The notes beneath the pieces are model-generated. The model saw only the letters and a list, made by a program, of their open reading frames with translations. It was not told the origin of the DNA and did no database searches. Positions 1-64,000 of a stretch of 64,000 nucleotides of DNA are shown piece by piece (position 1 is the stretch's first letter; the number at the start of each line of letters is the position of its first letter). A program made the position numbers and the translations under genes. Origin of the DNA: Methylomonas rapida (GTDB lineage Bacteria; Pseudomonadota; Gammaproteobacteria; Methylococcales; Methylomonadaceae); NCBI RefSeq assembly GCF_024360925.2, contig NZ_CP113517.1, positions 620,001 through 684,000 on the forward strand. Direction: 5' to 3'.

Positions 1-69
1 TTCCATGGCCTGGACGATGTCGACGTCCTTGCCGCAATACGGGCAGGGTATGGCGCAGGCATTACTCAC
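1..69 (-). CDS. Small putative zinc-ribbon protein (partial, N-terminus only)
   Basis: Only the first 23 codons lie in the window; the gene runs off the left edge. Read from a GTG, it encodes a CPYCG motif near residues 9-13, a typical half of a zinc knuckle, followed by an acidic stretch. The GTG overlaps the TGA of the upstream gene by four bases (GTGA), the same coupling seen at other joints in this leftward arm, which supports it being real. Function unknown. Confidence 0.5.
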   Translation of the reverse strand, partial: MSNACAIPCPYCGKDVDIVQAME

Positions 70-302
70 CGTGCACACTCCAGCACGACGGCGGCCGGCC
101 ACTGCCACCACATCAGCGCGCAGACCACGCCCAGCCCGACGGCGGCAATCCAGCCGGACCATTTGTCTGATTTGGCATAGGTCATTTGCGCATGCAGCCA
201 GGCGGCGTAGGCTCGCTCGGCGTCGATGATGCGGAGCAGATAGCCGGCGTAACCGCCTTCCGGCTGGTGGGTAACGGTGTATTGAGGCTTCGGTTCTGTC
301 AT
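66..302 (-). CDS. Small phage membrane protein, unknown
   Basis: 78 residues. The N-terminal half is polar and the C-terminal half has one strongly hydrophobic, Trp-rich segment (about residues 48-73), so a single-pass membrane protein is expected. An AGGAG ribosome-binding site sits 6 bases before the ATG. It lies at the distal end of the leftward early operon and overlaps the next gene by GTGA. I do not recognise the family. Confidence 0.6.
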   Translation of the reverse strand: MTEPKPQYTVTHQPEGGYAGYLLRIIDAERAYAAWLHAQMTYAKSDKWSGWIAAVGLGVVCALMWWQWPAAVVLECAR

Positions 303-327
303 GACTCACTCCTATTCAGTTGCAGGG

Positions 328-528
328 TTAATGCACGCGGCGGCCAACGCTTTGCACATTGACGGCGCGCTCCACGCCATGCGCGGCCAGGTATTGGTTT
401 AAGGTATCCACCAGAAAACAGCCCATGCTGTGCGCGACGGTTTTGTCATCCGATGGGTGGCGCATGTCGTGGGCTTTGATGACCACGCCTTTTTCGTTGT
501 CTTCGATGCTGATTAAGAACGTGCTCAT
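328..528 (-). CDS. Small phage protein, unknown
   Basis: 66 residues, no membrane segment, no recognised motif. It has an AGGAG site upstream of its ATG, and the ATG overlaps the stop of the preceding gene (ATGA). This translational coupling and its place in the early operon are the main support for it being a gene. Confidence 0.6.
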   Translation of the reverse strand: MSTFLISIEDNEKGVVIKAHDMRHPSDDKTVAHSMGCFLVDTLNQYLAAHGVERAVNVQSVGRRVH

Positions 529-752
529 AGGTCTATCTCCTGCTTGGGTCCGGCGGGCATGTCTGCCCAGTGAGTGACCGCACCGTTGGGGTGCTGGTTG
601 CCTTGTACGTCGTAGAAAAAATGCTGAAAGAAATAACCCAGCCAGACGGGCTCATTCAGCGTGGGGTGGTACAGCAACACGGTCATTTCGTCGTCGGGTA
701 ACGACTCATTCACGTCCAGCCATTCGATGCCTTCCATTACGATCATGGCCAC
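525..752 (-). CDS. DUF551-like small phage protein
   Basis: 75 residues. The layout (an opening IEWLDVNESLP, then a hydrophobic VLLYHP strand, ending in VTHWADMPAGP) resembles the DUF551 family, small proteins frequent in phages and of unknown function. It follows the MuB-like gene by a few bases and is coupled to the next gene by an ATGA overlap. Family assignment is by pattern only. Confidence 0.6.
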   Translation of the reverse strand: MAMIVMEGIEWLDVNESLPDDEMTVLLYHPTLNEPVWLGYFFQHFFYDVQGNQHPNGAVTHWADMPAGPKQEIDL

Positions 753-755
753 CTC

Positions 756-1694
756 CTACGCTACCGATTGCAGGCATAACGCCTGTTTAGCCACCGCATC
801 CACCAGCGCTACGTTCAACTCCCGGTTGCCGCGAAACTGGGTAATCGCCGCCACCAGTCCCTCGATCAACATCCGCGCCGAACCTTTGCTATAGGCATAC
901 AGCCGCTTGATCACCTCGTCGGACACGTCCTCATCGCCAAAGGCGGCTTGTACCAATGCGCCGGCGTCTTCGACGGTGATGGCCTTGATGGTTTCCGGCC
1001 AAAAGCCGGTGCGGCTGCGGATTTGGTCGAACTGGCCGTGGGCCGGGCGAATCAGGCCGGTCAGGTGTTCGGTACCGGCCAGCACGATGCCGATGTTGGC
1101 CAGGTCACGCAGGCGGCGCAGAGTGTGCAGCACATGCGGCGTCAGCGTGTCGGCTTCGTCGACGATCAACAGGCTGTCGGTGTTTTGCAGGCTGCTGATG
1201 ACGGCCTGAAACTTGTCGTCGATGCTGCCCTTGCCCTCGTACCCGGCCACGGTGCGGGCCATTAACTTGATCAGGCTTTGCACGGTCATGGTCGGTGTGG
1301 CCTCAATCAAATACGTGTTGGGCGTGGTGCGCTGATAATGCTTGACCGCAAAGGTTTTGCCGGTGCCGACAAAGGCGCTCAGCACCGCAAAGTTGCGGTA
1401 GCGGCGGGCCATCTGGCAGGCGGTTTGCGCCAGCCTGAACACGCTGGTTTCCACGGGTGCCAAGGCATCGCTGGCAGTGTCGTCGGCGTGTTTCATCGCA
1501 TTGGCGACATTGACCAGCATCTTGCTGGGGCTGGTGGCATAACTGCCGCCCAGGATCTGGCTCAAGGTGCTGGCGGAGACGCGGGCCAGCCGGGCCAGTG
1601 CCGCTTGTTTGTATTCGCGCTCGGACAACCAAACCTTGATCTGTTCGATCTGGCCGATGTCGTCCGGCGTGTAGTGCTCGGGGTAGGTGCTCAT
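756..1694 (-). CDS. MuB-type transposition ATPase
   Basis: AAA+ ATPase that in Mu-like phages binds target DNA, activates the transposase and gives target immunity. From the chosen start the protein is 312 aa. An N-terminal helix-turn-helix (about residues 25-55), as in MuB, precedes a P-loop AFVGTGKT (about 107-114) and a Walker B LLIVDEAD (about 175-182). The start at 1694 is preferred over one 15 codons upstream because its ATG overlaps the stop of the preceding small gene (ATGA). Its place directly after the transposase gene supports the role. Confidence 0.88.
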   Translation of the reverse strand: MSTYPEHYTPDDIGQIEQIKVWLSEREYKQAALARLARVSASTLSQILGGSYATSPSKMLVNVANAMKHADDTASDALAPVETSVFRLAQTACQMARRYRNFAVLSAFVGTGKTFAVKHYQRTTPNTYLIEATPTMTVQSLIKLMARTVAGYEGKGSIDDKFQAVISSLQNTDSLLIVDEADTLTPHVLHTLRRLRDLANIGIVLAGTEHLTGLIRPAHGQFDQIRSRTGFWPETIKAITVEDAGALVQAAFGDEDVSDEVIKRLYAYSKGSARMLIEGLVAAITQFRGNRELNVALVDAVAKQALCLQSVA

Positions 1695-1903
1695 GACAAC
1701 ACCTTGCCTTGCATGCTCATGACGGGTCGTGCATGGCATATAAACTTGCCGGCGCCGTCATGCACTAACAGCTTGTTATCGTCTGCCAGGCTGACCAGCG
1801 CATAATTGCCCTCCATTTTATCGAGGTCGTCCGCATAGTATGTGACAGCCTCGTACATGATTTGTCCGCGCCTCACGCGGCGCATATATAGTGTTTCGCT
1901 CAT
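1691..1903 (-). CDS. Small protein between transposase and ATPase, unknown
   Basis: 70 residues, in the 9-base-spaced slot after the transposase and coupled by ATGA to the MuB-like gene. Its second half (a KMEG turn, then DDNKLLVHD and GKFICHA) resembles in rhythm the beta-barrel C-terminal part of the transposase itself (DGRWICDA). It could be a stand-alone copy of such a barrel acting as an accessory to transposition, but that is inference. Confidence 0.6.
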   Translation of the reverse strand: MSETLYMRRVRRGQIMYEAVTYYADDLDKMEGNYALVSLADDNKLLVHDGAGKFICHARPVMSMQGKVLS

Positions 1904-1912
1904 GGGGTTACC

Positions 1913-3577
1913 TCAGTCAAAGTTAAAAAGATCAATCTCAATCTCGGGTTCCGGCAGCGCCGGGGTTTGGTCTAACAGGGTTTGTGCATCGCTGGCGACG
2001 GCGTCGGCGTCGATGACCAGGCCTGCGCGGGCTTTCAGTTCGTCCAGCTTTTTCTCGATGCGCTTGGCTTGATCCACCACCCGCTTGTCGCGGCGCTCTT
2101 CCAGACGGGTTTTGTCGACCGCGTCGATGGCATTGATTAAATGCGCATCGCAGATCCAGCGGCCGTCTTGGGTGCGGATGACGGCGACGCGGTTGTCCAT
2201 CAGGTCGTACTCCAGTACCACTTGCAGGTGGTTGTAGGCATGCAGGTCCGGATGGCCGTATTGGCGTTTGTTGTGAGTGATGCTGGCCCGCTTGACCGTC
2301 AACACCACCGCCTGCCGCTTCATTTCCAGCAGGTCGGCATGCGGCGGCAGCGGTGACAATTCGCCCCACACCTGGGCGCGGCTGACGCTTTTATCTTCCG
2401 GATGCTGGCGTTGTACGTAGCGGGCGATCCAGGCGTTAAAGGCGTCGGCAAATTCCATCAAGGTGGGCGGTTGCAACTTGCCGGCTTTGACGGCCTTAAG
2501 GGTTTCGGCGCGGGCTTCGTCGCTCATGTCGTCGCCGCAGTAAAACGCCGGCCGCCAGGCTTTTAAAAAGTCCCGTTTCACTTCCACGAAAAATCGTTCG
2601 ATCCAGCCTTTGCCGTGCGGGTTGCCGGGTATGGCGTGGATGACTTCGATGTTGTGGCGGGCGTAAAAGCCGGTCATGTCGTCGGACATGAGTTTGTTTT
2701 TATGGCCGGAACCGTTGTCCACATACAGAAACAGCGGCACATGGTTCCAGCGGGCGAAGGTTTCCGCCCAGAGGTTTTGCACGGCGGTGGTGCCCTCGTG
2801 CTCATCGGCCCGCCAGCCCACAATAAAGCGGCTGCGCAGGTCCATCGCCACGGTCAATTCCGGCCGCCAGGGGAATTTGCCGTCGATGGGGTTGACCAGA
2901 TAAATATCGGCCATGTACCCGTCGGCCACGTAGACGTCACCCGGCAAGGCGCGCTCGGTGCAGCGGCGGATGTAGGCTTTTTCGGTCAGGCGATACAGGC
3001 GGCGACCAATCCTCGCCGGGCTGTGCCTGCCCAACATGGCCGGCACGCTGCTTAGATAATTGCGTACTTGGTCATAGGTGCAGGCAAAGCCGTCTACCTC
3101 GGCCAGTTGCCGCCAGACCACGGACATTTCCGGCTGACTGGGCTGGTTGTAATACTCCAACGCCGGCCCCCACCACGCCGGTTGTTCGGTGACGACGCGG
3201 CCCTTGTGTTGCTCCAACAGATCGACTCTACCGCCGCCGGCTTTGACGAGTTTCAGCCACTCGAACAACACGCTGCGGGTCGGTGCGGCGCGATTGGCCT
3301 TGGCGGCCGTTTTCATGGCGTTCTGCAGGTAGGCATGCAGCGCGCCGGTTTCCGCGCGGGCCAGCAAAGTTTCGATGGCCTTGTTGGCGCTAAAACCGTT
3401 GCGCTCCATATCAAGAATAGTGTTGACGATATCGAACCGCGCCGTAGCGACCGCGCGCTGGCTGTCGTTGGCCTCTTTCCAGGGATCGCGCTGGCGTAGC
3501 GCGATGACCTGGGCTGTGGGGCGCACGGCGGGGCTGTTATCGTTCATCCTTTGTACGAGTGGGTTGGTGGTGGCCAT
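1913..3577 (-). CDS. MuA-type DDE transposase (rve domain)
   Basis: Catalyses strand transfer of phage ends during integration and replicative transposition. 554 aa. The RNase H-like core lies at about residues 205-370 with probable catalytic residues D219 (VADG), D287 (LYVDNGSG) and E327 (GKGWIERFF). A Mu-transposase C-terminal beta-barrel follows (around 430-480), then a basic, helical tail. The N-terminal part is helical and probably binds the phage ends. It heads the transposition genes of the leftward arm. All three acidic residues are present, so the enzyme looks intact. Confidence 0.92.
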   Translation of the reverse strand: MATTNPLVQRMNDNSPAVRPTAQVIALRQRDPWKEANDSQRAVATARFDIVNTILDMERNGFSANKAIETLLARAETGALHAYLQNAMKTAAKANRAAPTRSVLFEWLKLVKAGGGRVDLLEQHKGRVVTEQPAWWGPALEYYNQPSQPEMSVVWRQLAEVDGFACTYDQVRNYLSSVPAMLGRHSPARIGRRLYRLTEKAYIRRCTERALPGDVYVADGYMADIYLVNPIDGKFPWRPELTVAMDLRSRFIVGWRADEHEGTTAVQNLWAETFARWNHVPLFLYVDNGSGHKNKLMSDDMTGFYARHNIEVIHAIPGNPHGKGWIERFFVEVKRDFLKAWRPAFYCGDDMSDEARAETLKAVKAGKLQPPTLMEFADAFNAWIARYVQRQHPEDKSVSRAQVWGELSPLPPHADLLEMKRQAVVLTVKRASITHNKRQYGHPDLHAYNHLQVVLEYDLMDNRVAVIRTQDGRWICDAHLINAIDAVDKTRLEERRDKRVVDQAKRIEKKLDELKARAGLVIDADAVASDAQTLLDQTPALPEPEIEIDLFNFD

Positions 3578-3589
3578 GGTGCATACCCT

Positions 3590-4699
3590 CTATTTGTCCT
3601 TTTTGGGGCGGCCTGGGCGGTTGGGCCGTGTGTCTTCACGCTTGGCTTTGGCGGCTTCGTGCTTGCGCTCGATCAGCGGGTAATCCAGCAGCCAGCGTTG
3701 CGCCTCGTCGTCGGTCAGCCTATGTTTGCTGGTGATGGTGTTGGGCAGATCGACCAAACTATGCAGGCGGATATGTTCGATCACCGAGGCGGCGCGGGCG
3801 GCGATGACGTTGGCCGTAACCCACAGCTGCTCGATGCGCAGGTCTTTCTCGGCCACTTCCATATCGTTCAATTGCTCGTTAAACACCGCTTGCAGGCTGT
3901 TTAACGCCAGTTCGCATTCGGCTTGGTAGGCCAGACACTCTTCGCGGACCGCGTGGGTTTTCCAGTGAAACTCGTAGTCGCGGTTGTCGCGCTGTTTGAA
4001 CTTGTTGATCAGGGCGTCGCGGTGTTCGACCTCGGCGTTCAATTGCTGATTGCGCCGTTCGGCAGTTTTCAGCAGATCGCGCAGTTGGTCATAGGTCATG
4101 GTTTCGGCTTCGTCGAGTATGTCCTTGCCACTCTCGGCCGCTTGGTCGATGACTTCCTGTGGCATTTTCGCCAGCAACAACACCGGCTTTTTGCCGAGTT
4201 TCAGCATCTGTGCGCGCTTGGTCACAGGCAGGCGGCTGAAGAATTTGGCGATGCGGATAGCCTCGTACACTCGTTCTTTCGGCATACCCGCCGCATCGAT
4301 CCATTCGATAAAAGTGCCGAGTGCGCCGCGTCGCACTCGCTCATCATCGTCGCTTTCCAATCCGCTGGCCGCGTTTTTAATCGATTCCTGAGTCGCCCAA
4401 AACGCAAAACCGGCGCGGCATGAATGCCATACGCTACGATTCAATTCTTCGATTCCGGTTTGGAACAGTTCCTCTGATGAAAGCCCGTTAATACCGAATT
4501 CGTTAAGGCATTCCGCCAGCTGATTATCGAGTGCGCCGCGTCGCACTAATTTTTCGTGACTGCTAACACCCTGCATTTCCGCATCGATATTCACCAACTC
4601 GCCGTCTAGAAATGTCCGCACTGACGGCAGGTCCATCTCTATTTCGTTGGCGTCCATCGGCGCCGCGCCGATACCCAAATCTATTTCCTGTTCAGACAT
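3590..4699 (-). CDS. Phage early protein, DUF3102-like, with AT-hook-like tail
   Basis: 369 aa, mostly helical and charged. A central region (about residues 120-180) resembles the DUF3102/ParB-neighbour fold found in phage and plasmid proteins; a coiled-coil follows (about 190-260). The extreme C-terminus is basic, with GRPKK resembling an AT-hook, so DNA binding is likely. It lies between the gp16-like gene, which it overlaps by 8 bases, and the transposase. The gene contains an exact 20-bp sequence twice (4318-4337 and 4528-4547), both read in the same frame as VRRGAL. Function unknown. Confidence 0.75.
   Translation of the reverse strand: MSEQEIDLGIGAAPMDANEIEMDLPSVRTFLDGELVNIDAEMQGVSSHEKLVRRGALDNQLAECLNEFGINGLSSEELFQTGIEELNRSVWHSCRAGFAFWATQESIKNAASGLESDDDERVRRGALGTFIEWIDAAGMPKERVYEAIRIAKFFSRLPVTKRAQMLKLGKKPVLLLAKMPQEVIDQAAESGKDILDEAETMTYDQLRDLLKTAERRNQQLNAEVEHRDALINKFKQRDNRDYEFHWKTHAVREECLAYQAECELALNSLQAVFNEQLNDMEVAEKDLRIEQLWVTANVIAARAASVIEHIRLHSLVDLPNTITSKHRLTDDEAQRWLLDYPLIERKHEAAKAKREDTRPNRPGRPKKDK
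4318..4547. repeat. Exact 20-bp direct repeat inside one gene, 210 bp apart
   Basis: The sequence CGAGTGCGCCGCGTCGCACT occurs at 4318-4337 and again at 4528-4547. Each copy has internal dyad symmetry (AGTGCG...CGCACT, 6-base loop). The 210-bp spacing is 70 codons, so both encode VRRGAL. I see no third copy in the window. Confidence 0.8.
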
Positions 4700-4895
4700 T
4701 CTCTGCCTCCTTGATCAACTTGTTTAACTTCTCCGCAATCTCGCGGCCCTCGCCAAAGTGCGCGCGGCTGGTGCCGCGAATTACGTTGGATGCGTTGCGG
4801 TAGCCGTAACCCTGGTCTTTTGCCCATTGCTTGAGAGTGCTACCTTGTTTTCGCAGCGCATGAAGCGCTGCGTCTCTATCGACTGCTGCTGACAT
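4692..4895 (-). CDS. BcepMu gp16-family DNA-binding protein
   Basis: 67 residues with the pattern of the BcepMu gp16 family: ALHALRKQGSTLKQWA, then GYRNASNVIRG and FGEGREIAEKL. These are small helix-turn-helix proteins found as the first early gene of BcepMu-like phages, probably comparable to Ner. The start at 4895 is preferred over upstream candidates because GGAG lies 9 bases before it and the family starts here. It is transcribed divergently from the repressor and is the first gene downstream of the early promoter at 4958-4930. Confidence 0.8.
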   Translation of the reverse strand: MSAAVDRDAALHALRKQGSTLKQWAKDQGYGYRNASNVIRGTSRAHFGEGREIAEKLNKLIKEAENV

Positions 4896-4929
4896 GTGAT
4901 AAGCTCCGTTGTGTAATTCAGTCGCGTAC

Positions 4930-4958
4930 ATTGTGTTACTCGATTGAGTACTTGTCAA
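4930..4958 (-). promoter_or_regulatory. Leftward early promoter (sigma-70 type)
   Basis: On the minus strand a perfect -35 TTGACA (4958-4953) is followed after 17 bases by CACAAT (4935-4930), a 4/6 match to the -10 consensus. It lies 35 bases upstream of the gp16-like gene and should drive the transposition operon. The spacer holds a palindrome that would let a repressor block it. Confidence 0.7.
4937..4950. promoter_or_regulatory. Probable repressor operator palindrome
   Basis: TACTC-gatt-GAGTA is a perfect inverted repeat sitting inside the spacer of the leftward early promoter. A further half-site GAGTAC overlaps the start of the repressor gene (4978-4983). Both are natural targets for the adjacent XRE-type repressor or the gp16-like protein; which one binds is not visible from sequence. 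Confidence 0.6.
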
Positions 4959-4975
4959 GCTTTTTAGGTGTGCAT

Positions 4976-5392
4976 ATGAGTACTTTTGGTGATCGATTGA
5001 AAGAGGAGCGGGAACGGTTACGGATGACTCAAACAGGACTGGGCGAATTGGGCGGCGTGCGTAAGCAGGCGCAATTGCATTATGAAAAAAATGAGCGCTT
5101 TCCAGATTCGAACTATCTGACGGCTGTAGCAACAGCGGGCGTGGATGTGGTCTATGTGTTGACCGGCATGCGGGCGCAAAACGCCGCCATCACACCCGCG
5201 GAAGTGGCGTTGCTGGATAACTATCGAAACAGCACTGTCGATGTGCAGATTGGTGTGGGTCGACTATTAGCGGAAACCGGTCGGGCCGTTGAACGGGCTG
5301 AGAAGGTGCAGTATTTGCCACCAGCAGGCGGTTTGGTCATAGGAAATCACTTGAATGCCGTGCATGGTGAGCTGCTTGGCCCGGAAGATTGA
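4976..5392 (+). CDS. Phage repressor, XRE/Cro-type helix-turn-helix
   Basis: 138 aa. Residues about 1-60 form an XRE helix-turn-helix (FGDRLKEERERLRMTQ, then GVRKQAQLHYEKNERFP), and VDVVYVLTG is typical of the linker after this domain in phage repressors. The C-terminal part is short and helical, probably for oligomerisation; no LexA-type protease motif is visible. The ATG at 4976 is preferred over one 15 codons upstream because AGGTG lies just before it and the upstream codons overlap the promoter region. It diverges from the transposition operon and probably maintains lysogeny. Confidence 0.85.
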   Translation: MSTFGDRLKEERERLRMTQTGLGELGGVRKQAQLHYEKNERFPDSNYLTAVATAGVDVVYVLTGMRAQNAAITPAEVALLDNYRNSTVDVQIGVGRLLAETGRAVERAEKVQYLPPAGGLVIGNHLNAVHGELLGPED

Positions 5393-5654
5393 AGGCCTGA
5401 TTGCTTACTTTGGTTTGCAAGATTGGTGGCTGACAGAATTTAGCGAAACCGAGCGCGAACGGATTGAACAGGATGGCTTCGGTAAACCCACGCTAACCCA
5501 CGGCACCATCAAAGCGACAAGCCACACGGCGCATAGCGTTATTGTTGCGATGGCTGGGTTTTGGCGGCCCACGCCGGAAGAAGAGCGGTTAATATTGCGA
5601 CTGATGGCGAAGGCTAATGAAATACAACCAATGAATTTAAAGGAGACTGAATGA
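5355..5654 (+). CDS. Unknown phage protein in repressor operon
   Basis: 99 residues; soluble, with an aromatic/acidic cluster QDWWLTEFSETERERIE near residues 22-38. It overlaps the repressor's last 38 bases and is coupled to the next gene by ATGA. AGGA 10 bases before 5355 supports that start, though an ATG at 5364 is also possible. Being co-transcribed with the repressor, it should be made in the lysogen. I do not recognise the family. Confidence 0.65.
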   Translation: MPCMVSCLARKIEGLIAYFGLQDWWLTEFSETERERIEQDGFGKPTLTHGTIKATSHTAHSVIVAMAGFWRPTPEEERLILRLMAKANEIQPMNLKETE

Positions 5655-6457
5655 ATGCAACAACACTATTTTTAGCGGCGATCATTTTTTATGCAGCTTG
5701 GGTATGGATAGCCAAAAAAAACGGCCAATCAGGCATTATTCAATGGGCCGGCGGTTTTTTAGCGACAACAGTGATTTTTAGCTATATAGGAGCGTCTATC
5801 GGCAATGTAATCCCGCAACAGCCGACCGTAGAAATAGCCAAAGCCCCCATTATTGCACCAGAAGAGCCGCAGGTTATCGAAGCGGATTACCAAGCTACAA
5901 ACCAATCGCAACAGGAGACTCAACCCTCTGAAGATGAAAAACGTCAAGCGACACTTGCATTGATTCGTTCTTTTTCGTTGCAAGACGTCATCACGCTAAC
6001 AAAACCGCAAATGGAAGACATTCAAGGAGAAGGAGTTAGCAAAGGCACGGCTCTGCTGGCATTTTGGGCAACCGCCTCGTTAAAATGGAACGAACTGATG
6101 GCATTACCCAACAGCAAACACGGTTTGATCATGAAAGACTCGTCTACAGAACTGGGCAAGCGGCTATGCGTAAAAGGTTTGGTGATTGAAATCGCGAGGG
6201 ATAAATCGGTAGAAGAGCCGTTATTTACCGGTGGCATGCTCGATAATGCAGGGCGTATTTACCGGTTTGCAGCGGTTGGATCAACCGGCGATATCGTAGG
6301 AAACTCACACGCCGGATTTTGCGGTATCGTCACCGGTCAGCAGCATTACGCCAACAGTATTGGCGGCGTGGCACATGCTGTGATGCTAGTCGGACTGTTC
6401 GATTTGCCCGAAAACAAGCCAGCTGAAGTCAAAGCCAAAAAAACTAAAGGTAAATAA
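5651..6457 (+). CDS. Membrane-anchored protein with OB-like C-terminal domain, unknown
   Basis: 268 aa. Two hydrophobic segments (about residues 5-21 and 29-52) are followed by a Pro/Glu/Gln-rich linker (55-100) and a soluble domain. The last third (KRLCVKGLVIEI to GFCGIVTG) has alternating strands and two cysteines reminiscent of an OB-fold domain of membrane-attached proteins. It is the third gene of the repressor operon and should be expressed during lysogeny. Superinfection exclusion or another lysogenic-conversion role is plausible but unproven. Codon use is more AT-rich than in the late genes. Confidence 0.65.
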   Translation: MNATTLFLAAIIFYAAWVWIAKKNGQSGIIQWAGGFLATTVIFSYIGASIGNVIPQQPTVEIAKAPIIAPEEPQVIEADYQATNQSQQETQPSEDEKRQATLALIRSFSLQDVITLTKPQMEDIQGEGVSKGTALLAFWATASLKWNELMALPNSKHGLIMKDSSTELGKRLCVKGLVIEIARDKSVEEPLFTGGMLDNAGRIYRFAAVGSTGDIVGNSHAGFCGIVTGQQHYANSIGGVAHAVMLVGLFDLPENKPAEVKAKKTKGK

Positions 6458-6460
6458 ATA

Positions 6461-6503
6461 TTTTTTCGTTTCATATTTACAAAACGAAAAAAGAGTGTAT
6501 TAT
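6461..6503 (+). promoter_or_regulatory. Rightward promoter overlapping an inverted repeat
   Basis: A perfect 11-base inverted repeat (TTTTTTCGTTT at 6461-6471, complement at 6482-6492) overlaps a promoter-like pair TTTACA (6476-6481) and TATTAT (6498-6503) spaced 16 bases. It may end the repressor operon, act as an operator for the next genes, or both. Confidence 0.5.
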
Positions 6504-6562
6504 TTAAACCGTGGAAAGCATCCACACGGGCGCATCGCCGAACTTGGTGCAGGAGAAAAATC

Positions 6563-6853
6563 ATGAACACATCAAACCAATTTGCCACCAAAAAACAAGC
6601 TGTTGATTTTTTGAACTCTATCGAATGGCTCGACACCCATTCCGACGATAAAAAATGGTCAAGCACTGGCACTTACTATACTAGTCACGGCGAATATAGC
6701 CGTCCAGACTACCAACCAAGACGTTATGCCGATGGCTGGGCTATCCATGTTACTTATTTTTATTATCCAGGCACTTTCAACACCCCATCTGATGGCCGTA
6801 TGGATGATGAATCTTTTGCAGAGATGTTTTTAAATGACGCTAACCCTTGGTAA
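6563..6853 (+). CDS. Unknown phage accessory protein
   Basis: 96 residues, rich in Tyr, Trp and Asp, with no membrane segment. An AGGAG site lies 8 bases before the ATG, and a promoter-like sequence lies about 60 bases upstream. A GC hairpin follows the stop. Family not recognised. Confidence 0.6.
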   Translation: MNTSNQFATKKQAVDFLNSIEWLDTHSDDKKWSSTGTYYTSHGEYSRPDYQPRRYADGWAIHVTYFYYPGTFNTPSDGRMDDESFAEMFLNDANPW

Positions 6854-6871
6854 GTATCAATAATCTTTATG

Positions 6872-6891
6872 GCCGCCTCACTTGGGGCGGC
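6872..6891 (+). terminator. GC hairpin after the 96-aa gene
   Basis: GCCGCC (6872-6877) and GGCGGC (6886-6891) form a 6-bp GC stem with an 8-base loop, followed only by ATTT, so termination would be weak. It supports starting the next gene at 6905 rather than upstream. Confidence 0.4.
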
Positions 6892-6904
6892 ATTTGGTGA
6901 TCAA

Positions 6905-7219
6905 ATGAAAATCAAACTCTACTTCCCGCCCGAATCTATTGATGCGATTAAGGGCATGGGATTGCGTCAAATGTCGCCGGAAACATTACGCTGGACTGCA
7001 AATCATCCATCCAGTAATTATGGCCTTGGTGTATTACTGCGTGGGAAATCCGGCGAAATACTCGATGGTCGATCTTTTGCGGCCATGGTTAAGGCCTTTG
7101 GCGCGTGGATTGAAGTAGATAGCGAGGATACAGCGAGACGTGTGCATAATGCCTTGGTCACAGCGGCAACCGAAACAGAGGCGGCGGTTAAGGTTAATGA
7201 CTTGAAAAAAAATGATTAA
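6905..7219 (+). CDS. Unknown phage protein
   Basis: 104 residues from the ATG at 6905 (an in-frame start at 6869 would lie across the hairpin and is less likely). It begins MKIKLYFPPES and is mostly soluble and helical. Its last codons overlap the start of the RHH gene by 8 bases, suggesting an operon. No recognised domain. Confidence 0.6.
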   Translation: MKIKLYFPPESIDAIKGMGLRQMSPETLRWTANHPSSNYGLGVLLRGKSGEILDGRSFAAMVKAFGAWIEVDSEDTARRVHNALVTAATETEAAVKVNDLKKND

Positions 7220-7391
7220 CGAAAAACAATCTGGAAAAATCGGCAATCAAAATGCAGCTAAACCAGAAAACAAACGGCGTAAAGCGATTACGATTTTATT
7301 GCCGCCGGATTTGATTGATACGTTGCGGGCCAATGGCAATATGACAGCGCAAATTGAGGCGGCTGTCAGAGCTTATTTAGCCGGCAACTAA
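7212..7391 (+). CDS. Ribbon-helix-helix protein (small)
   Basis: 59 residues. A basic N-terminus (KRRK) is followed by a short strand ITILLPPDLIDTLRA and a helical tail ending VRAYLAG, the usual shape of Arc/MetJ-type ribbon-helix-helix DNA-binding proteins. It overlaps the preceding gene by 8 bases, and its stop codon overlaps the stop of the convergent SSB gene. Likely a small transcriptional regulator of the phage; target unknown. Confidence 0.65.
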   Translation: MINEKQSGKIGNQNAAKPENKRRKAITILLPPDLIDTLRANGNMTAQIEAAVRAYLAGN

Positions 7392-7786
7392 TACGGCAAA
7401 TCATCGTCATAATCATCACCCGCCGGGACATTCGTTGCCGCAGGCCCGGTTCCGTTGCTTTTACTCGTTAGCATGTGCATCTCACTGGCGATAATCTCCG
7501 TGGTGTAGCGTTCCACGCCGTCTCTGTCTTGCCATTTGCGCGTCTTTAAACGGCCTTCCACATAGATTTGCTGGCCTTTTTTGACGTATTCAATCACCAC
7601 TTTGGCTAGGCCGGCAAAGAACACGATGCGGTGCCACTCGGTTTCTTCCTTGCGCTCGTGGGTGTTGCGGCCTTTCCAGCGGCGAGTGGTGGCTAAGGTA
7701 ATGCTGGCGGTGGGTGTGCCGTTGGGCAGATAGCGCACATCCGGGTCGCCGCCCAAACGGCCAATGAGTTGGGCTTTGTTTAGCAT
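7388..7786 (-). CDS. ssb: Phage single-stranded DNA-binding protein
   Basis: 132 aa, OB fold at about residues 1-105 with the SSB opening MLNKAQLIGRLGGDPDVRYLPNG, and the acidic tip DDDLPY at the C-terminus (variant of DDDIPF) through which SSB recruits replication proteins. Presumably serves phage transposition-replication. It is the last gene of a leftward chain of small genes and overlaps the convergent RHH gene by 4 bases. Confidence 0.92.
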   Translation of the reverse strand: MLNKAQLIGRLGGDPDVRYLPNGTPTASITLATTRRWKGRNTHERKEETEWHRIVFFAGLAKVVIEYVKKGQQIYVEGRLKTRKWQDRDGVERYTTEIIASEMHMLTSKSNGTGPAATNVPAGDDYDDDLPY

Positions 7787-7920
7787 GCTGACCTCCAGTG
7801 TTGGGTTAAGCAGCGCGTCAGTTGGGTCATGATGGCCGGGCTATATAGGATTAAACACAGCAGCACGGCTATGATCAGGGCGCTGCCGGTAAATAACGGT
7901 CTGTTTAAAAAAGCTCTCAT
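7780..7920 (-). CDS. Tiny single-pass membrane protein
   Basis: 46 residues with one hydrophobic helix (about 13-30). GGAG lies upstream of its ATG, the ATG overlaps the stop of the preceding gene (ATGA), and its end overlaps the start of ssb. These tight couplings argue that it is translated. Function unknown. Confidence 0.5.
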   Translation of the reverse strand: MRAFLNRPLFTGSALIIAVLLCLILYSPAIMTQLTRCLTQHWRSAC

Positions 7921-8099
7921 CGACACTCCTTTGGAGGTGGTTTGTCATCCGCTGGCAGGTGCAACATGGCCCGCCACACGCGGTTGAATTTCTGCGGGTT
8001 GGCGGCTATGGCTTGCCATTGTTCTTCCGTGCGCCCACGGCTCAAGTAAAACTGTTTGATGCGTTGGTATTTGCGGTCGGCGCGGGCTTGCCAGTTCAT
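7917..8099 (-). CDS. Small basic phage protein, unknown
   Basis: 60 residues, basic and helical (MNWQARADRKYQRIKQFY...). Its ATG overlaps the stop of the preceding tiny membrane-protein gene and its stop overlaps the next ATG (ATGA on both sides). Family not recognised. Confidence 0.55.
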   Translation of the reverse strand: MNWQARADRKYQRIKQFYLSRGRTEEQWQAIAANPQKFNRVWRAMLHLPADDKPPPKECR

Positions 8100-8227
8100 T
8101 TGACAGTCGTTGCATACACAGCCCAGAACACCCCGGTCACTACGCCAACGAAAAACAATGCCAAAGGGCTTCCGGTAACCACTGCCAGCACGCCGAAAAT
8201 TAACCAGGCGGCGAAAAATTCAATCAT
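8096..8227 (-). CDS. Tiny membrane protein, two helices
   Basis: 43 residues, almost wholly hydrophobic: two membrane helices separated by GSP. It is coupled by ATGA to the following gene. No clear ribosome-binding site is visible. Unknown role. Confidence 0.45.
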   Translation of the reverse strand: MIEFFAAWLIFGVLAVVTGSPLALFFVGVVTGVFWAVYATTVK

Positions 8228-8245
8228 AAATTGCACATTGCATAT

Positions 8246-8380
8246 TTATTTCGGTTGGCATTCGAACACCTGGCTGCCAACGTAAAACCTGCCTAGGAGT
8301 TTGCACTCTGTAGCAACCTCATGATGGGCCATGCCCCAAATGCACCATCCGAACAGCCATATCAGTAAATGCTTTAGCAT
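8246..8380 (-). CDS. Tiny secreted or membrane-anchored protein
   Basis: 44 residues: a Trp-rich hydrophobic N-terminus (MLKHLLIWLFGWCIWG) resembling a signal sequence, then a short tail with two cysteines (TECKLLG, FECQPK) that could form a disulphide. It lies in the same leftward run as its neighbours. The ribosome-binding site is weak, so this is a tentative gene. Confidence 0.4.
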   Translation of the reverse strand: MLKHLLIWLFGWCIWGMAHHEVATECKLLGRFYVGSQVFECQPK

Positions 8381-8400
8381 CAACTGCAAAAACAGGCTTT

Positions 8401-9114
8401 TCAATGTCCCACTCCCAACAATGCCCCGCGCTTGGCTTGCACGGGCTTATGCAGCGAGACATCCTTGGCGGCATCCAAACCGGCCGCTTGGGCTTTCCAG
8501 TCGTGACCATGTTTGGAGGATGCGCCAGATCGGTCGTCCGATTTCAATCGATCGCCAAAGGTAGCCTGTTTGTAAGCGGCGATGGCAGCGCGCTCTTGCT
8601 CGGTGCCGGCGAATTCCTCCACCTGGCGAGCGATGCCCGTTACCCATGCTTGGCAAAACAAATCGGCACGGCGGATTTTGGTCGCGCGTTTCAGGTTTTT
8701 TCGTAACGATTCCGCGTACTTCGTGCGGTCGCGTTTGAGAGTGCGGCTTAGCACGTCGAAGGTGTAGGCAGCCAGCTCCGGCTTGATGCCGACGCCCATA
8801 AAACGGATGACCGTATTGCGTTTGAAAAAGGCGTTATTGATCCCAATCGAATTAACCGCGGCGCAACCAAATGCATCGGCAATCACGCCGGCCAATTGAC
8901 TGAGATAAACCGGCGGTCGATGCACCGACTTGGTGTCGCTGGTTTCTTCATGCACCGCAGCCGCCGCCACATCTCCGCTGGTGAGGTTGTACTTCTTCAT
9001 CAACGCATCGGCCTGGCGCTTGGCGGCTTCGGCTTCCGCCGGGTTGTCGCTGGCTGCCAAGGCCAGACACTTGGCTATTTTGTCGGCAATCTTTTTCAGT
9101 TCGGCAGCGGTCAC
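8401..9114 (-). CDS. DUF2786-domain phage protein
   Basis: 237 aa from a GTG with GGGAGG 9 bases upstream. The first 45 residues (KIAKCLALAASDNPAEAEAAKRQADALMKKYNL) are the DUF2786 pattern, common in phages and mobile elements; a larger conserved domain follows. Function is unknown. The GTG overlaps the stop of the preceding gene (GTGA), which with the ribosome-binding site decides the start over in-frame upstream codons. Confidence 0.78.
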   Translation of the reverse strand: MTAAELKKIADKIAKCLALAASDNPAEAEAAKRQADALMKKYNLTSGDVAAAAVHEETSDTKSVHRPPVYLSQLAGVIADAFGCAAVNSIGINNAFFKRNTVIRFMGVGIKPELAAYTFDVLSRTLKRDRTKYAESLRKNLKRATKIRRADLFCQAWVTGIARQVEEFAGTEQERAAIAAYKQATFGDRLKSDDRSGASSKHGHDWKAQAAGLDAAKDVSLHKPVQAKRGALLGVGH

Positions 9115-9317
9115 GGCGCAAACCCTCCCGGCATCACCACCCACACCGTCACGCACGGCAGCAGGTTGATACATAGGCGCTTGTTGGCCGCCGACCAGTG
9201 GGCGCCAATCCAGAGCGAGCCGGGCCTGATGTGCCAGCCGTAGCGCCATGTTTGAATGGGTGGTTTTTCTGGAATATCGGGTTGCGGTATGTGTTTGGCC
9301 GGTCTGGTATAGCGCAT
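9111..9317 (-). CDS. Small phage protein, unknown
   Basis: 68 residues, rich in Trp and Pro. AGGAGG lies 5 bases before its ATG, and its stop overlaps the GTG of the DUF2786 gene. First gene of the leftward chain that ends with ssb. Family not recognised. Confidence 0.55.
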   Translation of the reverse strand: MRYTRPAKHIPQPDIPEKPPIQTWRYGWHIRPGSLWIGAHWSAANKRLCINLLPCVTVWVVMPGGFAP

Positions 9318-9371
9318 GGTGTCCTCCTGTTCTGGCCGCGCACTCTACGCCGGCTGTGTCACCCGGGCAGC

Positions 9372-9389
9372 GCTGGAAACGTTTCCAGC
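9372..9389. promoter_or_regulatory. 18-bp perfect palindrome between divergent operons
   Basis: GCTGGAAAC-GTTTCCAGC is a perfect palindrome without loop, placed between the leftward small-gene chain and the rightward lysis/late genes. It is followed by a CG-alternating run (about 9402-9413). Its position suggests an operator for control of late genes; the binding protein is unknown. Confidence 0.5.
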
Positions 9390-9458
9390 CTCATCAAGCC
9401 TCGCGCGCGCGCGTACTCTGCAGTCTCCGAAAGGCAGTAATCAGCAACAGGAGACGAT

Positions 9459-9629
9459 ATGAAAATAAATTTGCACGAGGCATCGACCAAGCGGGGCTTG
9501 GTATTCGTGGTCACTGGCTTGGTGGCGGTGGTGTTTTGGTGGTTTGGTAAAGATGTACAGCCTGTGTTAGCGGCTGGCACGTTTGTAGTTGGCGGTTTGG
9601 GTGTGGCATTGCCGGATCGTGCGGAGTAG
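9459..9629 (+). CDS. Holin-like membrane protein
   Basis: 56 residues with two hydrophobic helices (about 13-29 and 35-50) joined by a short charged turn FGKDVQ. It lies immediately upstream of the endolysin with an AGGAG site before its ATG, the normal place of a holin in this phage group. Would form membrane lesions that release the endolysin. Assigned by topology and position only. Confidence 0.6.
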   Translation: MKINLHEASTKRGLVFVVTGLVAVVFWWFGKDVQPVLAAGTFVVGGLGVALPDRAE

Positions 9630-9632
9630 GCC

Positions 9633-10085
9633 ATGAATGCCAATCGCAAAGCGTTTTTGGACATGATTGCCCATTCCGAGGGTACCAGCACCTGTAAGGC
9701 CACGCGGCACAATGGTTACGATGTGATTGTGGGCGGTACGGTATTTACGGATTTTTCCGACCATCCGCGTAAGTTGGTGCAACTCAATACCCGCCTCAAA
9801 TCCACCGCTGCCGGGCGTTATCAGCTTTTGATGCGCTATTGGGATGTTTACAAAAAACAGCTAAAGCTTCCGGATTTTTCGCCGGCCTCACAAGACGCGG
9901 TTGCCATTCAGCAGATCAGGGAGCAAAAAGCCCTGGCGGATGTGGATGCCGGCCGGTTTGAGGTGGCGGTGGCCAAGTGCGCCAACATCTGGGCCAGCTT
10001 TCCGGGCGCCGGTTATGGCCAGCATGAAAATACGTTGGCGGCATTGCAGAAGGCTTATGTTGAGGCTGGCGGGGTGGTGGCATGA
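9633..10085 (+). CDS. Endolysin, lambda R-type lytic transglycosylase
   Basis: 150 aa. The pattern FLDMIAHSEGT, GYDVIVGG, FSDHPRKLVQLN, STAAGRYQLL and FPGAGYGQ is that of the lambda R/GH104 family that cleaves peptidoglycan at the MurNAc-GlcNAc bond. E16 is the likely catalytic acid. No signal peptide is visible, so release needs the holin. It lies between the holin-like gene and the DUF4406/spanin genes and overlaps the next start by 4 bases. Confidence 0.9.
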   Translation: MNANRKAFLDMIAHSEGTSTCKATRHNGYDVIVGGTVFTDFSDHPRKLVQLNTRLKSTAAGRYQLLMRYWDVYKKQLKLPDFSPASQDAVAIQQIREQKALADVDAGRFEVAVAKCANIWASFPGAGYGQHENTLAALQKAYVEAGGVVA

Positions 10086-10393
10086 GCAGACTCTATCTCG
10101 CCGGCCCGATGACCGGTATCGCCGACTTTAATTACCCGCTGTTTAATACCACGGCTGCCAAATTGCGCGCCAAAGGTTTTGTAGTCGAAAACCCGGCGGA
10201 AAATCCGGCGCCAGCCAATAACGATTGGCATTTGTATATGCGCATGTCGATTCGGCAAATGCTGACCTGCGACATGGTGGTATTGCTGCCGGGTTGGTCC
10301 GGCTCACGCGGCGCGGCCATCGAACATGAGGTGGCCACGCAGCTGGGCATGCCGACTCGTATGGTCGACGATTTATTACAGGAGGCCGTATGA
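10082..10393 (+). CDS. DUF4406 protein (deoxyribosyltransferase-like fold)
   Basis: 103 aa. Opens YLAGPMTGI and contains DMVVLLPGWSGSRGA(x)IEHEVA, the DUF4406 pattern related to nucleoside 2-deoxyribosyltransferases. Its biochemical role in phages is not established. It is inserted in the lysis cassette with ATGA overlaps to both neighbours. Confidence 0.8.
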   Translation: MSRLYLAGPMTGIADFNYPLFNTTAAKLRAKGFVVENPAENPAPANNDWHLYMRMSIRQMLTCDMVVLLPGWSGSRGAAIEHEVATQLGMPTRMVDDLLQEAV

Positions 10394-10896
10394 ATCCGTT
10401 TTTTATCGTGGCCTTGCTGTGCTCTGTCGGTGGCCTGCTGGCGGGCGGTGGCGCGGTAGACATGCTACGCAGGGCCGACATCGCCATTTTAAAGGCCAGC
10501 CAAGCCGCTGCCCTGGCGGATGCCGAGCAATTGTACCGGCGCCGGTTGGCCGATGAGCAGGAGCGCGGCTTTGCGCTGTCGGACAAGCTGGCCAAAACCG
10601 AAACCCAACTGACCCAACGCACCCTGGAGGTATCCCGTGCCCTTTCTAAAGTTACTACTGGTCGCGCTTGTCTTGGCAATGATGCTGTGCGGCTGCTCAA
10701 CCGCGCCCCGCGTGACGATCCAATCGTGCCCGAAGCCGCCGGCCCATCTGCTACAGAAAGTGGCGCCGTTGCCACCGATACCGACGTCGCCGGCTGGATC
10801 GGCAACGCCCAATGGCAATACGACACCTGCCGAGCCCGCCTCGGCGCATTGATTGATTTCGAGACAGGAAGACCCGATGACCGAACAGAACAATAA
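10390..10896 (+). CDS. Inner-membrane spanin, Rz-like
   Basis: 168 aa. An N-terminal membrane anchor (about residues 3-22) is followed by a long Ala/Glu-rich helical region (about 28-80) that would cross the periplasm. The end holds WIGNAQWQYDTCRARL. Position after endolysin and the fully nested Rz1 gene identify it as the i-spanin that, with Rz1, fuses inner and outer membrane at lysis. Confidence 0.78.
   Translation: MNPFFIVALLCSVGGLLAGGGAVDMLRRADIAILKASQAAALADAEQLYRRRLADEQERGFALSDKLAKTETQLTQRTLEVSRALSKVTTGRACLGNDAVRLLNRAPRDDPIVPEAAGPSATESGAVATDTDVAGWIGNAQWQYDTCRARLGALIDFETGRPDDRTEQ
10637..10852 (+). CDS. Outer-membrane spanin lipoprotein, Rz1-like, nested in Rz
   Basis: 71 residues in the +1-type frame entirely inside the Rz gene. 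A signal sequence with lipobox LCGC (acylation at C20) is followed by a proline-rich mature part, the normal composition of Rz1. TGGAGG lies 6 bases before the GTG start. Nested Rz1 genes are known for lambda and relatives. Confidence 0.8.
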   Translation: MPFLKLLLVALVLAMMLCGCSTAPRVTIQSCPKPPAHLLQKVAPLPPIPTSPAGSATPNGNTTPAEPASAH

Positions 10897-11206
10897 CGAA
10901 GCCGCGCTGGCGCAAAACATAGGCCACTTGACCGGCGAAATCCGTGCCATGCATGCGGCTATCCTGGCGTCGATCGAGCATTTGCGCGAGGACATGCGGC
11001 GCATCGAGACCTCCAGCAATGCCCGCATCGATAGGCTGGAAGACAAGATGGCCGATAGGCTGGATGCGGTTGAATCCAAGATCGGCGAGCTGCAAAGCGA
11101 GGATAAGCGCATCATCGAGAAGGTGGCCAAGATCGGCGCTTTGGGCGGCGGGGCCGGCGGCGCGCTGGTGGCCGGCATGGTTGAAGTGCTGAAACGGATG
11201 AGCTGA
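10877..11206 (+). CDS. Coiled-coil phage protein with hydrophobic C-terminus
   Basis: 109 aa from the ATG at 10877 (GGAA 8 bases upstream; an in-frame start at 10853 is possible). A long coiled coil (about residues 15-85) ends in a Gly/Ala-rich hydrophobic segment (about 88-105). It lies between the spanins and the terminase. Such coiled-coil plus membrane tail proteins are common here in Mu-like phages; role unknown. Confidence 0.65.
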   Translation: MTEQNNNEAALAQNIGHLTGEIRAMHAAILASIEHLREDMRRIETSSNARIDRLEDKMADRLDAVESKIGELQSEDKRIIEKVAKIGALGGGAGGALVAGMVEVLKRMS

Positions 11207-11208
11207 AC

Positions 11209-11703
11209 GTGGCGCACACTCCTGAAACACGGGCCAACGTCCGCCGCATGTATGTCGAAGGCATGGCGCTAACCGCCGCCGCTGCTTGCGGCAATGTCAG
11301 CTACGACACGGCACGCGAGTGGAAGCGGCTGGGCAAGGAGCGCGGCGACGATTGGGACACCGCACGGGCGGCGTATCGAATCAGCGAGCAAGGCATCGAC
11401 GAGTTGAACAAGAACATGATCGAAGATTTTGCCCGGTTGGTGTTGACCACGACGCGCGAGCTGGACAACTCGACCATTCCCGCCCACGAAAAAGCCGGCG
11501 TGCTGTCGCAGCTGGCCGACGCCCATGCCAAGTTCGCCAAGGCCTTTTCGCGCATCAATCCGCAGTTTAGCGGGCTGAGCGTGGCGCTGGATACGTTGAA
11601 AACCGTGGTCGATTTGTTGCAAAAGCGCGATCCACAGGCGCTAAGGGCCTTGCAGCCGCATATTGATGAGATTGGGGCGGTGTTGGGGAAGCGGTATGGG
11701 TAA
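11209..11703 (+). CDS. Terminase small subunit, DUF1804
   Basis: 164 aa, GTG start. N-terminal helix-turn-helix (ANVRRMYVEGMALTAAA, then VSYDTAREWKRLG) fits the DUF1804 family of DNA-packaging recognition subunits in BcepMu-like phages. Directly precedes the large terminase region. Role: recognises the phage end to start headful packaging. Confidence 0.82.
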   Translation: MAHTPETRANVRRMYVEGMALTAAAACGNVSYDTAREWKRLGKERGDDWDTARAAYRISEQGIDELNKNMIEDFARLVLTTTRELDNSTIPAHEKAGVLSQLADAHAKFAKAFSRINPQFSGLSVALDTLKTVVDLLQKRDPQALRALQPHIDEIGAVLGKRYG

Positions 11704-11950
11704 AAAAATGATTACGTCACGAGAAGCGGAAATCCTGGCCCGGCAGGCTATGACCGATTATGTCAACGCCTGCCACTGCCAAACCCAAGATGATGTTGCC
11801 AATGTGCTGATGAAGTTGGCGAGCCTATGCGGCCTTGGCATGGTGGCGGTTGTCGGTCATGCCGATGCGGTAGCCAGAATGCAAGGCACGACGGATTACA
11901 TATCTGAAAACGTATCAGATGTGCTCTGGAAAACCACAAAGGCTCATTGA
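11696..11950 (+). CDS. Unknown small phage protein
   Basis: 84 residues from ATG 11696, overlapping the end of the small terminase gene by 8 bases, with GGGGAAG before it. Contains ACHCQTQDDVANVLMKLASLCG; no recognised domain. Sits between small and large terminase genes. Confidence 0.6.
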   Translation: MGKKMITSREAEILARQAMTDYVNACHCQTQDDVANVLMKLASLCGLGMVAVVGHADAVARMQGTTDYISENVSDVLWKTTKAH

Positions 11951-11951
11951 A

Positions 11952-13643
11952 ATGTCTGAAATAGACATCCAGGAAGTTCGCAACTGGCGCGAGTTCGAAA
12001 AGGAACTGGCGGTACTCGGCGAGCAAATCCGCAACCAGATCGAGCTGGAGTGCGAGGCGTTCGCTACCGATCCGGCGGCGAGCCGCGAGCGGCGGGAACG
12101 TGCCTGGCACGACTACGGCTATTTCTGCAAAACCTATTTTCCGCACTACGTCCCCACGCCGCATTTCAGCCAGTTTCACGAATTTATCTTCCTGCGCTTT
12201 CCGCAAGTGATCGACGGCGCCGCCGATGGCCGCGAGGTGCATCAAGCGCCGCGCGGCGAGGCGAAATCGACCTACGAAACCCAGCTCGGCAGCTTGTGGT
12301 GCATCGTCACCGGTCGCAAGCACATGATCGGCATCATCATGAACACCGAGGAACAGGCGGCGGAGATGCTGGAAAGCATCAAGGCCGAGCTGGACACCAA
12401 TCCACGGTTGATGATGGACTTTCCGGACGCCTGCGGCCGGGGCCGGGTGTGGCAGGCGACCACGGCCATCACCGCCAACAACATCAAGATTCGCATCGGC
12501 GGTACCGGCAAGAAAATCCGCGGTATGAAACACGGCCCGCATCGGCCGGATTTGATCTTCCTGGACGATCTGGAGAACGACGAGAACGTCAAGGACAAGG
12601 GCCAGCGCGACAAGGTGCAGAAGTATGTACTCAGCGCGGTGCTGGGCTTGGCCGGACCGGGCGGCGGCATGGATGTGTTTTGGGTCGGCACCAGTTTGCA
12701 TTACGACGCAGCTATCAACCGTGTCAGCCGCGCGCCGGGCTGGCGGCGCAAGGTGTTCCGCTCGATTTTGAAATGGCCGGACCGGATGGACCTTTGGGAC
12801 CAGTGGGAAGCGTTGTACACCCGTAGCGGTGACGATGACGAAAAGGAACAGTTCGAGGCCGAGGCGCTGGCGTTTTACCAAAAGCACAAGAAGGCGATGG
12901 ATGCCGGAGCCGTGGTCAGTTGGCCGGAGGTGCGGCCTCTGTACCGGTTGATGTGCATGCGGGCGATCAATCACGACGCGTTTTCCCAAGAGCAGCAAAA
13001 CGAAGCCGGCAACGATGAAAACGCGCCGTTTAAGGGCGTTCATTTCTGGGTCAATCATTTGGCCGAGTGGATATTTTTCGGCTCTATCGATCCCTCGCTG
13101 GGCAAAAAAGGCAAGCCGAAGGGTGACCCATCAGCGATTCTGGTCGGAGGTTTGGACCGGCGGACAATGACACTGGATGTGGTTGAAGCCGATATCGCCC
13201 GCCGCGTGCCCGATTTGATCATCAGCCGCGCCATCGATCTGCAAGCCGAATATAGCTGTATGGCCTGGGTCGTGGAGACCATTCAGTATCAGTATTTTTT
13301 GCACACCGAGATACTCAAGCGTGCGGCGCTGAAAGGCATTGCATTTCCGGGCATTCCAGTGGAACCGGATACCGACAAGGCGCTGCGCATCATTAGCTTG
13401 CAACCGCACATCAACAACGGGCTAATTCGCTTACACCGCAGCCAGTCCACATTGATAGAGCAGCTGAAGTTTTGGCCGGAAGCGGACCACGACGACGGCC
13501 CGGACGCGCTGGAAATGCTGTGGCAAATCGCCAAACAGTTTGGCGGCGAGTGGGATTACACGCCGGCAGGCAGCAGTCGCGGCCAGCGGCGCTCCACCAG
13601 CCGGGGCAATAGCGATTATGACGAGGATTGGGATGATGATTGA
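11952..13643 (+). CDS. Terminase large subunit
   Basis: 563 aa. ATPase motor and nuclease for DNA packaging. Walker A-like APRGEAKST at about residues 99-107, Walker B LIFLDDLE at about 201-208, and a C-terminal RNase H-like nuclease beginning at GSIDPSLGKKG with later acidic residues. Ends in an acidic tail. The ATG at 11952 was chosen because it follows the previous stop by one base; in-frame codons upstream lie within that gene. Confidence 0.9.
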   Translation: MSEIDIQEVRNWREFEKELAVLGEQIRNQIELECEAFATDPAASRERRERAWHDYGYFCKTYFPHYVPTPHFSQFHEFIFLRFPQVIDGAADGREVHQAPRGEAKSTYETQLGSLWCIVTGRKHMIGIIMNTEEQAAEMLESIKAELDTNPRLMMDFPDACGRGRVWQATTAITANNIKIRIGGTGKKIRGMKHGPHRPDLIFLDDLENDENVKDKGQRDKVQKYVLSAVLGLAGPGGGMDVFWVGTSLHYDAAINRVSRAPGWRRKVFRSILKWPDRMDLWDQWEALYTRSGDDDEKEQFEAEALAFYQKHKKAMDAGAVVSWPEVRPLYRLMCMRAINHDAFSQEQQNEAGNDENAPFKGVHFWVNHLAEWIFFGSIDPSLGKKGKPKGDPSAILVGGLDRRTMTLDVVEADIARRVPDLIISRAIDLQAEYSCMAWVVETIQYQYFLHTEILKRAALKGIAFPGIPVEPDTDKALRIISLQPHINNGLIRLHRSQSTLIEQLKFWPEADHDDGPDALEMLWQIAKQFGGEWDYTPAGSSRGQRRSTSRGNSDYDEDWDDD

Positions 13644-13827
13644 CGATGAAGAATTATTTGAATTTGAGGTTAGCTGTAGCAAAACTAAAAGTTCAGATGA
13701 ACGAATTTCCTGTGCGGTATACACAGTAGGGTTGTATGCAAAGGATGAAGCCGCGGTGCGTAAAATCATGGCTGATGAAGAGCCGGATTTGACGATTGAT
13801 AGCATCAAACTCATAGGACCGGCATAA
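13633..13827 (+). CDS. Small acidic phage protein, unknown
   Basis: 64 residues, overlapping the terminase stop by 11 bases (two adjacent ATGs, 13633 or 13636). Looks like a small alpha/beta protein: FEFEVSCSK, CAVYTVGLYAKDE. Sits between terminase and portal. No recognised family. Confidence 0.55.
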   Translation: MMIDDEELFEFEVSCSKTKSSDERISCAVYTVGLYAKDEAAVRKIMADEEPDLTIDSIKLIGPA

Positions 13828-13828
13828 C

Positions 13829-15382
13829 ATGATCAAACAAGCCAAAGCCGCCTTGGCCGCGCTGGCGGGCGTCAGCAAGAAAGGCCTGCAAGTGTTGCAA
13901 GCCGGTGCCCGCTCCACGCAAAGCACGCCGATGAATTACAACAGCGTCAACACGCTGGACCCGACCCGGCTGGCGAATGCGTTTGCCCAGGCCGACCAGG
14001 GCTATATCACCGATCAGGCGACGCTGTTCGAGTTGGTCGAAGAGCAGGACGCGCATATTTTTTCGGAGCTGGCCAAGCGCCGCCGCGCGGTGACTGGGTT
14101 GAATTGGGACTTGCATCCGAAAGACGATGCCACCCAGGCGGAGATCGACAGGACTAAAGAGCTGAAAGACATGCTGTGTCAGATCCCGCGCTTTGAAGAT
14201 GCGCAGTACGATTTAACCGATGCCATCGGTAAAGGCCTGGCGGCATTGGAAATCGAATGGCGGACCGGCGCGGAGTGGGTGCCGGCGGCATTGCATTGGG
14301 TGCCGCAGCGCGAGTTGGAGATTGACATCAAAACCGGCGATCTGCTGTACCGCAAAAACGGCATGACGGAAGCCTTGCGGCCGTGGGGCTGGGTGATCCA
14401 CGAGCACCGGGCGAAGTCGGGGTACATCGAACAAGCCGCGTTGTTCCGGGTGCTGGCCTGGACCTATGCCTACAAAGCCTACAACGTGCGCGATATGCAG
14501 CGCTTCCTGGAAGTGTACGGCATGCCGTTGCGACTGGGTAAGTATCCGGCCGGCATCGGTAAGGCCGAGCGCGATCAGCTGCTGCGCGCGGTGCGCAATA
14601 TTGGCAACGACGGTGCCGGCATCGTGCCCAGCACCATGACCATCGATTTCGTCACCCAAACCTCGACCGGCAATGTCACCGACTTTTTGAACGCGATCCA
14701 ATATTGGGAGCGCAAGCAATCGATGGCGATCCTGGGCGGCACGTTGACCAGCCAGGCGGACGGCAAGACCAGTACCAATGCGCTGGGGGCGATTCACGAC
14801 AAGGTGCGACGTGAAATCATGCTGCACGATGTGCGGCAGATCGACCCGACCATTAACCGCGATATCGTCCGGCCGATTGCGTTATTGAACGGCATGTTCG
14901 CCGAAGACCGTATGCCGGAAGCGCGGCATGATACCTCTGATGAAGTCGATCAAAAGGCGATGGCTGAGGTACTGGATCTGGCGGCGGCGATGGGCATGGA
15001 GATCGATGTGGATTGGGCGCATAAGGCGTTGCAGATCCCCAAGGCTGGCAAGGACGCGAAGATTTTAACGGTGTCCGGCAAATCGCCCGCGCCGACCCAA
15101 GCCGGGGCGGCATTAACCCGATTGGCAGCACTGGCCAAGCAACAACAGGACGGCGATATCGTCGGCAATTACAGCCAACAATTGGCCGCGCTATGCATGC
15201 CACACGAAGAGGCGGCGATTCAACAGATTGCAGCGGTGGTGGCGGCGGCGGGCTCGTTTGATGAGGCGATTGCTGGCATCGAGGCGCTGAATTTGGATAG
15301 TAACGCCTGGGCCGGGTCGTTGCAGCTGGGCATGGCGGCGGCGCATTTAGCGGGGCGCGGCGATATCGGCGGTGCAAAATGA
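13829..15382 (+). CDS. Portal protein, DUF935
   Basis: 517 aa, comparable to Mu gp29. DUF935 features include the opening segment TRLANAFAQADQG, EEQDAHIFSELAKRRRAVTGL, and a middle region with VYGMPLRLGKYPAG and ILGGTLTSQADGKT. Forms the ring through which DNA enters the head. The GTG/ATG region follows the preceding gene by one base, and it overlaps the next gene by 4 bases. Confidence 0.9.
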   Translation: MIKQAKAALAALAGVSKKGLQVLQAGARSTQSTPMNYNSVNTLDPTRLANAFAQADQGYITDQATLFELVEEQDAHIFSELAKRRRAVTGLNWDLHPKDDATQAEIDRTKELKDMLCQIPRFEDAQYDLTDAIGKGLAALEIEWRTGAEWVPAALHWVPQRELEIDIKTGDLLYRKNGMTEALRPWGWVIHEHRAKSGYIEQAALFRVLAWTYAYKAYNVRDMQRFLEVYGMPLRLGKYPAGIGKAERDQLLRAVRNIGNDGAGIVPSTMTIDFVTQTSTGNVTDFLNAIQYWERKQSMAILGGTLTSQADGKTSTNALGAIHDKVRREIMLHDVRQIDPTINRDIVRPIALLNGMFAEDRMPEARHDTSDEVDQKAMAEVLDLAAAMGMEIDVDWAHKALQIPKAGKDAKILTVSGKSPAPTQAGAALTRLAALAKQQQDGDIVGNYSQQLAALCMPHEEAAIQQIAAVVAAAGSFDEAIAGIEALNLDSNAWAGSLQLGMAAAHLAGRGDIGGAK

Positions 15383-15687
15383 GTGTGCATATCGAATGGA
15401 CGCAGGGCGTGGCGCGGACGTTCGATCCCGGCATGCGCTTCGAGGATGCGGCGCCGTTCGTATCCGTCGTGAAATTGGACAAAATCGGGCCGGATACGGT
15501 GCTGCTGTCGGCGGATTTGTCGCAACGTAAACTCAATCGTGGCGATATCGCCGATTTGAAAGCCGCATTAGCCGCGGCCGGGTTTGAGTTGGTGCATTGC
15601 TGGCGCAAGATCGGCCGCAAAGTGCCTTACGGCGGCAGAGTGATCCGCACCAAGGGCCAACTGGCACTGTGGGAGATACCGTTGTGA
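15379..15687 (+). CDS. Unknown phage protein between portal and MuF
   Basis: 102 residues, alpha/beta in look, without a recognised motif. ATGA overlap with the portal gene and GTGA overlap with the MuF gene place it firmly in the head operon. Confidence 0.6.
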   Translation: MSVHIEWTQGVARTFDPGMRFEDAAPFVSVVKLDKIGPDTVLLSADLSQRKLNRGDIADLKAALAAAGFELVHCWRKIGRKVPYGGRVIRTKGQLALWEIPL

Positions 15688-16937
15688 CCGATTCGCCGGC
15701 CCAACTGCCGTTTAAAGAGGCGATTGATTTTTATAAGGCCAAAATCCAGCTGCCGACCGCGAGTTGGACCGATATTTGGCAGCAGCAACACAGCCACGCC
15801 TTTGTCGTGGCCGGGGCGGCGCACGATGCGCTGGTCGAAGACTTCTATAACGCGATTTTCGATGCCAAGCAGAACGGCGGCGGTTATGAGGATTTTCGCG
15901 GGCGGTTTGACGAGATAGTGGCCAAGCACGGCTGGAGTTATAACGGTTCCGCCGGCTGGCGGAGCAAGGTGATCTACGACACCAATATCAATCAGTCGTA
16001 CAACGCTGGACGCTATCAGCAAATGGTGGCGGTCAAGCATCTGCGACCGTATTGGGAGTATGACCACACATCAATCGAGCATCCTCGGTTGGAGCATAAG
16101 GCCTGGGACGGGCTGATTTTGTCGGCGGATGACGTCTGGTGGGATACGCACATGCCGCAAAACGGCTGGGGTTGCCGGTGCCGGGTCAATTCGCTGTCCA
16201 ATTATGAAGCGGAACAGGCCTGGCAGGCCAAAGGCATGACCGGCCCGGACACCGCGCCGCCGATCGAGTGGGAGGAAAAGACGGTCGGCAGCAAAGGTGC
16301 GTCGCCGCGCACTGTGCGGGTGCCGAAGGGGATTGATCCCGGCTTTGCGTATAACCCCGGCAAGGCCTATCTGGAACCGACGACGGTGCCGCCGTTGACG
16401 GGATATGGCGCTGTGTTGAAACAGCGCGATAAGCCCTGGCCGACTGGGTTTAAGGTGCCGGAAATGCCGAAGCCGACCAAGGTTTCGCCGGCTATTTTGC
16501 TGCCGGCCGATATCGCGCCGGAGGTGGCGGTGGCGGAGTTTTTGTCGATTTTCGGGGCGACGATGGAGGAAGGCGCGGCGTTTACCGATGCGGCTGGTTC
16601 AACGCTGGCGATTACAAAGGCGTTGTTTGCCGATGGTGCGGGCGGCGTTGCGATTTCTGCTGATTTGGTCTCGAATATCAATTTATTGGCGATGACGTTA
16701 CTGGAGCCGGATGAGATTTGGTGGCATTGGGTGCGCGATGAGGCGGATGTCGGCCGGTGGCGGCTGAAACGGCGCTATTTGCGGGCGTTCGAGGTGGACA
16801 ATAGCAATCAATTTGTCGCTGTATCGTATGAATGGGGCCGTACTGGCTGGGCTGGCGACCAGATTACGGCGAGTAAAACGCAAGCAGACGCGTGGTTGGA
16901 CGATAGCCGAATCGGCCGGCCTCTATATATAAGGTGA
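15684..16937 (+). CDS. MuF-type head morphogenesis protein with C-terminal nuclease-like domain
   Basis: 417 aa from the GTG that overlaps the previous stop. Residues about 1-190 are the MuF/SPP1 gp7 domain (YNAGRYQQMV, HPRLEHKAWDGL, PPQNGWGCRCRV-like end). The last ~145 residues (from LLPADIAPEVAVAEF to the end) have IWWHWVRDE, LKRRYLRAFE and VSYEWGRTGW, resembling the PBECR-type (barnase/EndoU/RelE-like) domains often appended to MuF proteins. That second assignment is by pattern and less sure. Confidence 0.82.
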   Translation: MTDSPAQLPFKEAIDFYKAKIQLPTASWTDIWQQQHSHAFVVAGAAHDALVEDFYNAIFDAKQNGGGYEDFRGRFDEIVAKHGWSYNGSAGWRSKVIYDTNINQSYNAGRYQQMVAVKHLRPYWEYDHTSIEHPRLEHKAWDGLILSADDVWWDTHMPQNGWGCRCRVNSLSNYEAEQAWQAKGMTGPDTAPPIEWEEKTVGSKGASPRTVRVPKGIDPGFAYNPGKAYLEPTTVPPLTGYGAVLKQRDKPWPTGFKVPEMPKPTKVSPAILLPADIAPEVAVAEFLSIFGATMEEGAAFTDAAGSTLAITKALFADGAGGVAISADLVSNINLLAMTLLEPDEIWWHWVRDEADVGRWRLKRRYLRAFEVDNSNQFVAVSYEWGRTGWAGDQITASKTQADAWLDDSRIGRPLYIR

Positions 16938-16941
16938 TGCT

Positions 16942-17463
16942 ATGCAATTTGAGATCGAATTCGAGGTGGGGCATCTGGAGCGGGTGCTGGAGGCGGTAAG
17001 ACGTGAGATTGCAACACCGGAGGAGATGCTGGACAGCATCGGCGAGTCGCTGTTGCGGGTTAACAGGCGGCGGCATGAACAAGGCGTCGATCCGGAGGGT
17101 AAGGCATGGAAAAAGCTATCGTCATTGACGCTGGCTGAGGGTAATCGCAAGGGCGGACCGCTGAAAAAAACCGGTCGGATGTTGGCCAGTCTGAATTATC
17201 AGGTTTCAGCTAATACGTTGATTTTAGGATTTGATGGACAAAGGGATTCAATGCTGGCTGCCATTCACAACGCAGGCGCAGATCCGTATGTTATTCGGCC
17301 GCGTACTAAAAAAGCGCTGGCATTTGCGGGTATAGTTCGTAAGCGAGTGAATCATCCAGGACTGCCGAAAAGGGAGCTTGTTGGCTTTCCGGATAGCGAT
17401 AAAAACTTGGTAGAAAATGTGACGGTCGATCATCTCACACGTGTTTTAACGCGCGTTCGATGA
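16942..17463 (+). CDS. Virion morphogenesis protein, Mu gpG-like
   Basis: 173 aa. EEMLDSIGESLLRVNRRRHEQGVDPEGKAWKKLS and the later PLKKTGRMLASL match the phage virion morphogenesis (gpG/gpS) family acting in head or tail completion. It is the last recognisable phage gene; in intact relatives protease, scaffold and capsid genes would follow. Confidence 0.85.
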   Translation: MQFEIEFEVGHLERVLEAVRREIATPEEMLDSIGESLLRVNRRRHEQGVDPEGKAWKKLSSLTLAEGNRKGGPLKKTGRMLASLNYQVSANTLILGFDGQRDSMLAAIHNAGADPYVIRPRTKKALAFAGIVRKRVNHPGLPKRELVGFPDSDKNLVENVTVDHLTRVLTRVR

Positions 17464-17659
17464 ACGAATAAACGGCCTTTAATCGGTAATTAATCCGTAA
17501 TCGGCGGTAGTGTTTTTCCAAAAAAGGACATGGTTTTTCCGCGTTTTCATGCCAATTTTGTCCGGAATTCAAGATTTTTTGCTTTTAGCCTGAATCCCGC
17601 GAATTTCGGGGTTTTCGGGGCGAATTTGGGTGTTGTAACTGTCCGTTTTCCACCTCCTC
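17464..17659. other. Non-coding right end of the prophage
   Basis: No gene. The stretch is T-rich and contains the pentamer TGTCC three times (one inverted near 17526, direct near 17559 and 17640), each beside a run of T residues, which could be transposase-binding end repeats. The last bases give way to host coding sequence around 17640-17664; the exact terminus and any 5-bp target duplication cannot be fixed from this side alone. Confidence 0.45.
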
Positions 17660-18763
17660 CCTACTATCGGCATTCTCAGCGGCGCCTTGGGCGAAGAAGC
17701 CATTGCCGAACCGTTAATACCCTGGCTGCAGTCATTCCCGTTTTTCGCCGCTTACGCTGAAAAACTGGCCTTGGTGGCGACGGTGCTATCGATCACCTTT
17801 TTATCCCTGATTGTTGGTGAATTGGTGCCTAAGCGCCTGGCGCTGAATTTTCCGGAACGCATCGCCGCGCTGATTGCGCGCCCCATGCACGGCTTGTCCT
17901 TGCTGGCCTTACCCATAGTGAAACTGCTGAGTTTGGCGACGGAAGTCACGTTATGGCTGCTGCGCATCAAGCCGAAAAACGAACCGTCGATGACCGAGGA
18001 AGAAATCAAGTTGCTGCTGGCGCAAGGCACCGAGGAAGGCGTGCTCGAAGAGGCCGAATTCCGTTTCATGGAGAATATCCTGAGGCTCGATAAGCGCAAC
18101 GTGGCTTCCATCATGACCTGGCGTCAGGACATCGTCTGGCTCGATCTGCGCAAGCCGTTCCAGGAAAACCGCCAATTGATCGTCGAAAATTCGCACGGCA
18201 TCTTACCGCTTTGTTCCGGCGGGCTGGAAACGGTGGTTGGTTTTATCAAGGTCAAGGATATTCTCGACCGGGTACTGATGGGCGACCAACCCAATCTAAA
18301 CCAGATCATGGTCAAGGCATTGTACGTGCCCGATTCCATAAGCCTGATGGGCTTGCTCGAGCAATTCAAGCAATCCCACTTGCACACAGCCCTGGTCGCC
18401 GATGAGTATGGCGAAATCAATGGCTTGGTGACCTTGGGTGACGTATTGGAAGCGATTGTAGGTACGTTGGCGACCAGTCCGCTAGAAGACAGGCCGGAAA
18501 TCTTGCAGCGCGAGGATGGTTCCTGGCTGGTGGATGGCATGGTCGACATTCACCAATTCCAGAAACAATTCGACCTGGATGAGCTATCCGAAACAGCCGA
18601 TGTCCGTTTCAATACGGTTGGCGGTTTCATATTGTTGCACCTTGGCTATGTGCCCAAAGCCACCGATCATTTTGAATTCCGCGGCTTGAGGTTCGAAGTC
18701 GTCGATATGGATGGAAATCGTGTGGACAAGGTGCTTATTTCCAAAAGCGAAGGTGAAAACTGA
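17660..18763 (+). pseudogene. CNNM/CorC-HlyC family membrane protein, 5' end lost at prophage junction
   Basis: The open frame reads from the junction as PTIGILSGALGEEAIAEP, the middle of the DUF21 (CNNM) transmembrane domain, so about 70 N-terminal residues are missing. It continues with two more membrane segments, the GELVPKRLAL motif, a pair of CBS domains and a C-terminal CorC/HlyC transporter-associated domain (GGFILLHLG), ending normally after about 366 codons. Family members of about 430 aa are linked to magnesium/cobalt handling. A TTG at 17687 could start a shortened product, but function is doubtful. The missing 5' part is probably on the other side of the prophage. Confidence 0.82.
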
Positions 18764-19094
18764 TCGGCCTCTACATGATCGCAGGTATCGGATTGCCCGC
18801 TGTCGTTCTTTTTACCAGCACAGGGAGACTGGATTGAATGATAATGAAACCCAGCTTTGAATCTGTGAGTTTTGTAATCCAAAGAGCAGTAGAAACTCGA
18901 TTATTTCAAAGCAATTACTGGGTTTCGAGTTGCTCTACCTGGCCATCGGGGGCAGCCGGTCACTAAGAGACATTCGATCCACCTAAAATAGCGTTTATTG
19001 AATGGCTAGAGTTCTTCATACTGCGGACGTTCACTGAAGTATGGTTATCTCCTTGCGTTCTTTCTATTTTCAACAGCAAGGAGCTGTCAGTGTC
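18764..19094. other. Intergenic stretch, no convincing gene
   Basis: 331 bases between the truncated CNNM gene and the HNH gene. A 42-codon frame (18838-18966) has no good ribosome-binding site and is not called. An 8-bp inverted repeat with a 19-base loop (CTCCTTGC at 19049-19056, GCAAGGAG at 19076-19083) lies just past the stop of the leftward HNH gene and may end its transcription, though it has no T-run. Confidence 0.5.
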
Positions 19095-19775
19095 TCATTT
19101 TATTAAGGTGATGCCAAGACGAGTCTTTCTTAAAGGTGAAAGGGGTACCTCACCTTTATGAGCCTGTAAAGTGTAGCGCAGTGAGGTCAAATCGTCATTA
19201 ATAGCTTGTTCTTCGGTCGCATACTCAGCCTGTGTTATCAAATTCGCTTTGAGCTGTTTAGCAACTGCTTTAAGTTGAAGCTCCTGTTGTTCAATCTCCG
19301 CAGTTAATAAGCGAACAGTTGTTAATGTGCCAAGCCTATACTGAACTAAGGCATCATCATTTAATTGCAGTAATTCTTCAGTATGCTTTCCATATGGCGT
19401 TCGGGCCTCAACCTTACCCGTTTTGGAATTGAACCGAAGATGAGCAGCCATCCCATGATCGCAGGGGTTTACAACGTAAGGCCCAAGTTTTTCGTCAAGC
19501 GGCCAATCATTGTTCTTTCGACTATTGCAGTTACCGCAGCAATAATACAAATTATCATAGTCGCAAACTAGGTTTGCGAATCGAGGGATACTCTTTGGCC
19601 TGTAATGATCAACACCAAAGTTGAGATTTGGCGCGCTACTGTCAGGTTGGCGACAGTACACACATACTCTGGAAAACTCTGCTTGCAGATAACGCTTGTA
19701 CGATTGGTAGCGCTTGAACTGCCGTGGTGAAAGTTGTCGCCTGTGCTTGGTTTTAGGGTACTGAAATACCGTCAC
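19095..19775 (-). CDS. HNH endonuclease
   Basis: 226 aa. The HNH core is clear: CVYC (C38, C41), VDHYRPKS (D56-H57), YDNLYYCC (N75) and GNC (C80, C83), i.e. a zinc-stabilised beta-beta-alpha-metal nuclease of the type found in PtuB and retron-associated HNH proteins. The C-terminal half is helical (about residues 130-200). It is the last of three tightly linked genes (ATGA overlap with the preceding one). Expected to cut DNA; its control is unknown. More AT-rich than its surroundings. Confidence 0.85.
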   Translation of the reverse strand: MTVFQYPKTKHRRQLSPRQFKRYQSYKRYLQAEFSRVCVYCRQPDSSAPNLNFGVDHYRPKSIPRFANLVCDYDNLYYCCGNCNSRKNNDWPLDEKLGPYVVNPCDHGMAAHLRFNSKTGKVEARTPYGKHTEELLQLNDDALVQYRLGTLTTVRLLTAEIEQQELQLKAVAKQLKANLITQAEYATEEQAINDDLTSLRYTLQAHKGEVPLSPLRKTRLGITLIK

Positions 19776-20311
19776 AGTTTAGATTGAATTCCAAGGCGCT
19801 TTGCGCGTTCTTCGCGAGCTGCGCGAATGCGAGCTAACTGCGCATTTGCATCCTCTAAGGCGATTACTTGCTCTTTAGATACGAGCGGCGCGCGCTCCGA
19901 GAGACGACTATTGAGAATTTCCAATCGAGCCAATATTTCCGACGACTGGGCGTTTCCACTTGCATATTTGGCTGCCATCAATCTGACGCGCTGCTTAGCG
20001 ATTTGATCGACTTCTACGCTTCGCTGCGGCACAACGTTGGCCGAAGTATAAAAATTTACGGACTCTTTTAACGTAGGAGTTGATTCTAAGGGCGGCTCTA
20101 ATTGCGGTATTGGTGGCTTGGTCTGCGCAAGTGGTCCTTTTGTTGTGGAAAATAAATCAACAGCCTTAGCCTCTTCGGTTACAAATGCAGTCTGGTTTGT
20201 CAGACCTTTGATTTCTGGAGTGTTTCGATCGCGCGACCTTGGCTGAAAAGGTGCGATATTAAGCGCAACTACCGGATTAATAAATGGCGTATGGTCTATG
20301 TAGAAATCCAT
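19772..20311 (-). CDS. Unknown protein of the HNH cassette, coiled-coil C-terminus
   Basis: 179 aa. N-terminal half Pro/Thr-rich and low in predicted structure (about residues 1-100); C-terminal half helical with a coiled-coil (ILARLEILNSRLSER, later ALEDANAQLARIRAAREERAKRL). It follows the TIGR04255-like gene by 8 bases and overlaps the HNH gene by 4, so the three form an operon. I do not recognise a family; a linker or adaptor between its two partners is a possible role, by context only. Confidence 0.6.
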   Translation of the reverse strand: MDFYIDHTPFINPVVALNIAPFQPRSRDRNTPEIKGLTNQTAFVTEEAKAVDLFSTTKGPLAQTKPPIPQLEPPLESTPTLKESVNFYTSANVVPQRSVEVDQIAKQRVRLMAAKYASGNAQSSEILARLEILNSRLSERAPLVSKEQVIALEDANAQLARIRAAREERAKRLGIQSKL

Positions 20312-20319
20312 GATTTCAC

Positions 20320-21102
20320 TCAGGCTCTCTTCTGGTGACTTTCAGATGACAAATGTTCACGAGCTTTGGGTCCTAGTGCCCAATCGAAGACATCAAAGGC
20401 TTGTGAATGCATTACGTCTAAAGCTTCCCCAGTGTTGACAAGTTGTATTTCATTGCGGAATGCATCAATGTCTAATAAATACTGAGGAATCATTTCTCCT
20501 GCGGTTTGTTTGGGTTTCAAGACTATGCCGTGTTGCAACAAACATCCGCCATCATCCGCCATAAGTTGCAGCTTGCCAGCGTATTCATGAATCCCTTTGA
20601 AGCATCCTGAAAGAAGAGGACCAACGAGTTCAGGATTCACCCAACCAAGCACTGGATTGGTATCGCTGTCGACTATATTGATATAACGAAGACCAATCCG
20701 GGTGAAGAAGTCTGAATCGATAATTTTGGACGCGGCCTCGACTACGCGCAACACTCTTTCTCTCATATGCGCATAATCGCTGTATGCGGTAGTTTCCACT
20801 GAAAGGGAGCTTTGTTTTAACGATACTGTCCAGGTAAACTTTGCCGACCGGAAGATATGAGTGTGAGTATTGTTTGAGCTGTTAGCGCCGATCCCCAAAC
20901 TAACTTCATTCGCCAATTCAAGGTGAGGGTATTCCTTCCTTAGTGCTTTGACCAAAGCAGCCGGAGGTCGGGGCTCGCCGAGCTCCATGAGCGTAGGGAA
21001 ACGAAGCTCGCAAACAGCTTGGTGTAAGAAGTTGCGCTTATATTGGTCAACATTCCTAGAACGGAGAGTCACTAAGGAGTCCGCATTCCAATTTGGTGCC
21101 AT
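20320..21102 (-). CDS. TIGR04255-like protein
   Basis: 260 aa from the ATG at 21102 (GAGAA just upstream; an in-frame upstream codon adds an unlikely hydrophobic leader). Features fitting the sporadically distributed TIGR04255 family are FLHQAVCELRFP near the start, a strand-rich middle with FTWTVSLKQSSLSVETTAYSDY, FTRIGLRYINIV near the centre, and a C-terminal LLDIDAF section. Members are scattered through bacterial accessory regions; their function is unproven, though some lie in putative defence cassettes. First gene of the operon. Confidence 0.7.
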   Translation of the reverse strand: MAPNWNADSLVTLRSRNVDQYKRNFLHQAVCELRFPTLMELGEPRPPAALVKALRKEYPHLELANEVSLGIGANSSNNTHTHIFRSAKFTWTVSLKQSSLSVETTAYSDYAHMRERVLRVVEAASKIIDSDFFTRIGLRYINIVDSDTNPVLGWVNPELVGPLLSGCFKGIHEYAGKLQLMADDGGCLLQHGIVLKPKQTAGEMIPQYLLDIDAFRNEIQLVNTGEALDVMHSQAFDVFDWALGPKAREHLSSESHQKRA

Positions 21103-21396
21103 GCTGTTCTCAAGGTGTATGAGGAGGATTATTTTAAATCGCTCTGAATTCTCCCATACGCTAACCAATTAGTCCACCTGTAGAATTTCCTACGGCCAAT
21201 TAGTTCTGAATGACGGCGTAATGAACTAGACCTGCCGGATGTCCATGCTGAAATAGAACGTCTCATTGGGGTTGCTCGTTGTCGGTCAAGTCGCCGCTGA
21301 TACCTATGTCGAAAAATAACCAGTCCAGAAAAAGTTGGTTTGCTTGGGATAATTGTGGGCTGCAACAGTCATATCTTAGTGTCGCCTGTTTTGGCG
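21103..21396. other. Intergenic stretch upstream of the cassette
   Basis: 294 bases without a convincing gene on either strand; open frames here lack ribosome-binding sites and show no family features. It must hold the promoter of the leftward three-gene cassette; a TAAAAT near 21134 (minus strand) is a possible -10 but no good -35 pairs with it. It also includes the end region of the META-domain gene. Confidence 0.4.
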
Positions 21397-21888
21397 TTAT
21401 TTAAGATAAACTGCCTCAAACAGCAATATCGATTGATTTTGCTCGTCGTATAAAGTCAGTCTTTCGCCTTGTATTGAATATCGCCGGACTCTGTTTAACG
21501 CGTCAAGAAAAGTGCTTTCTAGCTCCATAGTTTCGGCACACGCCATCCTAGTCGTTGCCAAATTCCCAAATTCCAAACGATCATTGTTCTGTTTGTATCC
21601 ACCCGAAAATCGATTACAGCCGGAAAAACCATGGACATGGTTTTCCCCGCCGCCTGTAACCAGGCTGATTTCTTTTCCTCCGGCGCCCAGTGCTGCGGGC
21701 TTGCCATTGATTTCCAGGAGTTTCCAATATGTGTTGACTAGACTAGCATCGGGTTTACTGGCTTCTGCTTTCATGGATGGCGTCGCCACATGGGCGGCAT
21801 CGTTATTAGCTGCGCAACCAAACAAGGAAAACACGGGTAAGCAGGCAAATACCAGAGCTTGTTCGTACCTCGGGCGATATGATGTCAT
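21397..21888 (-). CDS. META-domain lipoprotein (HslJ-like)
   Basis: 163 aa. Signal sequence with lipobox LFGC (about residues 22-25), then a META domain at about 50-163: NTYWKLLEINGKP, GFSGCNRFSGGY, ATTRMACAETMELE and a terminal LTLYDEQNQSILLFEA. META-domain proteins are envelope lipoproteins linked to stress or heat-shock, novobiocin or metal tolerance; the reaction, if any, is unknown. Single gene, leftward. Confidence 0.85.
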   Translation of the reverse strand: MTSYRPRYEQALVFACLPVFSLFGCAANNDAAHVATPSMKAEASKPDASLVNTYWKLLEINGKPAALGAGGKEISLVTGGGENHVHGFSGCNRFSGGYKQNNDRLEFGNLATTRMACAETMELESTFLDALNRVRRYSIQGERLTLYDEQNQSILLFEAVYLK

Positions 21889-21976
21889 CTAAATTCTCCG
21901 GTTAAAAAATACCTATGGCCGTTCAGTCAAGGGTACGCACCGCTTGCCCTTTGAGACAATGCCAGCGCTTCATGCC

Positions 21977-22417
21977 CTATCTTTTTATATTGTGTTGCAG
22001 CTCAAGCGATTCGGTTAAGTTATAGCCATTATCATTTAATAAATCGCCGACAAAAAACAGGCGCATTTCGATGATCCAGCCGATTTTTCTTTGGTTGTTA
22101 TTCTCGATGATGACGGTCGATAGCTTGTTATTATTATCAATGATATTGGTCACTATCGTTTTAGGATTATTGATGTCTTCCTTCAGTGCGCTAGAGACTA
22201 TGCGCTGAGCCGATTCCAGGGTTAGCACTTGGTGCGTGACCGGTATTTGAGACAGTTTTTCTTCTATTAATGATTGCGCCTTGAAATAACCAATATCGTA
22301 GGCAAGCTTGGCAATCAGGCTAATGATAATCGCCACGCCCCAAACAGACAGGCCAATTTTCAATCGTCTTCTTACGCGGGGATGGGATAGTCTTTTGAGG
22401 AAAACGTTAAATTTCAT
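21977..22417 (-). CDS. Small inner-membrane protein, unknown
   Basis: 146 aa. A basic N-terminus (KRLSHPRVRRRLK) precedes one hydrophobic helix (about residues 22-45), leaving about 100 residues probably in the periplasm. Asn-rich stretch DINNPKTIVTNIIDNNNK. More AT-rich than the core genes around it. Family not recognised. Confidence 0.6.
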   Translation of the reverse strand: MKFNVFLKRLSHPRVRRRLKIGLSVWGVAIIISLIAKLAYDIGYFKAQSLIEEKLSQIPVTHQVLTLESAQRIVSSALKEDINNPKTIVTNIIDNNNKLSTVIIENNNQRKIGWIIEMRLFFVGDLLNDNGYNLTESLELQHNIKR

Positions 22418-22529
22418 TTTAGTGCGGTGTTATGACTTTATTTGTTATTTTTCAATAGTGAAAAAGACAAAATAATTTTTGCAGAGTTCGCGGCGGCGAT
22501 TGGCATAAGGCAATTAAAGCAACGGGGAT

Positions 22530-22567
22530 GCGGGCATTTTGTGTCGCGTGCGGCACAAAATGCCCGC
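22530..22567. repeat. Perfect 14-bp inverted repeat downstream of the crt operon
   Basis: GCGGGCATTTTGTG and its complement are separated by 10 bases that can partly extend the stem. It begins 10 bases past the crtNb stop, so it may stabilise or end the leftward carotenoid mRNA; no T-run follows on that strand, so simple rho-independent termination is doubtful. Confidence 0.6.
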
Positions 22568-22577
22568 GAGATGGAAA

Positions 22578-24071
22578 TTACTGCAAATCCGCCACAATCT
22601 TGTCCCTCACCAATTGCCCGGACAGCGTCACCATCGGCATGCCGCCGCCGGGATTGACGCTGCCGCCGACGAAATACAGATTGGATAATTCGCTGCTGCG
22701 CTGCGGTGCCTTGAAACCCAGGTTTTTGAAGCGGTCGGCGACCACGCCGTAAATCGAGCCCTGGTTTGAATAATATTTGGCCTGAATATCCAGCGGGGTC
22801 CAGTATTCTTCGGTTACGATGTGTTGGCGTAAATCCGTCAGGCCCATGCGTTCGAGCTTGACCAGCACCCGTTCACGCAAGGCCCAGTAAGCATCGGCGG
22901 TCAGCGGTTTATCGGGATCGATATGTGGGATGTGCGGCAGGATTTTGATGATCTCGCAGCCGGCCGGCGCCTGGGCGGGATCGGTCTTGCACGGCGCGAC
23001 CAGATAAATGGTCGGATCGTCCGACAGGCGATGGCTTTTGAATACCGCATCGAAATGTTCGCGCGGGTGATCGGAATAAAAGAAATTGTGGTGCGCCAGT
23101 TGCGGATACGACCGGTCCACGCCCAAGTGCAGCACCAGGCCGGAACAACTCGGCTCGAAACGCTGCATTTTTTTCAGTTCGCTGGCCGGGCTGCGCAGCA
23201 GTTTTTCCATGGCTGGAATCACTTCCATGTTCGACACTACGATGTCGGCCGGCAGCACGTCGCCGCTCGCCAACTTTACGGCGCTGGCTCGGCCGTCCTG
23301 TTTTTGGATTTCCGACACCTCGGCATCTAAACGAATCTCGACGCCCAATTCCACGGCCAGTTTTTCCATGGCCTGCGCCATGCCATACATGCCGCCTTTC
23401 ACGTACCACAGGCCGTAATGATATTGAATGTAAGGCAACAGGTTCATCAAGGCGGGCGCATCGTAAGGCGAGGAGCCGACGTATTTGATGAAGTAATTCA
23501 GGATGTCGACCAGCTTGGGGTCGGACACAAAGCGGCGCACGCCCTGGTCCATGCTGCGGAAAACATCGAAACTCAGCAGGCTGCGCAGTGGGCCGTAAAA
23601 CTTGAGTAAATCCCAAAAACCGTCCAGGCCCTTGGCGAAGTAACCGGCTTCGGTTTCGGTGCAGAGGTTTTTGGAATAATCCAGAAAGCGCTGGAATTGC
23701 GCGTAAGTGCCGGGGCCAAGCTTATCCAGTTCGCGGCGCTGGGTTTCGGCGTCTTCGCACAAGTCGATCACGCGGCCGTCCTCGAAAAAATTGCGCCAGT
23801 GCGGCTCGACTTTCTGGATTTGCACGTAATCGGCCATGTTTTTGCCGGCCCCTTTGAACAAGGCCTCAAAGATGTGTGGCATCGTCAAAATGGACGGCCC
23901 CAGATCGAAGGTGAAGCCGTCTTTTATCATGATGTTGAGCTTGCCGCCGACCTTGTCGTTTTTTTCGACGAGTTGCACGGAAAAACCTGCCGTGGCCAGC
24001 GAAATGGCGGCGGACAGGCCGCCGAGACCGGCGCCGATCACGATCACGCGTTGGTTGTCATTTGAGTTCAT
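22578..24071 (-). CDS. crtNb: Carotenoid oxidase, CrtNb/CrtP type (4,4'-diapolycopene oxygenase)
   Basis: 497 aa, the length of Staphylococcus CrtP. An N-terminal FAD-binding GAGLGGLSAA motif (residues about 12-21) and the family stretches LGPSILTMPHIFEALF, SNMEVIPAMEKLL, YPQLAHHNFFYSDHP and NLYFVGGSVNPGGGMPMVTLSG point to the oxygenase branch of CrtN-like enzymes, which turn the terminal methyls of C30 carotenoids into aldehydes. In Methylomonas 16a this position carries crtNb (crtN2). ATG overlaps the aldehyde dehydrogenase stop (TAATG). Confidence 0.88.
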   Translation of the reverse strand: MNSNDNQRVIVIGAGLGGLSAAISLATAGFSVQLVEKNDKVGGKLNIMIKDGFTFDLGPSILTMPHIFEALFKGAGKNMADYVQIQKVEPHWRNFFEDGRVIDLCEDAETQRRELDKLGPGTYAQFQRFLDYSKNLCTETEAGYFAKGLDGFWDLLKFYGPLRSLLSFDVFRSMDQGVRRFVSDPKLVDILNYFIKYVGSSPYDAPALMNLLPYIQYHYGLWYVKGGMYGMAQAMEKLAVELGVEIRLDAEVSEIQKQDGRASAVKLASGDVLPADIVVSNMEVIPAMEKLLRSPASELKKMQRFEPSCSGLVLHLGVDRSYPQLAHHNFFYSDHPREHFDAVFKSHRLSDDPTIYLVAPCKTDPAQAPAGCEIIKILPHIPHIDPDKPLTADAYWALRERVLVKLERMGLTDLRQHIVTEEYWTPLDIQAKYYSNQGSIYGVVADRFKNLGFKAPQRSSELSNLYFVGGSVNPGGGMPMVTLSGQLVRDKIVADLQ

Positions 24072-25663
24072 TAGTCATCCCGTGTCCAAGAAAACAGCAG
24101 TTTCAGGTTTTGCCAGCGTTGTGCCCAATCGAAAATGGAAAACTCGCGGAAGGCTTGCAGCGCTTGCTGATTGCGCCGGCCGCGCTGAAGCATCGAGTCT
24201 TCGTCGTAGATAAAATCGAGAAAACCCTTGAAATTTTCATAGCCTGATGCGCTGTAAGGGAACCAGTTGGGTTCTTTGGGCAAGCGGCTGCGATTGGTCA
24301 GGCCCGATACCGGGTAGCTGAAGTTCAGCAAGCCTTCGGCGCCGTGATAACGGCCAAAACCGCTTTGCTTGACGCCGCCGAACGGCAGGCCGGAATGGCC
24401 CACGTTTTTCAATACGTCGTTGATCGCCCAGTTGCCAACATCTAGTTGTCCAGCAAGGCGCTCGGCTTTGATTATATCCTGGCTCCAGATGCTGGCGTTT
24501 AGGCCCAGATCGCTGTCGTTGGCAAGCGCGATGGCGTCGGCTTCGTCGCTGAACGTCATGACCGGCAGCAACGGACCGAAGGTTTCTTCGCGCATGACCT
24601 TCATGCCGTGGTGCACGTCCCAAAGCACCACGGGCTGCACGACATTGCCGTCGCGCAGCAGCGGGCCGGAGGCCTTGGCGCCCTGGGCGATGGCGTCCTC
24701 GTAATGGGTCTGGACGATGTCGATTTGCCGGGCGGACGTCATCACTCCCACATCGCCGTGCGGGTCATGGCCGACCTTGAGCTTGGACAGGCCCTTCAGC
24801 AGCATGGCCAGGAGTTCCGCAAAACAGGCTTGTTGCACGTACAGACGTTCGACCGAGACGCAGACCTGGCCGCTATTGCAAAACGCGCCGTACAGCGCGG
24901 CAGCGCTGGCGCGCTTGAGGTTGGCGTCGGCCAGTACCAGCATGGCGTCCTTGCCGCCCAGCTCCAGCATGACCGGAATCGGATGCCGGGCGGCGCGTTG
25001 CATGACCGCCCGGCCGGTCTGCAGGCCGCCGGTGAAAAACACCAGATCGGGGCGGGCGTCTATCAGTTCCGCCCCGGTTTCGCCGGTGCCGATGACCCAT
25101 TGCACCAACCCGTCCGGCAAGTCCAGCTTGGCGAACAAATCGACGATCAACTGACCGACCGGCAAGCAGAGTTCGGAGGGTTTCAGGATCACCGCATTGC
25201 CGGCCAGCAAGGCGGTCAGCAGCGGAGCGACGCTCAGGTGGAAGGGATAATTCCATGGCGAGATCACCGCAACCACGCCGTAAGGGCGGCGTTCGATGCG
25301 GGCGGTGGCGGCCGGAAACGCGAACGGCGAGGTGGACACGGCGCGCGCGCGTAGAATTCGCGGCGCCCGCTTTTGATAATACGCCAGCAAATCCAGCACC
25401 GGATAAATTTCCCCCAGCAAGGCCTCGGTGCGAACCTTGCCGGTGCTGAGACGGATGGTTTCGCAGAGATTGTCCAGGTTATCTAGCAGTTGTTTTTTCA
25501 AGGGCAACAGGCGTTTGACCCGTTCCGTGACCGGCAGCTCGCGCCAAAGCAGGGCGGCGCGGCGGGATTTTGTCAGCTGTTGCTGAATGAGCGCCGGCTC
25601 GCTGACTGGAAAATGTCCCAGCAAGCGGCCATCCAGCGGGGAGACGGCTGCCATCGTCGTCAT
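24071..25663 (-). CDS. ald: C30 carotenoid aldehyde dehydrogenase
   Basis: 530 aa. NAD(P)-dependent aldehyde dehydrogenase fold: SPWNYPFHL, VIGTGETGAELI, LELGGKDAML (catalytic Glu) and NSGQVCVSVERLYV (nucleophilic Cys), then EETFGPLLPV and the end PFGGVKQSGFGRYHG. Lying between two carotenoid desaturase-type genes, it should oxidise diapolycopene aldehyde to the carboxylic acid. The start at 25663 (2 bases after the crtN stop) is preferred; in-frame codons upstream lie inside crtN. Confidence 0.9.
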   Translation of the reverse strand: MTTMAAVSPLDGRLLGHFPVSEPALIQQQLTKSRRAALLWRELPVTERVKRLLPLKKQLLDNLDNLCETIRLSTGKVRTEALLGEIYPVLDLLAYYQKRAPRILRARAVSTSPFAFPAATARIERRPYGVVAVISPWNYPFHLSVAPLLTALLAGNAVILKPSELCLPVGQLIVDLFAKLDLPDGLVQWVIGTGETGAELIDARPDLVFFTGGLQTGRAVMQRAARHPIPVMLELGGKDAMLVLADANLKRASAAALYGAFCNSGQVCVSVERLYVQQACFAELLAMLLKGLSKLKVGHDPHGDVGVMTSARQIDIVQTHYEDAIAQGAKASGPLLRDGNVVQPVVLWDVHHGMKVMREETFGPLLPVMTFSDEADAIALANDSDLGLNASIWSQDIIKAERLAGQLDVGNWAINDVLKNVGHSGLPFGGVKQSGFGRYHGAEGLLNFSYPVSGLTNRSRLPKEPNWFPYSASGYENFKGFLDFIYDEDSMLQRGRRNQQALQAFREFSIFDWAQRWQNLKLLFSWTRDD

Positions 25664-25665
25664 AC

Positions 25666-27201
25666 TCAGGCTTTGGCTTTTTTCAGCCAGGTGCTGTGTG
25701 CTATGTCCTTGAACCGCACCCGGTGTTTCTGGGAAATCAGTTTGGCCGAAATCCGCGCCGATTCGTAGATGGTCGGTAAACCGCTGCCGGGATGGGTGCC
25801 GCCGCCGACCAGATAACAATTGGCCAGTTCTTCGAAACGGTTGTGCGGCCGCCAGTACAGCATCTGGCTGAACTTATGCGACAGGCTGAAGGTGGCGCCC
25901 TTGTAAACGTGCTCGTCCGTTTCCCAGGTTTGCGGCGTGATGATTTTTTCGCATTCGATATGGGCTCTGATGTCAATCAAGCCCAGCCGCGCGCCCAGCG
26001 TGTCCAGCACCTGTTCGCGCACGTTTTGGCAATGGGCCTGCCAGTCCAGGCCGCTGTCGTTGTTGGGCATCGGCACCAGCACGTACAGTGCCGATTTGCC
26101 GGCTGGCGCCAGGCTGTCGTCGCTGGCGCTGGCGTTCTGCACGTAAAACGAAAAATCGTCCGTCAGGGTTTTGTTGTCGAAGATGTTGCGGATATTGGTG
26201 GTGTAATCCTTGGCAAACACGATGGTATGGTGCGGCAGATCGTACATCCTGTCCAAACCCAGATACAGCATGAAGGTCGAGCAGGAATATTCGCGCCGTT
26301 TCAGGTTTTCTGGGGTGTATTTTTTCAAGACGCCCGGTTTGACCAGATGCGTCATTGCGTGGGCGAAATCCGCGTTGATGATGACTTCGTCGCCGCGCAG
26401 CTCCGCGCCATGTTGTAATTTGACGCCCTTGGCGACGCCGTTTTCGATGATCAACGACTCGATTTCGCTGTTCAAGTGAATTTCGCCGCCGTTTTCCGCG
26501 ATCACTTGCGCCATGGCCGCCGCGATGCGGTTCAGGCCGCCCTTGACGTGATAAATACCGTATTCGTGCTCCAGATAGGGCAGCATCGTAAACAGTGCCG
26601 GGCATTCCCACGGCGACATGCCCAGATACTTGGACTGAAAGCAAAAGGCCAGGCGCATTTTTTCCTGGTTGAAATACTGGCCGAGATTATTGAACACGCT
26701 TTTCGGAAAAGCCAGCCACGGCAGGGCCTTGATCAAGTCCAGCGACAAAAAGGATTTCAGGCTGGAATAATCGCGGGTGATGCAGGGATACAGCGCGTTG
26801 AAGCGTTTGCGTTCCTGCGCCATGAACTGTTCGTAGCCGTCCGTGCCTTCGTCGAATACCCGTTGCAATTCGGCGCGCATGTTCTCGCGGTCGGAATAGA
26901 CGAAGATGTCGCGGTCGTCGTACAGCAGGCGGTACATCGGGCTTAGCGGCAGGAATTCCAGATAATCCTCGCTACGGCGCTCGCACAGTTCGAACATTTC
27001 GTCCAGCACGCCTTTCATCAACAAGAATGTCGGACCGGTATCGAAGGTAAAGCCGTTCATGTTGATCGGGCGGTTGCGGCCGCCGATTTCTGCATGTTTG
27101 TCGAAAATCGATACCTTGAAGCCGCGCTGGCTCAGCAACATGCCGGCGCAAAGTCCGCCGGGACCCGCGCCGACGATGATGATGTGTTTGGTGTTGGCCA
27201 T
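25666..27201 (-). CDS. crtN: 4,4'-Diapophytoene desaturase, CrtN type
   Basis: 511 aa. Rossmann FAD motif GAGPGGLCAGMLL at about residues 10-22, FDTGPTFLLMKGVLDEMF, and the C-terminal flavin motif NCYLVGGGTHPGSGLP. Desaturates diapophytoene to diapolycopene, the coloured C30 backbone of pink-orange methanotrophs. First gene of a three-gene operon; upstream squalene/diapophytoene-forming genes are not in the window. A very close likeness to the Methylomonas 16a protein is from memory. Confidence 0.9.
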   Translation of the reverse strand: MANTKHIIIVGAGPGGLCAGMLLSQRGFKVSIFDKHAEIGGRNRPINMNGFTFDTGPTFLLMKGVLDEMFELCERRSEDYLEFLPLSPMYRLLYDDRDIFVYSDRENMRAELQRVFDEGTDGYEQFMAQERKRFNALYPCITRDYSSLKSFLSLDLIKALPWLAFPKSVFNNLGQYFNQEKMRLAFCFQSKYLGMSPWECPALFTMLPYLEHEYGIYHVKGGLNRIAAAMAQVIAENGGEIHLNSEIESLIIENGVAKGVKLQHGAELRGDEVIINADFAHAMTHLVKPGVLKKYTPENLKRREYSCSTFMLYLGLDRMYDLPHHTIVFAKDYTTNIRNIFDNKTLTDDFSFYVQNASASDDSLAPAGKSALYVLVPMPNNDSGLDWQAHCQNVREQVLDTLGARLGLIDIRAHIECEKIITPQTWETDEHVYKGATFSLSHKFSQMLYWRPHNRFEELANCYLVGGGTHPGSGLPTIYESARISAKLISQKHRVRFKDIAHSTWLKKAKA

Positions 27202-27329
27202 GATGATCCGTTGATGCGTTGTCGCCAGGATGATGGTGAAAAATCGCTTAATTTACCAGCAAAACTCAAAAGCTCCAGCGGCTTTGCGAAACGGTGGAAA
27301 AAAGCCTAGCCCGGCGGCTGCTTCCGTGG

Positions 27330-28319
27330 TCATAACCAGCCCGCGCGTTTCAGGCGCCAATAGAGTATAAAGCTACAGAGCAATACACCACCGACGACCA
27401 GCGGGTAGCTGTATTCCCAGTCCAATTCCGGCATGTTCCTGAAGTTCATGCCGTACCAACTGAAGATCATGGTGGGAACCGTCAGAATTGCGCCCCATCC
27501 GGCCAGGCGTTTGACGACTTCGTTTTGCCGGACGGTTTCGAAGGTCAAATGCACTTGCATCGCCGCGATCAACATTTCCAACATGCCTTCGATGGCACGG
27601 TCGATGCGGCTGATATGGTCGGCGATGTCGCGGAAATAAATGCGCACGTCCTTGGGGATGTTGATGTCGTGCGAATGCATCAGCACGTTGCAAATGTCGA
27701 TGACCGGCATGATGATGCCTTGCATTTGGATCAGTTCGCGTTTCAGTTGATAAAGCCCTTCCAGGGTTTTCCGGCTGGGGTGGTTGGTGAAGATGGCCGA
27801 TTCCAGCGCGTCGAAGCGTGCCTGCAGACCATCCAGCACCGGCATGTAATTGTCGACGATATGGTCCATCACCGCGTATAGCGCAAAGCCGGGGCCTTTG
27901 GCCAGTTGGTGGGGCAAGGCTTCGCAGCGGGCGCGAACTTTGCTATGGCTTAATGAGGCGCCGTGCCGCACTGTGATCAAAAAACGGTTGCCGACGAAAA
28001 AATGGGTTTCGCCAAATTCAATACGATCATTTTGTAAAACGGCGGTATGCAGCACCAAAAACAGCGAGTCGCCGTATTCCTCGATCTTGGGGCGTTGATG
28101 CGCTCGGTGGGCGTCTTCCACGGCCAGTTCATGCAGACCAAACACGTTTTTGACTTTTGCCAGCAGCTCGGAATCGGGTTCATGCAAACCCAACCAGACG
28201 AAATGATCGGGCTGATTGATGGCTTCGTTGATGTGTTCGACGTCTACCTCGCCGATATGCAGGCCGTTTCTATAGGTCGCGCCTTGGATGATCATCGGGT
28301 TGTCGCTTGGGCTTGGCAA
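27330..28319 (-). CDS. corA: CorA-family magnesium transporter
   Basis: 329 aa. The signature YGMNF precedes the second of two C-terminal membrane helices (first at about 275-295, second at about 305-325), with a large cytoplasmic N-terminal domain, as in CorA pentameric Mg2+ (or Co2+/Ni2+) channels. The TTG at 28319 has AGGAG 6 bases upstream; an ATG 8 codons later is an alternative start. Divergent from smc. Confidence 0.9.
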   Translation of the reverse strand: MPSPSDNPMIIQGATYRNGLHIGEVDVEHINEAINQPDHFVWLGLHEPDSELLAKVKNVFGLHELAVEDAHRAHQRPKIEEYGDSLFLVLHTAVLQNDRIEFGETHFFVGNRFLITVRHGASLSHSKVRARCEALPHQLAKGPGFALYAVMDHIVDNYMPVLDGLQARFDALESAIFTNHPSRKTLEGLYQLKRELIQMQGIIMPVIDICNVLMHSHDINIPKDVRIYFRDIADHISRIDRAIEGMLEMLIAAMQVHLTFETVRQNEVVKRLAGWGAILTVPTMIFSWYGMNFRNMPELDWEYSYPLVVGGVLLCSFILYWRLKRAGWL

Positions 28320-28451
28320 GGCTTGCTCCTGAATCTGGGCGGCAGGCTAATGGCCGGCGCGCCGGGTAAAATCAAAATCCATTCGAATCTAAACGGCATT
28401 TCGTCGATAATAACCGGTTTTATCAATAGTCACCGAGCGCATTCAGCCTGC

Positions 28452-31400
28452 ATGAAGCTGGAAAAAATCAAACTTTCGGGTTTCAAATCTTTCGTCGATC
28501 CTACCACGATACCGATCAACGGCAATCTGACCGCGATCGTCGGGCCGAATGGCTGCGGCAAATCCAACATCATCGATGCGGTGCGCTGGGTGATGGGCGA
28601 GAGTTCGGCCAAGCATCTGCGCGGGGGCAACATGGCCGATGTGATTTTCAATGGTTCGTCGGGACGCAAACCGGTCAGCATGGCTTCGGTGGAACTGGTG
28701 TTCGACAACAGCGAAGGCAAGGCCGGAGGCGAGTACGCCAAATACGCGACGATTTCGATCAAGCGCCAGGTCAGCCGCGACGGCCAATCGCTGTTCATGC
28801 TGAATGGTTCCAAATGCCGGCGCAAGGACATTACCGATTTGTTTCTGGGAACGGGGCTGGGTTCGCGCAGTTATGCGATCATCGAGCAGGGCACGATTTC
28901 ACGCATGGTGGAAGCCAAGCCCGAAGATTTGCGCGTGCATATCGAGGAAGCCGCCGGTATTTCCAAATACAAGGAGCGCCGCTCGGAAACCGAAACCCGC
29001 ATGCGCCACACCCGCGAGAATCTGGAGCGCTTGGATGATTTGCGCGACGAGGTGGAAAAACAGCTGAAAAACCTGGCCAAACAGGCCGAAAAAGCCGAGA
29101 AATACACGGAACTGAAAAAACAGGAACGCCAATACAAGCAGGAATTGCTGGCGATGCGCTGGCAGAGCTTTCAGCAACACGCCCAACAATTGGAAGACAA
29201 ACTGCAAGCCATCGCCGAAGAACATAACCGTTTGTTCGTGTTGTTGCGCGATACCGAAAAAGCCATGGAGCTGAAGCGCGGCGAACAGAAGGCGCAGCAG
29301 CAACATCTGGATGCCACCCAAGCCGAGTATTATGCGGTGGTCGGCGAGGTCAGTCGCCTGGAGCAGGCCATCAGACACAGCGAAAAAAGCCATGAAGAAA
29401 CGCTGATCGAAATCAATCGCCTGAAACAACAGGCCGAGCAAGCGCAAGCCGAATGCGAACTGGACAGGCAGCAATTGGAAGAGATTCGGCAGACTTTGAT
29501 GGAGGCCGAGGAAACCTTGCAGGTGGCGAAGGCTCGCGAAGAAGACTTGTTGGACATGCAACAAGATGCGCAGTTGCAAAAGCAGCACTGGCAGCAGCAA
29601 TGGGAAGCTTTTCTAGCGGAGAATGCCGGTTATCGCGAGCAGGCCGAAGTGCAGCGGGCCAAGTTGATCCAGTTAGACAATCAAAATCGCCAACTGCAAG
29701 CGCGTTTGGACAAGTTGCAGAGCGAGCGCGGCGGTCTGGTCGATACCCAGTTGCAATTCGAATTGGAGTCGTTGGAAACCAGCATCGAGCTGATCGAAAC
29801 CGAGCGCGAGCAGTTGCAACACCAGTTGAATGAGGTCTTGCGGCGCATTGCGCAATTGCGGCCCGAGATCAAACAGCTGCAGGACCAGTTGCACGATCAG
29901 CGGGCCGCCTTGCAAAAGGTCAACGGTAAGATCAGTTCGCTGGAATTGTTGCAGCAGCACGCGATGGGCAAGGACAAGAAGGAGTTGGCCGCCTGGCTGG
30001 AGCAGGTCGGTTTGGAACAACAGCCGCGGCTGGCCGAGTTTCTGGAAGCGGAAGAGGGCTGGGAAACCGCGGTCGAAACCGTATTGGGCAGCTATCTGGA
30101 GGCGATTTGCGTCGACAGCGCCGACGGTATCTTGAGCGAGTTGCAGGAACTCGGCAAGCAATCCTTGATCGTGTTCGAGACGCGCCCTGCCGAGACCGGC
30201 GCGGATTTCGACGCTGCGACATTGGCCAGCAAACTGCGCAGCCGGTGGAATTTGTCGAGTTTGCTGGATGGCATTTATTGCGCCGACTCGATGCAGCAGG
30301 CGCGAAACATGAACTTGCTGGCGCATGAGTCGATGGTGTTGGCGGATGGTACTTGGCTGGGCCAGGATTGGATCAAGATCAGCCGCGGCAGTGATAGCAA
30401 GGCCGGGGTATTGCATCGCGAGAAAGAGTTGCGAGAATTGAGGCAGCGCCAGGGCGAATTGCAGATGACGATTGCCGAAGCCGAGCAGCGGCTGGAAGAC
30501 AGCGAAATCGAATTGAAAGCCGCCGAAAGCAATCGCGAGCATTATCAACAACGGGAAAAAGCCCTCAGCGCGGAATATTCGGCCAAAAGCGCGGAGTTCA
30601 GCGCGCAGTCCGCCCGTCACGAGCAGCAAAGGCGCCGGCTCGAGCAGCTCGATCATGAGATCGCGGAAATCAGCGAGCATTTGGCGGAAAATGCCGAAAG
30701 CATCTCGGAAGCCGAACTGATCAAACAGGACGCGGAATCCGCCTTGGGCGAACTGGGCGACAAGAAATTGCAACTGGAACAGCTGAGCCAGCAAATCCTG
30801 GCCCAGCAGCAAGACACCGACGCCTCGGTGGACGAAGCGCGCCGGCATTTGCAGCGTTTGCATGCGCAGATCGAATCCTTGAAGACCTCGGAAGGGCTGA
30901 CTGCCAAGCAGATCGAGCGCTTGCAATTGCAACATCAACAATCGGCCGATCGTATTGCAGAGCTGGAAAATAAATTAGAATTTACCTTGTCGCCGCTGGA
31001 CGACGAGAAAATGCTGCTGGAACAATTGCTGGAGAAAAAACGGCAGATCGAGGCCGGTCTGGCGGCCGAACGGCAGGCACAGCAGGCCAGCGAGCAAAGC
31101 GTCGGCGAATTGGCCGAGTTGTATGCCAAAACCCAGCGCGATCTGGAACGGCAAAAAGAGGCGCTGGATACGGTCCGCTTCGAGCAGCAGGACAGCCGGG
31201 TGCGTCAGCAAACCGTCGCCGAACAACTCAGTGAAGTGGATGCCGACCCTGCGGCCATATTAGAGAATCTGACGGCGGAGGCGAGCGAGTCGCTGTGGAA
31301 GCGCCGGGTCGATGATCTGGCGGATCAGATCGAAAAACTGGGCTCTATCAATCTGACGGCGATCGAGGAGTACAAGACTCAGTCCGAGCGCATGAAGTTC

Positions 31401-31952
31401 TTGAACGAACAGCACGACGATCTGATGGAGGCGCTGACCAGCCTGGATCAGGCCATCAGCAAGATCGACCGGGAAAGCCGGCAGCGTTTTCGCGAGACGT
31501 TTGACAAGATCAACAGTGGCTTGCAGGAAAAGTTTCCAAGGCTGTTCGGCGGTGGTCAGGCTTATCTGGAGCTAACCGAACAAGATGTGCTGGAGGCGGG
31601 TGTCAACATCATCGCCCGCCCGCCCGGCAAGCGCAACAGTTCTATCCATTTGCTGTCCGGTGGCGAAAAGGCTTTGACGGCGGTGGCCTTGGTCTTTTCG
31701 ATCTTCGAACTGAACCCGGCGCCGTTCTGTTTGCTGGACGAGGTAGACGCGCCGTTGGATGACGCCAACGTGGTGCGTTTTTCCAAGATGGTGGAGGACA
31801 TGTCGGAGACGGTGCAGTTTTTATATATTTCGCATAACAAAGTCACAATGGAAATTGCAAAACATTTGGCAGGTGTTACCATGAAGGAGCCTGGTGTGTC
31901 CAGAATGGTGGCGGTTGATATTGACGAAGCAGTGAGCATGGCGGAAAGCTAA
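28452..31952 (+). CDS. smc: Chromosome condensation protein SMC
   Basis: 1166 aa. Walker A GPNGCGKSN (about residues 32-40), long coiled coils (about 170-500 and 670-1000) around a hinge (about 500-660), signature LSGGEKALTAVALVFSIF and Walker B FCLLDEVDAPLDD near the C-terminus. Works with ScpA/ScpB in chromosome segregation. The ATG at 28452 starts MKLEKIKLSGFKSF, the family's N-terminus; the frame is open further upstream but shows no homology. Overlaps zipA by TAATG. Confidence 0.95.
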   Translation: MKLEKIKLSGFKSFVDPTTIPINGNLTAIVGPNGCGKSNIIDAVRWVMGESSAKHLRGGNMADVIFNGSSGRKPVSMASVELVFDNSEGKAGGEYAKYATISIKRQVSRDGQSLFMLNGSKCRRKDITDLFLGTGLGSRSYAIIEQGTISRMVEAKPEDLRVHIEEAAGISKYKERRSETETRMRHTRENLERLDDLRDEVEKQLKNLAKQAEKAEKYTELKKQERQYKQELLAMRWQSFQQHAQQLEDKLQAIAEEHNRLFVLLRDTEKAMELKRGEQKAQQQHLDATQAEYYAVVGEVSRLEQAIRHSEKSHEETLIEINRLKQQAEQAQAECELDRQQLEEIRQTLMEAEETLQVAKAREEDLLDMQQDAQLQKQHWQQQWEAFLAENAGYREQAEVQRAKLIQLDNQNRQLQARLDKLQSERGGLVDTQLQFELESLETSIELIETEREQLQHQLNEVLRRIAQLRPEIKQLQDQLHDQRAALQKVNGKISSLELLQQHAMGKDKKELAAWLEQVGLEQQPRLAEFLEAEEGWETAVETVLGSYLEAICVDSADGILSELQELGKQSLIVFETRPAETGADFDAATLASKLRSRWNLSSLLDGIYCADSMQQARNMNLLAHESMVLADGTWLGQDWIKISRGSDSKAGVLHREKELRELRQRQGELQMTIAEAEQRLEDSEIELKAAESNREHYQQREKALSAEYSAKSAEFSAQSARHEQQRRRLEQLDHEIAEISEHLAENAESISEAELIKQDAESALGELGDKKLQLEQLSQQILAQQQDTDASVDEARRHLQRLHAQIESLKTSEGLTAKQIERLQLQHQQSADRIAELENKLEFTLSPLDDEKMLLEQLLEKKRQIEAGLAAERQAQQASEQSVGELAELYAKTQRDLERQKEALDTVRFEQQDSRVRQQTVAEQLSEVDADPAAILENLTAEASESLWKRRVDDLADQIEKLGSINLTAIEEYKTQSERMKFLNEQHDDLMEALTSLDQAISKIDRESRQRFRETFDKINSGLQEKFPRLFGGGQAYLELTEQDVLEAGVNIIARPPGKRNSSIHLLSGGEKALTAVALVFSIFELNPAPFCLLDEVDAPLDDANVVRFSKMVEDMSETVQFLYISHNKVTMEIAKHLAGVTMKEPGVSRMVAVDIDEAVSMAES

Positions 31953-32656
31953 TGGATAAAGAATTATTGAGAGTCGTGATTATTTTGATCGGCATGCTGG
32001 TGATGATCGGCATGTTGCTGTGGCATTTCTTCAAATCGCTACGTGAGCGCCGCGAGGCCGACGATTATTTCGACGATTCCGAATACGACATTGGCGACGA
32101 GGAATTCCAGGTCGACGAGGATGAGGACGAATTGGACCTGTTTCCAACCGAAAGCGTAGTCGATGGCGATGGATTACTGGACGAAGAAGAAATCAAGCCG
32201 ACCCCGAAGGAGCCGCCAAAAGCCGCGGCAGCGCCGAAACCTTCACCCAACAAGACGGCCTTGCCGGGCCTGATCGAGTTCAGCATCGTCGCCCGCGCCG
32301 ATGAAGGCTTCAATGGCGAGGATTTATTCGAGGCCTTCGAACGCGTTGGTCTGATCTATGGCAGTGTCAAGGTGTTTGAGCGTATCGACAAGAATCGCCT
32401 GGTCGATTTCGCCGTGGCCAGCATGATCGATCCGGGTACCTTCCCGGATACGCATCTGGACGAGTTCTATTGCCCCGGCATCGTGTTCTACATGCAGCCG
32501 CGCGAGGTGGATAATCCGTTGGCGGTGTTCGATGATTTCATGGAAACCATCGATACCTTGGCCATCGAATTGGACGGCGTGGTCTGGGACAATCAACGCC
32601 AACCCCTGACGGCCGAAACCATCGCGCAATTCAGGCAAATGCTGGCGGCTCGGTAA
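31952..32656 (+). CDS. zipA: Cell division protein ZipA
   Basis: 234 aa, shorter than E. coli ZipA. N-terminal membrane anchor (about residues 6-27), acidic then Pro/Ala-rich linker (about 40-105), and the C-terminal FtsZ-binding domain (LPGLIEFSIVARAD to the end). Anchors FtsZ to the membrane. smc-zipA is a common gene pair in Gammaproteobacteria. A rho-independent terminator follows. Confidence 0.92.
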   Translation: MDKELLRVVIILIGMLVMIGMLLWHFFKSLRERREADDYFDDSEYDIGDEEFQVDEDEDELDLFPTESVVDGDGLLDEEEIKPTPKEPPKAAAAPKPSPNKTALPGLIEFSIVARADEGFNGEDLFEAFERVGLIYGSVKVFERIDKNRLVDFAVASMIDPGTFPDTHLDEFYCPGIVFYMQPREVDNPLAVFDDFMETIDTLAIELDGVVWDNQRQPLTAETIAQFRQMLAAR

Positions 32657-32678
32657 CTGCAATCAACTCAAATTTTGC

Positions 32679-32699
32679 GAGAGCGGGGCGCTCTCTTTT
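32679..32699 (+). terminator. Rho-independent terminator after zipA
   Basis: GAGAGCG-GGG-CGCTCTC forms a 7-bp GC-rich stem directly followed by TTTT. It lies 23 bases past the zipA stop and separates smc-zipA from lepA. Confidence 0.8.
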
Positions 32700-32723
32700 C
32701 AAGTCAACATTAGTAGTCAATAA

Positions 32724-34523
32724 GTGGATCAAAAACATATTAGAAATTTCTCCATCATCGCTCATATCGATCATGGTAAGTCGACATTGGCGGATCGTTT
32801 CATTCAAATTTGCGGGGGCTTGAGCGACAGGGAAATGGAAGCCCAGGTGCTCGATTCGATGGATCTGGAACGCGAACGCGGCATCACCATCAAGGCGCAA
32901 AGCGTCACGCTGGATTACAAGGCTCAGGACGGCCAGATCTATCAACTGAATTTCATTGACACTCCCGGTCACGTGGACTTTTCCTATGAAGTCTCGCGTT
33001 CTTTGGCGGCTTGCGAAGGTGCCTTGCTGGTGGTCGACGCCGCGCAAGGTGTGGAAGCGCAGAGCGTCGCCAACTGCTATACCGCCATCGAACAAGGCCT
33101 GGAAGTCATGCCGGTTTTGAACAAGATCGATTTGCCGTCCGCGGAGCCGGAGCGGGTGATGGCCGAGATCGAGGATGTGATCGGCATTCCGGCGGATGAC
33201 GCCTGCCAGATCAGCGCCAAGACAGGCTTGAATGTCGAAGCGGTACTGGAACAACTGGTGCAGAAGATTCCGTCGCCGAGTGGCAATGAAGAGGGTCCGC
33301 TGCAGGCCTTGATCATAGACTCCTGGTTTGACAATTATTTGGGCGTGGTGTCCTTGGTGCGCATCGTCAACGGCACGTTGAAGCGCAAGCAAAAGATCAC
33401 CGTGATGTCGACCGGCAAGTCCTATTTGGCGGAAAAGCTGGGCGTTTTTACCCCCAAACAATTGGAAAAACAGCAGCTGAATACCGGCGAAGTGGGTTTC
33501 ATCGTGGCCGGCATCAAGGATATTTTTGGCGCGCCGGTGGGCGATACCATCACCGCGACCGACAATCCGGCCAGCGGCGCGTTGCCCGGTTTCGAAAAAG
33601 TACAGCCGCGCGTGTTCGCGGGGCTTTATCCCGTCAGTTCCGACGATTTCGGCGCGATGCGCGAAGCCCTGGACAAATTGCGCTTGAACGATTCGGCCTT
33701 GAATTACGAACCGGAAACCTCGCAGGCCTTGGGCTTTGGTTTCCGCTGCGGCTTTTTGGGCATGCTGCACATGGAAATCGTGCAGGAGCGTCTGGAGCGC
33801 GAATATAACATTGATCTGATCACCACTGCACCGACCGTGATCTACGAGGTGGAAACCCATAACGGCGAAGTGCTGATGGTGGATAACCCGGCCAAATTGC
33901 CGGAACCTGGCACGATCACCGAAGTTCGCGAACCCATCATCCTGGCCAATATACTGGTGCCGCAAACCTATTTGGGTAATGTGATCAACCTGTGCGTGGA
34001 AAAACGCGGCGTGCAGAAGAACATGCATTATGTCGGCGCGCAGGTGTCCTTGAATTACGAACTGCCGCTCAGCGAGGTGGTGCTGGATTTCTTCGATAGA
34101 TTGAAATCGGTCAGCCGCGGTTATGCCTCGTTCGATTACGAGTTCTTGCGTTTCGATCCGGCGCCGCTGGTCAAGCTGGATGTGTTGATCAATGGCGACA
34201 AAGTCGATGCCTTGTCCATCATCGTGCATCGCGACCAGAGTCAAAACCGCGGCCGCGATCTGGTCGAGAAAATGAAAGACCTGATTCCGCGGCAGATGTA
34301 CGAAGTGGCGATTCAGGCGGCCATTGGTTCCAAGATCATCGCGAGGTCCACGGTCAAGGCCATGCGCAAGAACGTGACGGCCAAATGCTACGGCGGCGAC
34401 ATCACTCGCAAGAAAAAACTGTTGGAAAAACAAAAGGCGGGTAAGAAACGCATGAAGCAGGTCGGCAGTATCGAGATTCCGCAGGAAGCGTTTCTGGCGG
34501 TGTTGCAAGTCAATAAAGAATAA
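32724..34523 (+). CDS. lepA: Elongation factor 4 (LepA)
   Basis: 599 aa. GTPase with G1 AHIDHGKST near residue 13, [17 protein letters not shown] and NKIDLP, and the EF4-specific C-terminal domain ([17 protein letters not shown]). Back-translocates or remodels stalled ribosomes. GTG start at 32724 with no obvious ribosome-binding site; upstream is the zipA terminator. Followed by lepB as in most Proteobacteria. Confidence 0.95.
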
Positions 34524-34534
34524 CGGCGAAGGCT

Positions 34535-35314
34535 ATGGATTACGATTTTTCCTTTTTTCTGGTGGCGGCCACGTTTGTGACCGGCGTGGTCTGGGGCGGC
34601 TACTGGCTGTATTTGAAACAGCTTAAACGCCCTTATCCGGCCGAAGGCAGCGAGCCCTTACTGGTGGAATATGCCCGCTCGTTCTTTCCGGTGGTGTTGG
34701 TCGTCTTGCTGCTCAGATCTTTCCTGGTCGAACCGTTCAGGATTCCGTCAGGATCGATGATGCCGACCTTGCTGGTCGGTGATTTCATTTTGGTGAACAA
34801 ATTCACTTACGGTATTCGCTTGCCGGTATTGAACAATAAAGTCATCGAGTTGGGCGAACCCCAGCGAGGGGATATCGTGGTATTCCGCTTCCCTAAGCAG
34901 CCCAGCGTCGATTACATCAAGCGGGTGATCGGTTTGCCGGGCGACCGAATCGCCTACTTCGGTAAAAAACTCTATGTGAACGGCCAGCCGGTTCGGCAAA
35001 CCTCCTTGGGGCGTTATCAGGGGGTGGGTCAGGGCAGCAGCATGACCGGCGCCGAGCATTTGGAAGAAGACTTGACCGGCGTCAAGCATTCGATATTGAT
35101 CAGTCCGGGCGTCTCTTCGGTGGAAGACGTGTTCGTCGTGCCCAATGGGCATTATTTCGTGATGGGCGATAACCGCGATAACAGTAACGATAGCCGTTAT
35201 TGGGGCATGGTGCCAGAAGCCAATCTGGTCGGACAGGCGTTTTTCATCTGGATGAATTGGGACTGGCAAAACAACGGCATTGCGTTCGATCGGCTTGGGA
35301 CGGTTTTGAACTAA
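34535..35314 (+). CDS. lepB: Signal peptidase I
   Basis: 259 aa. Two N-terminal membrane segments (about residues 5-25 and 50-65), then the catalytic Ser74 in PSGSMMPTL and Lys129 in DYIKRVIGLPGD, and MGDNRDNSNDSRYWG near the C-terminus. Removes signal peptides from exported proteins on the periplasmic face of the inner membrane. In the lepA-lepB-DUF4845-rnc operon. Confidence 0.95.
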   Translation: MDYDFSFFLVAATFVTGVVWGGYWLYLKQLKRPYPAEGSEPLLVEYARSFFPVVLVVLLLRSFLVEPFRIPSGSMMPTLLVGDFILVNKFTYGIRLPVLNNKVIELGEPQRGDIVVFRFPKQPSVDYIKRVIGLPGDRIAYFGKKLYVNGQPVRQTSLGRYQGVGQGSSMTGAEHLEEDLTGVKHSILISPGVSSVEDVFVVPNGHYFVMGDNRDNSNDSRYWGMVPEANLVGQAFFIWMNWDWQNNGIAFDRLGTVLN

Positions 35315-35342
35315 GCATTTCAGTTGGCATGGGAGTTAAGGT

Positions 35343-35720
35343 ATGCGTTCTTCGCTAAATAAACAACGCGGGTTGACGTTCATTTCGTTGGTCTTCATCT
35401 TAGGTCTGGTCGCATTTTTCACCTTGTTGGTGTTGAAGATCGCGCCGATTTATTTCAATAACAGCAAGGTCAAGAATGCGTTGGCGGCTGTCGAGCAAAG
35501 CGTGGACATTACCACCAAGACGCGGCAGGAGATTTTGTCCAGCCTGGATAAACGCTTCAACATGAACTATGTCGAATATGTTACCCAGGACGATATCAAG
35601 ATCATTGCGCAGCCCGGCTATGTCAAGGTGGACATCGAATATGAGCGGGTCGAGCCTATCATGGGTAATTTGAGTGTGTTGGTGGAATTTCACGAAGGTT
35701 TTGAAGTTGGTAATCAGTGA
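35343..35720 (+). CDS. DUF4845 membrane protein
   Basis: 125 aa with one N-terminal hydrophobic helix (about residues 10-32, preceded by RGLTFISL) and a small soluble domain. DUF4845 genes regularly sit between lepB and rnc in Gammaproteobacteria; the function is unknown. The type IV pilin-like N-terminus is superficial. Overlaps rnc by 4 bases. Confidence 0.85.
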   Translation: MRSSLNKQRGLTFISLVFILGLVAFFTLLVLKIAPIYFNNSKVKNALAAVEQSVDITTKTRQEILSSLDKRFNMNYVEYVTQDDIKIIAQPGYVKVDIEYERVEPIMGNLSVLVEFHEGFEVGNQ

Positions 35721-36397
35721 TCAAGAAGTCTGATGTACTTGCTAGAAAGCTGGGGCTGACATTTAGTCAGCCCCAGTTGTTTAAAACGGCGCTGACGCAT
35801 CGCAGCGCCGGTAGTCAAAATAACGAACGCCTGGAGTATCTGGGCGATTCCGTGCTGGGCTTTGTGATTGCCGAAAGGCTTTATGCGCAATTTCCGGGTG
35901 TTGGCGAAGGCGTTTTGAGCCGCTTGCGGGCCAGTCTGGTCAATCAAACGTCGCTGGCCGAAATTGCCCGGCAGCATAGCATTGGCGATTATTTGATTTT
36001 AGGATCCGGCGAACTCAAGAGCGGCGGTTACCGGCGGGATTCGATTTTGTCGGATGCACTGGAAGCCATCATGGGCGCCTTGTTGTTGGACCAGGGCGTC
36101 GATACTTGCCGGCAATGGATCTTGGCGCTGTTTGCCGACAAGTTGGCTGAAATCAAGCTCGATAGCTGGAACAAGGACCCGAAAACTCGGCTACAGGAAC
36201 TGATGCAGGCGCGCAAAAAAGACCTGCCGGTCTATGAATTGATCGGCATGTCGGGCGTGGACCATGCTCAGACTTTCGAGGTGCGTTGCCGCGTGCCCAT
36301 CGTTGGCGAGACCACGCGCGGCATCGGGATTTCCCGCAAGAAAGCCGAGCAGGCCGCCGCGGAAAACATGTTAATTCTTTTAGAAGATCGAGACTAA
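35717..36397 (+). CDS. rnc: Ribonuclease III
   Basis: 226 aa. The RNase III signature NERLEYLGDSVL is at about residues 35-46; the second acidic site DALEAIMGALLLD at about 114-126; a dsRNA-binding domain fills residues about 155-226 (DPKTRLQELMQ to AEQAAAENML). Processes rRNA precursors and structured mRNAs. GTG start overlapping DUF4845; overlaps era by TAATG. Confidence 0.95.
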   Translation: MIKKSDVLARKLGLTFSQPQLFKTALTHRSAGSQNNERLEYLGDSVLGFVIAERLYAQFPGVGEGVLSRLRASLVNQTSLAEIARQHSIGDYLILGSGELKSGGYRRDSILSDALEAIMGALLLDQGVDTCRQWILALFADKLAEIKLDSWNKDPKTRLQELMQARKKDLPVYELIGMSGVDHAQTFEVRCRVPIVGETTRGIGISRKKAEQAAAENMLILLEDRD

Positions 36398-37284
36398 TGC
36401 ATTGCGGATATGTCGCGTTAATCGGTAGGCCGAATGTCGGCAAATCGACCTTGATGAACCATCTTTTGGGGCAGAAACTCAGTATCACGTCCAGGAAGCC
36501 GCAAACCACGCGGCATCGGATTTTGGGCATCAAAACCACCGACGCCGGCCAGGCCATCTTCATGGACACGCCCGGCATGCACGGCGACGAAAAAAGGGTG
36601 TTGAACCGGTTTTTGAATAAAACGGCCGACAGCACCTTGCTGGGTGTCGATCTGGTGCTGTGGTTGCTGGATGGTTTGTACTGGCATGAGTATGACGAGC
36701 GCATCTTCAAGAAACTGGAGCAGGCCGGCTTGCCGGTGATACTGGTCGTCAACAAGGTCGACAAGATCAAGGACAAGCAAGCGATCTTGGCGTTTTTCGC
36801 CGAGGCGCAAAAAAGGTACCCGTTCGAGCAGATCGTGCCGGTTTCGGCGCTGAAAAATAATAATCTGGATGTGTTGGAACAGCACATCATGGCTTTGCTG
36901 CCGGAAGCCGATCCCATTTATCCAGAAGATCAAATCACCGACAGGCCGGAGCGCTTTTTCGCCGCCGAAATCGTGCGGGAAAAACTGACGCGCCGCTTGG
37001 GCGATGAACTGCCCTACGCGTTGACGGTGGACGTCGAGCGCTTCGAAGAGCATCCGGAACTGAGCAAGATTTATGCGAACATCTGGGTCGAGCGTAGCAG
37101 TCAGAAGAGCATCGTCATCGGCAAGCAAGGGGAAATGCTGAAAAAAATCGGCACCGAGGCGAGGATCGATATTGAAAAGCTGCTCGGACACAAGGTTTAT
37201 CTGCAATTGTGGGTCAAGGTGAAAAAGGGCTGGTCCGATAACGAACGTGCCTTGCAAAGCTTGGGGTTTCTCGATACCGAATAA
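36397..37284 (+). CDS. era: GTPase Era
   Basis: 295 aa. G domain with GRPNVGKST (about residues 9-17), DTPGMHG, and NKVDK; C-terminal KH RNA-binding domain with VIGKQGEMLKKIG. Binds 16S rRNA in small-subunit assembly. The start at 36397 gives the family N-terminus (YVALIGRPNVGKS); an in-frame start 37 codons upstream lies inside rnc and is rejected. Confidence 0.95.
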   Translation: MHCGYVALIGRPNVGKSTLMNHLLGQKLSITSRKPQTTRHRILGIKTTDAGQAIFMDTPGMHGDEKRVLNRFLNKTADSTLLGVDLVLWLLDGLYWHEYDERIFKKLEQAGLPVILVVNKVDKIKDKQAILAFFAEAQKRYPFEQIVPVSALKNNNLDVLEQHIMALLPEADPIYPEDQITDRPERFFAAEIVREKLTRRLGDELPYALTVDVERFEEHPELSKIYANIWVERSSQKSIVIGKQGEMLKKIGTEARIDIEKLLGHKVYLQLWVKVKKGWSDNERALQSLGFLDTE

Positions 37285-37287
37285 GCA

Positions 37288-37992
37288 ATGACCGAATCCG
37301 CCGTCTATTTGCAGCCGGCATTCATACTACAGCACCGGCCATACCGGGAAAGCAGTGTATTGCTCGATGTACTGACCCGCGATTTCGGTATCGTTACTGT
37401 GCTGGCGAAAGGCGTGCGCAAGCAGAAATCCAAAATGGCGGGTTTGTTGTTGCCATTTTCGCTGCTGCAATTGTCCTATCTGGACAAAAACGAGCTGAAA
37501 ACCTTGATTCAGGCTGAAACCGTCACGCGCTACCCATTGCAGAGGCTGGCATTGTATTGCGGGTTTTATGTCAATGAATTGGTGCAGAAGTTTTTACATA
37601 AGCACGATCCCCATCCGCGTCTGTTTTTTTGTTATCAGCACTGTTTACAGGATTTGTCACAGCATGAGTGCGTCGAACAAACCCTGCGTTATTTCGAATT
37701 GGCATTGCTGGAGGAGTCAGGCTATGGGGCTCAACTGGATGTCGAGCAACAAGAAGGGCGGGCCATCGAGACTGGACGCCGCTACGCATTCTTGGCCGAT
37801 GTCGGCATGGTTGGGGCGAGTGACGGGCTTGTTAGTGGTGAGACCTTGCTGGCGCTGAGCGCTAAAATGCCGTTGAAGGGCGCTGCTTTACCAGAGGCCA
37901 AGCAATTGTTGCGTAAAATGCTTGACGTGCATTTGCAGGGGCGGCCTCTGAAAAGCCGTGAGGTACTGGCTAAAATTGTGAAATATTTATAG
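37288..37992 (+). CDS. recO: DNA repair protein RecO
   Basis: 234 aa, typical length. N-terminal OB-fold (FILQHRPYRESSVLLDVLTRDFG, then GVRKQKSK) and a helical C-terminal domain. RecO loads RecA on SSB-coated gaps with RecF/RecR. Last gene of the rnc-era-recO run, 3 bases after era, followed by repeats and a hairpin. Confidence 0.9.
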   Translation: MTESAVYLQPAFILQHRPYRESSVLLDVLTRDFGIVTVLAKGVRKQKSKMAGLLLPFSLLQLSYLDKNELKTLIQAETVTRYPLQRLALYCGFYVNELVQKFLHKHDPHPRLFFCYQHCLQDLSQHECVEQTLRYFELALLEESGYGAQLDVEQQEGRAIETGRRYAFLADVGMVGASDGLVSGETLLALSAKMPLKGAALPEAKQLLRKMLDVHLQGRPLKSREVLAKIVKYL

Positions 37993-38013
37993 GCGATAGG
38001 CGATAGGCGATAG
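37992..38013. repeat. Tandem heptanucleotide repeat after recO
   Basis: AGGCGAT is repeated three times in tandem, plus a partial fourth copy, immediately at the recO stop. Three and a bit exact copies; could vary in number by slippage but lies outside the coding frame. Confidence 0.7.
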
Positions 38014-38020
38014 GTGGAAT

Positions 38021-38066
38021 ATGAAAGATGAAAGGCCGGTCTTTCGTCTTTCATCTTGTGTTTTTT
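38021..38066 (+). terminator. Hairpin with T-run between recO and pdxJ
   Basis: ATGAAAGATGAAAG and CTTTCGTCTTTCAT pair over 14 positions with one G-T pair around a 6-base loop (38021-38054), followed by a run of six T at 38061-38066. A probable terminator for the rnc-era-recO transcript, or an attenuator before pdxJ. Confidence 0.55.
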
Positions 38067-38084
38067 GCCAACTACTAAAAATCA

Positions 38085-38828
38085 ATGGAAAAACAAGTCA
38101 TTTTATTGGGCGTGAATATCGATCATGTCGCAACCTTGCGTCAGGCCCGTGGCACGCGTTATCCAGAGCCCGTGCAGGCGGCCCTGATCGCCGAACAGGC
38201 GGGGGCCGATGGCATTACCGCGCATCTGCGGGAAGACCGGCGGCATATTCAGGATAGAGACATTTATTTATTGAGGGAGATGCTGCAGACCAAGCTGAAT
38301 CTGGAGATGGCGGTGACCGAAACGATGATTGCCGTCGCGCTGGCAGTCAAGCCGCACGCCTGCTGTCTGGTGCCGGAACGACGCGAGGAGCTCACCACCG
38401 AAGGTGGATTGGATGTCGTGGCGGCACCGGGCCGAATGCGCGATGCGTGCCAGACTTTGGCGGAGGCTGGAATCGAGGTGTCGTTGTTTATCGATCCGGA
38501 CTTCGCACAAATCGATGCGGCGGTGAAAGCCGGGGCGCCGGTGGTTGAATTGCACACCGGCCGTTATGCCGATGCGCAAACACTGCAGGAACAGCAACAG
38601 GAGTTGCTACGCATTCAGCACGCTGCCCAATATGCCCATCAAGCAGGGTTACAAGTCAATGCCGGCCACGGCCTGAGTTTGCACAATGTCGAGGCGATCT
38701 GCAGACTCCCTCAAATCGTCGAGCTGAATATCGGTCACTCCATCATTGCGCAGGCCGTTTTTTCCGGTTTGGATCAGGCGGTCAGGGATATGAAACGGAT
38801 CATGCGGGAAGTGCGCCTGCACATTTAG
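38085..38828 (+). CDS. pdxJ: Pyridoxine 5'-phosphate synthase
   Basis: 247 aa TIM-barrel enzyme. [16 protein letters not shown] at the N-terminus, [21 protein letters not shown] and [10 protein letters not shown] are PdxJ signatures. Condenses 1-deoxyxylulose-5-phosphate with 3-amino-2-oxopropyl phosphate in vitamin B6 synthesis. pdxJ after recO is a conserved gammaproteobacterial order. Confidence 0.95.
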
Positions 38829-38831
38829 TTC

Positions 38832-39572
38832 ATGATGAATGCGTTGGAGGTTTATCAATTGACCTCGGTGGGCGATAGGGAGGTCAATCAGGATTGCATG
38901 GTGCATAGGCTTTACCGGGACTATGCGGTTTTTGTGGTCGCGGACGGTTTGGGCGGACATCATGCCGGCGAAAAAGCGGCGCAATTTTTCTGTCGGGCCT
39001 TGATTGCGCTAGTCACTCGGTTTCAACCGGCTATCAAGTTGCAGGCTCAGCAAGCGATCAACGACTGGGTCGTTGCCGCGGTTGGCAAGATGCGGGAATT
39101 ATTCGCGGACGATCCGGCCGCGTTTGATGCGCATACCACCTGCGCCATTTTGTATCTCGATGACGAGCGGGCGATCACCGCGCATTGCGGGGATTCGCGC
39201 ATTTATCGTCTTAATCCCGCCCAAGTGCTATGGCGTACCAAGGATCATTCGCGGATTCAGCAATTATTCGACGAGGGTAAGCTCAGTGAATGGGAAATGG
39301 GCATACATCCCGAGCAGAATCAACTGACGCGAAGCATCAACGTATCAGTACCGCCGCAGGTGGATATTCAATTATTTCCGCCTATGCAAAGCGGCGAAAC
39401 CTTCATTCTTTGCAGCGATGGCTTTTGGGAGTCGATCAAGGAGCAGGAGTTGTTGCAGTTATCTCAGCCGGCCGTCGGCAAGGCGGAGCTGAAAAAAATG
39501 GCGCAATTGGCGATCTTGCGCGCACAAGGAAAAAGCGACAATTGCACCGTGCAGTGGGTGCGCATGCGTTAA
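38832..39572 (+). CDS. PP2C-family serine/threonine phosphatase
   Basis: 246 aa, 3 bases after pdxJ. Metal-binding motifs are complete: NQDC near residue 20, ADGLGGHHAGE, AHCGDSRIYR, LCSDGFWE and GKSDNCT. No membrane segment, so a cytoplasmic PP2C (like Stp/PrpC) is expected. No kinase or FHA partner gene is adjacent. Two ATGs in a row at the start; the first is used. Confidence 0.9.
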   Translation: MMNALEVYQLTSVGDREVNQDCMVHRLYRDYAVFVVADGLGGHHAGEKAAQFFCRALIALVTRFQPAIKLQAQQAINDWVVAAVGKMRELFADDPAAFDAHTTCAILYLDDERAITAHCGDSRIYRLNPAQVLWRTKDHSRIQQLFDEGKLSEWEMGIHPEQNQLTRSINVSVPPQVDIQLFPPMQSGETFILCSDGFWESIKEQELLQLSQPAVGKAELKKMAQLAILRAQGKSDNCTVQWVRMR

Positions 39573-39616
39573 ACCTCGAAGCAAGGTTGCGACGCAAGCC
39601 GCAACCCGTTTTGAAA

Positions 39617-40576
39617 TCAGTGAGTGGCCAAGCCGTGTTTTTGGATGCGGTACAGCAAGGTGTCGCGGGAAATGCCCAATAAACGCGCGGATTTGCTGCG
39701 ATTGCCATTGGTTCTGGCCAGGGCCTGATGGATCATGTTGGCTTCCAGGGCGTCGAGTTGCAGGCCGGCTTCGGGTAATTTGAATTCCAGGATAGCGCCG
39801 GTGTCGGTGTTATTGTGCGTGAATTCGTGCGGCAAATTCTCCGGTTCGATGACTCTGCCCGCAAGCAGGATGCTCAGGCGTTCGCACAGATTGCGCAGTT
39901 CGCGCACATTGCCCGGCCATCTGTAGGCACGCAGGGTCTTCAACGCCTGTTTGCTCAGGGTTGGCGATTGCAAGGCATGGGTTTCGGCAAAATGGGCAAA
40001 GAAGTGTTTGGTCAGCATTTCGATGTCGTCGCTGCGTTGGTGCAACGATGGAATCTCGAGGGGAACGACATTCAGGCGGAAATATAAGTCACGGCGGAAT
40101 TCACCGGCGTCGATCAATTTGTTCAGATCCGAGTTTGTCGCGGCGATGACCCTGACATTGACCCGATAAGGCTTGGTGCCGCCGACGGGCAGGCATTCGC
40201 CGGATTCCAGGAAACGCAGCAATTTTGACTGAATCGACAAGGGTAGCGAGTTGATCTCATCGAGAAACAAAGTTCCGCCGTCGGCGGCTTGAAACAGGCC
40301 TTGTTTGTCCGAGACAGCGCCAGTGAAAGCGCCTTTCTTGTGGCCGAAAATTTCCGATTCGACCAGGCTTTCGGGCAGGGCGGCGCAGTTTAGCGTTACG
40401 AACGGCTTGTTCGCCCTTGGGCTGTCTTTTTGAATGGCTGTCGCGAGGACTTCCTTCCCAGTACCGGTTTCACCTTTGATCAGAACCGTGACGTCGGTCG
40501 CCGCCACCATGCGGGCGCTACGAATCAGTGATTCCAGTGCGGGAGATTGACCAATAATTGAACTGAAGTGATCCAC
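39617..40576 (-). CDS. Sigma-54-dependent activator without sensory domain
   Basis: 319 aa. The AAA+ domain starts almost at residue 1: GETGTGKE (Walker A), the sigma-54-contacting loop GAFTGA, GGTLFLDEI (Walker B) and WPGNVRELRN; a Fis-type helix-turn-helix ends the protein (NRSKSARLLGISRDTLLYRIQKHG). No receiver or PAS domain. Activates RNA polymerase with sigma-54, so the control must be by level or by a partner. The GTG start at 40576 has GAGAGG 7 bases upstream; it follows the membrane-protein gene. Confidence 0.88.
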   Translation of the reverse strand: MDHFSSIIGQSPALESLIRSARMVAATDVTVLIKGETGTGKEVLATAIQKDSPRANKPFVTLNCAALPESLVESEIFGHKKGAFTGAVSDKQGLFQAADGGTLFLDEINSLPLSIQSKLLRFLESGECLPVGGTKPYRVNVRVIAATNSDLNKLIDAGEFRRDLYFRLNVVPLEIPSLHQRSDDIEMLTKHFFAHFAETHALQSPTLSKQALKTLRAYRWPGNVRELRNLCERLSILLAGRVIEPENLPHEFTHNNTDTGAILEFKLPEAGLQLDALEANMIHQALARTNGNRSKSARLLGISRDTLLYRIQKHGLATH

Positions 40577-40587
40577 TGTAAAACCTC

Positions 40588-41313
40588 TCAAAACGTCATG
40601 ATGTGTTCAACACGCATCGGATTAAGCCATGGGAAGGCTGCCAGCAGTGCGAAAATGATTAATAGAATTCCAACCGCTTGTTTGAAATGCTGAATTCTAG
40701 ACAGCTTGGCCAGCATCGAAGTCATTATACCGACTCCGACCACGGCAGGTAAAGTACCCAACCCGAATGACAGCATGGTCATTGAGCTATGCACGATGTT
40801 GCCTGTGGTGGCGGCCAATGCCAGCGCGGTATAAATCAAGCCGCAGGGCAGCCAGCCCCAGATCATGCCGAATAGTAGAGCCTGGATGCGGGTTTTGACC
40901 GGAATCATTCTACGGCCAAAAGGCTCTATCAGTTTCCAGAAGCGCGAACCCAGTTTTTCGATGTAGGCAAACCGCGGAAACCAGCCGCCGATGTACAAGC
41001 CGGCGCCTGTCATGATCAGCGCGGATGCCAGTTGGAGGATGCGGTGGGCGTGGCCTTGCGTGAACGGCAGACTCAGGAAGGCATGCAGTACGCCGACCAC
41101 GGCGCCGGCCATGGCGTAACTGGCGATGCGGCCGAGGTTGTAGCTGAGCACGATGCTGAACAATATGCGTTTGTTGTTGCGCAGCTCGGGACTGAGACTA
41201 TAGGTCAATGTGCCGATGATGGAACCGCACATGCCGATGCAGTGTAGGCTACTAAACAGGCCTATGACAAAGGCAGCGAGATAGGATGCATTGAAATCGA
41301 GATAAAGGTGCAT
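40588..41313 (-). CDS. TauE/SafE-type (DsbD_2-like) membrane protein
   Basis: 241 aa with about six membrane segments. GLFSSLHCIGMCG near residues 18-30 and WGWLPCGLIYTAL in the second half, each with a cysteine, are typical of the sulfite exporter TauE/SafE-DsbD_2 family, whose members act in metal (often copper) delivery or cytochrome oxidase assembly. Followed by the sigma-54 activator 11 bases on. The exact substrate cannot be seen. Confidence 0.82.
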   Translation of the reverse strand: MHLYLDFNASYLAAFVIGLFSSLHCIGMCGSIIGTLTYSLSPELRNNKRILFSIVLSYNLGRIASYAMAGAVVGVLHAFLSLPFTQGHAHRILQLASALIMTGAGLYIGGWFPRFAYIEKLGSRFWKLIEPFGRRMIPVKTRIQALLFGMIWGWLPCGLIYTALALAATTGNIVHSSMTMLSFGLGTLPAVVGVGIMTSMLAKLSRIQHFKQAVGILLIIFALLAAFPWLNPMRVEHIMTF

Positions 41314-41354
41314 AAACGGCTAAATTGAAAATTGCGGTATCCATGTGAGGCGGG

Positions 41355-41360
41355 ATTATA
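41355..41360 (-). promoter_or_regulatory. Possible -10 element for the TauE/SafE-type gene
   Basis: TATAAT on the minus strand at 41360-41355, about 42 bases upstream of the gene start. A -35 around 41383-41377 (TTTGCG) is weak. Confidence 0.35.
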
Positions 41361-41389
41361 AACGGGATGGCGAAAACGCAAACGAGAAT

Positions 41390-42325
41390 TCAAACGCATT
41401 GGGACGGCTGCGACAAGTCCTGGAAACATACCCGGTTACGGCCTTGGTGTTTGGCTTGATACAGCGCGTTGTCGGCTGCTTGCAGGAGGTCGTTCGCATC
41501 GCCGCCCTGGCTGGCGATCACCGTGCCAACGCCGATGGAAACCGTGACGTAGGGCGCAGATTCATTGAGCTGGTGCTGGATCTTGAGGTTTTCAACCACG
41601 CTTCGATATTGTTCCGCGCGCAGCGTGGCGCCGATGTTATCGGTGTTGGGCAATAAAATGCCGAATTCCTCGCCGCCTAGCCGCGCGACCAAGTCTTCGG
41701 GTCTATGCGTCAACGCCCTCAAGGCGTTGGCGACCCGGCGCAGGCAATCATCGCCGACCGGATGGCCGTAATGGTCGTTGAATCGCTTGAAATAATCGAT
41801 ATCCATCATCAACAACGACAACGGGGTCGCGGTGCGTTGGGCTTGGTTGAATTGGCGTTCCAGCGCGGTATCGAATGCGCGGCGGTTCGGAATTTCCGTC
41901 AAGCCATCCAGGGAGGCCAGTTTTTCCAGCAAGTCGGTCTTGGCCTTGAGCTGGATTTGGGTTCTGATGCGAGCCAGCATGATGGCGGGTGAAAAAGGTT
42001 TGGTGATATAGTCGCAGCCGCCGATTTTGAAGCCTTGTACTTCGTCGGCTTCCGATCGCTTGGCGGTCAGGAAGATGACGGGGATGTTACGGGTTTTGTC
42101 ATCCGATTTCAGCCGATGGCAAATGTCATAGCCGTTGATGTCGTCGAGCATGATGTCCAGCAGTATCATGTCGGGTTTCTGGGTCTGCGCGATATGCAGG
42201 GCCAGTTCGCCGGTCGGGGCTACCTTTACGGTGTAGTAAGGTTCCAGTATGTTTTTGATCAGATCGAGATTTTCAGGGCTATCGTCAACGGCGAGTATCG
42301 TGTGGTCGTGTAGTTTTTTCATCAT
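41390..42325 (-). CDS. Response regulator with diguanylate cyclase output (REC-GGDEF)
   Basis: 311 aa. Receiver domain at about 1-125 with phospho-acceptor D57 (MILLDIML) and K-T-like KP at about 109. GGDEF domain at about 150-305; GGEEF active site with the inhibitory RxxD site (RPED) five residues before it, so product inhibition is expected. Makes c-di-GMP when phosphorylated. It is transcribed just after the hybrid kinase (1-base gap), which is probably its partner. Confidence 0.92.
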   Translation of the reverse strand: MMKKLHDHTILAVDDSPENLDLIKNILEPYYTVKVAPTGELALHIAQTQKPDMILLDIMLDDINGYDICHRLKSDDKTRNIPVIFLTAKRSEADEVQGFKIGGCDYITKPFSPAIMLARIRTQIQLKAKTDLLEKLASLDGLTEIPNRRAFDTALERQFNQAQRTATPLSLLMMDIDYFKRFNDHYGHPVGDDCLRRVANALRALTHRPEDLVARLGGEEFGILLPNTDNIGATLRAEQYRSVVENLKIQHQLNESAPYVTVSIGVGTVIASQGGDANDLLQAADNALYQAKHQGRNRVCFQDLSQPSQCV

Positions 42326-42326
42326 C

Positions 42327-45300
42327 TCATCTGTCCGATAAATCCAACAGTCTACTTAGGGCAAGACCCGCATCGACAAAACGGTAATTGGCAATTTGTT
42401 TTTTGATCTGTAACAGGGCGTCGATCAGCGCCGTATCGTTAATGCCGGATAGAATCAGCTCCAGCTGCTGGTCGGCATCCGAGTCGAAAGCCTGCAGCTT
42501 TTCCAGCAAGATTTTCAGTTGCTCGTCTGTTTCGGTCGCCGAAAATAGCCTTTGCGGTTTGGGTAAGGCGGTTGCCGCGGCCGACAAGGTGCCGCGAATA
42601 CCGTTGATGACCCTGGTGAATTCCGCGTGGGTAAGCTGACATAATTTGTTGATCATCAGGCCATTTTCGATGTTAGAGTCGGAATCTGCAAGTGATTCCT
42701 CAAGTCGAATCAAATGTCCTTGTAGCTGGATGGCGCCTAATGAGCCGGCCAGGCCCTTCAGTGTGTGCACCAGCTGCCGCGCGCTGGCTTTGTTGCCGGC
42801 TGCCAGGGTTTGTTCGACTTCGCTCATGCTGTCGGCATGGTTTTCGGCAAACTTTTGTAAAATCTTCCGGTAAACGGCGGTGTCGCCGGCGGTATGAACC
42901 AGGCCAATCGCAGTGTCTATGCCGTATAGATAAGGAATCTCCTCGTTATTGTGCGGTATGCTGCTTATCATGTCGTTGACCACGCGATTGGGCTTAACCC
43001 ATTTGACTAGGGTGCTGTAAAGGGTTTCCGGTAAAATGGGCTTGCCGATGAAATCATCCATGCCGGCCTGCAAGCACTTGTTGCGGTCATCGTTCATGAC
43101 ATTGGCGGTCATCGCAATCACGGGCAGCGCGGCGCAATGAGGCAATTTGCGCAGATTGCGCGTCGCTTGATAACCATCCATCACGGGCATTTGCACATCC
43201 ATCAAGACGCAATCGTAATGGTGTTCCGCCAGTTTACTCAAGGCGATTTCGCCGTTTTCGGCGCAATCGACCTGAAAATGTGCCTGAGTCAACAGTTCCG
43301 TGGCGACGATACGATTGACTTCGTTGTCTTCCACCAGAAGGATGCGGGCGTCACGAATGTATTGTAACCTGCTGGTGTCGGCATTCTTGTGCAAGCGGGT
43401 CGGAAATTGGTGGATGTCGCCGCTATCGGCCACGCCCAGTGTCACGCTGAAGCTGAAACTGGAACCGACATTGAGCTGGCTGCTGACCTGAATGTCGCCC
43501 CCCATTTGTTCCACCAATTGCTTGCAAATCGCCAGACCCAGTCCGCTGCCGCCATAGTGACGGGACACACTGCTGTCGCCCTGAGTAAAAGAGCGGAACA
43601 ATTTGCTCTGCTGCTCTGGGGTCATGCCTATGCCGGTATCGCTGATGCTGAATTCCAGCCGGATTTCATTCGCCGTGCGGCTCAGTTCGCGTAGCGACAC
43701 TTGGATTTGGCCGTGCTTGGTGAATTTAATCGCATTGCCGATCAGATTGATCAATATTTGTCGCAAGCGCTGTGGATCGCCGATCACGGCAGGGTAGGGC
43801 CGGGTGAATTCGGGACGGAGCAATTTCAGATGCTTGCGGTGGCATAATTCCGACATGATAGAAAAGACCTGGTCCAGCGTATCCTCCAGCAGGAACGGCA
43901 TTGCTTCCAGCGTGAGTTTGCCTGATTCCATCTTGGAGATGTCCAGAATGTCGTCGATCAGATTCATCAGGTCATGGGCGGCTGCCTCGACCCGTTCGAG
44001 GTAATCGCGCTGCTTGGAGGACAGTGGACTGTTCAGGCAAAGTTCTATCAGGCCGACGATGGCGTTCATCGGCGTGCGGATCTCATGGCTCATGTTGGCG
44101 AGAAACTCGGATTTGACCTGAGTGGCTTTCTCCGCCTCTTGTTTGGCGTCGAGCAGATGTTGTTCGATTTCCAGGCGCTCACTGATGTCCTGCATGGTGC
44201 CTTGGATGCCGATGGCCGGCTGTTTGTCGCCCTTGATGACCTTGCCGCGCTGGTGTACATGACGAATTTTGCCGTTGCTCAGGACGATGCGATGCGTGAA
44301 ATCGATAGGGCTGTCGGAGGTGGCGTTTTGCAGCACCCTCTTGACCAGGTTTCTGTCGTCAGGATGCACGAGCTGCGTCAGAATGCCGGCAAACGATGGA
44401 ATGAAGTTGGCCCGGCTGGTACCGGTGATGCGGTACATTTCATCCGACCAGCTGAACACGTTTTCCGACCAGAGCCATTGCCAATCACCAATATGCGAGA
44501 TGCTTTGCGCGTCGATCAATCGTTGCCTTTGAATTTCCAGCGCGCGCATGGCGGCGGATCTTTCCAGTTCCGCGGTGATTTGGGCAGCGAACAATCTGAG
44601 GATGTCTTCGGCAAACTGCGGATCGGGGATGGCTTGCCGATACATCGCCACTACATAGCCAAAAAATTGCTGGCGTTCGTTTTGCAAGGGTATGCCGATG
44701 AAGCCCTGGATGTCATGGCTGCTCAGCCACAGGTCTTCCGGGAAATAAAAGCAGACATTCCGGGGATGGCAACAAGTCTTGCCGGTTGCCAGCTGGGCGC
44801 AAACGCTGGGGTGCATGTCATAGAGCCGGTTGTCGACCGATGGGGTTTGGCTGCACGACGACAGGACCTGGCAAGTGCCGGCAGGCTGTATTTCAGCTAT
44901 CAAGGCATAGTCCGCGGCCAGGGTTTCCGCCGCCAGCAGGGTCAGATTGTCCAGTGTCGTCGTGGCGCGTTTCTCCGACACGCTGGATATGATGTTGCGG
45001 ATGGCGCTAGATTGCTGGCGCTGGCGGGTAATGTCGGTCACCAGGCCGTGATAGCCGATGACTTGGCCGTCTTCGTTTCGGCTGAGGGCTTTATGGTCCT
45101 GCACCCACTTGATGCTGCCGTTGGCGGCGATGATTCGATAGGGCTGATGGGCGACTTCCTGGCAATCCGGCAGGTTGCGGCAGCTGTTGAGTTCCTCGTT
45201 GAACCTGGCCTGGTCGTCGGGGTGAATCAGGCTCAGGTAGAATATGTTCCCGTTCGCTATTTGGCTGGTCGTGTAGCCCAATAACTGATGGACGTTTTCG

Positions 45301-46325
45301 GTGGCGAATTCGATTTGCAAGCCTTCGTTGCCGTGCCATTTCAATACGACGGAAGGGCTTTGGCTGATGATTTGGTAGGCCTTTTGCAGGTTTTTTTCAA
45401 ATTGTTTGCGTTTGCTGATGTTTTGATGCGTGCCGCAGAGTCGAGTGGCTTTTCCGCTGACCGGGTCATGTTCGACTACCGAGCCAGAACCTTGAATCCA
45501 TACCCAGTGCCCGTCCTTGTGGCGCATACGAAATTCCACCACATAGGGTGTGTGCGATTCGATATGGCTGGCAATCAGTTCGCGCACTCGGTCGCGATCT
45601 TCGGGATGAATGCGGTGATCCCAATCGCTGACGTAATTGTCCAGGTCTTCCTGCTGCAAGCCCAGCATGTCCAGCCAGCGTTGATTGACTCGATGCTTGC
45701 CGGTGGCGTAGTCCCAATCCCAATAGCCTAATTCCGCGCCGTTGATCACTAGCGACAATTGTCGTTCGGCCTGCTTGCAGGCGGTGATGTCGACATGCAG
45801 TTGCAGCCAGAGATCCGGGTGGTCGGGCGACAAGCCGCTCAAGGATATTTGCTGCCAGTGCTGTTCCGAGAAGGCAAGCTCCGTGGCTGGCAAAGGTTTT
45901 CCGGCCTTGATGTGTTGGCAAAGCAGGCATTCGCCAATGTCGGTCGCGGCGGGGTGAAACCAGGCGTGTACGGGGTGATCGATCAAAACCCGGCGGGGTT
46001 GCGCGACGGAGGCCGCGGCAGCGGGATTGAGGTCGCGAATGATGCCTTGACGATCGACCACGACGGCCGGCAGCGGCAACTCCGCAAAGCCAAGGGGTAT
46101 GTTTTTTTGCTGAAACGGGGTTTTGCTGGTTCGAGTCAGGCTGTAGCCCAGGCCCAATATCCCCAAACCGGCCATCGCCGCGCGTAAGTATGCAAAAGGT
46201 GTTTGCTCGCCACCGGATAGCAGTTCATGCGCCGTCATGGCCAGTTCCGCCGTAAACAACATGACCGCCAGCAACAGGATGATGCGTAATTTGCGCTCGC
46301 AGGCTGGCGTAACTGTCGTACTCAT
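42327..46325 (-). CDS. Large hybrid sensor histidine kinase (PAS-GAF-HK-REC-Hpt)
   Basis: 1332 aa. N-terminal membrane segments (about residues 10-65), then PAS domains (about 75-190, 190-310, 315-435), a GAF domain (about 450-600), another PAS (about 605-725), HisKA with the phosphorylated His in FLANMSHEIRTPMNAI (about 750), an HATPase domain ending near 980, a receiver (LLVEDNEVNR, VLMDVQMPVMDGY; about 1010-1130) and a C-terminal Hpt domain (LVHTLKGLAGSLG, about 1200). The first PAS has ECLLCQHI and the GAF has clustered cysteines (CAQ..., CCHPRNVC). A multistep phosphorelay feeding the next gene's receiver is likely. Confidence 0.92.
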   Translation of the reverse strand: MSTTVTPACERKLRIILLLAVMLFTAELAMTAHELLSGGEQTPFAYLRAAMAGLGILGLGYSLTRTSKTPFQQKNIPLGFAELPLPAVVVDRQGIIRDLNPAAAASVAQPRRVLIDHPVHAWFHPAATDIGECLLCQHIKAGKPLPATELAFSEQHWQQISLSGLSPDHPDLWLQLHVDITACKQAERQLSLVINGAELGYWDWDYATGKHRVNQRWLDMLGLQQEDLDNYVSDWDHRIHPEDRDRVRELIASHIESHTPYVVEFRMRHKDGHWVWIQGSGSVVEHDPVSGKATRLCGTHQNISKRKQFEKNLQKAYQIISQSPSVVLKWHGNEGLQIEFATENVHQLLGYTTSQIANGNIFYLSLIHPDDQARFNEELNSCRNLPDCQEVAHQPYRIIAANGSIKWVQDHKALSRNEDGQVIGYHGLVTDITRQRQQSSAIRNIISSVSEKRATTTLDNLTLLAAETLAADYALIAEIQPAGTCQVLSSCSQTPSVDNRLYDMHPSVCAQLATGKTCCHPRNVCFYFPEDLWLSSHDIQGFIGIPLQNERQQFFGYVVAMYRQAIPDPQFAEDILRLFAAQITAELERSAAMRALEIQRQRLIDAQSISHIGDWQWLWSENVFSWSDEMYRITGTSRANFIPSFAGILTQLVHPDDRNLVKRVLQNATSDSPIDFTHRIVLSNGKIRHVHQRGKVIKGDKQPAIGIQGTMQDISERLEIEQHLLDAKQEAEKATQVKSEFLANMSHEIRTPMNAIVGLIELCLNSPLSSKQRDYLERVEAAAHDLMNLIDDILDISKMESGKLTLEAMPFLLEDTLDQVFSIMSELCHRKHLKLLRPEFTRPYPAVIGDPQRLRQILINLIGNAIKFTKHGQIQVSLRELSRTANEIRLEFSISDTGIGMTPEQQSKLFRSFTQGDSSVSRHYGGSGLGLAICKQLVEQMGGDIQVSSQLNVGSSFSFSVTLGVADSGDIHQFPTRLHKNADTSRLQYIRDARILLVEDNEVNRIVATELLTQAHFQVDCAENGEIALSKLAEHHYDCVLMDVQMPVMDGYQATRNLRKLPHCAALPVIAMTANVMNDDRNKCLQAGMDDFIGKPILPETLYSTLVKWVKPNRVVNDMISSIPHNNEEIPYLYGIDTAIGLVHTAGDTAVYRKILQKFAENHADSMSEVEQTLAAGNKASARQLVHTLKGLAGSLGAIQLQGHLIRLEESLADSDSNIENGLMINKLCQLTHAEFTRVINGIRGTLSAAATALPKPQRLFSATETDEQLKILLEKLQAFDSDADQQLELILSGINDTALIDALLQIKKQIANYRFVDAGLALSRLLDLSDR

Positions 46326-46407
46326 TTCTTATCCGCTGAAAAGGTGGCCGCTGACTCAATCTTAAACCGCGGGACGTCGCAGGACAATGCCGACCTGACT
46401 TGCCGGT

Positions 46408-47394
46408 TCAGGCAATACGAATCTTATGCGCGGCACCGGCTTGTTCCTGCACCAATTTCGGCACCAGATAGCCGGGCAGTCTTTGCTGCAAGGTTTGCAT
46501 CAACTGCCGCGCCCGATTCAATGTCACTTCAAAATGCCCCACGCCGGCCGCGCGATCCAGGCAATGCAGGTAATAAGGCAAGATGCCGAAACCAAACAGT
46601 TTTTCGCTGAGCGTGCAGAGTGTGTCGCTGTCGTCATTGACGTCTTTCAGCAAAACGCTTTGATTCAACAACGTGACCCCATGCATGGCCAGTTGCCGGC
46701 AAGCGTCGCCGACCTCGGTGCTCAATTCGTTTGGGTGATTGGCGTGTAAAACCAGGATGACTTTTTGCGGCAGGCCGGCCAGCGTTTCCAGCAAAGCCGG
46801 CGTAATTCGAGCCGGCAGGACCACGGGAATGCGGCTATGGATACGGATACGCTGGACGTGGGCTATGGCGCTGATGCGGAGAAGCAGATTTTCGAGTTTG
46901 TCGTCGTTCAGCAGCAAGGGGTCGCCGCCGCTGAGTATGACTTCGGCGATGTCGTCGCGCTCGGCGATGTAAGTGAGCGCTTTATCCAGTTTTTGACTGG
47001 ATAACTGCAGTTCCTGATAGGGGAAATGGCGGCGAAAACAGTAACGGCAATGCACCGCACAAGCGCCGGTCGCAATCAGCAGCACGCGGCCATGATACTT
47101 GTGGATCACGCCCGCTTCGGCCACGGCATCCAGGTCACCGACCGGGTCGAGGCTGAAGCCCGGAAATTGTTGCAATTCCTGTTGCACGGGTAAAACCTGT
47201 CGCAACAACGGATCGGCGGGATTGCCTTTTTCCATGCAGGCGACGAATCCGCGCGGTACGCGCAGCGGAAAATCCTTGAATTCAGGTAATAGTGGCAGGC
47301 TGGCTGGATCGATCTGTAGCTGCCGACACAAGGCATCGATGCTCGAAAAAGCCTCGGCAAGCTGGCGTTGCCAAGGGGCGGTGGGGGTGTTCAA
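46408..47394 (-). CDS. epmB: EF-P lysine 2,3-aminomutase (radical SAM)
   Basis: 328 aa. The radical-SAM cluster motif CAVHCRYC is near residue 115, followed by [21 protein letters not shown] and [11 protein letters not shown] are KamA-family. EpmB makes (R)-beta-lysine, which EpmA attaches to EF-P. Shorter than clostridial lysine aminomutase, as expected for EpmB. Divergent from efp across 74 bases. Confidence 0.9.
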
Positions 47395-47429
47395 TGCGGC
47401 TCCGGTTTCCGAATAAAATCCATATCCAT

Positions 47430-47435
47430 TATAAT
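47430..47435 (+). promoter_or_regulatory. Probable -10 box of efp
   Basis: TATAAT lies 33 bases before the efp start, with a weak -35 (TTCCGA, 47407-47412) at 17-base spacing. AGGA lies just upstream of the ATG. Confidence 0.5.
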
Positions 47436-47468
47436 CGTCCGACTTATTGTTTGTTTCACGAGGAAAAA

Positions 47469-48038
47469 ATGGCGACTTTTAGCACCAACGAGTTTAGAGG
47501 CGGTTTGAAAATCATGCTGGACAACGATCCTTGTTCCATTATCGAGAACGAGTTCGTCAAGCCAGGTAAAGGCCAAGCCTTTAACCGGGTCAAAATCCGT
47601 AACCTGAAAACCGGCCGCGTCATCGAGCGCACCTTCAAGTCCGGTGAGACCGTGGAAGGCGCCGACGTCGTCGATAGAGACATGCAGTATTTGTACAACG
47701 ACGGTGAATTCTTTCATTTCATGGTGCCCGACACGTTCGAGCAATATCAAGCGGACAAAAACGCGGTGGGCGAAGCCATCAAATGGCTGAAAGAGCAGGA
47801 TATGTGCACGCTGACGCTGTGGAACGATTCGCCGCTGTCCGTCACGCCGCCCAACTTCGTCGAACTGGCGATTACCGAAACCGACCCAGGCCTAAAGGGC
47901 GATACCTCGGGCGGCGGCGGCAAGCCTGCAACCTTGGAAACCGGCGCCGTCGTGCGCGTGCCATTGTTCGTGCAAATCGGCGAGGTGATCCGGGTCGATA
48001 CCCGTACCGGCGAATACGTTTCCCGCGCCAAAGAATAG
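47469..48038 (+). CDS. efp: Translation elongation factor P
   Basis: 189 aa, full length. Three OB-like domains; the lysine to be modified is K34 in the loop KPGKGQA. Relieves ribosome stalling at consecutive prolines. The ATG at 47469 gives the family start [12 protein letters not shown]; a longer in-frame extension upstream overlaps epmB and the promoter. Stop TAG overlaps the GTG of epmA. Confidence 0.97.
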
Positions 48039-49006
48039 TGGCCGGCCCCTGGCAGCCGGCGGCGGATATGCTGCGACTGCGACAACGCGCGCGGTTGCTG
48101 GCCGAGGTCCGCCAGTTTTTTGCCGAGCGCGACGTGCTGGAGGTGGAAACGCCCTTGTTATGTCGCGCCACCGGCACCGATCCCAATCTGGATTTTTTCT
48201 CCAGCCAGTTTCATAGTCCGCCGCACGCTAAACCTCTGTTTTTGCAAACGTCGCCCGAGTTTGCGATGAAAAGGCTGCTGGCGGCGGGCAGCGGCAGCAT
48301 TTATCAAATCTGCAAGGCCTTTCGCAACGGCGAGGCCGGCCGCTTTCACAATCCCGAATTCACGATACTGGAATGGTATCGCGTCGGTTTCGATTTACAG
48401 CAATTGATGAATGAAGTCGCCGACTTGCTGTCGTCGGTGCTGCCACCCATGCAAACGCTGCAAACCAGCTATCGGCAGTTGTTTGTCCAGGTCACGGGCC
48501 TTGATCCTCTGCTGTTCGAGCGCTCGGCTTATCGGCAATTCGGCTTGGAACACGGCTTGCCGGAAGCCGACGCTTTGTGCGGCGACGATCATGCATTGTG
48601 GCTGGATTTGTTGTTTAGCCATTGCGTGCAAAAAAACATGCCCGGCGATACGGTGTGCCTGGTGCATGATTATCCGGCCATCCAGTCGTCGCTGGCGCGC
48701 ATTCATCCCGATGACTGCCGTATCGCGCAGCGTTTTGAAGTCTTCATCAACGGCATGGAACTCGGCAACGGCTTTTACGAGCTTTGCGACGCCGCCGAAC
48801 AGGAGGCGCGGTTTGACAAGGAAATCGCCTATCGCGCGGCGCATGGGTTGGCGGCTGTAGAGAAGGATGCCTTGTTTCTGCAAGCCTTGCAAGCCGGGTT
48901 GCCCGAGTGCAGCGGGGTGGCGATTGGCCTGGATCGCTTGTTGATGATCGCTTGCGGTTGTGATTCCATCGAAGAGGTATTGGCCTTTCCCATCGCCAGG
49001 GCCTGA
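48038..49006 (+). CDS. epmA: EF-P--(R)-beta-lysine ligase (GenX/PoxA)
   Basis: 322 aa, a class-II lysyl-tRNA synthetase-like core without the anticodon-binding domain. FLQTSPEFAMKRLLAAG, IYQICKAFRNGE, NPEFTILEWYR and GIDRLLM-like GLDRLLMIACG are present. Attaches beta-lysine to EF-P K34. The GTG overlapping the efp stop is used; an ATG ten codons later is an alternative. With epmB next door, the whole modification set is together. Confidence 0.93.
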   Translation: MAGPWQPAADMLRLRQRARLLAEVRQFFAERDVLEVETPLLCRATGTDPNLDFFSSQFHSPPHAKPLFLQTSPEFAMKRLLAAGSGSIYQICKAFRNGEAGRFHNPEFTILEWYRVGFDLQQLMNEVADLLSSVLPPMQTLQTSYRQLFVQVTGLDPLLFERSAYRQFGLEHGLPEADALCGDDHALWLDLLFSHCVQKNMPGDTVCLVHDYPAIQSSLARIHPDDCRIAQRFEVFINGMELGNGFYELCDAAEQEARFDKEIAYRAAHGLAAVEKDALFLQALQAGLPECSGVAIGLDRLLMIACGCDSIEEVLAFPIARA

Positions 49007-49036
49007 AGTCAAGCGGCCTCTGCGTTGAAATGTTCC

Positions 49037-49060
49037 GTGGGAGCGACGCCCCGTCGCGAT
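49037..49060 (+). repeat. REP-like palindromic element, single copy
   Basis: GTGGGAGCGACGCCCCGTCGCGAT forms an imperfect hairpin (GCGACG...CGTCGC); the same sequence recurs near 58907-58966 in inverted pairs. Located in the 256-base gap after epmA, which holds no gene; a second weak inverted repeat (TTCAG(T/C)CCCCT, about 49089 and 49141) also lies there. Confidence 0.65.
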
Positions 49061-49262
49061 TCTAGGCTTTAACTCGCAGCATAAGTATTCAGTCCCCTTT
49101 TTCAAACAGGAATGCCCAATTGCCGACTTCTTTTCGAGGAGGGGGCTGAACACCACATCACAGCCTGATTCAATCCGAGAAAAGGCCCGAAGAAATCACC
49201 TGCGTTTTAGATGGCCTTCAGTATAATCGGCATAGCTACCGACACCATTTACGAGGGCACCC

Positions 49263-50192
49263 ATGTTCGATATCCAAGCTTTTTTTGAAAGGTATTATCT
49301 GCGCTTGCAGGCTCATCCGCAGTATCTGAGATTGATGATGTTGCCGACGCTGCAGCGTTGGGGCGCGATTGCCGGGCTTTTCATCGCCAGTCAGATCGTG
49401 GTGTTCGGCAGCCTGTATCTGCTTTTTGGCAAGATCGTCGTGGTGGGTTTTCTGGCCAGTATCCTGGCGGGTTTGGCCACCGGCGTAGGGGCATTGCCCG
49501 CCTTGTTTTTCAAGGATATTTCCCCCCGGTTATTCAACAGCATGCTGGGTGCGGCGGCGGGCGTCATGTTGGCGGCGACGGCGTTTTCGTTATTGGTGCC
49601 GGGCATGGATTATGGCGAGCAAATCTGGCCGGGCAAAGGTTTGTTGATCGTGTCTGCCGGCATGTTGCTGGGTGCGCTGTTTTTGCATTTTGCCGATGAA
49701 AAACTGCCGCATCTGCACTTCGACGCGGTGGCCGATGAAAGCCTGGACTCCCTGCAGAAAATTTCCTTATTCATCATCGCGATTACGATTCATAACTTCC
49801 CGGAAGGCATGTCGGTCGGCGTCAGTTTCGGTTCCGGCGACATGAAAAACGGGCTGGTGTTGTCGATTGCGATTGCCTTGCAAAACCTGCCGGAAGGTTT
49901 GGCCGTCGCCTTGCCGCTGGTGGGCTTGGGCTATAACAAATGGAAGGCCGTGGCGATTGCGACCTTGACCGGCTTGGTGGAGCCTGTTGGCGGTCTGCTC
50001 GGCATCACGATGGTGACGGTGTTTTCCTCGGTATTGCCGGTGGCGATGGGCTTTGCCGCTGGTGCGATGTTGTTCGTGATCAGCGAGGAAATCATTCCGG
50101 AAACGCATGCCAGGGGCCGTTCGCGCGTCGCCACGTTTTCGTTGATGATCGGTTTCATCATCATGATGATGCTGGACAAAATCTTGGGATAA
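49263..50192 (+). CDS. ZIP-family metal transporter
   Basis: 309 aa with about eight membrane helices. The ZIP metal-site motifs are TIHNFPEGMSVG in helix IV and QNLPEGLAVALP in helix V; VISEEIIPETH lies near the C-terminus. N-terminal extension of ~60 residues before the core. Probably brings Zn2+ (or other divalent ions) into the cytoplasm, as GufA/ZupT relatives do. Next gene is also a cation transporter family. Confidence 0.9.
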   Translation: MFDIQAFFERYYLRLQAHPQYLRLMMLPTLQRWGAIAGLFIASQIVVFGSLYLLFGKIVVVGFLASILAGLATGVGALPALFFKDISPRLFNSMLGAAAGVMLAATAFSLLVPGMDYGEQIWPGKGLLIVSAGMLLGALFLHFADEKLPHLHFDAVADESLDSLQKISLFIIAITIHNFPEGMSVGVSFGSGDMKNGLVLSIAIALQNLPEGLAVALPLVGLGYNKWKAVAIATLTGLVEPVGGLLGITMVTVFSSVLPVAMGFAAGAMLFVISEEIIPETHARGRSRVATFSLMIGFIIMMMLDKILG

Positions 50193-50290
50193 GCCAGAAA
50201 AAGGCGAATGAAACAGGAAGAAAGCCAAGTGTTTTTCTTGGGCTGTTAAGCTGATTTCGCCTTCGCCCTTTCATTTTTCACTTTTGCTCT

Positions 50291-50941
50291 ATGGATTTTC
50301 TAGCTCGCTTCATTGGATATTTGCACGATCTTCCCCAGCTCTCCGCTACCGCGGCGACCAGTTTTGCCCTGATCGCCGCGGCGGAAATCGGCGACAAGAG
50401 TCAATTGGTGTGCATGACGCTGGCCTCGCGGCATCGTGCGACTCCGGTGATATGGGGCGCCATCGCCGCCTTTGCCTTTTTGAATACACTGGCCGTGGTG
50501 TTTGGCGTGGCGATTGCCAAATGGTTGCCGGAATATCTGGTGGCCGCGATTGTGGCGCTGTTGTTTGCCGGTTTTGGCTTGCATGCTTTGTTGAACCATG
50601 ACGAGGATGACGATGACGAAGACGTCGTGGAAAAAAGCGGGCACAGCATCTTTTTTACTACGTTTTTGCTGATAACCGTGGCGGAATTCGGCGACAAGAC
50701 CCAATTGGCGGTCGTGGCCTTCAGCAGTACCGCGTCGCCATTGGCTGTCTGGCTGGGTTCGACAATCGCCCTGGCCTTTACCTCCGGGCTGGGCGTGCTG
50801 GCGGGGCGCACGGTACTGCAGCGCATGCCGCTGGTGCTATTGCACAAAATCAGCGGCTTGATGTTTTTGTTGTTGGCCGGTATTGCCGCATACAAGGCTT
50901 TCGCGGGGTGGCAGGCGGCCGGATTCTCTCTGGTGTTTTAG
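50291..50941 (+). CDS. GDT1/TMEM165 (UPF0016) family cation transporter
   Basis: 216 aa. Two copies of the family motif E-x-G-D-(K/R)-(S/T): EIGDKSQLV (about residues 32-40) and EFGDKTQLA (about 129-137), in an inverted repeat of three helices each, separated by an acidic loop (DEDDDDEDVVEKSGH). Bacterial members export Mn2+ or transport Ca2+. 98 bases after the ZIP gene. Confidence 0.9.
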   Translation: MDFLARFIGYLHDLPQLSATAATSFALIAAAEIGDKSQLVCMTLASRHRATPVIWGAIAAFAFLNTLAVVFGVAIAKWLPEYLVAAIVALLFAGFGLHALLNHDEDDDDEDVVEKSGHSIFFTTFLLITVAEFGDKTQLAVVAFSSTASPLAVWLGSTIALAFTSGLGVLAGRTVLQRMPLVLLHKISGLMFLLLAGIAAYKAFAGWQAAGFSLVF

Positions 50942-50977
50942 TAATGGACTGGCAGGTTGGGCGCATGAGGTTTTAAC

Positions 50978-53900
50978 ATGGCGATTCGGCGTTATCGATG
51001 GCAGGAAATTGGCGGCTTGTTATGTCTGGGATTGCTGTATGCCATCGTCGCCAAAATTGTACTGACCTCGTTTTCCGAAGCCAATAGCGGCGTTTCGCTA
51101 GTCTGGTTTTCCGGCGGCATCGGGCTGGCCGTATTGCTGCTCAAGGGCATGCATTATTGGCCGGGCATTTTCCTCGGTGCGTTCGCGGCCGGTTTGATGG
51201 TGGATGATGCCTTTTGGATGTCCGTTTTCATTGCCGCCGGCAATACCCTGGAATCGGTGGCGGCGGCGTGGTGGCTGAAGCGCGATGGCCGGTTTTCGCC
51301 GGTCTTGAGCCGGCCCGAGCATTTTTTTCGCCTGAGCTATGCCGCCGCCGCCTGTTCCTTGATTAGCGCCGTGCTGGGTCCTTGGGCCATTTGGTGGGGT
51401 GGGTTGATTCCAACGCCTGCCATGCCTAAAGCGATGCTGCATTGGTGGATGGCCGATGTGTTCGGCATCGTCTTCACCACGCCCGTCATTCTGGTCTGGC
51501 GACGCTGGCCGCATGAATGGTTTCGGCGGACGCGTCTGCTTGAAACCTTGTCCTTCATGGCGTTGTGCCTGTTCATAGGGCAGTTTCTGTTTCTTGGTTT
51601 TTTTCCGTTCTCGGCCGAGGTATATCCTAATACCTATTGGTTTTTTCCCTGCATGATTTGGGGGGCCTTGCGGTTTGGCCGCCACGGTGTGATGTGGGTC
51701 GCAACCCTGGGCGTGTTGATGGGGTTGTATGGCGCGGCCCACCTGCGCGGCGTGTTTGCAAACGATTTTCAGCAGAGCGGCATGTTGAACTTCTGGTTTT
51801 TCATGGCCGTGCTGTCGTTTACCGGCACGCTGCTGGTCCTGGCTTTGCAAAGCAACCTTTATTACGCTCGAGTTTTACACGGGAGCCAACGCCGCCTGCA
51901 AGCCATCATTGATGCGACACCGATACCCTGCGCGCTGAACGATGACAGGCAAAGGATTACGCTGTTGAATCCCGCCTTCGTCAAAACCTTTGGTTATACG
52001 CTGGACGATATTCCCACGCTGGAGGATTGGTTTACCCAAGCCTATCCGGAACCGGCGTATCGGCAATGGGTAAAGGACACCTGGAGGCAGCGCCTGCGGC
52101 AGGCCAAGCAAAGCGGCCTGCCGCTTCAGCCCTTTCAGAAAAAAGTGGTTTGCAAAAACGGCGAAATCCGTCAGGTACTGGCCGGTGCGGGCCCGCTGGA
52201 AGGCGCTTACGAAAACGAATATCTGGTCACGCTGATGGACTTGACCGAGCAGTCTCGAATCAACAAGGCCTTGTCCGATGCCAACGTGTTATTGCAAACC
52301 GTCCTGGAAACCCTGCCGTTGCGGGTGTTTTGGAAGGATCGCCAATCCCGTTACCTGGGGGGCAATCGCTTGTTTGCCGAGGATGCCGGCCTGGCCGCCG
52401 TCGATGACTTGCTCGGCAAGAATGATCATCAGTTGGGTTGGTGGGCGCAGGCCGAGCAATATCAGGCCGACGACCGTCAGGTCATGGAAACGGGCCAGGG
52501 ACGGGTAGGCTATGAAGAGCCGCAGACCCGCCCCAATGGCGAGAAAATCTGGCTGCGCACCTCGAAGTTACCGCTACGCAATAGTGATGGCGAGGTGATT
52601 GGCGTCTTGGGGATATATGAAGACATCAGCATGCGCAAGCGCATCGACGACCAATTGCTGTGGCGGACCACGTTTCTGGAAGCGTTGCTGGAAGCGACGC
52701 CGGACGGTATTTTGGCCGTGGACGAAACCGGCAATAAACTGTTGCAAAATCGAAGGTTGAGCGAATTGTGGGATATTCCGCCCGGCATTGCCGAGCAAGC
52801 CGACGACAGTCTGCAACTCGAGTTTGTAAAGAACAAGACCAGAAATCCGCGGCAATTTCTGGAAAAGGTGTCCTTCCTGTATGCGCATCCGGAAGAAACC
52901 AGCCGGGATGAAATCGAATTGGTCGACGGCAAGCTTCTGAAACGTTTTAGCGCGCCGGTGCGGGATCGCTTGGGACATTATTACGGCCGTATCTGGTATT
53001 TCACCGACATTACCGAGATGCGCAAAGGCGAACTCAGTTTGCGGCAGCAGGAGTACTACCAGCGTTCCTTGCTGGATAATTTCCCCTTCCTCGTGTGGCT
53101 GAAGGATAGGGAAAGCCGTTATTTGGCGGTGAACAGAACCTTTGCCCAGCAATGTCGTATCGGCATTCAGGATGTCATCGGTAAAACCGATTTCGACATT
53201 TTTCCGGCCGATTTGGCGCAAGGTTATCGCCGCAACGATGAAGAGGTGATGGCAAGCCGGCAACGAAAGCATATCGAGGAAAGTCTGCTGGTCGATGGAT
53301 GCTGGCGCTGGATGGAGACTTACAAGGCGCCGTTGATCGATGACAAGGGTGAAGTGCTGGGTACGGTGGGGTTTTCCCGCGATATTAGCCCGCGCAAGGA
53401 GTCCGAGGAGGCGCTGAAGCTGGCCGCGCTGGTATTTGACAACAGCAGCGAGGCCATGCTGGTGACCGATGCCGAGAATAAGATTCTCAAGGTCAATGCG
53501 GCATTCACCCAGATCACCGGCTATTCCTTCGAGGAAGTGCGAGGGCAAGATCCCAAGATTCTGGCGTCGGGATTGCAAGATCAAGCCTTTTATAGGGCGA
53601 TGTGGGATTCCATCAACGCCACGGGGGGCTGGCGTGGGGAAATCATCAATCGCCGCAAAACCGGCGAAATTTATATCGAAGAAATTACCATCAACAGCAT
53701 TTTTGACGATCAAGGGCGGCCTCAGCGCCGCGTGGCTTTGTTCTCCGATATTACCCAGCGCAAACAGTCGGAAGAGCAAATCTGGCAGCAGGCCTATTTC
53801 GATCCGTTGACAGGTTTGCCCAATCGCAGGTTGATGCGCGAGCGCCTGGCGCAGGAAATCAAAAAAGCCCAACGCATGCAGCAGCGCTTCGGTTTGCTGT

Positions 53901-55075
53901 TCATCGATTTGGACCATTTCAAGGATGTCAACGATACCTTGGGTCATGAAATGGGCGATGAGTTGTTGAAGGAAGCCGGTCGCCGCTTGAGTGCCAGCGT
54001 GCGGGAATCGGATACCGTTGCCCGCCTCGGCGGCGACGAGTTTACGGTAATTCTCGGTGAAATGGCGAGTTTGGATGGGCTGGAAAGGGTGGCGAAGTTG
54101 CTGATTCAGCGCTTGAGCGAGCCCTTCACGCTGAGCGACGAGGTGGTGTTCGTGTCCGCCAGTATCGGCATTACGCTGTATCCGGACGATGGTCTGGAGC
54201 TGGGGCAATTGCTGCGCAATGCCGATCAGGCCATGTATGCGGCTAAAAACCTGGGCAGGAATCGTTATAGCTTCTTTACCGCGGCCATGCAGGAAGCCTT
54301 GACGGCCAGGGCGGCCATGGTGACCGATTTGCGCGGCGCTTTGGCCAATCAGGAATTCGGCTTGGTTTATCAACCCATTGTGGAATTGAGCAGCGGTGCC
54401 GTGCATAAGGCTGAAGCCTTGCTGCGTTGGCAGCATCCGGAGCGAGGCGGCATTAGCCCCGCGGAGTTCGTGCCGTTGGCGGAAGACGCGGGCCTGATCC
54501 ATGAAATTGGCGATTGGGTGTTTCAAACGGCTAGCCGGCAAGTGGCGCGTTGGCGACAAATCCTGCATCCCGATTTCCAGATCAGCGTCAACAAATCACC
54601 GCAGCAATTTTTGGATAGCCGGCATGGCGCTCTCGACTGGTTGGACTGGCTGAGGCGCTTGGAATTGCCCGGCAACGCCGTTGCGGTGGAAATCACCGAA
54701 GGCTTGTTATTGGAGGCCAATACCAAGGCCAGCGAGCATTTGTTGGTATTTCGCGATGCCGGCGTGCAGGTGGCTATCGACGACTTCGGTACCGGTTATT
54801 CGTCCCTGGCTTATTTGAAAAAATTCGACATCGATTACTTGAAAATCGATCAGTCGTTCGTGAGTAACTTGAGCGCCGATTCCAGTGATTTTGTGCTGTG
54901 TCAGGCCATCATCGTGATGGCGCATAAACTGGGACTGAAGGTGATCGCGGAAGGGGTGGAAACCGAGGCGCAGAGAGACTTATTGAACGCGATCGGCTGT
55001 GATTATGCTCAGGGTTACCTGTTCGCCCAGCCGATGACAGTCGATGAGTTCGAGCGGCGTTTCGTTTTGAAATAA
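50978..55075 (+). CDS. MASE1-PAS-GGDEF-EAL c-di-GMP signalling protein
   Basis: 1365 aa. The N-terminal ~300 residues form a MASE1 sensor of about eight membrane helices. PAS domains follow (about residues 305-425, 430-550, 555-675, 690-810, 815-930), then GGDEF (about 940-1095, RLGGDEF with RESD inhibitory site five residues before) and EAL (about 1110-1360; ALLRWQHP, EITEGLLLE, DDFGTGYSSLAYLKKF and KIDQSFV, all catalytic positions seem present). It can probably both make and degrade c-di-GMP. Single gene, downstream of the metal transporters. Confidence 0.93.
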   Translation: MAIRRYRWQEIGGLLCLGLLYAIVAKIVLTSFSEANSGVSLVWFSGGIGLAVLLLKGMHYWPGIFLGAFAAGLMVDDAFWMSVFIAAGNTLESVAAAWWLKRDGRFSPVLSRPEHFFRLSYAAAACSLISAVLGPWAIWWGGLIPTPAMPKAMLHWWMADVFGIVFTTPVILVWRRWPHEWFRRTRLLETLSFMALCLFIGQFLFLGFFPFSAEVYPNTYWFFPCMIWGALRFGRHGVMWVATLGVLMGLYGAAHLRGVFANDFQQSGMLNFWFFMAVLSFTGTLLVLALQSNLYYARVLHGSQRRLQAIIDATPIPCALNDDRQRITLLNPAFVKTFGYTLDDIPTLEDWFTQAYPEPAYRQWVKDTWRQRLRQAKQSGLPLQPFQKKVVCKNGEIRQVLAGAGPLEGAYENEYLVTLMDLTEQSRINKALSDANVLLQTVLETLPLRVFWKDRQSRYLGGNRLFAEDAGLAAVDDLLGKNDHQLGWWAQAEQYQADDRQVMETGQGRVGYEEPQTRPNGEKIWLRTSKLPLRNSDGEVIGVLGIYEDISMRKRIDDQLLWRTTFLEALLEATPDGILAVDETGNKLLQNRRLSELWDIPPGIAEQADDSLQLEFVKNKTRNPRQFLEKVSFLYAHPEETSRDEIELVDGKLLKRFSAPVRDRLGHYYGRIWYFTDITEMRKGELSLRQQEYYQRSLLDNFPFLVWLKDRESRYLAVNRTFAQQCRIGIQDVIGKTDFDIFPADLAQGYRRNDEEVMASRQRKHIEESLLVDGCWRWMETYKAPLIDDKGEVLGTVGFSRDISPRKESEEALKLAALVFDNSSEAMLVTDAENKILKVNAAFTQITGYSFEEVRGQDPKILASGLQDQAFYRAMWDSINATGGWRGEIINRRKTGEIYIEEITINSIFDDQGRPQRRVALFSDITQRKQSEEQIWQQAYFDPLTGLPNRRLMRERLAQEIKKAQRMQQRFGLLFIDLDHFKDVNDTLGHEMGDELLKEAGRRLSASVRESDTVARLGGDEFTVILGEMASLDGLERVAKLLIQRLSEPFTLSDEVVFVSASIGITLYPDDGLELGQLLRNADQAMYAAKNLGRNRYSFFTAAMQEALTARAAMVTDLRGALANQEFGLVYQPIVELSSGAVHKAEALLRWQHPERGGISPAEFVPLAEDAGLIHEIGDWVFQTASRQVARWRQILHPDFQISVNKSPQQFLDSRHGALDWLDWLRRLELPGNAVAVEITEGLLLEANTKASEHLLVFRDAGVQVAIDDFGTGYSSLAYLKKFDIDYLKIDQSFVSNLSADSSDFVLCQAIIVMAHKLGLKVIAEGVETEAQRDLLNAIGCDYAQGYLFAQPMTVDEFERRFVLK

Positions 55076-55175
55076 CGCCGCTCTAGCGTGGTTGTCGTAA
55101 ATATTGGGCTGGCCTGTCTTCAGTCTGATTTGACTCTGGCGGCAGGCTTCTATTGAAAAACCTGAGCTTGGCTTG

Positions 55176-56330
55176 CTAATCCACGGCGGGGCGTATGACG
55201 ACCGTGTCAGGGGTCAGGCTGAGGGTGTACTGGCCTTGCAGCAGGCCTTGCAACTCCCGGCCCGCCATGTTGTAGCGCCAGCCGTGCAGCAAAGGACAGT
55301 CTTCTTCGCCGAACAGCAGTTGTTCCAACTCATTGCGGGTGGCGAGTATGACCGGGTTCAAGGAATTTTCCTCGGCACGTATGCGTACCACGGCGCTCAG
55401 CACGTCGATGATGGCTTCGTGCTGGTGAGTTTTCTTGATGGGACGTTCTTTTTCCTTCAGCGGTTTCGGTGGGGTTTGGCGGGCCGAGGCTATCAGCTCG
55501 CATAACACTTTGCCGTAACGGTTGGCGCTGCGTTCGTTGATATTGCGAATTTTGGCTAGATCGGCCAGGGTTACGGGCTGCAGTTTGGCCAGTTCCAAGA
55601 GCATGTCATCCGGGAACAGCCAGTTGCGTGGCTTGTTTTCGCTTTGCGCGGTGCGTTCGCGCCATTCGCTCAAGCTTTGCAAAATGGACAGTTGCCGCCC
55701 GGTGAGCTTGTTTTTGCCGCGGATGCGCAGCCAGGCATTTTCCGGCGACAACTGATACAGCTCCGGGTCGTTCAACAGCGCAAAATCGTTGTCCAGCCAA
55801 TTCAGCCGGCCCAATTTGTCCAGTTGCTCGCACATCATCGTGTAAATCTTGCACAAATAGATCACGTCGTCGGCGGCATATTGGATCTGGTCGTCGCTGA
55901 GCGGTCGCGCGGACCAGTCGGTGCGGGTATGGGCTTTGTTCAGGTTGATGTTCAAAAAACTCGAAACCAGCATCGCGTAGCCGGGATTTTCCTGAAAACC
56001 AAGTAGCGGCGCGGCGATTTGCGTATCGAAAATGGGCTCCGGGATTCGACCGGTAAGCTGGTAAAAAATCTCCAGGTCCTGGCGGCAGGAATGCAGCACC
56101 TTGGTGATGGAAGGGTTGTAGATGGCGGTGAACAGCGGACCCAGATCGGTGATGCTCAATGGGTCCACGCAGGCGACCCAGCCGGGAGCCGCAATTTGAA
56201 GCAGACAGAATTTGGGGTAATAAATTTTTTCTCGCAAGAATTCTGTATCGAGCGCGATCCAGGGTTCCTGGCTGATTTGCTCGCACAACGCGGGTAACTG
56301 GTCGGCGTGGTTGATGTATTGAATAGTCAT
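55176..56330 (-). CDS. rnd: Ribonuclease D
   Basis: 384 aa. DEDD exonuclease motifs: WIALDTEFLREK (ExoI, about residues 24-35), VLHSCRQDLEIF (ExoII) and QYAADDVIYL (ExoIII); HRDC domain at about 215-295 (LQSLSEWRERTAQ, DDMLLELAKLQP). Trims tRNA 3' ends. Single gene, divergent from the TonB-dependent receptor gene. Confidence 0.93.
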   Translation of the reverse strand: MTIQYINHADQLPALCEQISQEPWIALDTEFLREKIYYPKFCLLQIAAPGWVACVDPLSITDLGPLFTAIYNPSITKVLHSCRQDLEIFYQLTGRIPEPIFDTQIAAPLLGFQENPGYAMLVSSFLNINLNKAHTRTDWSARPLSDDQIQYAADDVIYLCKIYTMMCEQLDKLGRLNWLDNDFALLNDPELYQLSPENAWLRIRGKNKLTGRQLSILQSLSEWRERTAQSENKPRNWLFPDDMLLELAKLQPVTLADLAKIRNINERSANRYGKVLCELIASARQTPPKPLKEKERPIKKTHQHEAIIDVLSAVVRIRAEENSLNPVILATRNELEQLLFGEEDCPLLHGWRYNMAGRELQGLLQGQYTLSLTPDTVVIRPAVD

Positions 56331-56555
56331 GATGCCTGATAGGGAAAGGGCTTTTCGAAGTTTTGACGGGCTATTTTACTCCGCCGGCCTCGATGATGGG
56401 GCAAATAATCCGAAATGGCCGAGTGGCGGATAGTGCGTCCGCAAGTTTGCCGAATGCACAAACAATGCATGGGAAAAATTCCTTTTTTTGTCGCGTGTAT
56501 TCTGGTGACGGCGGCGGGGCTTATCATGTAGGAATTTGCAAAGAAGGTATATCCG

Positions 56556-58880
56556 ATGAAGAGACTTGCCCTGGGGCTGTTGCCCTGGTTTGCGATGTTA
56601 CCGCTGGCGGAAGCCATTGCCGAGGAGCTGACCAGCGACGCCGAGGCGTTGGAGAATGTCGAAGTGGTGGCGGTATCGCCATTGCAATTCGGCGGTGTGG
56701 ATATCAACAAAATTCCCGCCAATGTGCAAACCACCACGGCCGAGGGGCTACAACGGTCGCAGGCAATATCGCTGGCGGATTACATGAATCGCTACATGGG
56801 TAGCGTCAATATCAACGATGCGCAAAACAATCCCTTGCAGCCGGATATCCAATATCGCGGCTTCAGCGCGTCGCCCCTGATGGGCTTGCCGGCCGGCATG
56901 GCGGTCTATGTGAACGGCGTTCGTTTCAACGAACCTTTCGGCGACATGATCAACTGGGATTTGATTCCGCAGGGCGCCATCGAGAACATGGCCTTGCAAC
57001 CCGCTTCCAACCCGGCCTTCGGTTTGAACGCCTTGGGTGGGTCCATCACCGTCAATACCAAGACCGGCTTTTCGTCGCCCAAACATCAGTTGGAAGTGCA
57101 GGGCGGTTCCTGGGACAGGCATTCGGAAGAACTCAGCAGCGGCTGGAACAACGGCACCTGGGGTTACTTTGCCGACTTCAGCAATTTCTCCGAGGAAGGC
57201 TGGCGCGATCATTCGCGTAGCGAGGCCAAGCGCGGTTTCGGCACCTTGAGCTGGCGCGGCAGTCAATCCAGCCTGGATTTGAATTTTGCCGGCACCGAGA
57301 ACGAATTGCGCGGTAACGGCGCGATTCCCGAGGAGTTGCTGGCCTTCGGCCGCGACAAGGTCTTCACCCATCCCGATCTGACGCGCAACCGTTTGTTCAT
57401 GGTGTCGCTGGACGGCGATACCTGGCTGAACGACCAGAACCAGTTGTCCGGCACGGCTTATTACCGTCGCAACAAGATCAGTACCTATAACGGCGATGGC
57501 AGCGAGTTTGATGACTGTGAGGTCGATGGAACCGATTTCTTGTGTGAAGATGACGAACCTTTGGTGGCGATGGACGGTAATCGGGTTTTGGAAGACGAGG
57601 CCCTTGAAGGCGGTACCATCAACACGTCGGAAACCACGCAACAATCCTTCGGCTTTGCGCTGCAAAACGCCTTTCATCACAAGATTTTCGGCATGAACAA
57701 CCAGTTGATCGGCGGGGCGAGTTACGATCACAGCACGGCGCATTATCGCGCCGATACCGAGCTGGGCAGCTTGACCAGTGATCGCGGCGTCAGGGCGGGC
57801 GGCGTGTTGCTGCAGGAGTCTCGAGTACGTTTGAATACCGAGACCAATAACTACGGTGTGTTCCTGACCGATACCCTGTCCGTGACCGATAAACTGGATG
57901 TGACGGTTTCTGGCCGCTACAACATCACGCATCTGGAGTTGAAGGATCAATTTCCGGGCGACGATCCGGACGAGAATCTGACTGGCTATCATACCTTCAA
58001 CCGTATCAATCCGGCCGCAGGCTTGACCTATGCCTTCATGCCCGAGCTGACGTTCTACGGCAACTACAGCGAATCGTCCAGGGTGCCGACCCCGATGGAG
58101 TTGAGCTGCGCGGACCCAAACAATCCTTGTAAACTGCCGAATGCCTTCGTGGCCGATCCACCGTTGGAACAGGTGGTGGCCAATAGCTGGGAAGCGGGCT
58201 TTCGCGGCGATTTGAAACAATTGCCGTTTGGCCGCATGCATTGGAACGCCGGCTTTTTCCATGTCATCAACAACAACGACATCCTTTGGCAGGGCAACGG
58301 CGCCGTCAACGGCATGGGGTATTTCGAAAACGTCGGCAAAACCCAGCGCCAAGGCGCGGAAGCGGGGCTGTCGGGCTTGTTTTTCGACGATCGCTTGCGC
58401 TGGACGGCCAATTACACCTTCATCGATGCCACCTACCAATCTTCCTTTGGCAGTCCGAACGGCGCTCATCCCAATGCGGTGGATGGCGTCACGCAAGTTC
58501 GCCCCGGCAACAAAATACCCGGCATCCCGGCGCATCAAGCCAAGTTCAGCGCGGATTACGATATCGTTCCGGAATGGACGCTGGGCTTCGACATGAACTA
58601 CAACAGTTCGCAATACCTGCGCGGCGACGAAGCCAATCTGACCGCCAAGATTCCAGCTTTCGTCATTTTCAATCTACGCAGCGAATACCGCTTCAACGAG
58701 CATGTGGCCTTGTTCGGTCGAGTCAACAACTTGTTCGATCGCGATTACGCCAACTTCGGCGCCTGGGCCGAAACCGGCGAAGTATTGCAAGGACTGGGGC
58801 TGGAGGAAAACGAAAACGCTCGGTTTGTCGGCGTCGGTGCGCCGCGGGCAGCCTGGATAGGACTGCGTTTGACGATGTAG
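56556..58880 (+). CDS. TonB-dependent outer-membrane receptor
   Basis: 774 aa. Signal peptide (about residues 1-20), a plug domain (about 50-170; PDIQYRGFSASP, GMAVYVNGVRFNEPFGD, AFGLNALGGSITVNTKTG) and a 22-strand barrel ending in WIGLRLTM. No obvious TonB-box sequence is certain; EVVAVSP near 37 is a candidate. Ligand cannot be told. AAGAAGG before the ATG sets the start. A likely siderophore, cobalamin or copper-carrier transporter, but that is guesswork. Confidence 0.9.
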   Translation: MKRLALGLLPWFAMLPLAEAIAEELTSDAEALENVEVVAVSPLQFGGVDINKIPANVQTTTAEGLQRSQAISLADYMNRYMGSVNINDAQNNPLQPDIQYRGFSASPLMGLPAGMAVYVNGVRFNEPFGDMINWDLIPQGAIENMALQPASNPAFGLNALGGSITVNTKTGFSSPKHQLEVQGGSWDRHSEELSSGWNNGTWGYFADFSNFSEEGWRDHSRSEAKRGFGTLSWRGSQSSLDLNFAGTENELRGNGAIPEELLAFGRDKVFTHPDLTRNRLFMVSLDGDTWLNDQNQLSGTAYYRRNKISTYNGDGSEFDDCEVDGTDFLCEDDEPLVAMDGNRVLEDEALEGGTINTSETTQQSFGFALQNAFHHKIFGMNNQLIGGASYDHSTAHYRADTELGSLTSDRGVRAGGVLLQESRVRLNTETNNYGVFLTDTLSVTDKLDVTVSGRYNITHLELKDQFPGDDPDENLTGYHTFNRINPAAGLTYAFMPELTFYGNYSESSRVPTPMELSCADPNNPCKLPNAFVADPPLEQVVANSWEAGFRGDLKQLPFGRMHWNAGFFHVINNNDILWQGNGAVNGMGYFENVGKTQRQGAEAGLSGLFFDDRLRWTANYTFIDATYQSSFGSPNGAHPNAVDGVTQVRPGNKIPGIPAHQAKFSADYDIVPEWTLGFDMNYNSSQYLRGDEANLTAKIPAFVIFNLRSEYRFNEHVALFGRVNNLFDRDYANFGAWAETGEVLQGLGLEENENARFVGVGAPRAAWIGLRLTM

Positions 58881-58904
58881 GCAACATTACTGCGAAAGTC
58901 ATGC

Positions 58905-58968
58905 TGGTGGGAGCGACGCATAGTCTCGATGCGAAGTCTATTGTCGCGACGGGGCGTCGCTCCTACAG
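58905..58968. repeat. Inverted REP pair (REPIN-like)
   Basis: GTGGGAGCGACGC near 58907-58919 and its near-complement GCGTCGCTCCTAC at 58954-58966 face each other. Same core as the single element at 49037-49060. Two REPs in inverted orientation are the mobile unit (REPIN) in many proteobacteria. Confidence 0.7.
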
Positions 58969-58997
58969 AAAAATTACTCTGAAAGTAGCAAAATGTG

Positions 58998-59099
58998 AGG
59001 GTGCGGTTGCTTGTTGGACAGGCGTCGGCGGCAAGGATGCCGCCGTCGAGCCTACATGGATGTATTCACGGCGGCCTGTCCGGCAAGCAACCTTACCCT
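58998..59099. repeat. Long nested inverted repeat
   Basis: Outer arms of 26 bases (58998-59023 and 59074-59099) match with 4 mismatches (AGGGT..GGTTGCTTG..GGACAGGC). Inside, GGCGGC and GCCGCC (59027-59032, 59039-59044) form a second hairpin. Could fold into a cruciform-like or strong RNA structure; no gene inside. Confidence 0.7.
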
Positions 59100-59182
59100 G
59101 AAGACGATTTTCATTTGCCGGGACGATGTCCATCTTCATCAGCGTTACTCTGAAAGTCGCGGGCTAAACGACGGCACGCTTG

Positions 59183-59202
59183 GAAAAAGCTAAAGCTTTT
59201 TC
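59183..59202. terminator. Possible terminator hairpin
   Basis: GAAAAAGC-taaa-GCTTTTTC is a perfect 8-bp inverted repeat. It could act on either strand between the receptor gene and the leftward DbpA-like gene, though it is AT-rich and lacks a separate T-run. Confidence 0.4.
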
Positions 59203-59314
59203 ACTTCCAAACCACGCTGGGGCGTGAGATTGCTTTAGCTATTGCACTGATGATAAATCTTCCCCGCTTGCGAGGCTTGACCGAACCCTTGGCTCGATTA
59301 GGATTTTTTCCGCT

Positions 59315-59836
59315 TCAGTCGCTGGCGCGTTTGATTTCCCGCAATTTTCTGCGGTTGGATTTGACGCGTTTGATATTCAGCGGGCGCCCGTCTAGCGTTG
59401 CTTCGCTCAATAACTGAAAGATGTCGGCCGGCATGCCGTCCGGCAGGTCGACCAGCGTGTAAGTGTCGCGCATGTCCAGGCGGGCAATGCGTTTCCTGTC
59501 AACGCCCGATTCTTCAATCAACACCGCCAATACTTGCTCTTCGGTGATGCGATGGCTGGTGCCTACATCCAGGCGATAGCGTACATTCCGATAAGCAGGC
59601 CCCTTGAATGCTGGTGGTGGAGCAATGGTGTTCTCCGGCTCCTGTTGCTCGCGCGGATTCTGGAACAAATGCGGTTGGCCGATGTAGAGCAGGGCGGCGG
59701 CACAATCCAGTGGGGCTATCGCCATGTCTTTGCCGATTTGTTGCACCACGGCGCGCTGTGCGTCAAGGTTGGCTTGTTTTAGCACATGTTGCAGACGCTT
59801 CTTGAGTTTTTCCAGCTTGCGGGGGTGAACGTGCAT
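59315..59836 (-). CDS. Stand-alone DEAD-helicase C-terminal domain protein (DbpA/CsdA-like)
   Basis: 173 aa. A helical N-terminal part (about residues 5-55, LDAQRAVVQQIGKDMAIAPLDCAAALLY) resembles the linker of CsdA/DbpA helicases; residues about 85-165 (VGTSHRITEEQVLAVLIEESG to LNIKRVKSNRR) look like the DbpA RNA-binding RRM-like domain, but no helicase core precedes it. It may bind structured RNA or act as a regulator. The ATG at 59836 has a weak GAAGAA ribosome-binding site; an upstream frame extension overlaps surA and is rejected. Lies 16 bases downstream of surA. Confidence 0.72.
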   Translation of the reverse strand: MHVHPRKLEKLKKRLQHVLKQANLDAQRAVVQQIGKDMAIAPLDCAAALLYIGQPHLFQNPREQQEPENTIAPPPAFKGPAYRNVRYRLDVGTSHRITEEQVLAVLIEESGVDRKRIARLDMRDTYTLVDLPDGMPADIFQLLSEATLDGRPLNIKRVKSNRRKLREIKRASD

Positions 59837-59852
59837 GTTCTTCAATTCCTGA

Positions 59853-61139
59853 TTAAAGTCTATCCATATCAATTTCCACGTAGGCCTCATCGCGTAAGCG
59901 CCGCAGCCATAATTCGGTTTCTTCCTCGATTTTGCGCTTGCGGATTTCGTCCCGGATCTTGTCCTTTCTGAATTGGTCGCTGTTGTCCTGATTTTCGCGT
60001 CCCAGCACTTGAATGATGTGCCAGCCAAACTGGGTCTGTACCGGTTCGCTGATTTGATTGATATCCAGCTTGTTCATCGCCTCTTCAAAGGGCGGCACCA
60101 GGGCGCCAGGGCCGACCCAATCCAGCGAGCCGCCGTTGATTGCCGAGCCTTTGTCGTCCGAGTGGGCACGGGCCAGTGTGGCGAAATCGTCGCCATCGCG
60201 GATACGCTCCTTCAGCACCAGCAAACGCTTTCGTGCTTCGTCATCATCGACCAGTTCGTTGGTCTTGATCAGGATATGCCGGACCTTGGTTTTGGTGACG
60301 ATATGTTGGGCAGAGCCTTCAGTTTCCAGCATTTTGATGATATGGAATCCGCTGGGGCTGCGAATCGGATCGGAAATGTCGCCTTGCGTCATCGTCGTCA
60401 CGATGTCGGTGAACAGGGTGGGTATTTGGCCAATGCTACGCCAGCCCAAGTCCCCGCCTTTCAGGGCGTGGTCATCGTCGGAGGCGCTGATCGCGGTTTC
60501 CTTGAAATCCTTGCCGCTACGTAATTCGGCCACGAGGCGATCGGCCTTTTCCTGGGCTTTCTGGATCACGCTCGCGGAAGCACCGGAAGGTACGGAAACC
60601 AAAATATGTCCCAAATGATACTGCGTGTTGGAGGCGCCGGCCTTGCTTTGGGTTTCCAGGTAGTGGTTGACCTCTGCATCGGTCACCTTCACGCGGGCGC
60701 CGATTTCGCGGCCGCGCAGCTGGTTGATGATGATCTCGTTGCGCAAGTTTTCTTCAAAGGCCTTGTAATCCATGCCCTGATTGGCAAGTTCTTGTTTGAA
60801 GCTTTCCACCGACAGGTTGTTTCGCCCCGCGATTTCAGTCACCGAGCTTCTGAGCATTTCCTCGCTAACCTGAATCCCGGAGCGAGCCGCGAGCTGACGT
60901 TGCAGCTTGTCGACGATCATGCGCTCCAATACTTGCTTTCTCAAGACAAACTCGGGTGGCATCATTACATTGTTGCCGCGCAATTTATTGCTGACAGCGG
61001 CGACTTCGACAGCGAGCTCGCGTTCCAGTATCACGTCATCTTCCACGACCGCGACGATGCGATCCAGGGTTTGCGCATGAACCTGTGCGGGCAACAGAGG
61101 CAGCAATAACCCGGCAATAACGAGCAAGTGTTTGAGCAT
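59853..61139 (-). CDS. surA: Periplasmic chaperone/peptidyl-prolyl isomerase SurA
   Basis: 428 aa. Signal peptide (MLKHLLVIAGLLLPLLPAQVHA), N-terminal SurA domain, and two parvulin-type PPIase domains (about residues 170-275 and 285-390; YHLGHILVSVPSG, VRHILIKTNELVDD). Escorts outer-membrane proteins such as LptD to BAM. The ATG at 61139 starts the signal peptide; an ATG at 61163 would overlap lptD. surA directly follows lptD, as is usual. Confidence 0.93.
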   Translation of the reverse strand: MLKHLLVIAGLLLPLLPAQVHAQTLDRIVAVVEDDVILERELAVEVAAVSNKLRGNNVMMPPEFVLRKQVLERMIVDKLQRQLAARSGIQVSEEMLRSSVTEIAGRNNLSVESFKQELANQGMDYKAFEENLRNEIIINQLRGREIGARVKVTDAEVNHYLETQSKAGASNTQYHLGHILVSVPSGASASVIQKAQEKADRLVAELRSGKDFKETAISASDDDHALKGGDLGWRSIGQIPTLFTDIVTTMTQGDISDPIRSPSGFHIIKMLETEGSAQHIVTKTKVRHILIKTNELVDDDEARKRLLVLKERIRDGDDFATLARAHSDDKGSAINGGSLDWVGPGALVPPFEEAMNKLDINQISEPVQTQFGWHIIQVLGRENQDNSDQFRKDKIRDEIRKRKIEEETELWLRRLRDEAYVEIDMDRL

Positions 61140-61146
61140 ATCGAGT

Positions 61147-63963
61147 TTAATCTTCAAAATCATCGTACGGACGATAACCGTTCAAGTTGCGTTGCAGGAA
61201 GGTGTCGACTTGGTCGCCGAAGCTGGTCAAGCCTTTCAATTCCAGCTGAACGAAAAATGCGTTTTCCGGCTTGGCGTCGGGATCCAAGATGTTGGTGGTA
61301 TTGGCACCGTTGATGTAGCGGCGGCCAATCACGCGTAAACGCCAGCAGCAGGTTTCCTTTTCGATACCAATGAAGCTTTCGGTGGTCTTGTCGAAATTGA
61401 ACGAGTATTGCCAGCGGCCTAGGCCGTACCAGCCAGCGGCAAGTGGCCAGCGGAAGGAAATGTCCGACTGCGAAATGTCGGTGCTGCCGAATTGATAAAG
61501 ATCGGCGGGATTATAGTTACGCCAGCGATAGCCGATGTCGAAAATCTGACCCGGTTGATTGCGGTATCTCAATACGCCTTGTGCGCGGGAGAAGCCGTTT
61601 TCAATCGGATCCCATTGCGCGCCGGTCGAATAAGACAAATGTTTGGTCATTTGGCCGCTCATTTCGCCGACAAAATTTGAGGTCGTGCTGTTTTCCGCAG
61701 CCCGATTGTCCGCTAAATATTCCAAGTCGACGCTTCTATCCTGAAAATAAATGACCTGACCCAGGCTGAGCTTCAGGGGTTCAAGTCCGGTTTGGGAGTC
61801 GATCAGGCGAGTCGTGCCGGCCAGTGTAATTTGGTTGGCGTCTTGAATCCTGTCAACGCCGCTGAAGCGGTTTTCCCGAAACAAACTGTAGAAGTTGGTA
61901 TCGTAGGCGGCCGTGTCGAACAGCGGAATATCGCTCTGATCCTTGCGCGGGATGTACAGATAAAACGCCCTTGGCTCCAGGGTATGGGTATAACCCGAGC
62001 CGCCAAGGTTGATGTCTTTCTCGAACATTAAGCCACTGTCCACCGAGAAAATCGGCAGCATGCGGCTTACGCTATCCGGCTGGTTAGGCGTCGCTTGATT
62101 GGTAAACTGGTACTGGGTGTATTGGCCGGTGATTTTGGGGATGAAAAAGCCGGCGCTGGACTCCAGCGGCGTGCTTATCGAGGGCGCCAGGTTGAAACGT
62201 TGGCCGTTGACTCGGACATCATGATAGAAATGCGTGTATTCATTGTTCATGGCCAGGCTGATCGGCATCTTCTCGAATTCATGGCCGAAGTTCAGGTTCA
62301 CCCGCGGCAGCATGTCGTAAGGCATGTCGTTGGCGGTGAGCGTTTTATCCAGGGATTCGTAATGATTGATGCCGGTCGAGAATGACGTCTTGGGCAAGCC
62401 GGAATAATAAGCATAAGCCGTGCTGGGCAAGAAGCGGTTGGTTTGTTGAAAACCTAGCGCGTTATTCATGTCATTGATGTATTCGTCATCCGAAACGTAA
62501 TTTAAATCGGTGAGGGTGCTCAAACTCTCGGTAAAGCGGCTATTGTCCTTGAAAGAAGCGGAATAACGGGTTCCGCCTCTTAGCTCGTCATGGGGCAGGA
62601 TTTCGGTACCCAAACTGCCTTGCGAGGTTTCGGTCAGGTAACGCAGCTTGTTGCGCAGCATGCCGCCGCGTTTTTCCATGTAGCGCGGCGTGATGGTGGT
62701 GTCGAAATTAGGGGCAATATTCCAGTAAAACGGTGCCGCGAAATCAAAACCGTTACGCTGCGTGTTGCCAAAGGTCGGAGCCAATAAACCGCTCGTGCGG
62801 CGATCATCAATAGGAAACGAAATGTACGGAGTGTACAGCACCGGCACGCCTTTGAACTCCAGCCAGGCGTTTTTGGCCGAACCCTTGCCGGTTTCGCGGT
62901 TCATTTTGACCCGCTCGGCATGCGCGACCCAGTCCTGATTGCCAGGCTGACAACTGGTAAATGAGGCATGGTGATAACGCGAAAGGGTTTTGCTGTCGCG
63001 ATACATGACGTCGGCGGTGCCGCGTAATGGTGCTTCGGCGTTGATGAATTGGGTTTTCCTGAGACGGGCTTGGTCCTTGCCTAGACTGAGCGAGGCCGTA
63101 TCGCTGGCCAGAGCCAGGGTAGATTCGCTGTAAATGACGTTGCCTTGAGCGTCCATGGTATCGGCGACCGTATCGTAACTGGCTTTATCCGCCATCAGGT
63201 GCTGGTCGGCGCGGTTCAAATCGACATTGCCGGTAAAACTTAAAACCTCGCCATCGAATATTTCGGAAAAGTCGGCGGTGACGTCCGTATCAGCGCTATC
63301 TCGGTCCTTGCTGGAGGTGGTTTTGTGTTTGATTTTTTTAGCGGACCAATCCGAACAGTTTTGCCAGGGGTCCTGCTCGAATTCTGCGCGCAGGGTCTGA
63401 AACGTCCGTTCTTGTTGCTGGCTATAAGCCGGCGTCAACCAGGTGGAGCTGGTCTCGGTGTCGGCTACGATTTGCGCCTCGCCTTTGGGATCGGGGCCGG
63501 ACAGGTTGCAATTCCAGTTCTTGGTCTCATCGCCCGATTTACAAGTCCAGCCCTGATTCTGTACCTTTTGCGGTGCGGATGCGCTACGAGCGGGGAGCTT
63601 TTCCAGCACGGGTTTCTGGCTTTCGCTGATTTTGGCGTGCAGCTTTTCGGGTTTGCTGGCGGGTTTGGCCGCTTCGTCTTCGCCGGGCCGATTGGTTTGC
63701 ACGTGCTCGATAGCTTGCGCCGGTGTGGCGGCCGCGGGTTGCTGCGGGACTGCCGCCGGCGGCGTTTGCTGACTGGCTACCGCGGGTTTTTCTGGGCTAA
63801 TGACTTTCGGTTGCGCGGTTTCCGGGGTATTTTGGCCTTGATTCAAACATGTCCATTCGCCGTTTTTGCCTTGCTCGCAATTCCAGGCCGCATTGTTGGC
63901 GGCCAGAGCGACTTCCGTAAAGGATAACAATGCTAAATAAATTGTATAAAACCTAAGATTCAT
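61147..63963 (-). CDS. lptD: LPS-assembly protein LptD (OstA)
   Basis: 938 aa, longer than the ~780 of E. coli. Signal peptide (about residues 1-21); an extra region (about 22-190) rich in Pro/Ala with two small W-C modules (NCEQGKNGEWTC, GWTCKSG...NWNC); a periplasmic OstA beta-jellyroll (about 215-330; SFTGNVDLNRADQHLMADKASYD); and a 26-strand barrel to the end with the paired cysteines of KETCCWRL used for disulphide maturation. Inserts LPS in the outer leaflet. The stop of lptD is 7 bases from the surA start. Confidence 0.92.
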   Translation of the reverse strand: MNLRFYTIYLALLSFTEVALAANNAAWNCEQGKNGEWTCLNQGQNTPETAQPKVISPEKPAVASQQTPPAAVPQQPAAATPAQAIEHVQTNRPGEDEAAKPASKPEKLHAKISESQKPVLEKLPARSASAPQKVQNQGWTCKSGDETKNWNCNLSGPDPKGEAQIVADTETSSTWLTPAYSQQQERTFQTLRAEFEQDPWQNCSDWSAKKIKHKTTSSKDRDSADTDVTADFSEIFDGEVLSFTGNVDLNRADQHLMADKASYDTVADTMDAQGNVIYSESTLALASDTASLSLGKDQARLRKTQFINAEAPLRGTADVMYRDSKTLSRYHHASFTSCQPGNQDWVAHAERVKMNRETGKGSAKNAWLEFKGVPVLYTPYISFPIDDRRTSGLLAPTFGNTQRNGFDFAAPFYWNIAPNFDTTITPRYMEKRGGMLRNKLRYLTETSQGSLGTEILPHDELRGGTRYSASFKDNSRFTESLSTLTDLNYVSDDEYINDMNNALGFQQTNRFLPSTAYAYYSGLPKTSFSTGINHYESLDKTLTANDMPYDMLPRVNLNFGHEFEKMPISLAMNNEYTHFYHDVRVNGQRFNLAPSISTPLESSAGFFIPKITGQYTQYQFTNQATPNQPDSVSRMLPIFSVDSGLMFEKDINLGGSGYTHTLEPRAFYLYIPRKDQSDIPLFDTAAYDTNFYSLFRENRFSGVDRIQDANQITLAGTTRLIDSQTGLEPLKLSLGQVIYFQDRSVDLEYLADNRAAENSTTSNFVGEMSGQMTKHLSYSTGAQWDPIENGFSRAQGVLRYRNQPGQIFDIGYRWRNYNPADLYQFGSTDISQSDISFRWPLAAGWYGLGRWQYSFNFDKTTESFIGIEKETCCWRLRVIGRRYINGANTTNILDPDAKPENAFFVQLELKGLTSFGDQVDTFLQRNLNGYRPYDDFED

Positions 63964-64000
63964 ATCGAGGCTGGCGGCTAAATTAACTTAGCGGAATGGA

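Follow-up and report, generated by a model that had tools for sequence, protein, structure and literature searches.

What do three small genes on the chromosome of Methylomonas rapida, lying close to a phage remnant, do together, and do they form a unit at all? We examined them in a stretch of 64,000 nucleotides, hereafter the window, from this 4.59 Mb Methylomonas genome. A preliminary description, made from the letters alone, had listed a TIGR04255-like protein, a middle protein termed coiled-coil and an HNH nuclease, and had tentatively read them as sensor, adaptor and nuclease of an anti-phage or anti-plasmid module. The three genes are as follows.

20320..21102, minus strand: TIGR04255 gene, 260 aa, first in the operon; NCBIfam TIGR04255 score 121.7 bits (cut-off 30)
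19772..20311, minus strand: middle gene (MID), 179 aa; N-terminal half predicted to lack structure and helical C-terminal part at about residues 96-173
19095..19775, minus strand: PtuB-like HNH nuclease gene, 226 aa, GTG start; Pfam HNH at 22.8 bits

An ORF check of the window recovered all three as one leftward operon in the order TIGR04255, MID, HNH, with an 8-base gap between the first two genes and a 4-base overlap between MID and HNH. The coordinates, strand and spacing first described were thereby confirmed. The TIGR04255 start was placed at the ATG at 21102. The longest frame extends to 21168, and the ATG is supported because the alignment of relatives begins at about MxxNWNADSLV. The cassette had also been called AT-rich. 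Its GC content was 45.7-46.2% across the three 1-kb segments from 19001 to 22000, against 50-61% in 59 of the other 61 segments. The remaining two were also low (45.3% at 6-7 kb and 48.6% at 22-23 kb), the phage stretch at 6-7 kb thus being as AT-rich as the cassette. Promoter and terminator scans yielded about the same as shuffled sequence.

The assignment of the first protein to TIGR04255 held, the match extending across residues 20-251 and far exceeding the curated NCBIfam cut-off. At E values up to 1 the protein had no match in Pfam and none in NCBIfam besides TIGR04255, its best PDB match by sequence had an E value of 0.44, and a profile comparison between TIGR04255 and the HNH protein gave no match. 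The NCBIfam entry consists of a name with no function given, and that name was absent from the main texts of openly licensed PMC papers. We obtained an AlphaFold2 model from 28 sequences (pLDDT 83.4, pTM 0.81), whose predicted secondary structure was read as two repeats of roughly strand, helix, three or four strands, helix. The TBP fold has this repeat topology of strands and helices, and it binds DNA in its known members. Among PDB folds, none matched the model at E ≤ 1e-3 (EspG5 chaperone, 4.4e-3; YwmB, 7.4e-3). Since these matches were all weak, no PDB fold is claimed. In a viral structure library there were nine matches at E ≤ 1e-3, most of them without a name, including a Marseillevirus protein named transcription factor TFIID (6.3e-5) and a protein named TATA box binding protein (1.0e-3). 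The TM-scores were low (0.47/0.58 for the best match, which is unnamed, and 0.10-0.31 for the other eight), and the TBP-like fold is therefore a lead. As modelled, the fold looks duplicated and TBP-like and is not recognisably that of SecB. A SecB-like identity was considered and found no support, as no SecB appeared among the best 50 of 1283 PDB fold matches or in the Pfam and NCBIfam scans.

The middle protein had been described as unrecognised, and no useful family match emerged across Pfam (best E 0.16), PHROGs (best E 0.6), NCBIfam or PADLOC (nothing in either); sequence comparison with PDB gave no match. The term coiled-coil proved loose. The low-confidence model (md6453ad89833, pLDDT 60.6) had three C-terminal helices, preceded by about 95 residues predicted to be mostly structureless. 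An alignment of relatives revealed a conserved block near the C-terminus, RLEILN..P.V. In searches of the family, class genomes and plasmids, MID was located only between TIGR04255 and HNH, and no stand-alone MID without TIGR04255 was found in the class genomes or plasmids. It was present in four of 237 family genomes in a protein search, a fifth listed match (L014) being false and by eye polysaccharide-export-like, and in two of 369 class genomes. A profile of the MID C-terminus had two strong matches among 339 genomes; we left out three weak ones (E 9.3e-4 to 5e-3), which lie in frames of 455-882 aa.

The HNH gene was intact, as first reported. Residues D56-H57, N75, C80 and C83 were kept in all nine aligned rows and C38/C41 in eight, the ninth (L088) being an N-truncated frame. 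The Pfam HNH family (PF01844) was reached narrowly, with 22.8 bits against a gathering cut-off of 21.4, together with these conserved Cys, His and Asn residues. There was no PDB match by sequence at E ≤ 0.01. The nuclease was found at E ≤ 1e-15 in three of 41 relatives, all of them MID carriers; the fourth carrier (M. koyamae, G107) lay outside that sample. Two plasmid-borne HNH relatives (L210, L211) had receiver-like and histidine-kinase-like neighbours and a methylase-like gene in the vicinity, an arrangement that differs from the TIGR04255 cassette.

Nine loci elsewhere carried the three genes together and in the same order, one of them with broken frames; the co-occurrence check was thus positive for Methylomonas, Lysobacter and viral contigs. 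The unit was present at other sites in three further Methylomonas genomes, in Lysobacter soli (53, 34 and 57% identity for the three genes in order) and in four viral contigs. The TIGR04255 proteins of Lysobacter and the viral contigs were 53-61% identical to that of the window. In the viral contigs the unit stood beside an integrase (L021), behind an integrase in a filamentous-phage contig with rolling-circle replication, protein IV and Zot-like families (L022), with a phage portal gene about 4 kb away (L023/L024), and near phage methyltransferase and endolysin genes (L025). In a divergent copy (G410, L026/L088) TIGR04255 was split over two frames and the HNH frame was shortened.

The TIGR04255 family extends well beyond this cassette. 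Its profile matched 35 of 369 class genomes and 30 of 398 phylum genomes, the window's genome being in both, and none of 14 control genomes. Two close same-strand ORFs followed TIGR04255 at 35 of 39 class loci and 28 of 30 phylum loci (34 of 40 and 28 of 30 in an earlier count with slightly different rules). Among control ORFs of 200-400 aa the figures were 21 of 85 and 5 of 32, a rough rate that may be too low because mechanical ORF calls include spurious ORFs. On the upstream side, only 7 of 39 and 6 of 30 loci had a same-strand ORF of 100 aa or more close to TIGR04255. In the class sample 46 match rows gave 39 stretches, beside the L040 stretch, and in the phylum sample 33 match rows gave 30 stretches (of the other three rows, two belong to the window's own genome and one, G809, was left out). 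Excluded before counting were L094 (no TIGR04255 ORF recovered by the profile), the second L088 fragment, L006/L007 (duplicates of L096/L097) and L009 (a partial TIGR04255 match on a Methylococcaceae contig). Viral contigs were scanned with conserved peptides to gather relatives for alignments, and these scans are not prevalence estimates.

When 127 third proteins, drawn from loci in plasmids, genomes and viruses, were clustered, the largest group, with many viral-contig rows, comprised 73 proteins with a CD motif (TCD; LTQTCD or ISHDCD, then often an RYGRPAFP-like stretch). The others were HNH (10), Cys-hydrolase-like proteins (6), small-protein groups of 12 and 5, another group of 4, HEPN-like (3), PIN (2) and 12 singletons, which included PemK/MazF and Fic. 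These sizes are not prevalences, because many viral rows are near-copies. The PemK/MazF protein exceeded its Pfam cut-off (1.1e-18), as did PIN at two loci; Fic did so only just (24.9 against 24). HEPN-like and Cys-hydrolase-like are labels that we assume from motifs, and the members tested had no Pfam match. The CD-motif proteins tested (examples are L118 5490-6338, L018 5368-6210 and relatives) belonged to no Pfam, NCBIfam or PADLOC family, and they are a candidate undescribed effector family. PemK/MazF, PIN and Fic families are mostly known as toxins held by antitoxins, and HNH is not a classical toxin of toxin-antitoxin systems. Third genes from known toxin families in the sister operons point to a toxin-antitoxin-like logic.

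Several other TIGR04255 loci deserve mention. A further TIGR04255 operon, which belongs to the HTH-middle/CD-motif class, is present in the window's own genome (G000:C1:37061-37840; L062 4992-7305). A second recurring pair behind TIGR04255 consisted of an NWDGYGA-like middle protein and a small third protein often with HANI (L175 3518-4414, L069 5720-6626), the L069 pair having no informative family match. On a Rhizobium plasmid (L015 1159-4738), multiubiquitin, ThiF and DUF6527 genes lay just upstream of the TIGR04255 operon. A virus assigned to Methanobacteriales (vir080) had TIGR04255, a middle-sized ORF and, by eye, a HEPN-like third gene. In a phage-collection record with a TIGR04255 match (L212) there was no such operon, and the next ORF was membrane-protein-like.

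A TIGR04255 tree was computed by a quick method, with some long branches, from 80 of 104 rows; 24 rows were left out (23 near-copies or partial, one short), as was the phylum sample. Three labels were set by eye: L076 (PIN), whose mechanical ORF chain ran beyond the operon into a neighbouring gene, and L071 and L080 (CD-motif). The TIGR04255 proteins of the HNH class formed one clade (SH-aLRT 96). For the CD-motif class, no fewer than four changes on starred branches are required. PIN, Fic, HEPN-like and CD-motif third genes occur side by side in an unstarred subclade (support 91). An example of exchange is L082, which has a HEPN-like third gene; L190 is taken as its main partner because the third gene of L083 is truncated. 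Its TIGR04255 was 57, 44 and 39% identical to those of L083, L190 and L192, whose third genes are a truncated 74-aa CD-motif remnant and CD-motif ORFs of 232 and 197 aa, respectively. The HEPN-like third genes of L197 and L202 were 32-33% identical to that of L082, and their TIGR04255 proteins had no significant BLAST match to that of L082. With related TIGR04255 proteins accompanied by unlike third genes, and related third genes by unlike TIGR04255 proteins, it follows from these comparisons that third genes are exchanged among TIGR04255 operons.

The middle protein of L082 aligned in its N-terminal region with L083 (residues 16-68) and L190 (residues 1-60; shuffle p 0.003 each) and at its C-terminal residues 134-152 with L197 and L202 (p 0.003 and 0.033), these p values being uncorrected and coming from short alignments in 17 comparisons. 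There was no significant match to L192, L195 and L103-L105 on the CD-motif side (p 0.15-0.52), to vir080 (p 0.09) or to L064, L081, L180, L079, L072 and L071; the Fic-class L102 matched across residues 46-124 (0 of 300 shuffles). From this one case, a bipartite middle protein whose N-terminus follows TIGR04255 and whose C-terminus follows the effector is weakly supported. No middle protein tested was named as an antitoxin by Pfam or NCBIfam. A hydrophobic N-terminal segment was seen in 30 of 38 CD-motif middle proteins, in the single HEPN-like and single Fic cases, in one of two PIN, 3 of 13 WDG (NWDGYGA), one of nine HNH and none of four NLP (Cys-hydrolase-like) proteins, and the single HNH-class case was ascribed to a wrong start. 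It exceeded shuffles (p ≤ 0.05) in only 6 of 38 CD-motif proteins and 7 of 68 over all rows. We therefore rejected it as a general feature of middle proteins, and a common chaperone-addiction segment is unsupported.

Taken at just under even chances, our preferred reading is that the cassette is the HNH class of a widespread group of mobile three-gene operons, tripartite toxin-antitoxin-like, with a constant TIGR04255, a bipartite linker or antitoxin and an exchangeable effector. A tripartite toxin-antitoxin logic fits the variety of toxin families, the unchanging gene order and a middle protein made of a tail plus helices. The following mechanism, from the binding partners and neutralisation to the trigger, the target of the nuclease and the role in defence, is inferred. 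In the resting cell, TIGR04255 would hold MID through the disordered N-terminal part of the latter, and the helical C-terminal part of MID would bind and silence the HNH nuclease. A phage product or other trigger would then engage the beta-sheet of TIGR04255, MID would be freed or destabilised, and the released HNH would cut nucleic acid and stop the infection.

The closest parallels are toxin-antitoxin-chaperone (TAC) systems. In CmdTAC, a phage capsid protein draws the chaperone off the antitoxin and the toxin is freed, according to PMC11618068. HigBA-SecB TAC and CmdTAC share with the cassette the three genes, the proposed logic of effector, antitoxin and third protein, and varied toxins (PMC11618068, PMC6377645). 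However, TIGR04255 is not SecB-like by family scans or among the best 50 PDB fold matches, and would take the part of chaperone or sensor with another fold. The contact proposed here also involves the N-terminal half of MID, whereas the chaperone-addiction sequence of TAC systems is C-terminal (PMC6377645). The PanAT (Panacea) network likewise has one constant gene with many toxins, phage-borne loci included (PMC8832971), but it has mainly two genes and Panacea itself is the antitoxin, while TIGR04255 units have three genes and a middle protein that changes with the third gene. By its probable working logic we file the cassette as tripartite toxin-antitoxin-like, outside TAC proper. No HNH tripartite toxin-antitoxin operon of such kind appeared in the literature titles and abstract openings searched; it may have been described under another name.

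The nuclease itself recalls Septu. It matched the PADLOC PtuB models at 5.2e-24 over about residues 12-194, reached 44.4 bits with NCBIfam PtuB (44.2 when the genome was searched), short of the cut-off of 150, and scored 33.3 bits against TIGR02646 (cut-off 52.15). No PtuA-type ATPase adjoined it, the neighbours scanned being CNNM, META and an unnamed 146-aa protein. The sole PtuA model run across the genome (PDLC00292) matched the HNH protein itself and four weak sites elsewhere. Membership of Septu was excluded by the curated PtuB score (44.4 against 150 bits) and the missing PtuA ATPase. The cassette thus resembles Septu (PtuA/PtuB) and the PtuAB of retron-Eco7 in having a PtuB-kind HNH nuclease, and differs in lacking the ATPase and in its sub-threshold PtuB score. 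Relatives of PtuAB are reported to cleave tRNA or DNA. PtuB without PtuA gave no growth arrest in retron-Eco7 (PMC11555353), so the HNH class may need activation and not release.

This leads to the strongest alternative, a Septu-like defence nuclease in which a sensor would replace the PtuA ATPase: TIGR04255 would sense invader nucleic acid or protein, MID would be the adaptor, and the otherwise inactive HNH would be switched on within the complex. We consider it rather unlikely. Like the toxin-antitoxin-like reading, it would require all three genes. It would account for the proximity of HNH to PtuB, for the resemblance of the TIGR04255 model to viral proteins named TFIID and TATA box binding protein, and for the presence of the unit in viral contigs, but it does not sit well with PemK/MazF, PIN and Fic third genes in sister operons. 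This is the view of the preliminary description, which is partly supported: the genes do co-occur elsewhere, but an arrangement of sensor, adaptor and nuclease leaves out that other third genes are carried by most sister operons.

The surroundings of the cassette hold the following features.

17666..18810, plus strand: CNNM/CorC-type transporter gene, 3' part only; matches a portion of a longer chromosomal copy at 99.4% identity
18818..18940, no strand: dispersed repeat, about 120 bases long, which adjoins the seemingly mobile block on its left
18939..21344, no strand: block common to Methylomonas SURF-2 (G138), blastn 97.8%; window flanks unmatched there
21269..21923, minus strand: META-domain gene region with a second chromosomal copy (L171) at 91% identity

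To the left lies a phage remnant (756-17463) with transposase, transposition protein, terminase, portal, head and neck-type genes, which we take from its gene order to be Mu-like. Its last recognised gene, of the neck/tail-completion kind, ends at 17463, and the duplicated piece of the host CNNM gene follows directly; the longer copy is in the same chromosome (G000:C1:4450701-4453212, L172). The cassette had been said to lie next to a prophage remnant. The phage genes are there, but given the truncated CNNM copy in between, it lies near the remnant and outside its recognised part. The dispersed repeat occurred at many sites in genomes of the genus Methylomonas, with 14 copies in 12 stretches at 70-83% identity to that of the window; L165 and L169 each had two copies close together.

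The 2.4-kb block at 18939-21344 takes in about 240 bases upstream of the operon. Slightly shorter blocks were 89% identical in M. koyamae (G107) and 80.7% identical in G117. Outside the blocks, the window had no match in the surroundings of the G138, G107 and G117 copies, around which the ORFs differ by eye; the G107 contig ends soon after the cassette. Among the matches listed in a genus search, cassette DNA occurred in 4 of 37 genomes, counting that of the window. With a matching block and unmatched flanks in three genomes, the cassette apparently moves as one piece. From this mobility and the prophage carriage, we favour a defence or mobile-element role.

A mobile-element role alone, that is, an addiction or maintenance module of phages, plasmids or islands that has no part against other phages, is unlikely. 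In its favour, many viral contigs contain TIGR04255 operons, and of the seven plasmid records with a TIGR04255 match six are typed conjugative and one mobilizable. However, no complete mobile element was recognised by eye among the ORFs around the unit in the Methylomonas genomes, and defence genes also use plasmid, phage and island locations, the same kinds of place. That unrelated passenger genes were grouped by chance at a rearranged spot is highly improbable: duplicated fragments and a dispersed repeat do make up a patchwork at the window locus, but the same three genes keep their order at nine further loci, and in Lysobacter and the viral contigs TIGR04255 is only 53-61% identical.

A broader proposal can be built on the tripartite toxin-antitoxin-like reading, and we hold it as possible though on the doubtful side. 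TIGR04255 would be a universal control protein of prokaryotic immunity, a sensor with a duplicated TBP-like fold, unrelated to SecB, that would hold the N-terminal tails of exchangeable antitoxins or linkers. It would arm six or more unrelated effectors (HNH, PemK/MazF, PIN, Fic, HEPN-like, Cys-hydrolase-like and CD-motif) in bacteria, plasmids, prophages and a virus assigned to an archaeal host. The family is present in 35 of the 369 class genomes, yet no assigned function was found for it. If a constant switch of exchangeable toxins is what these operons encode, the mechanism of one class would explain many of them, and several new candidate effectors would be named, the CD-motif family first. 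There would also be a second route to tripartite toxin-antitoxin immunity, one that does not use SecB. TIGR04255 may thus be a common switch of bacterial self-defence.
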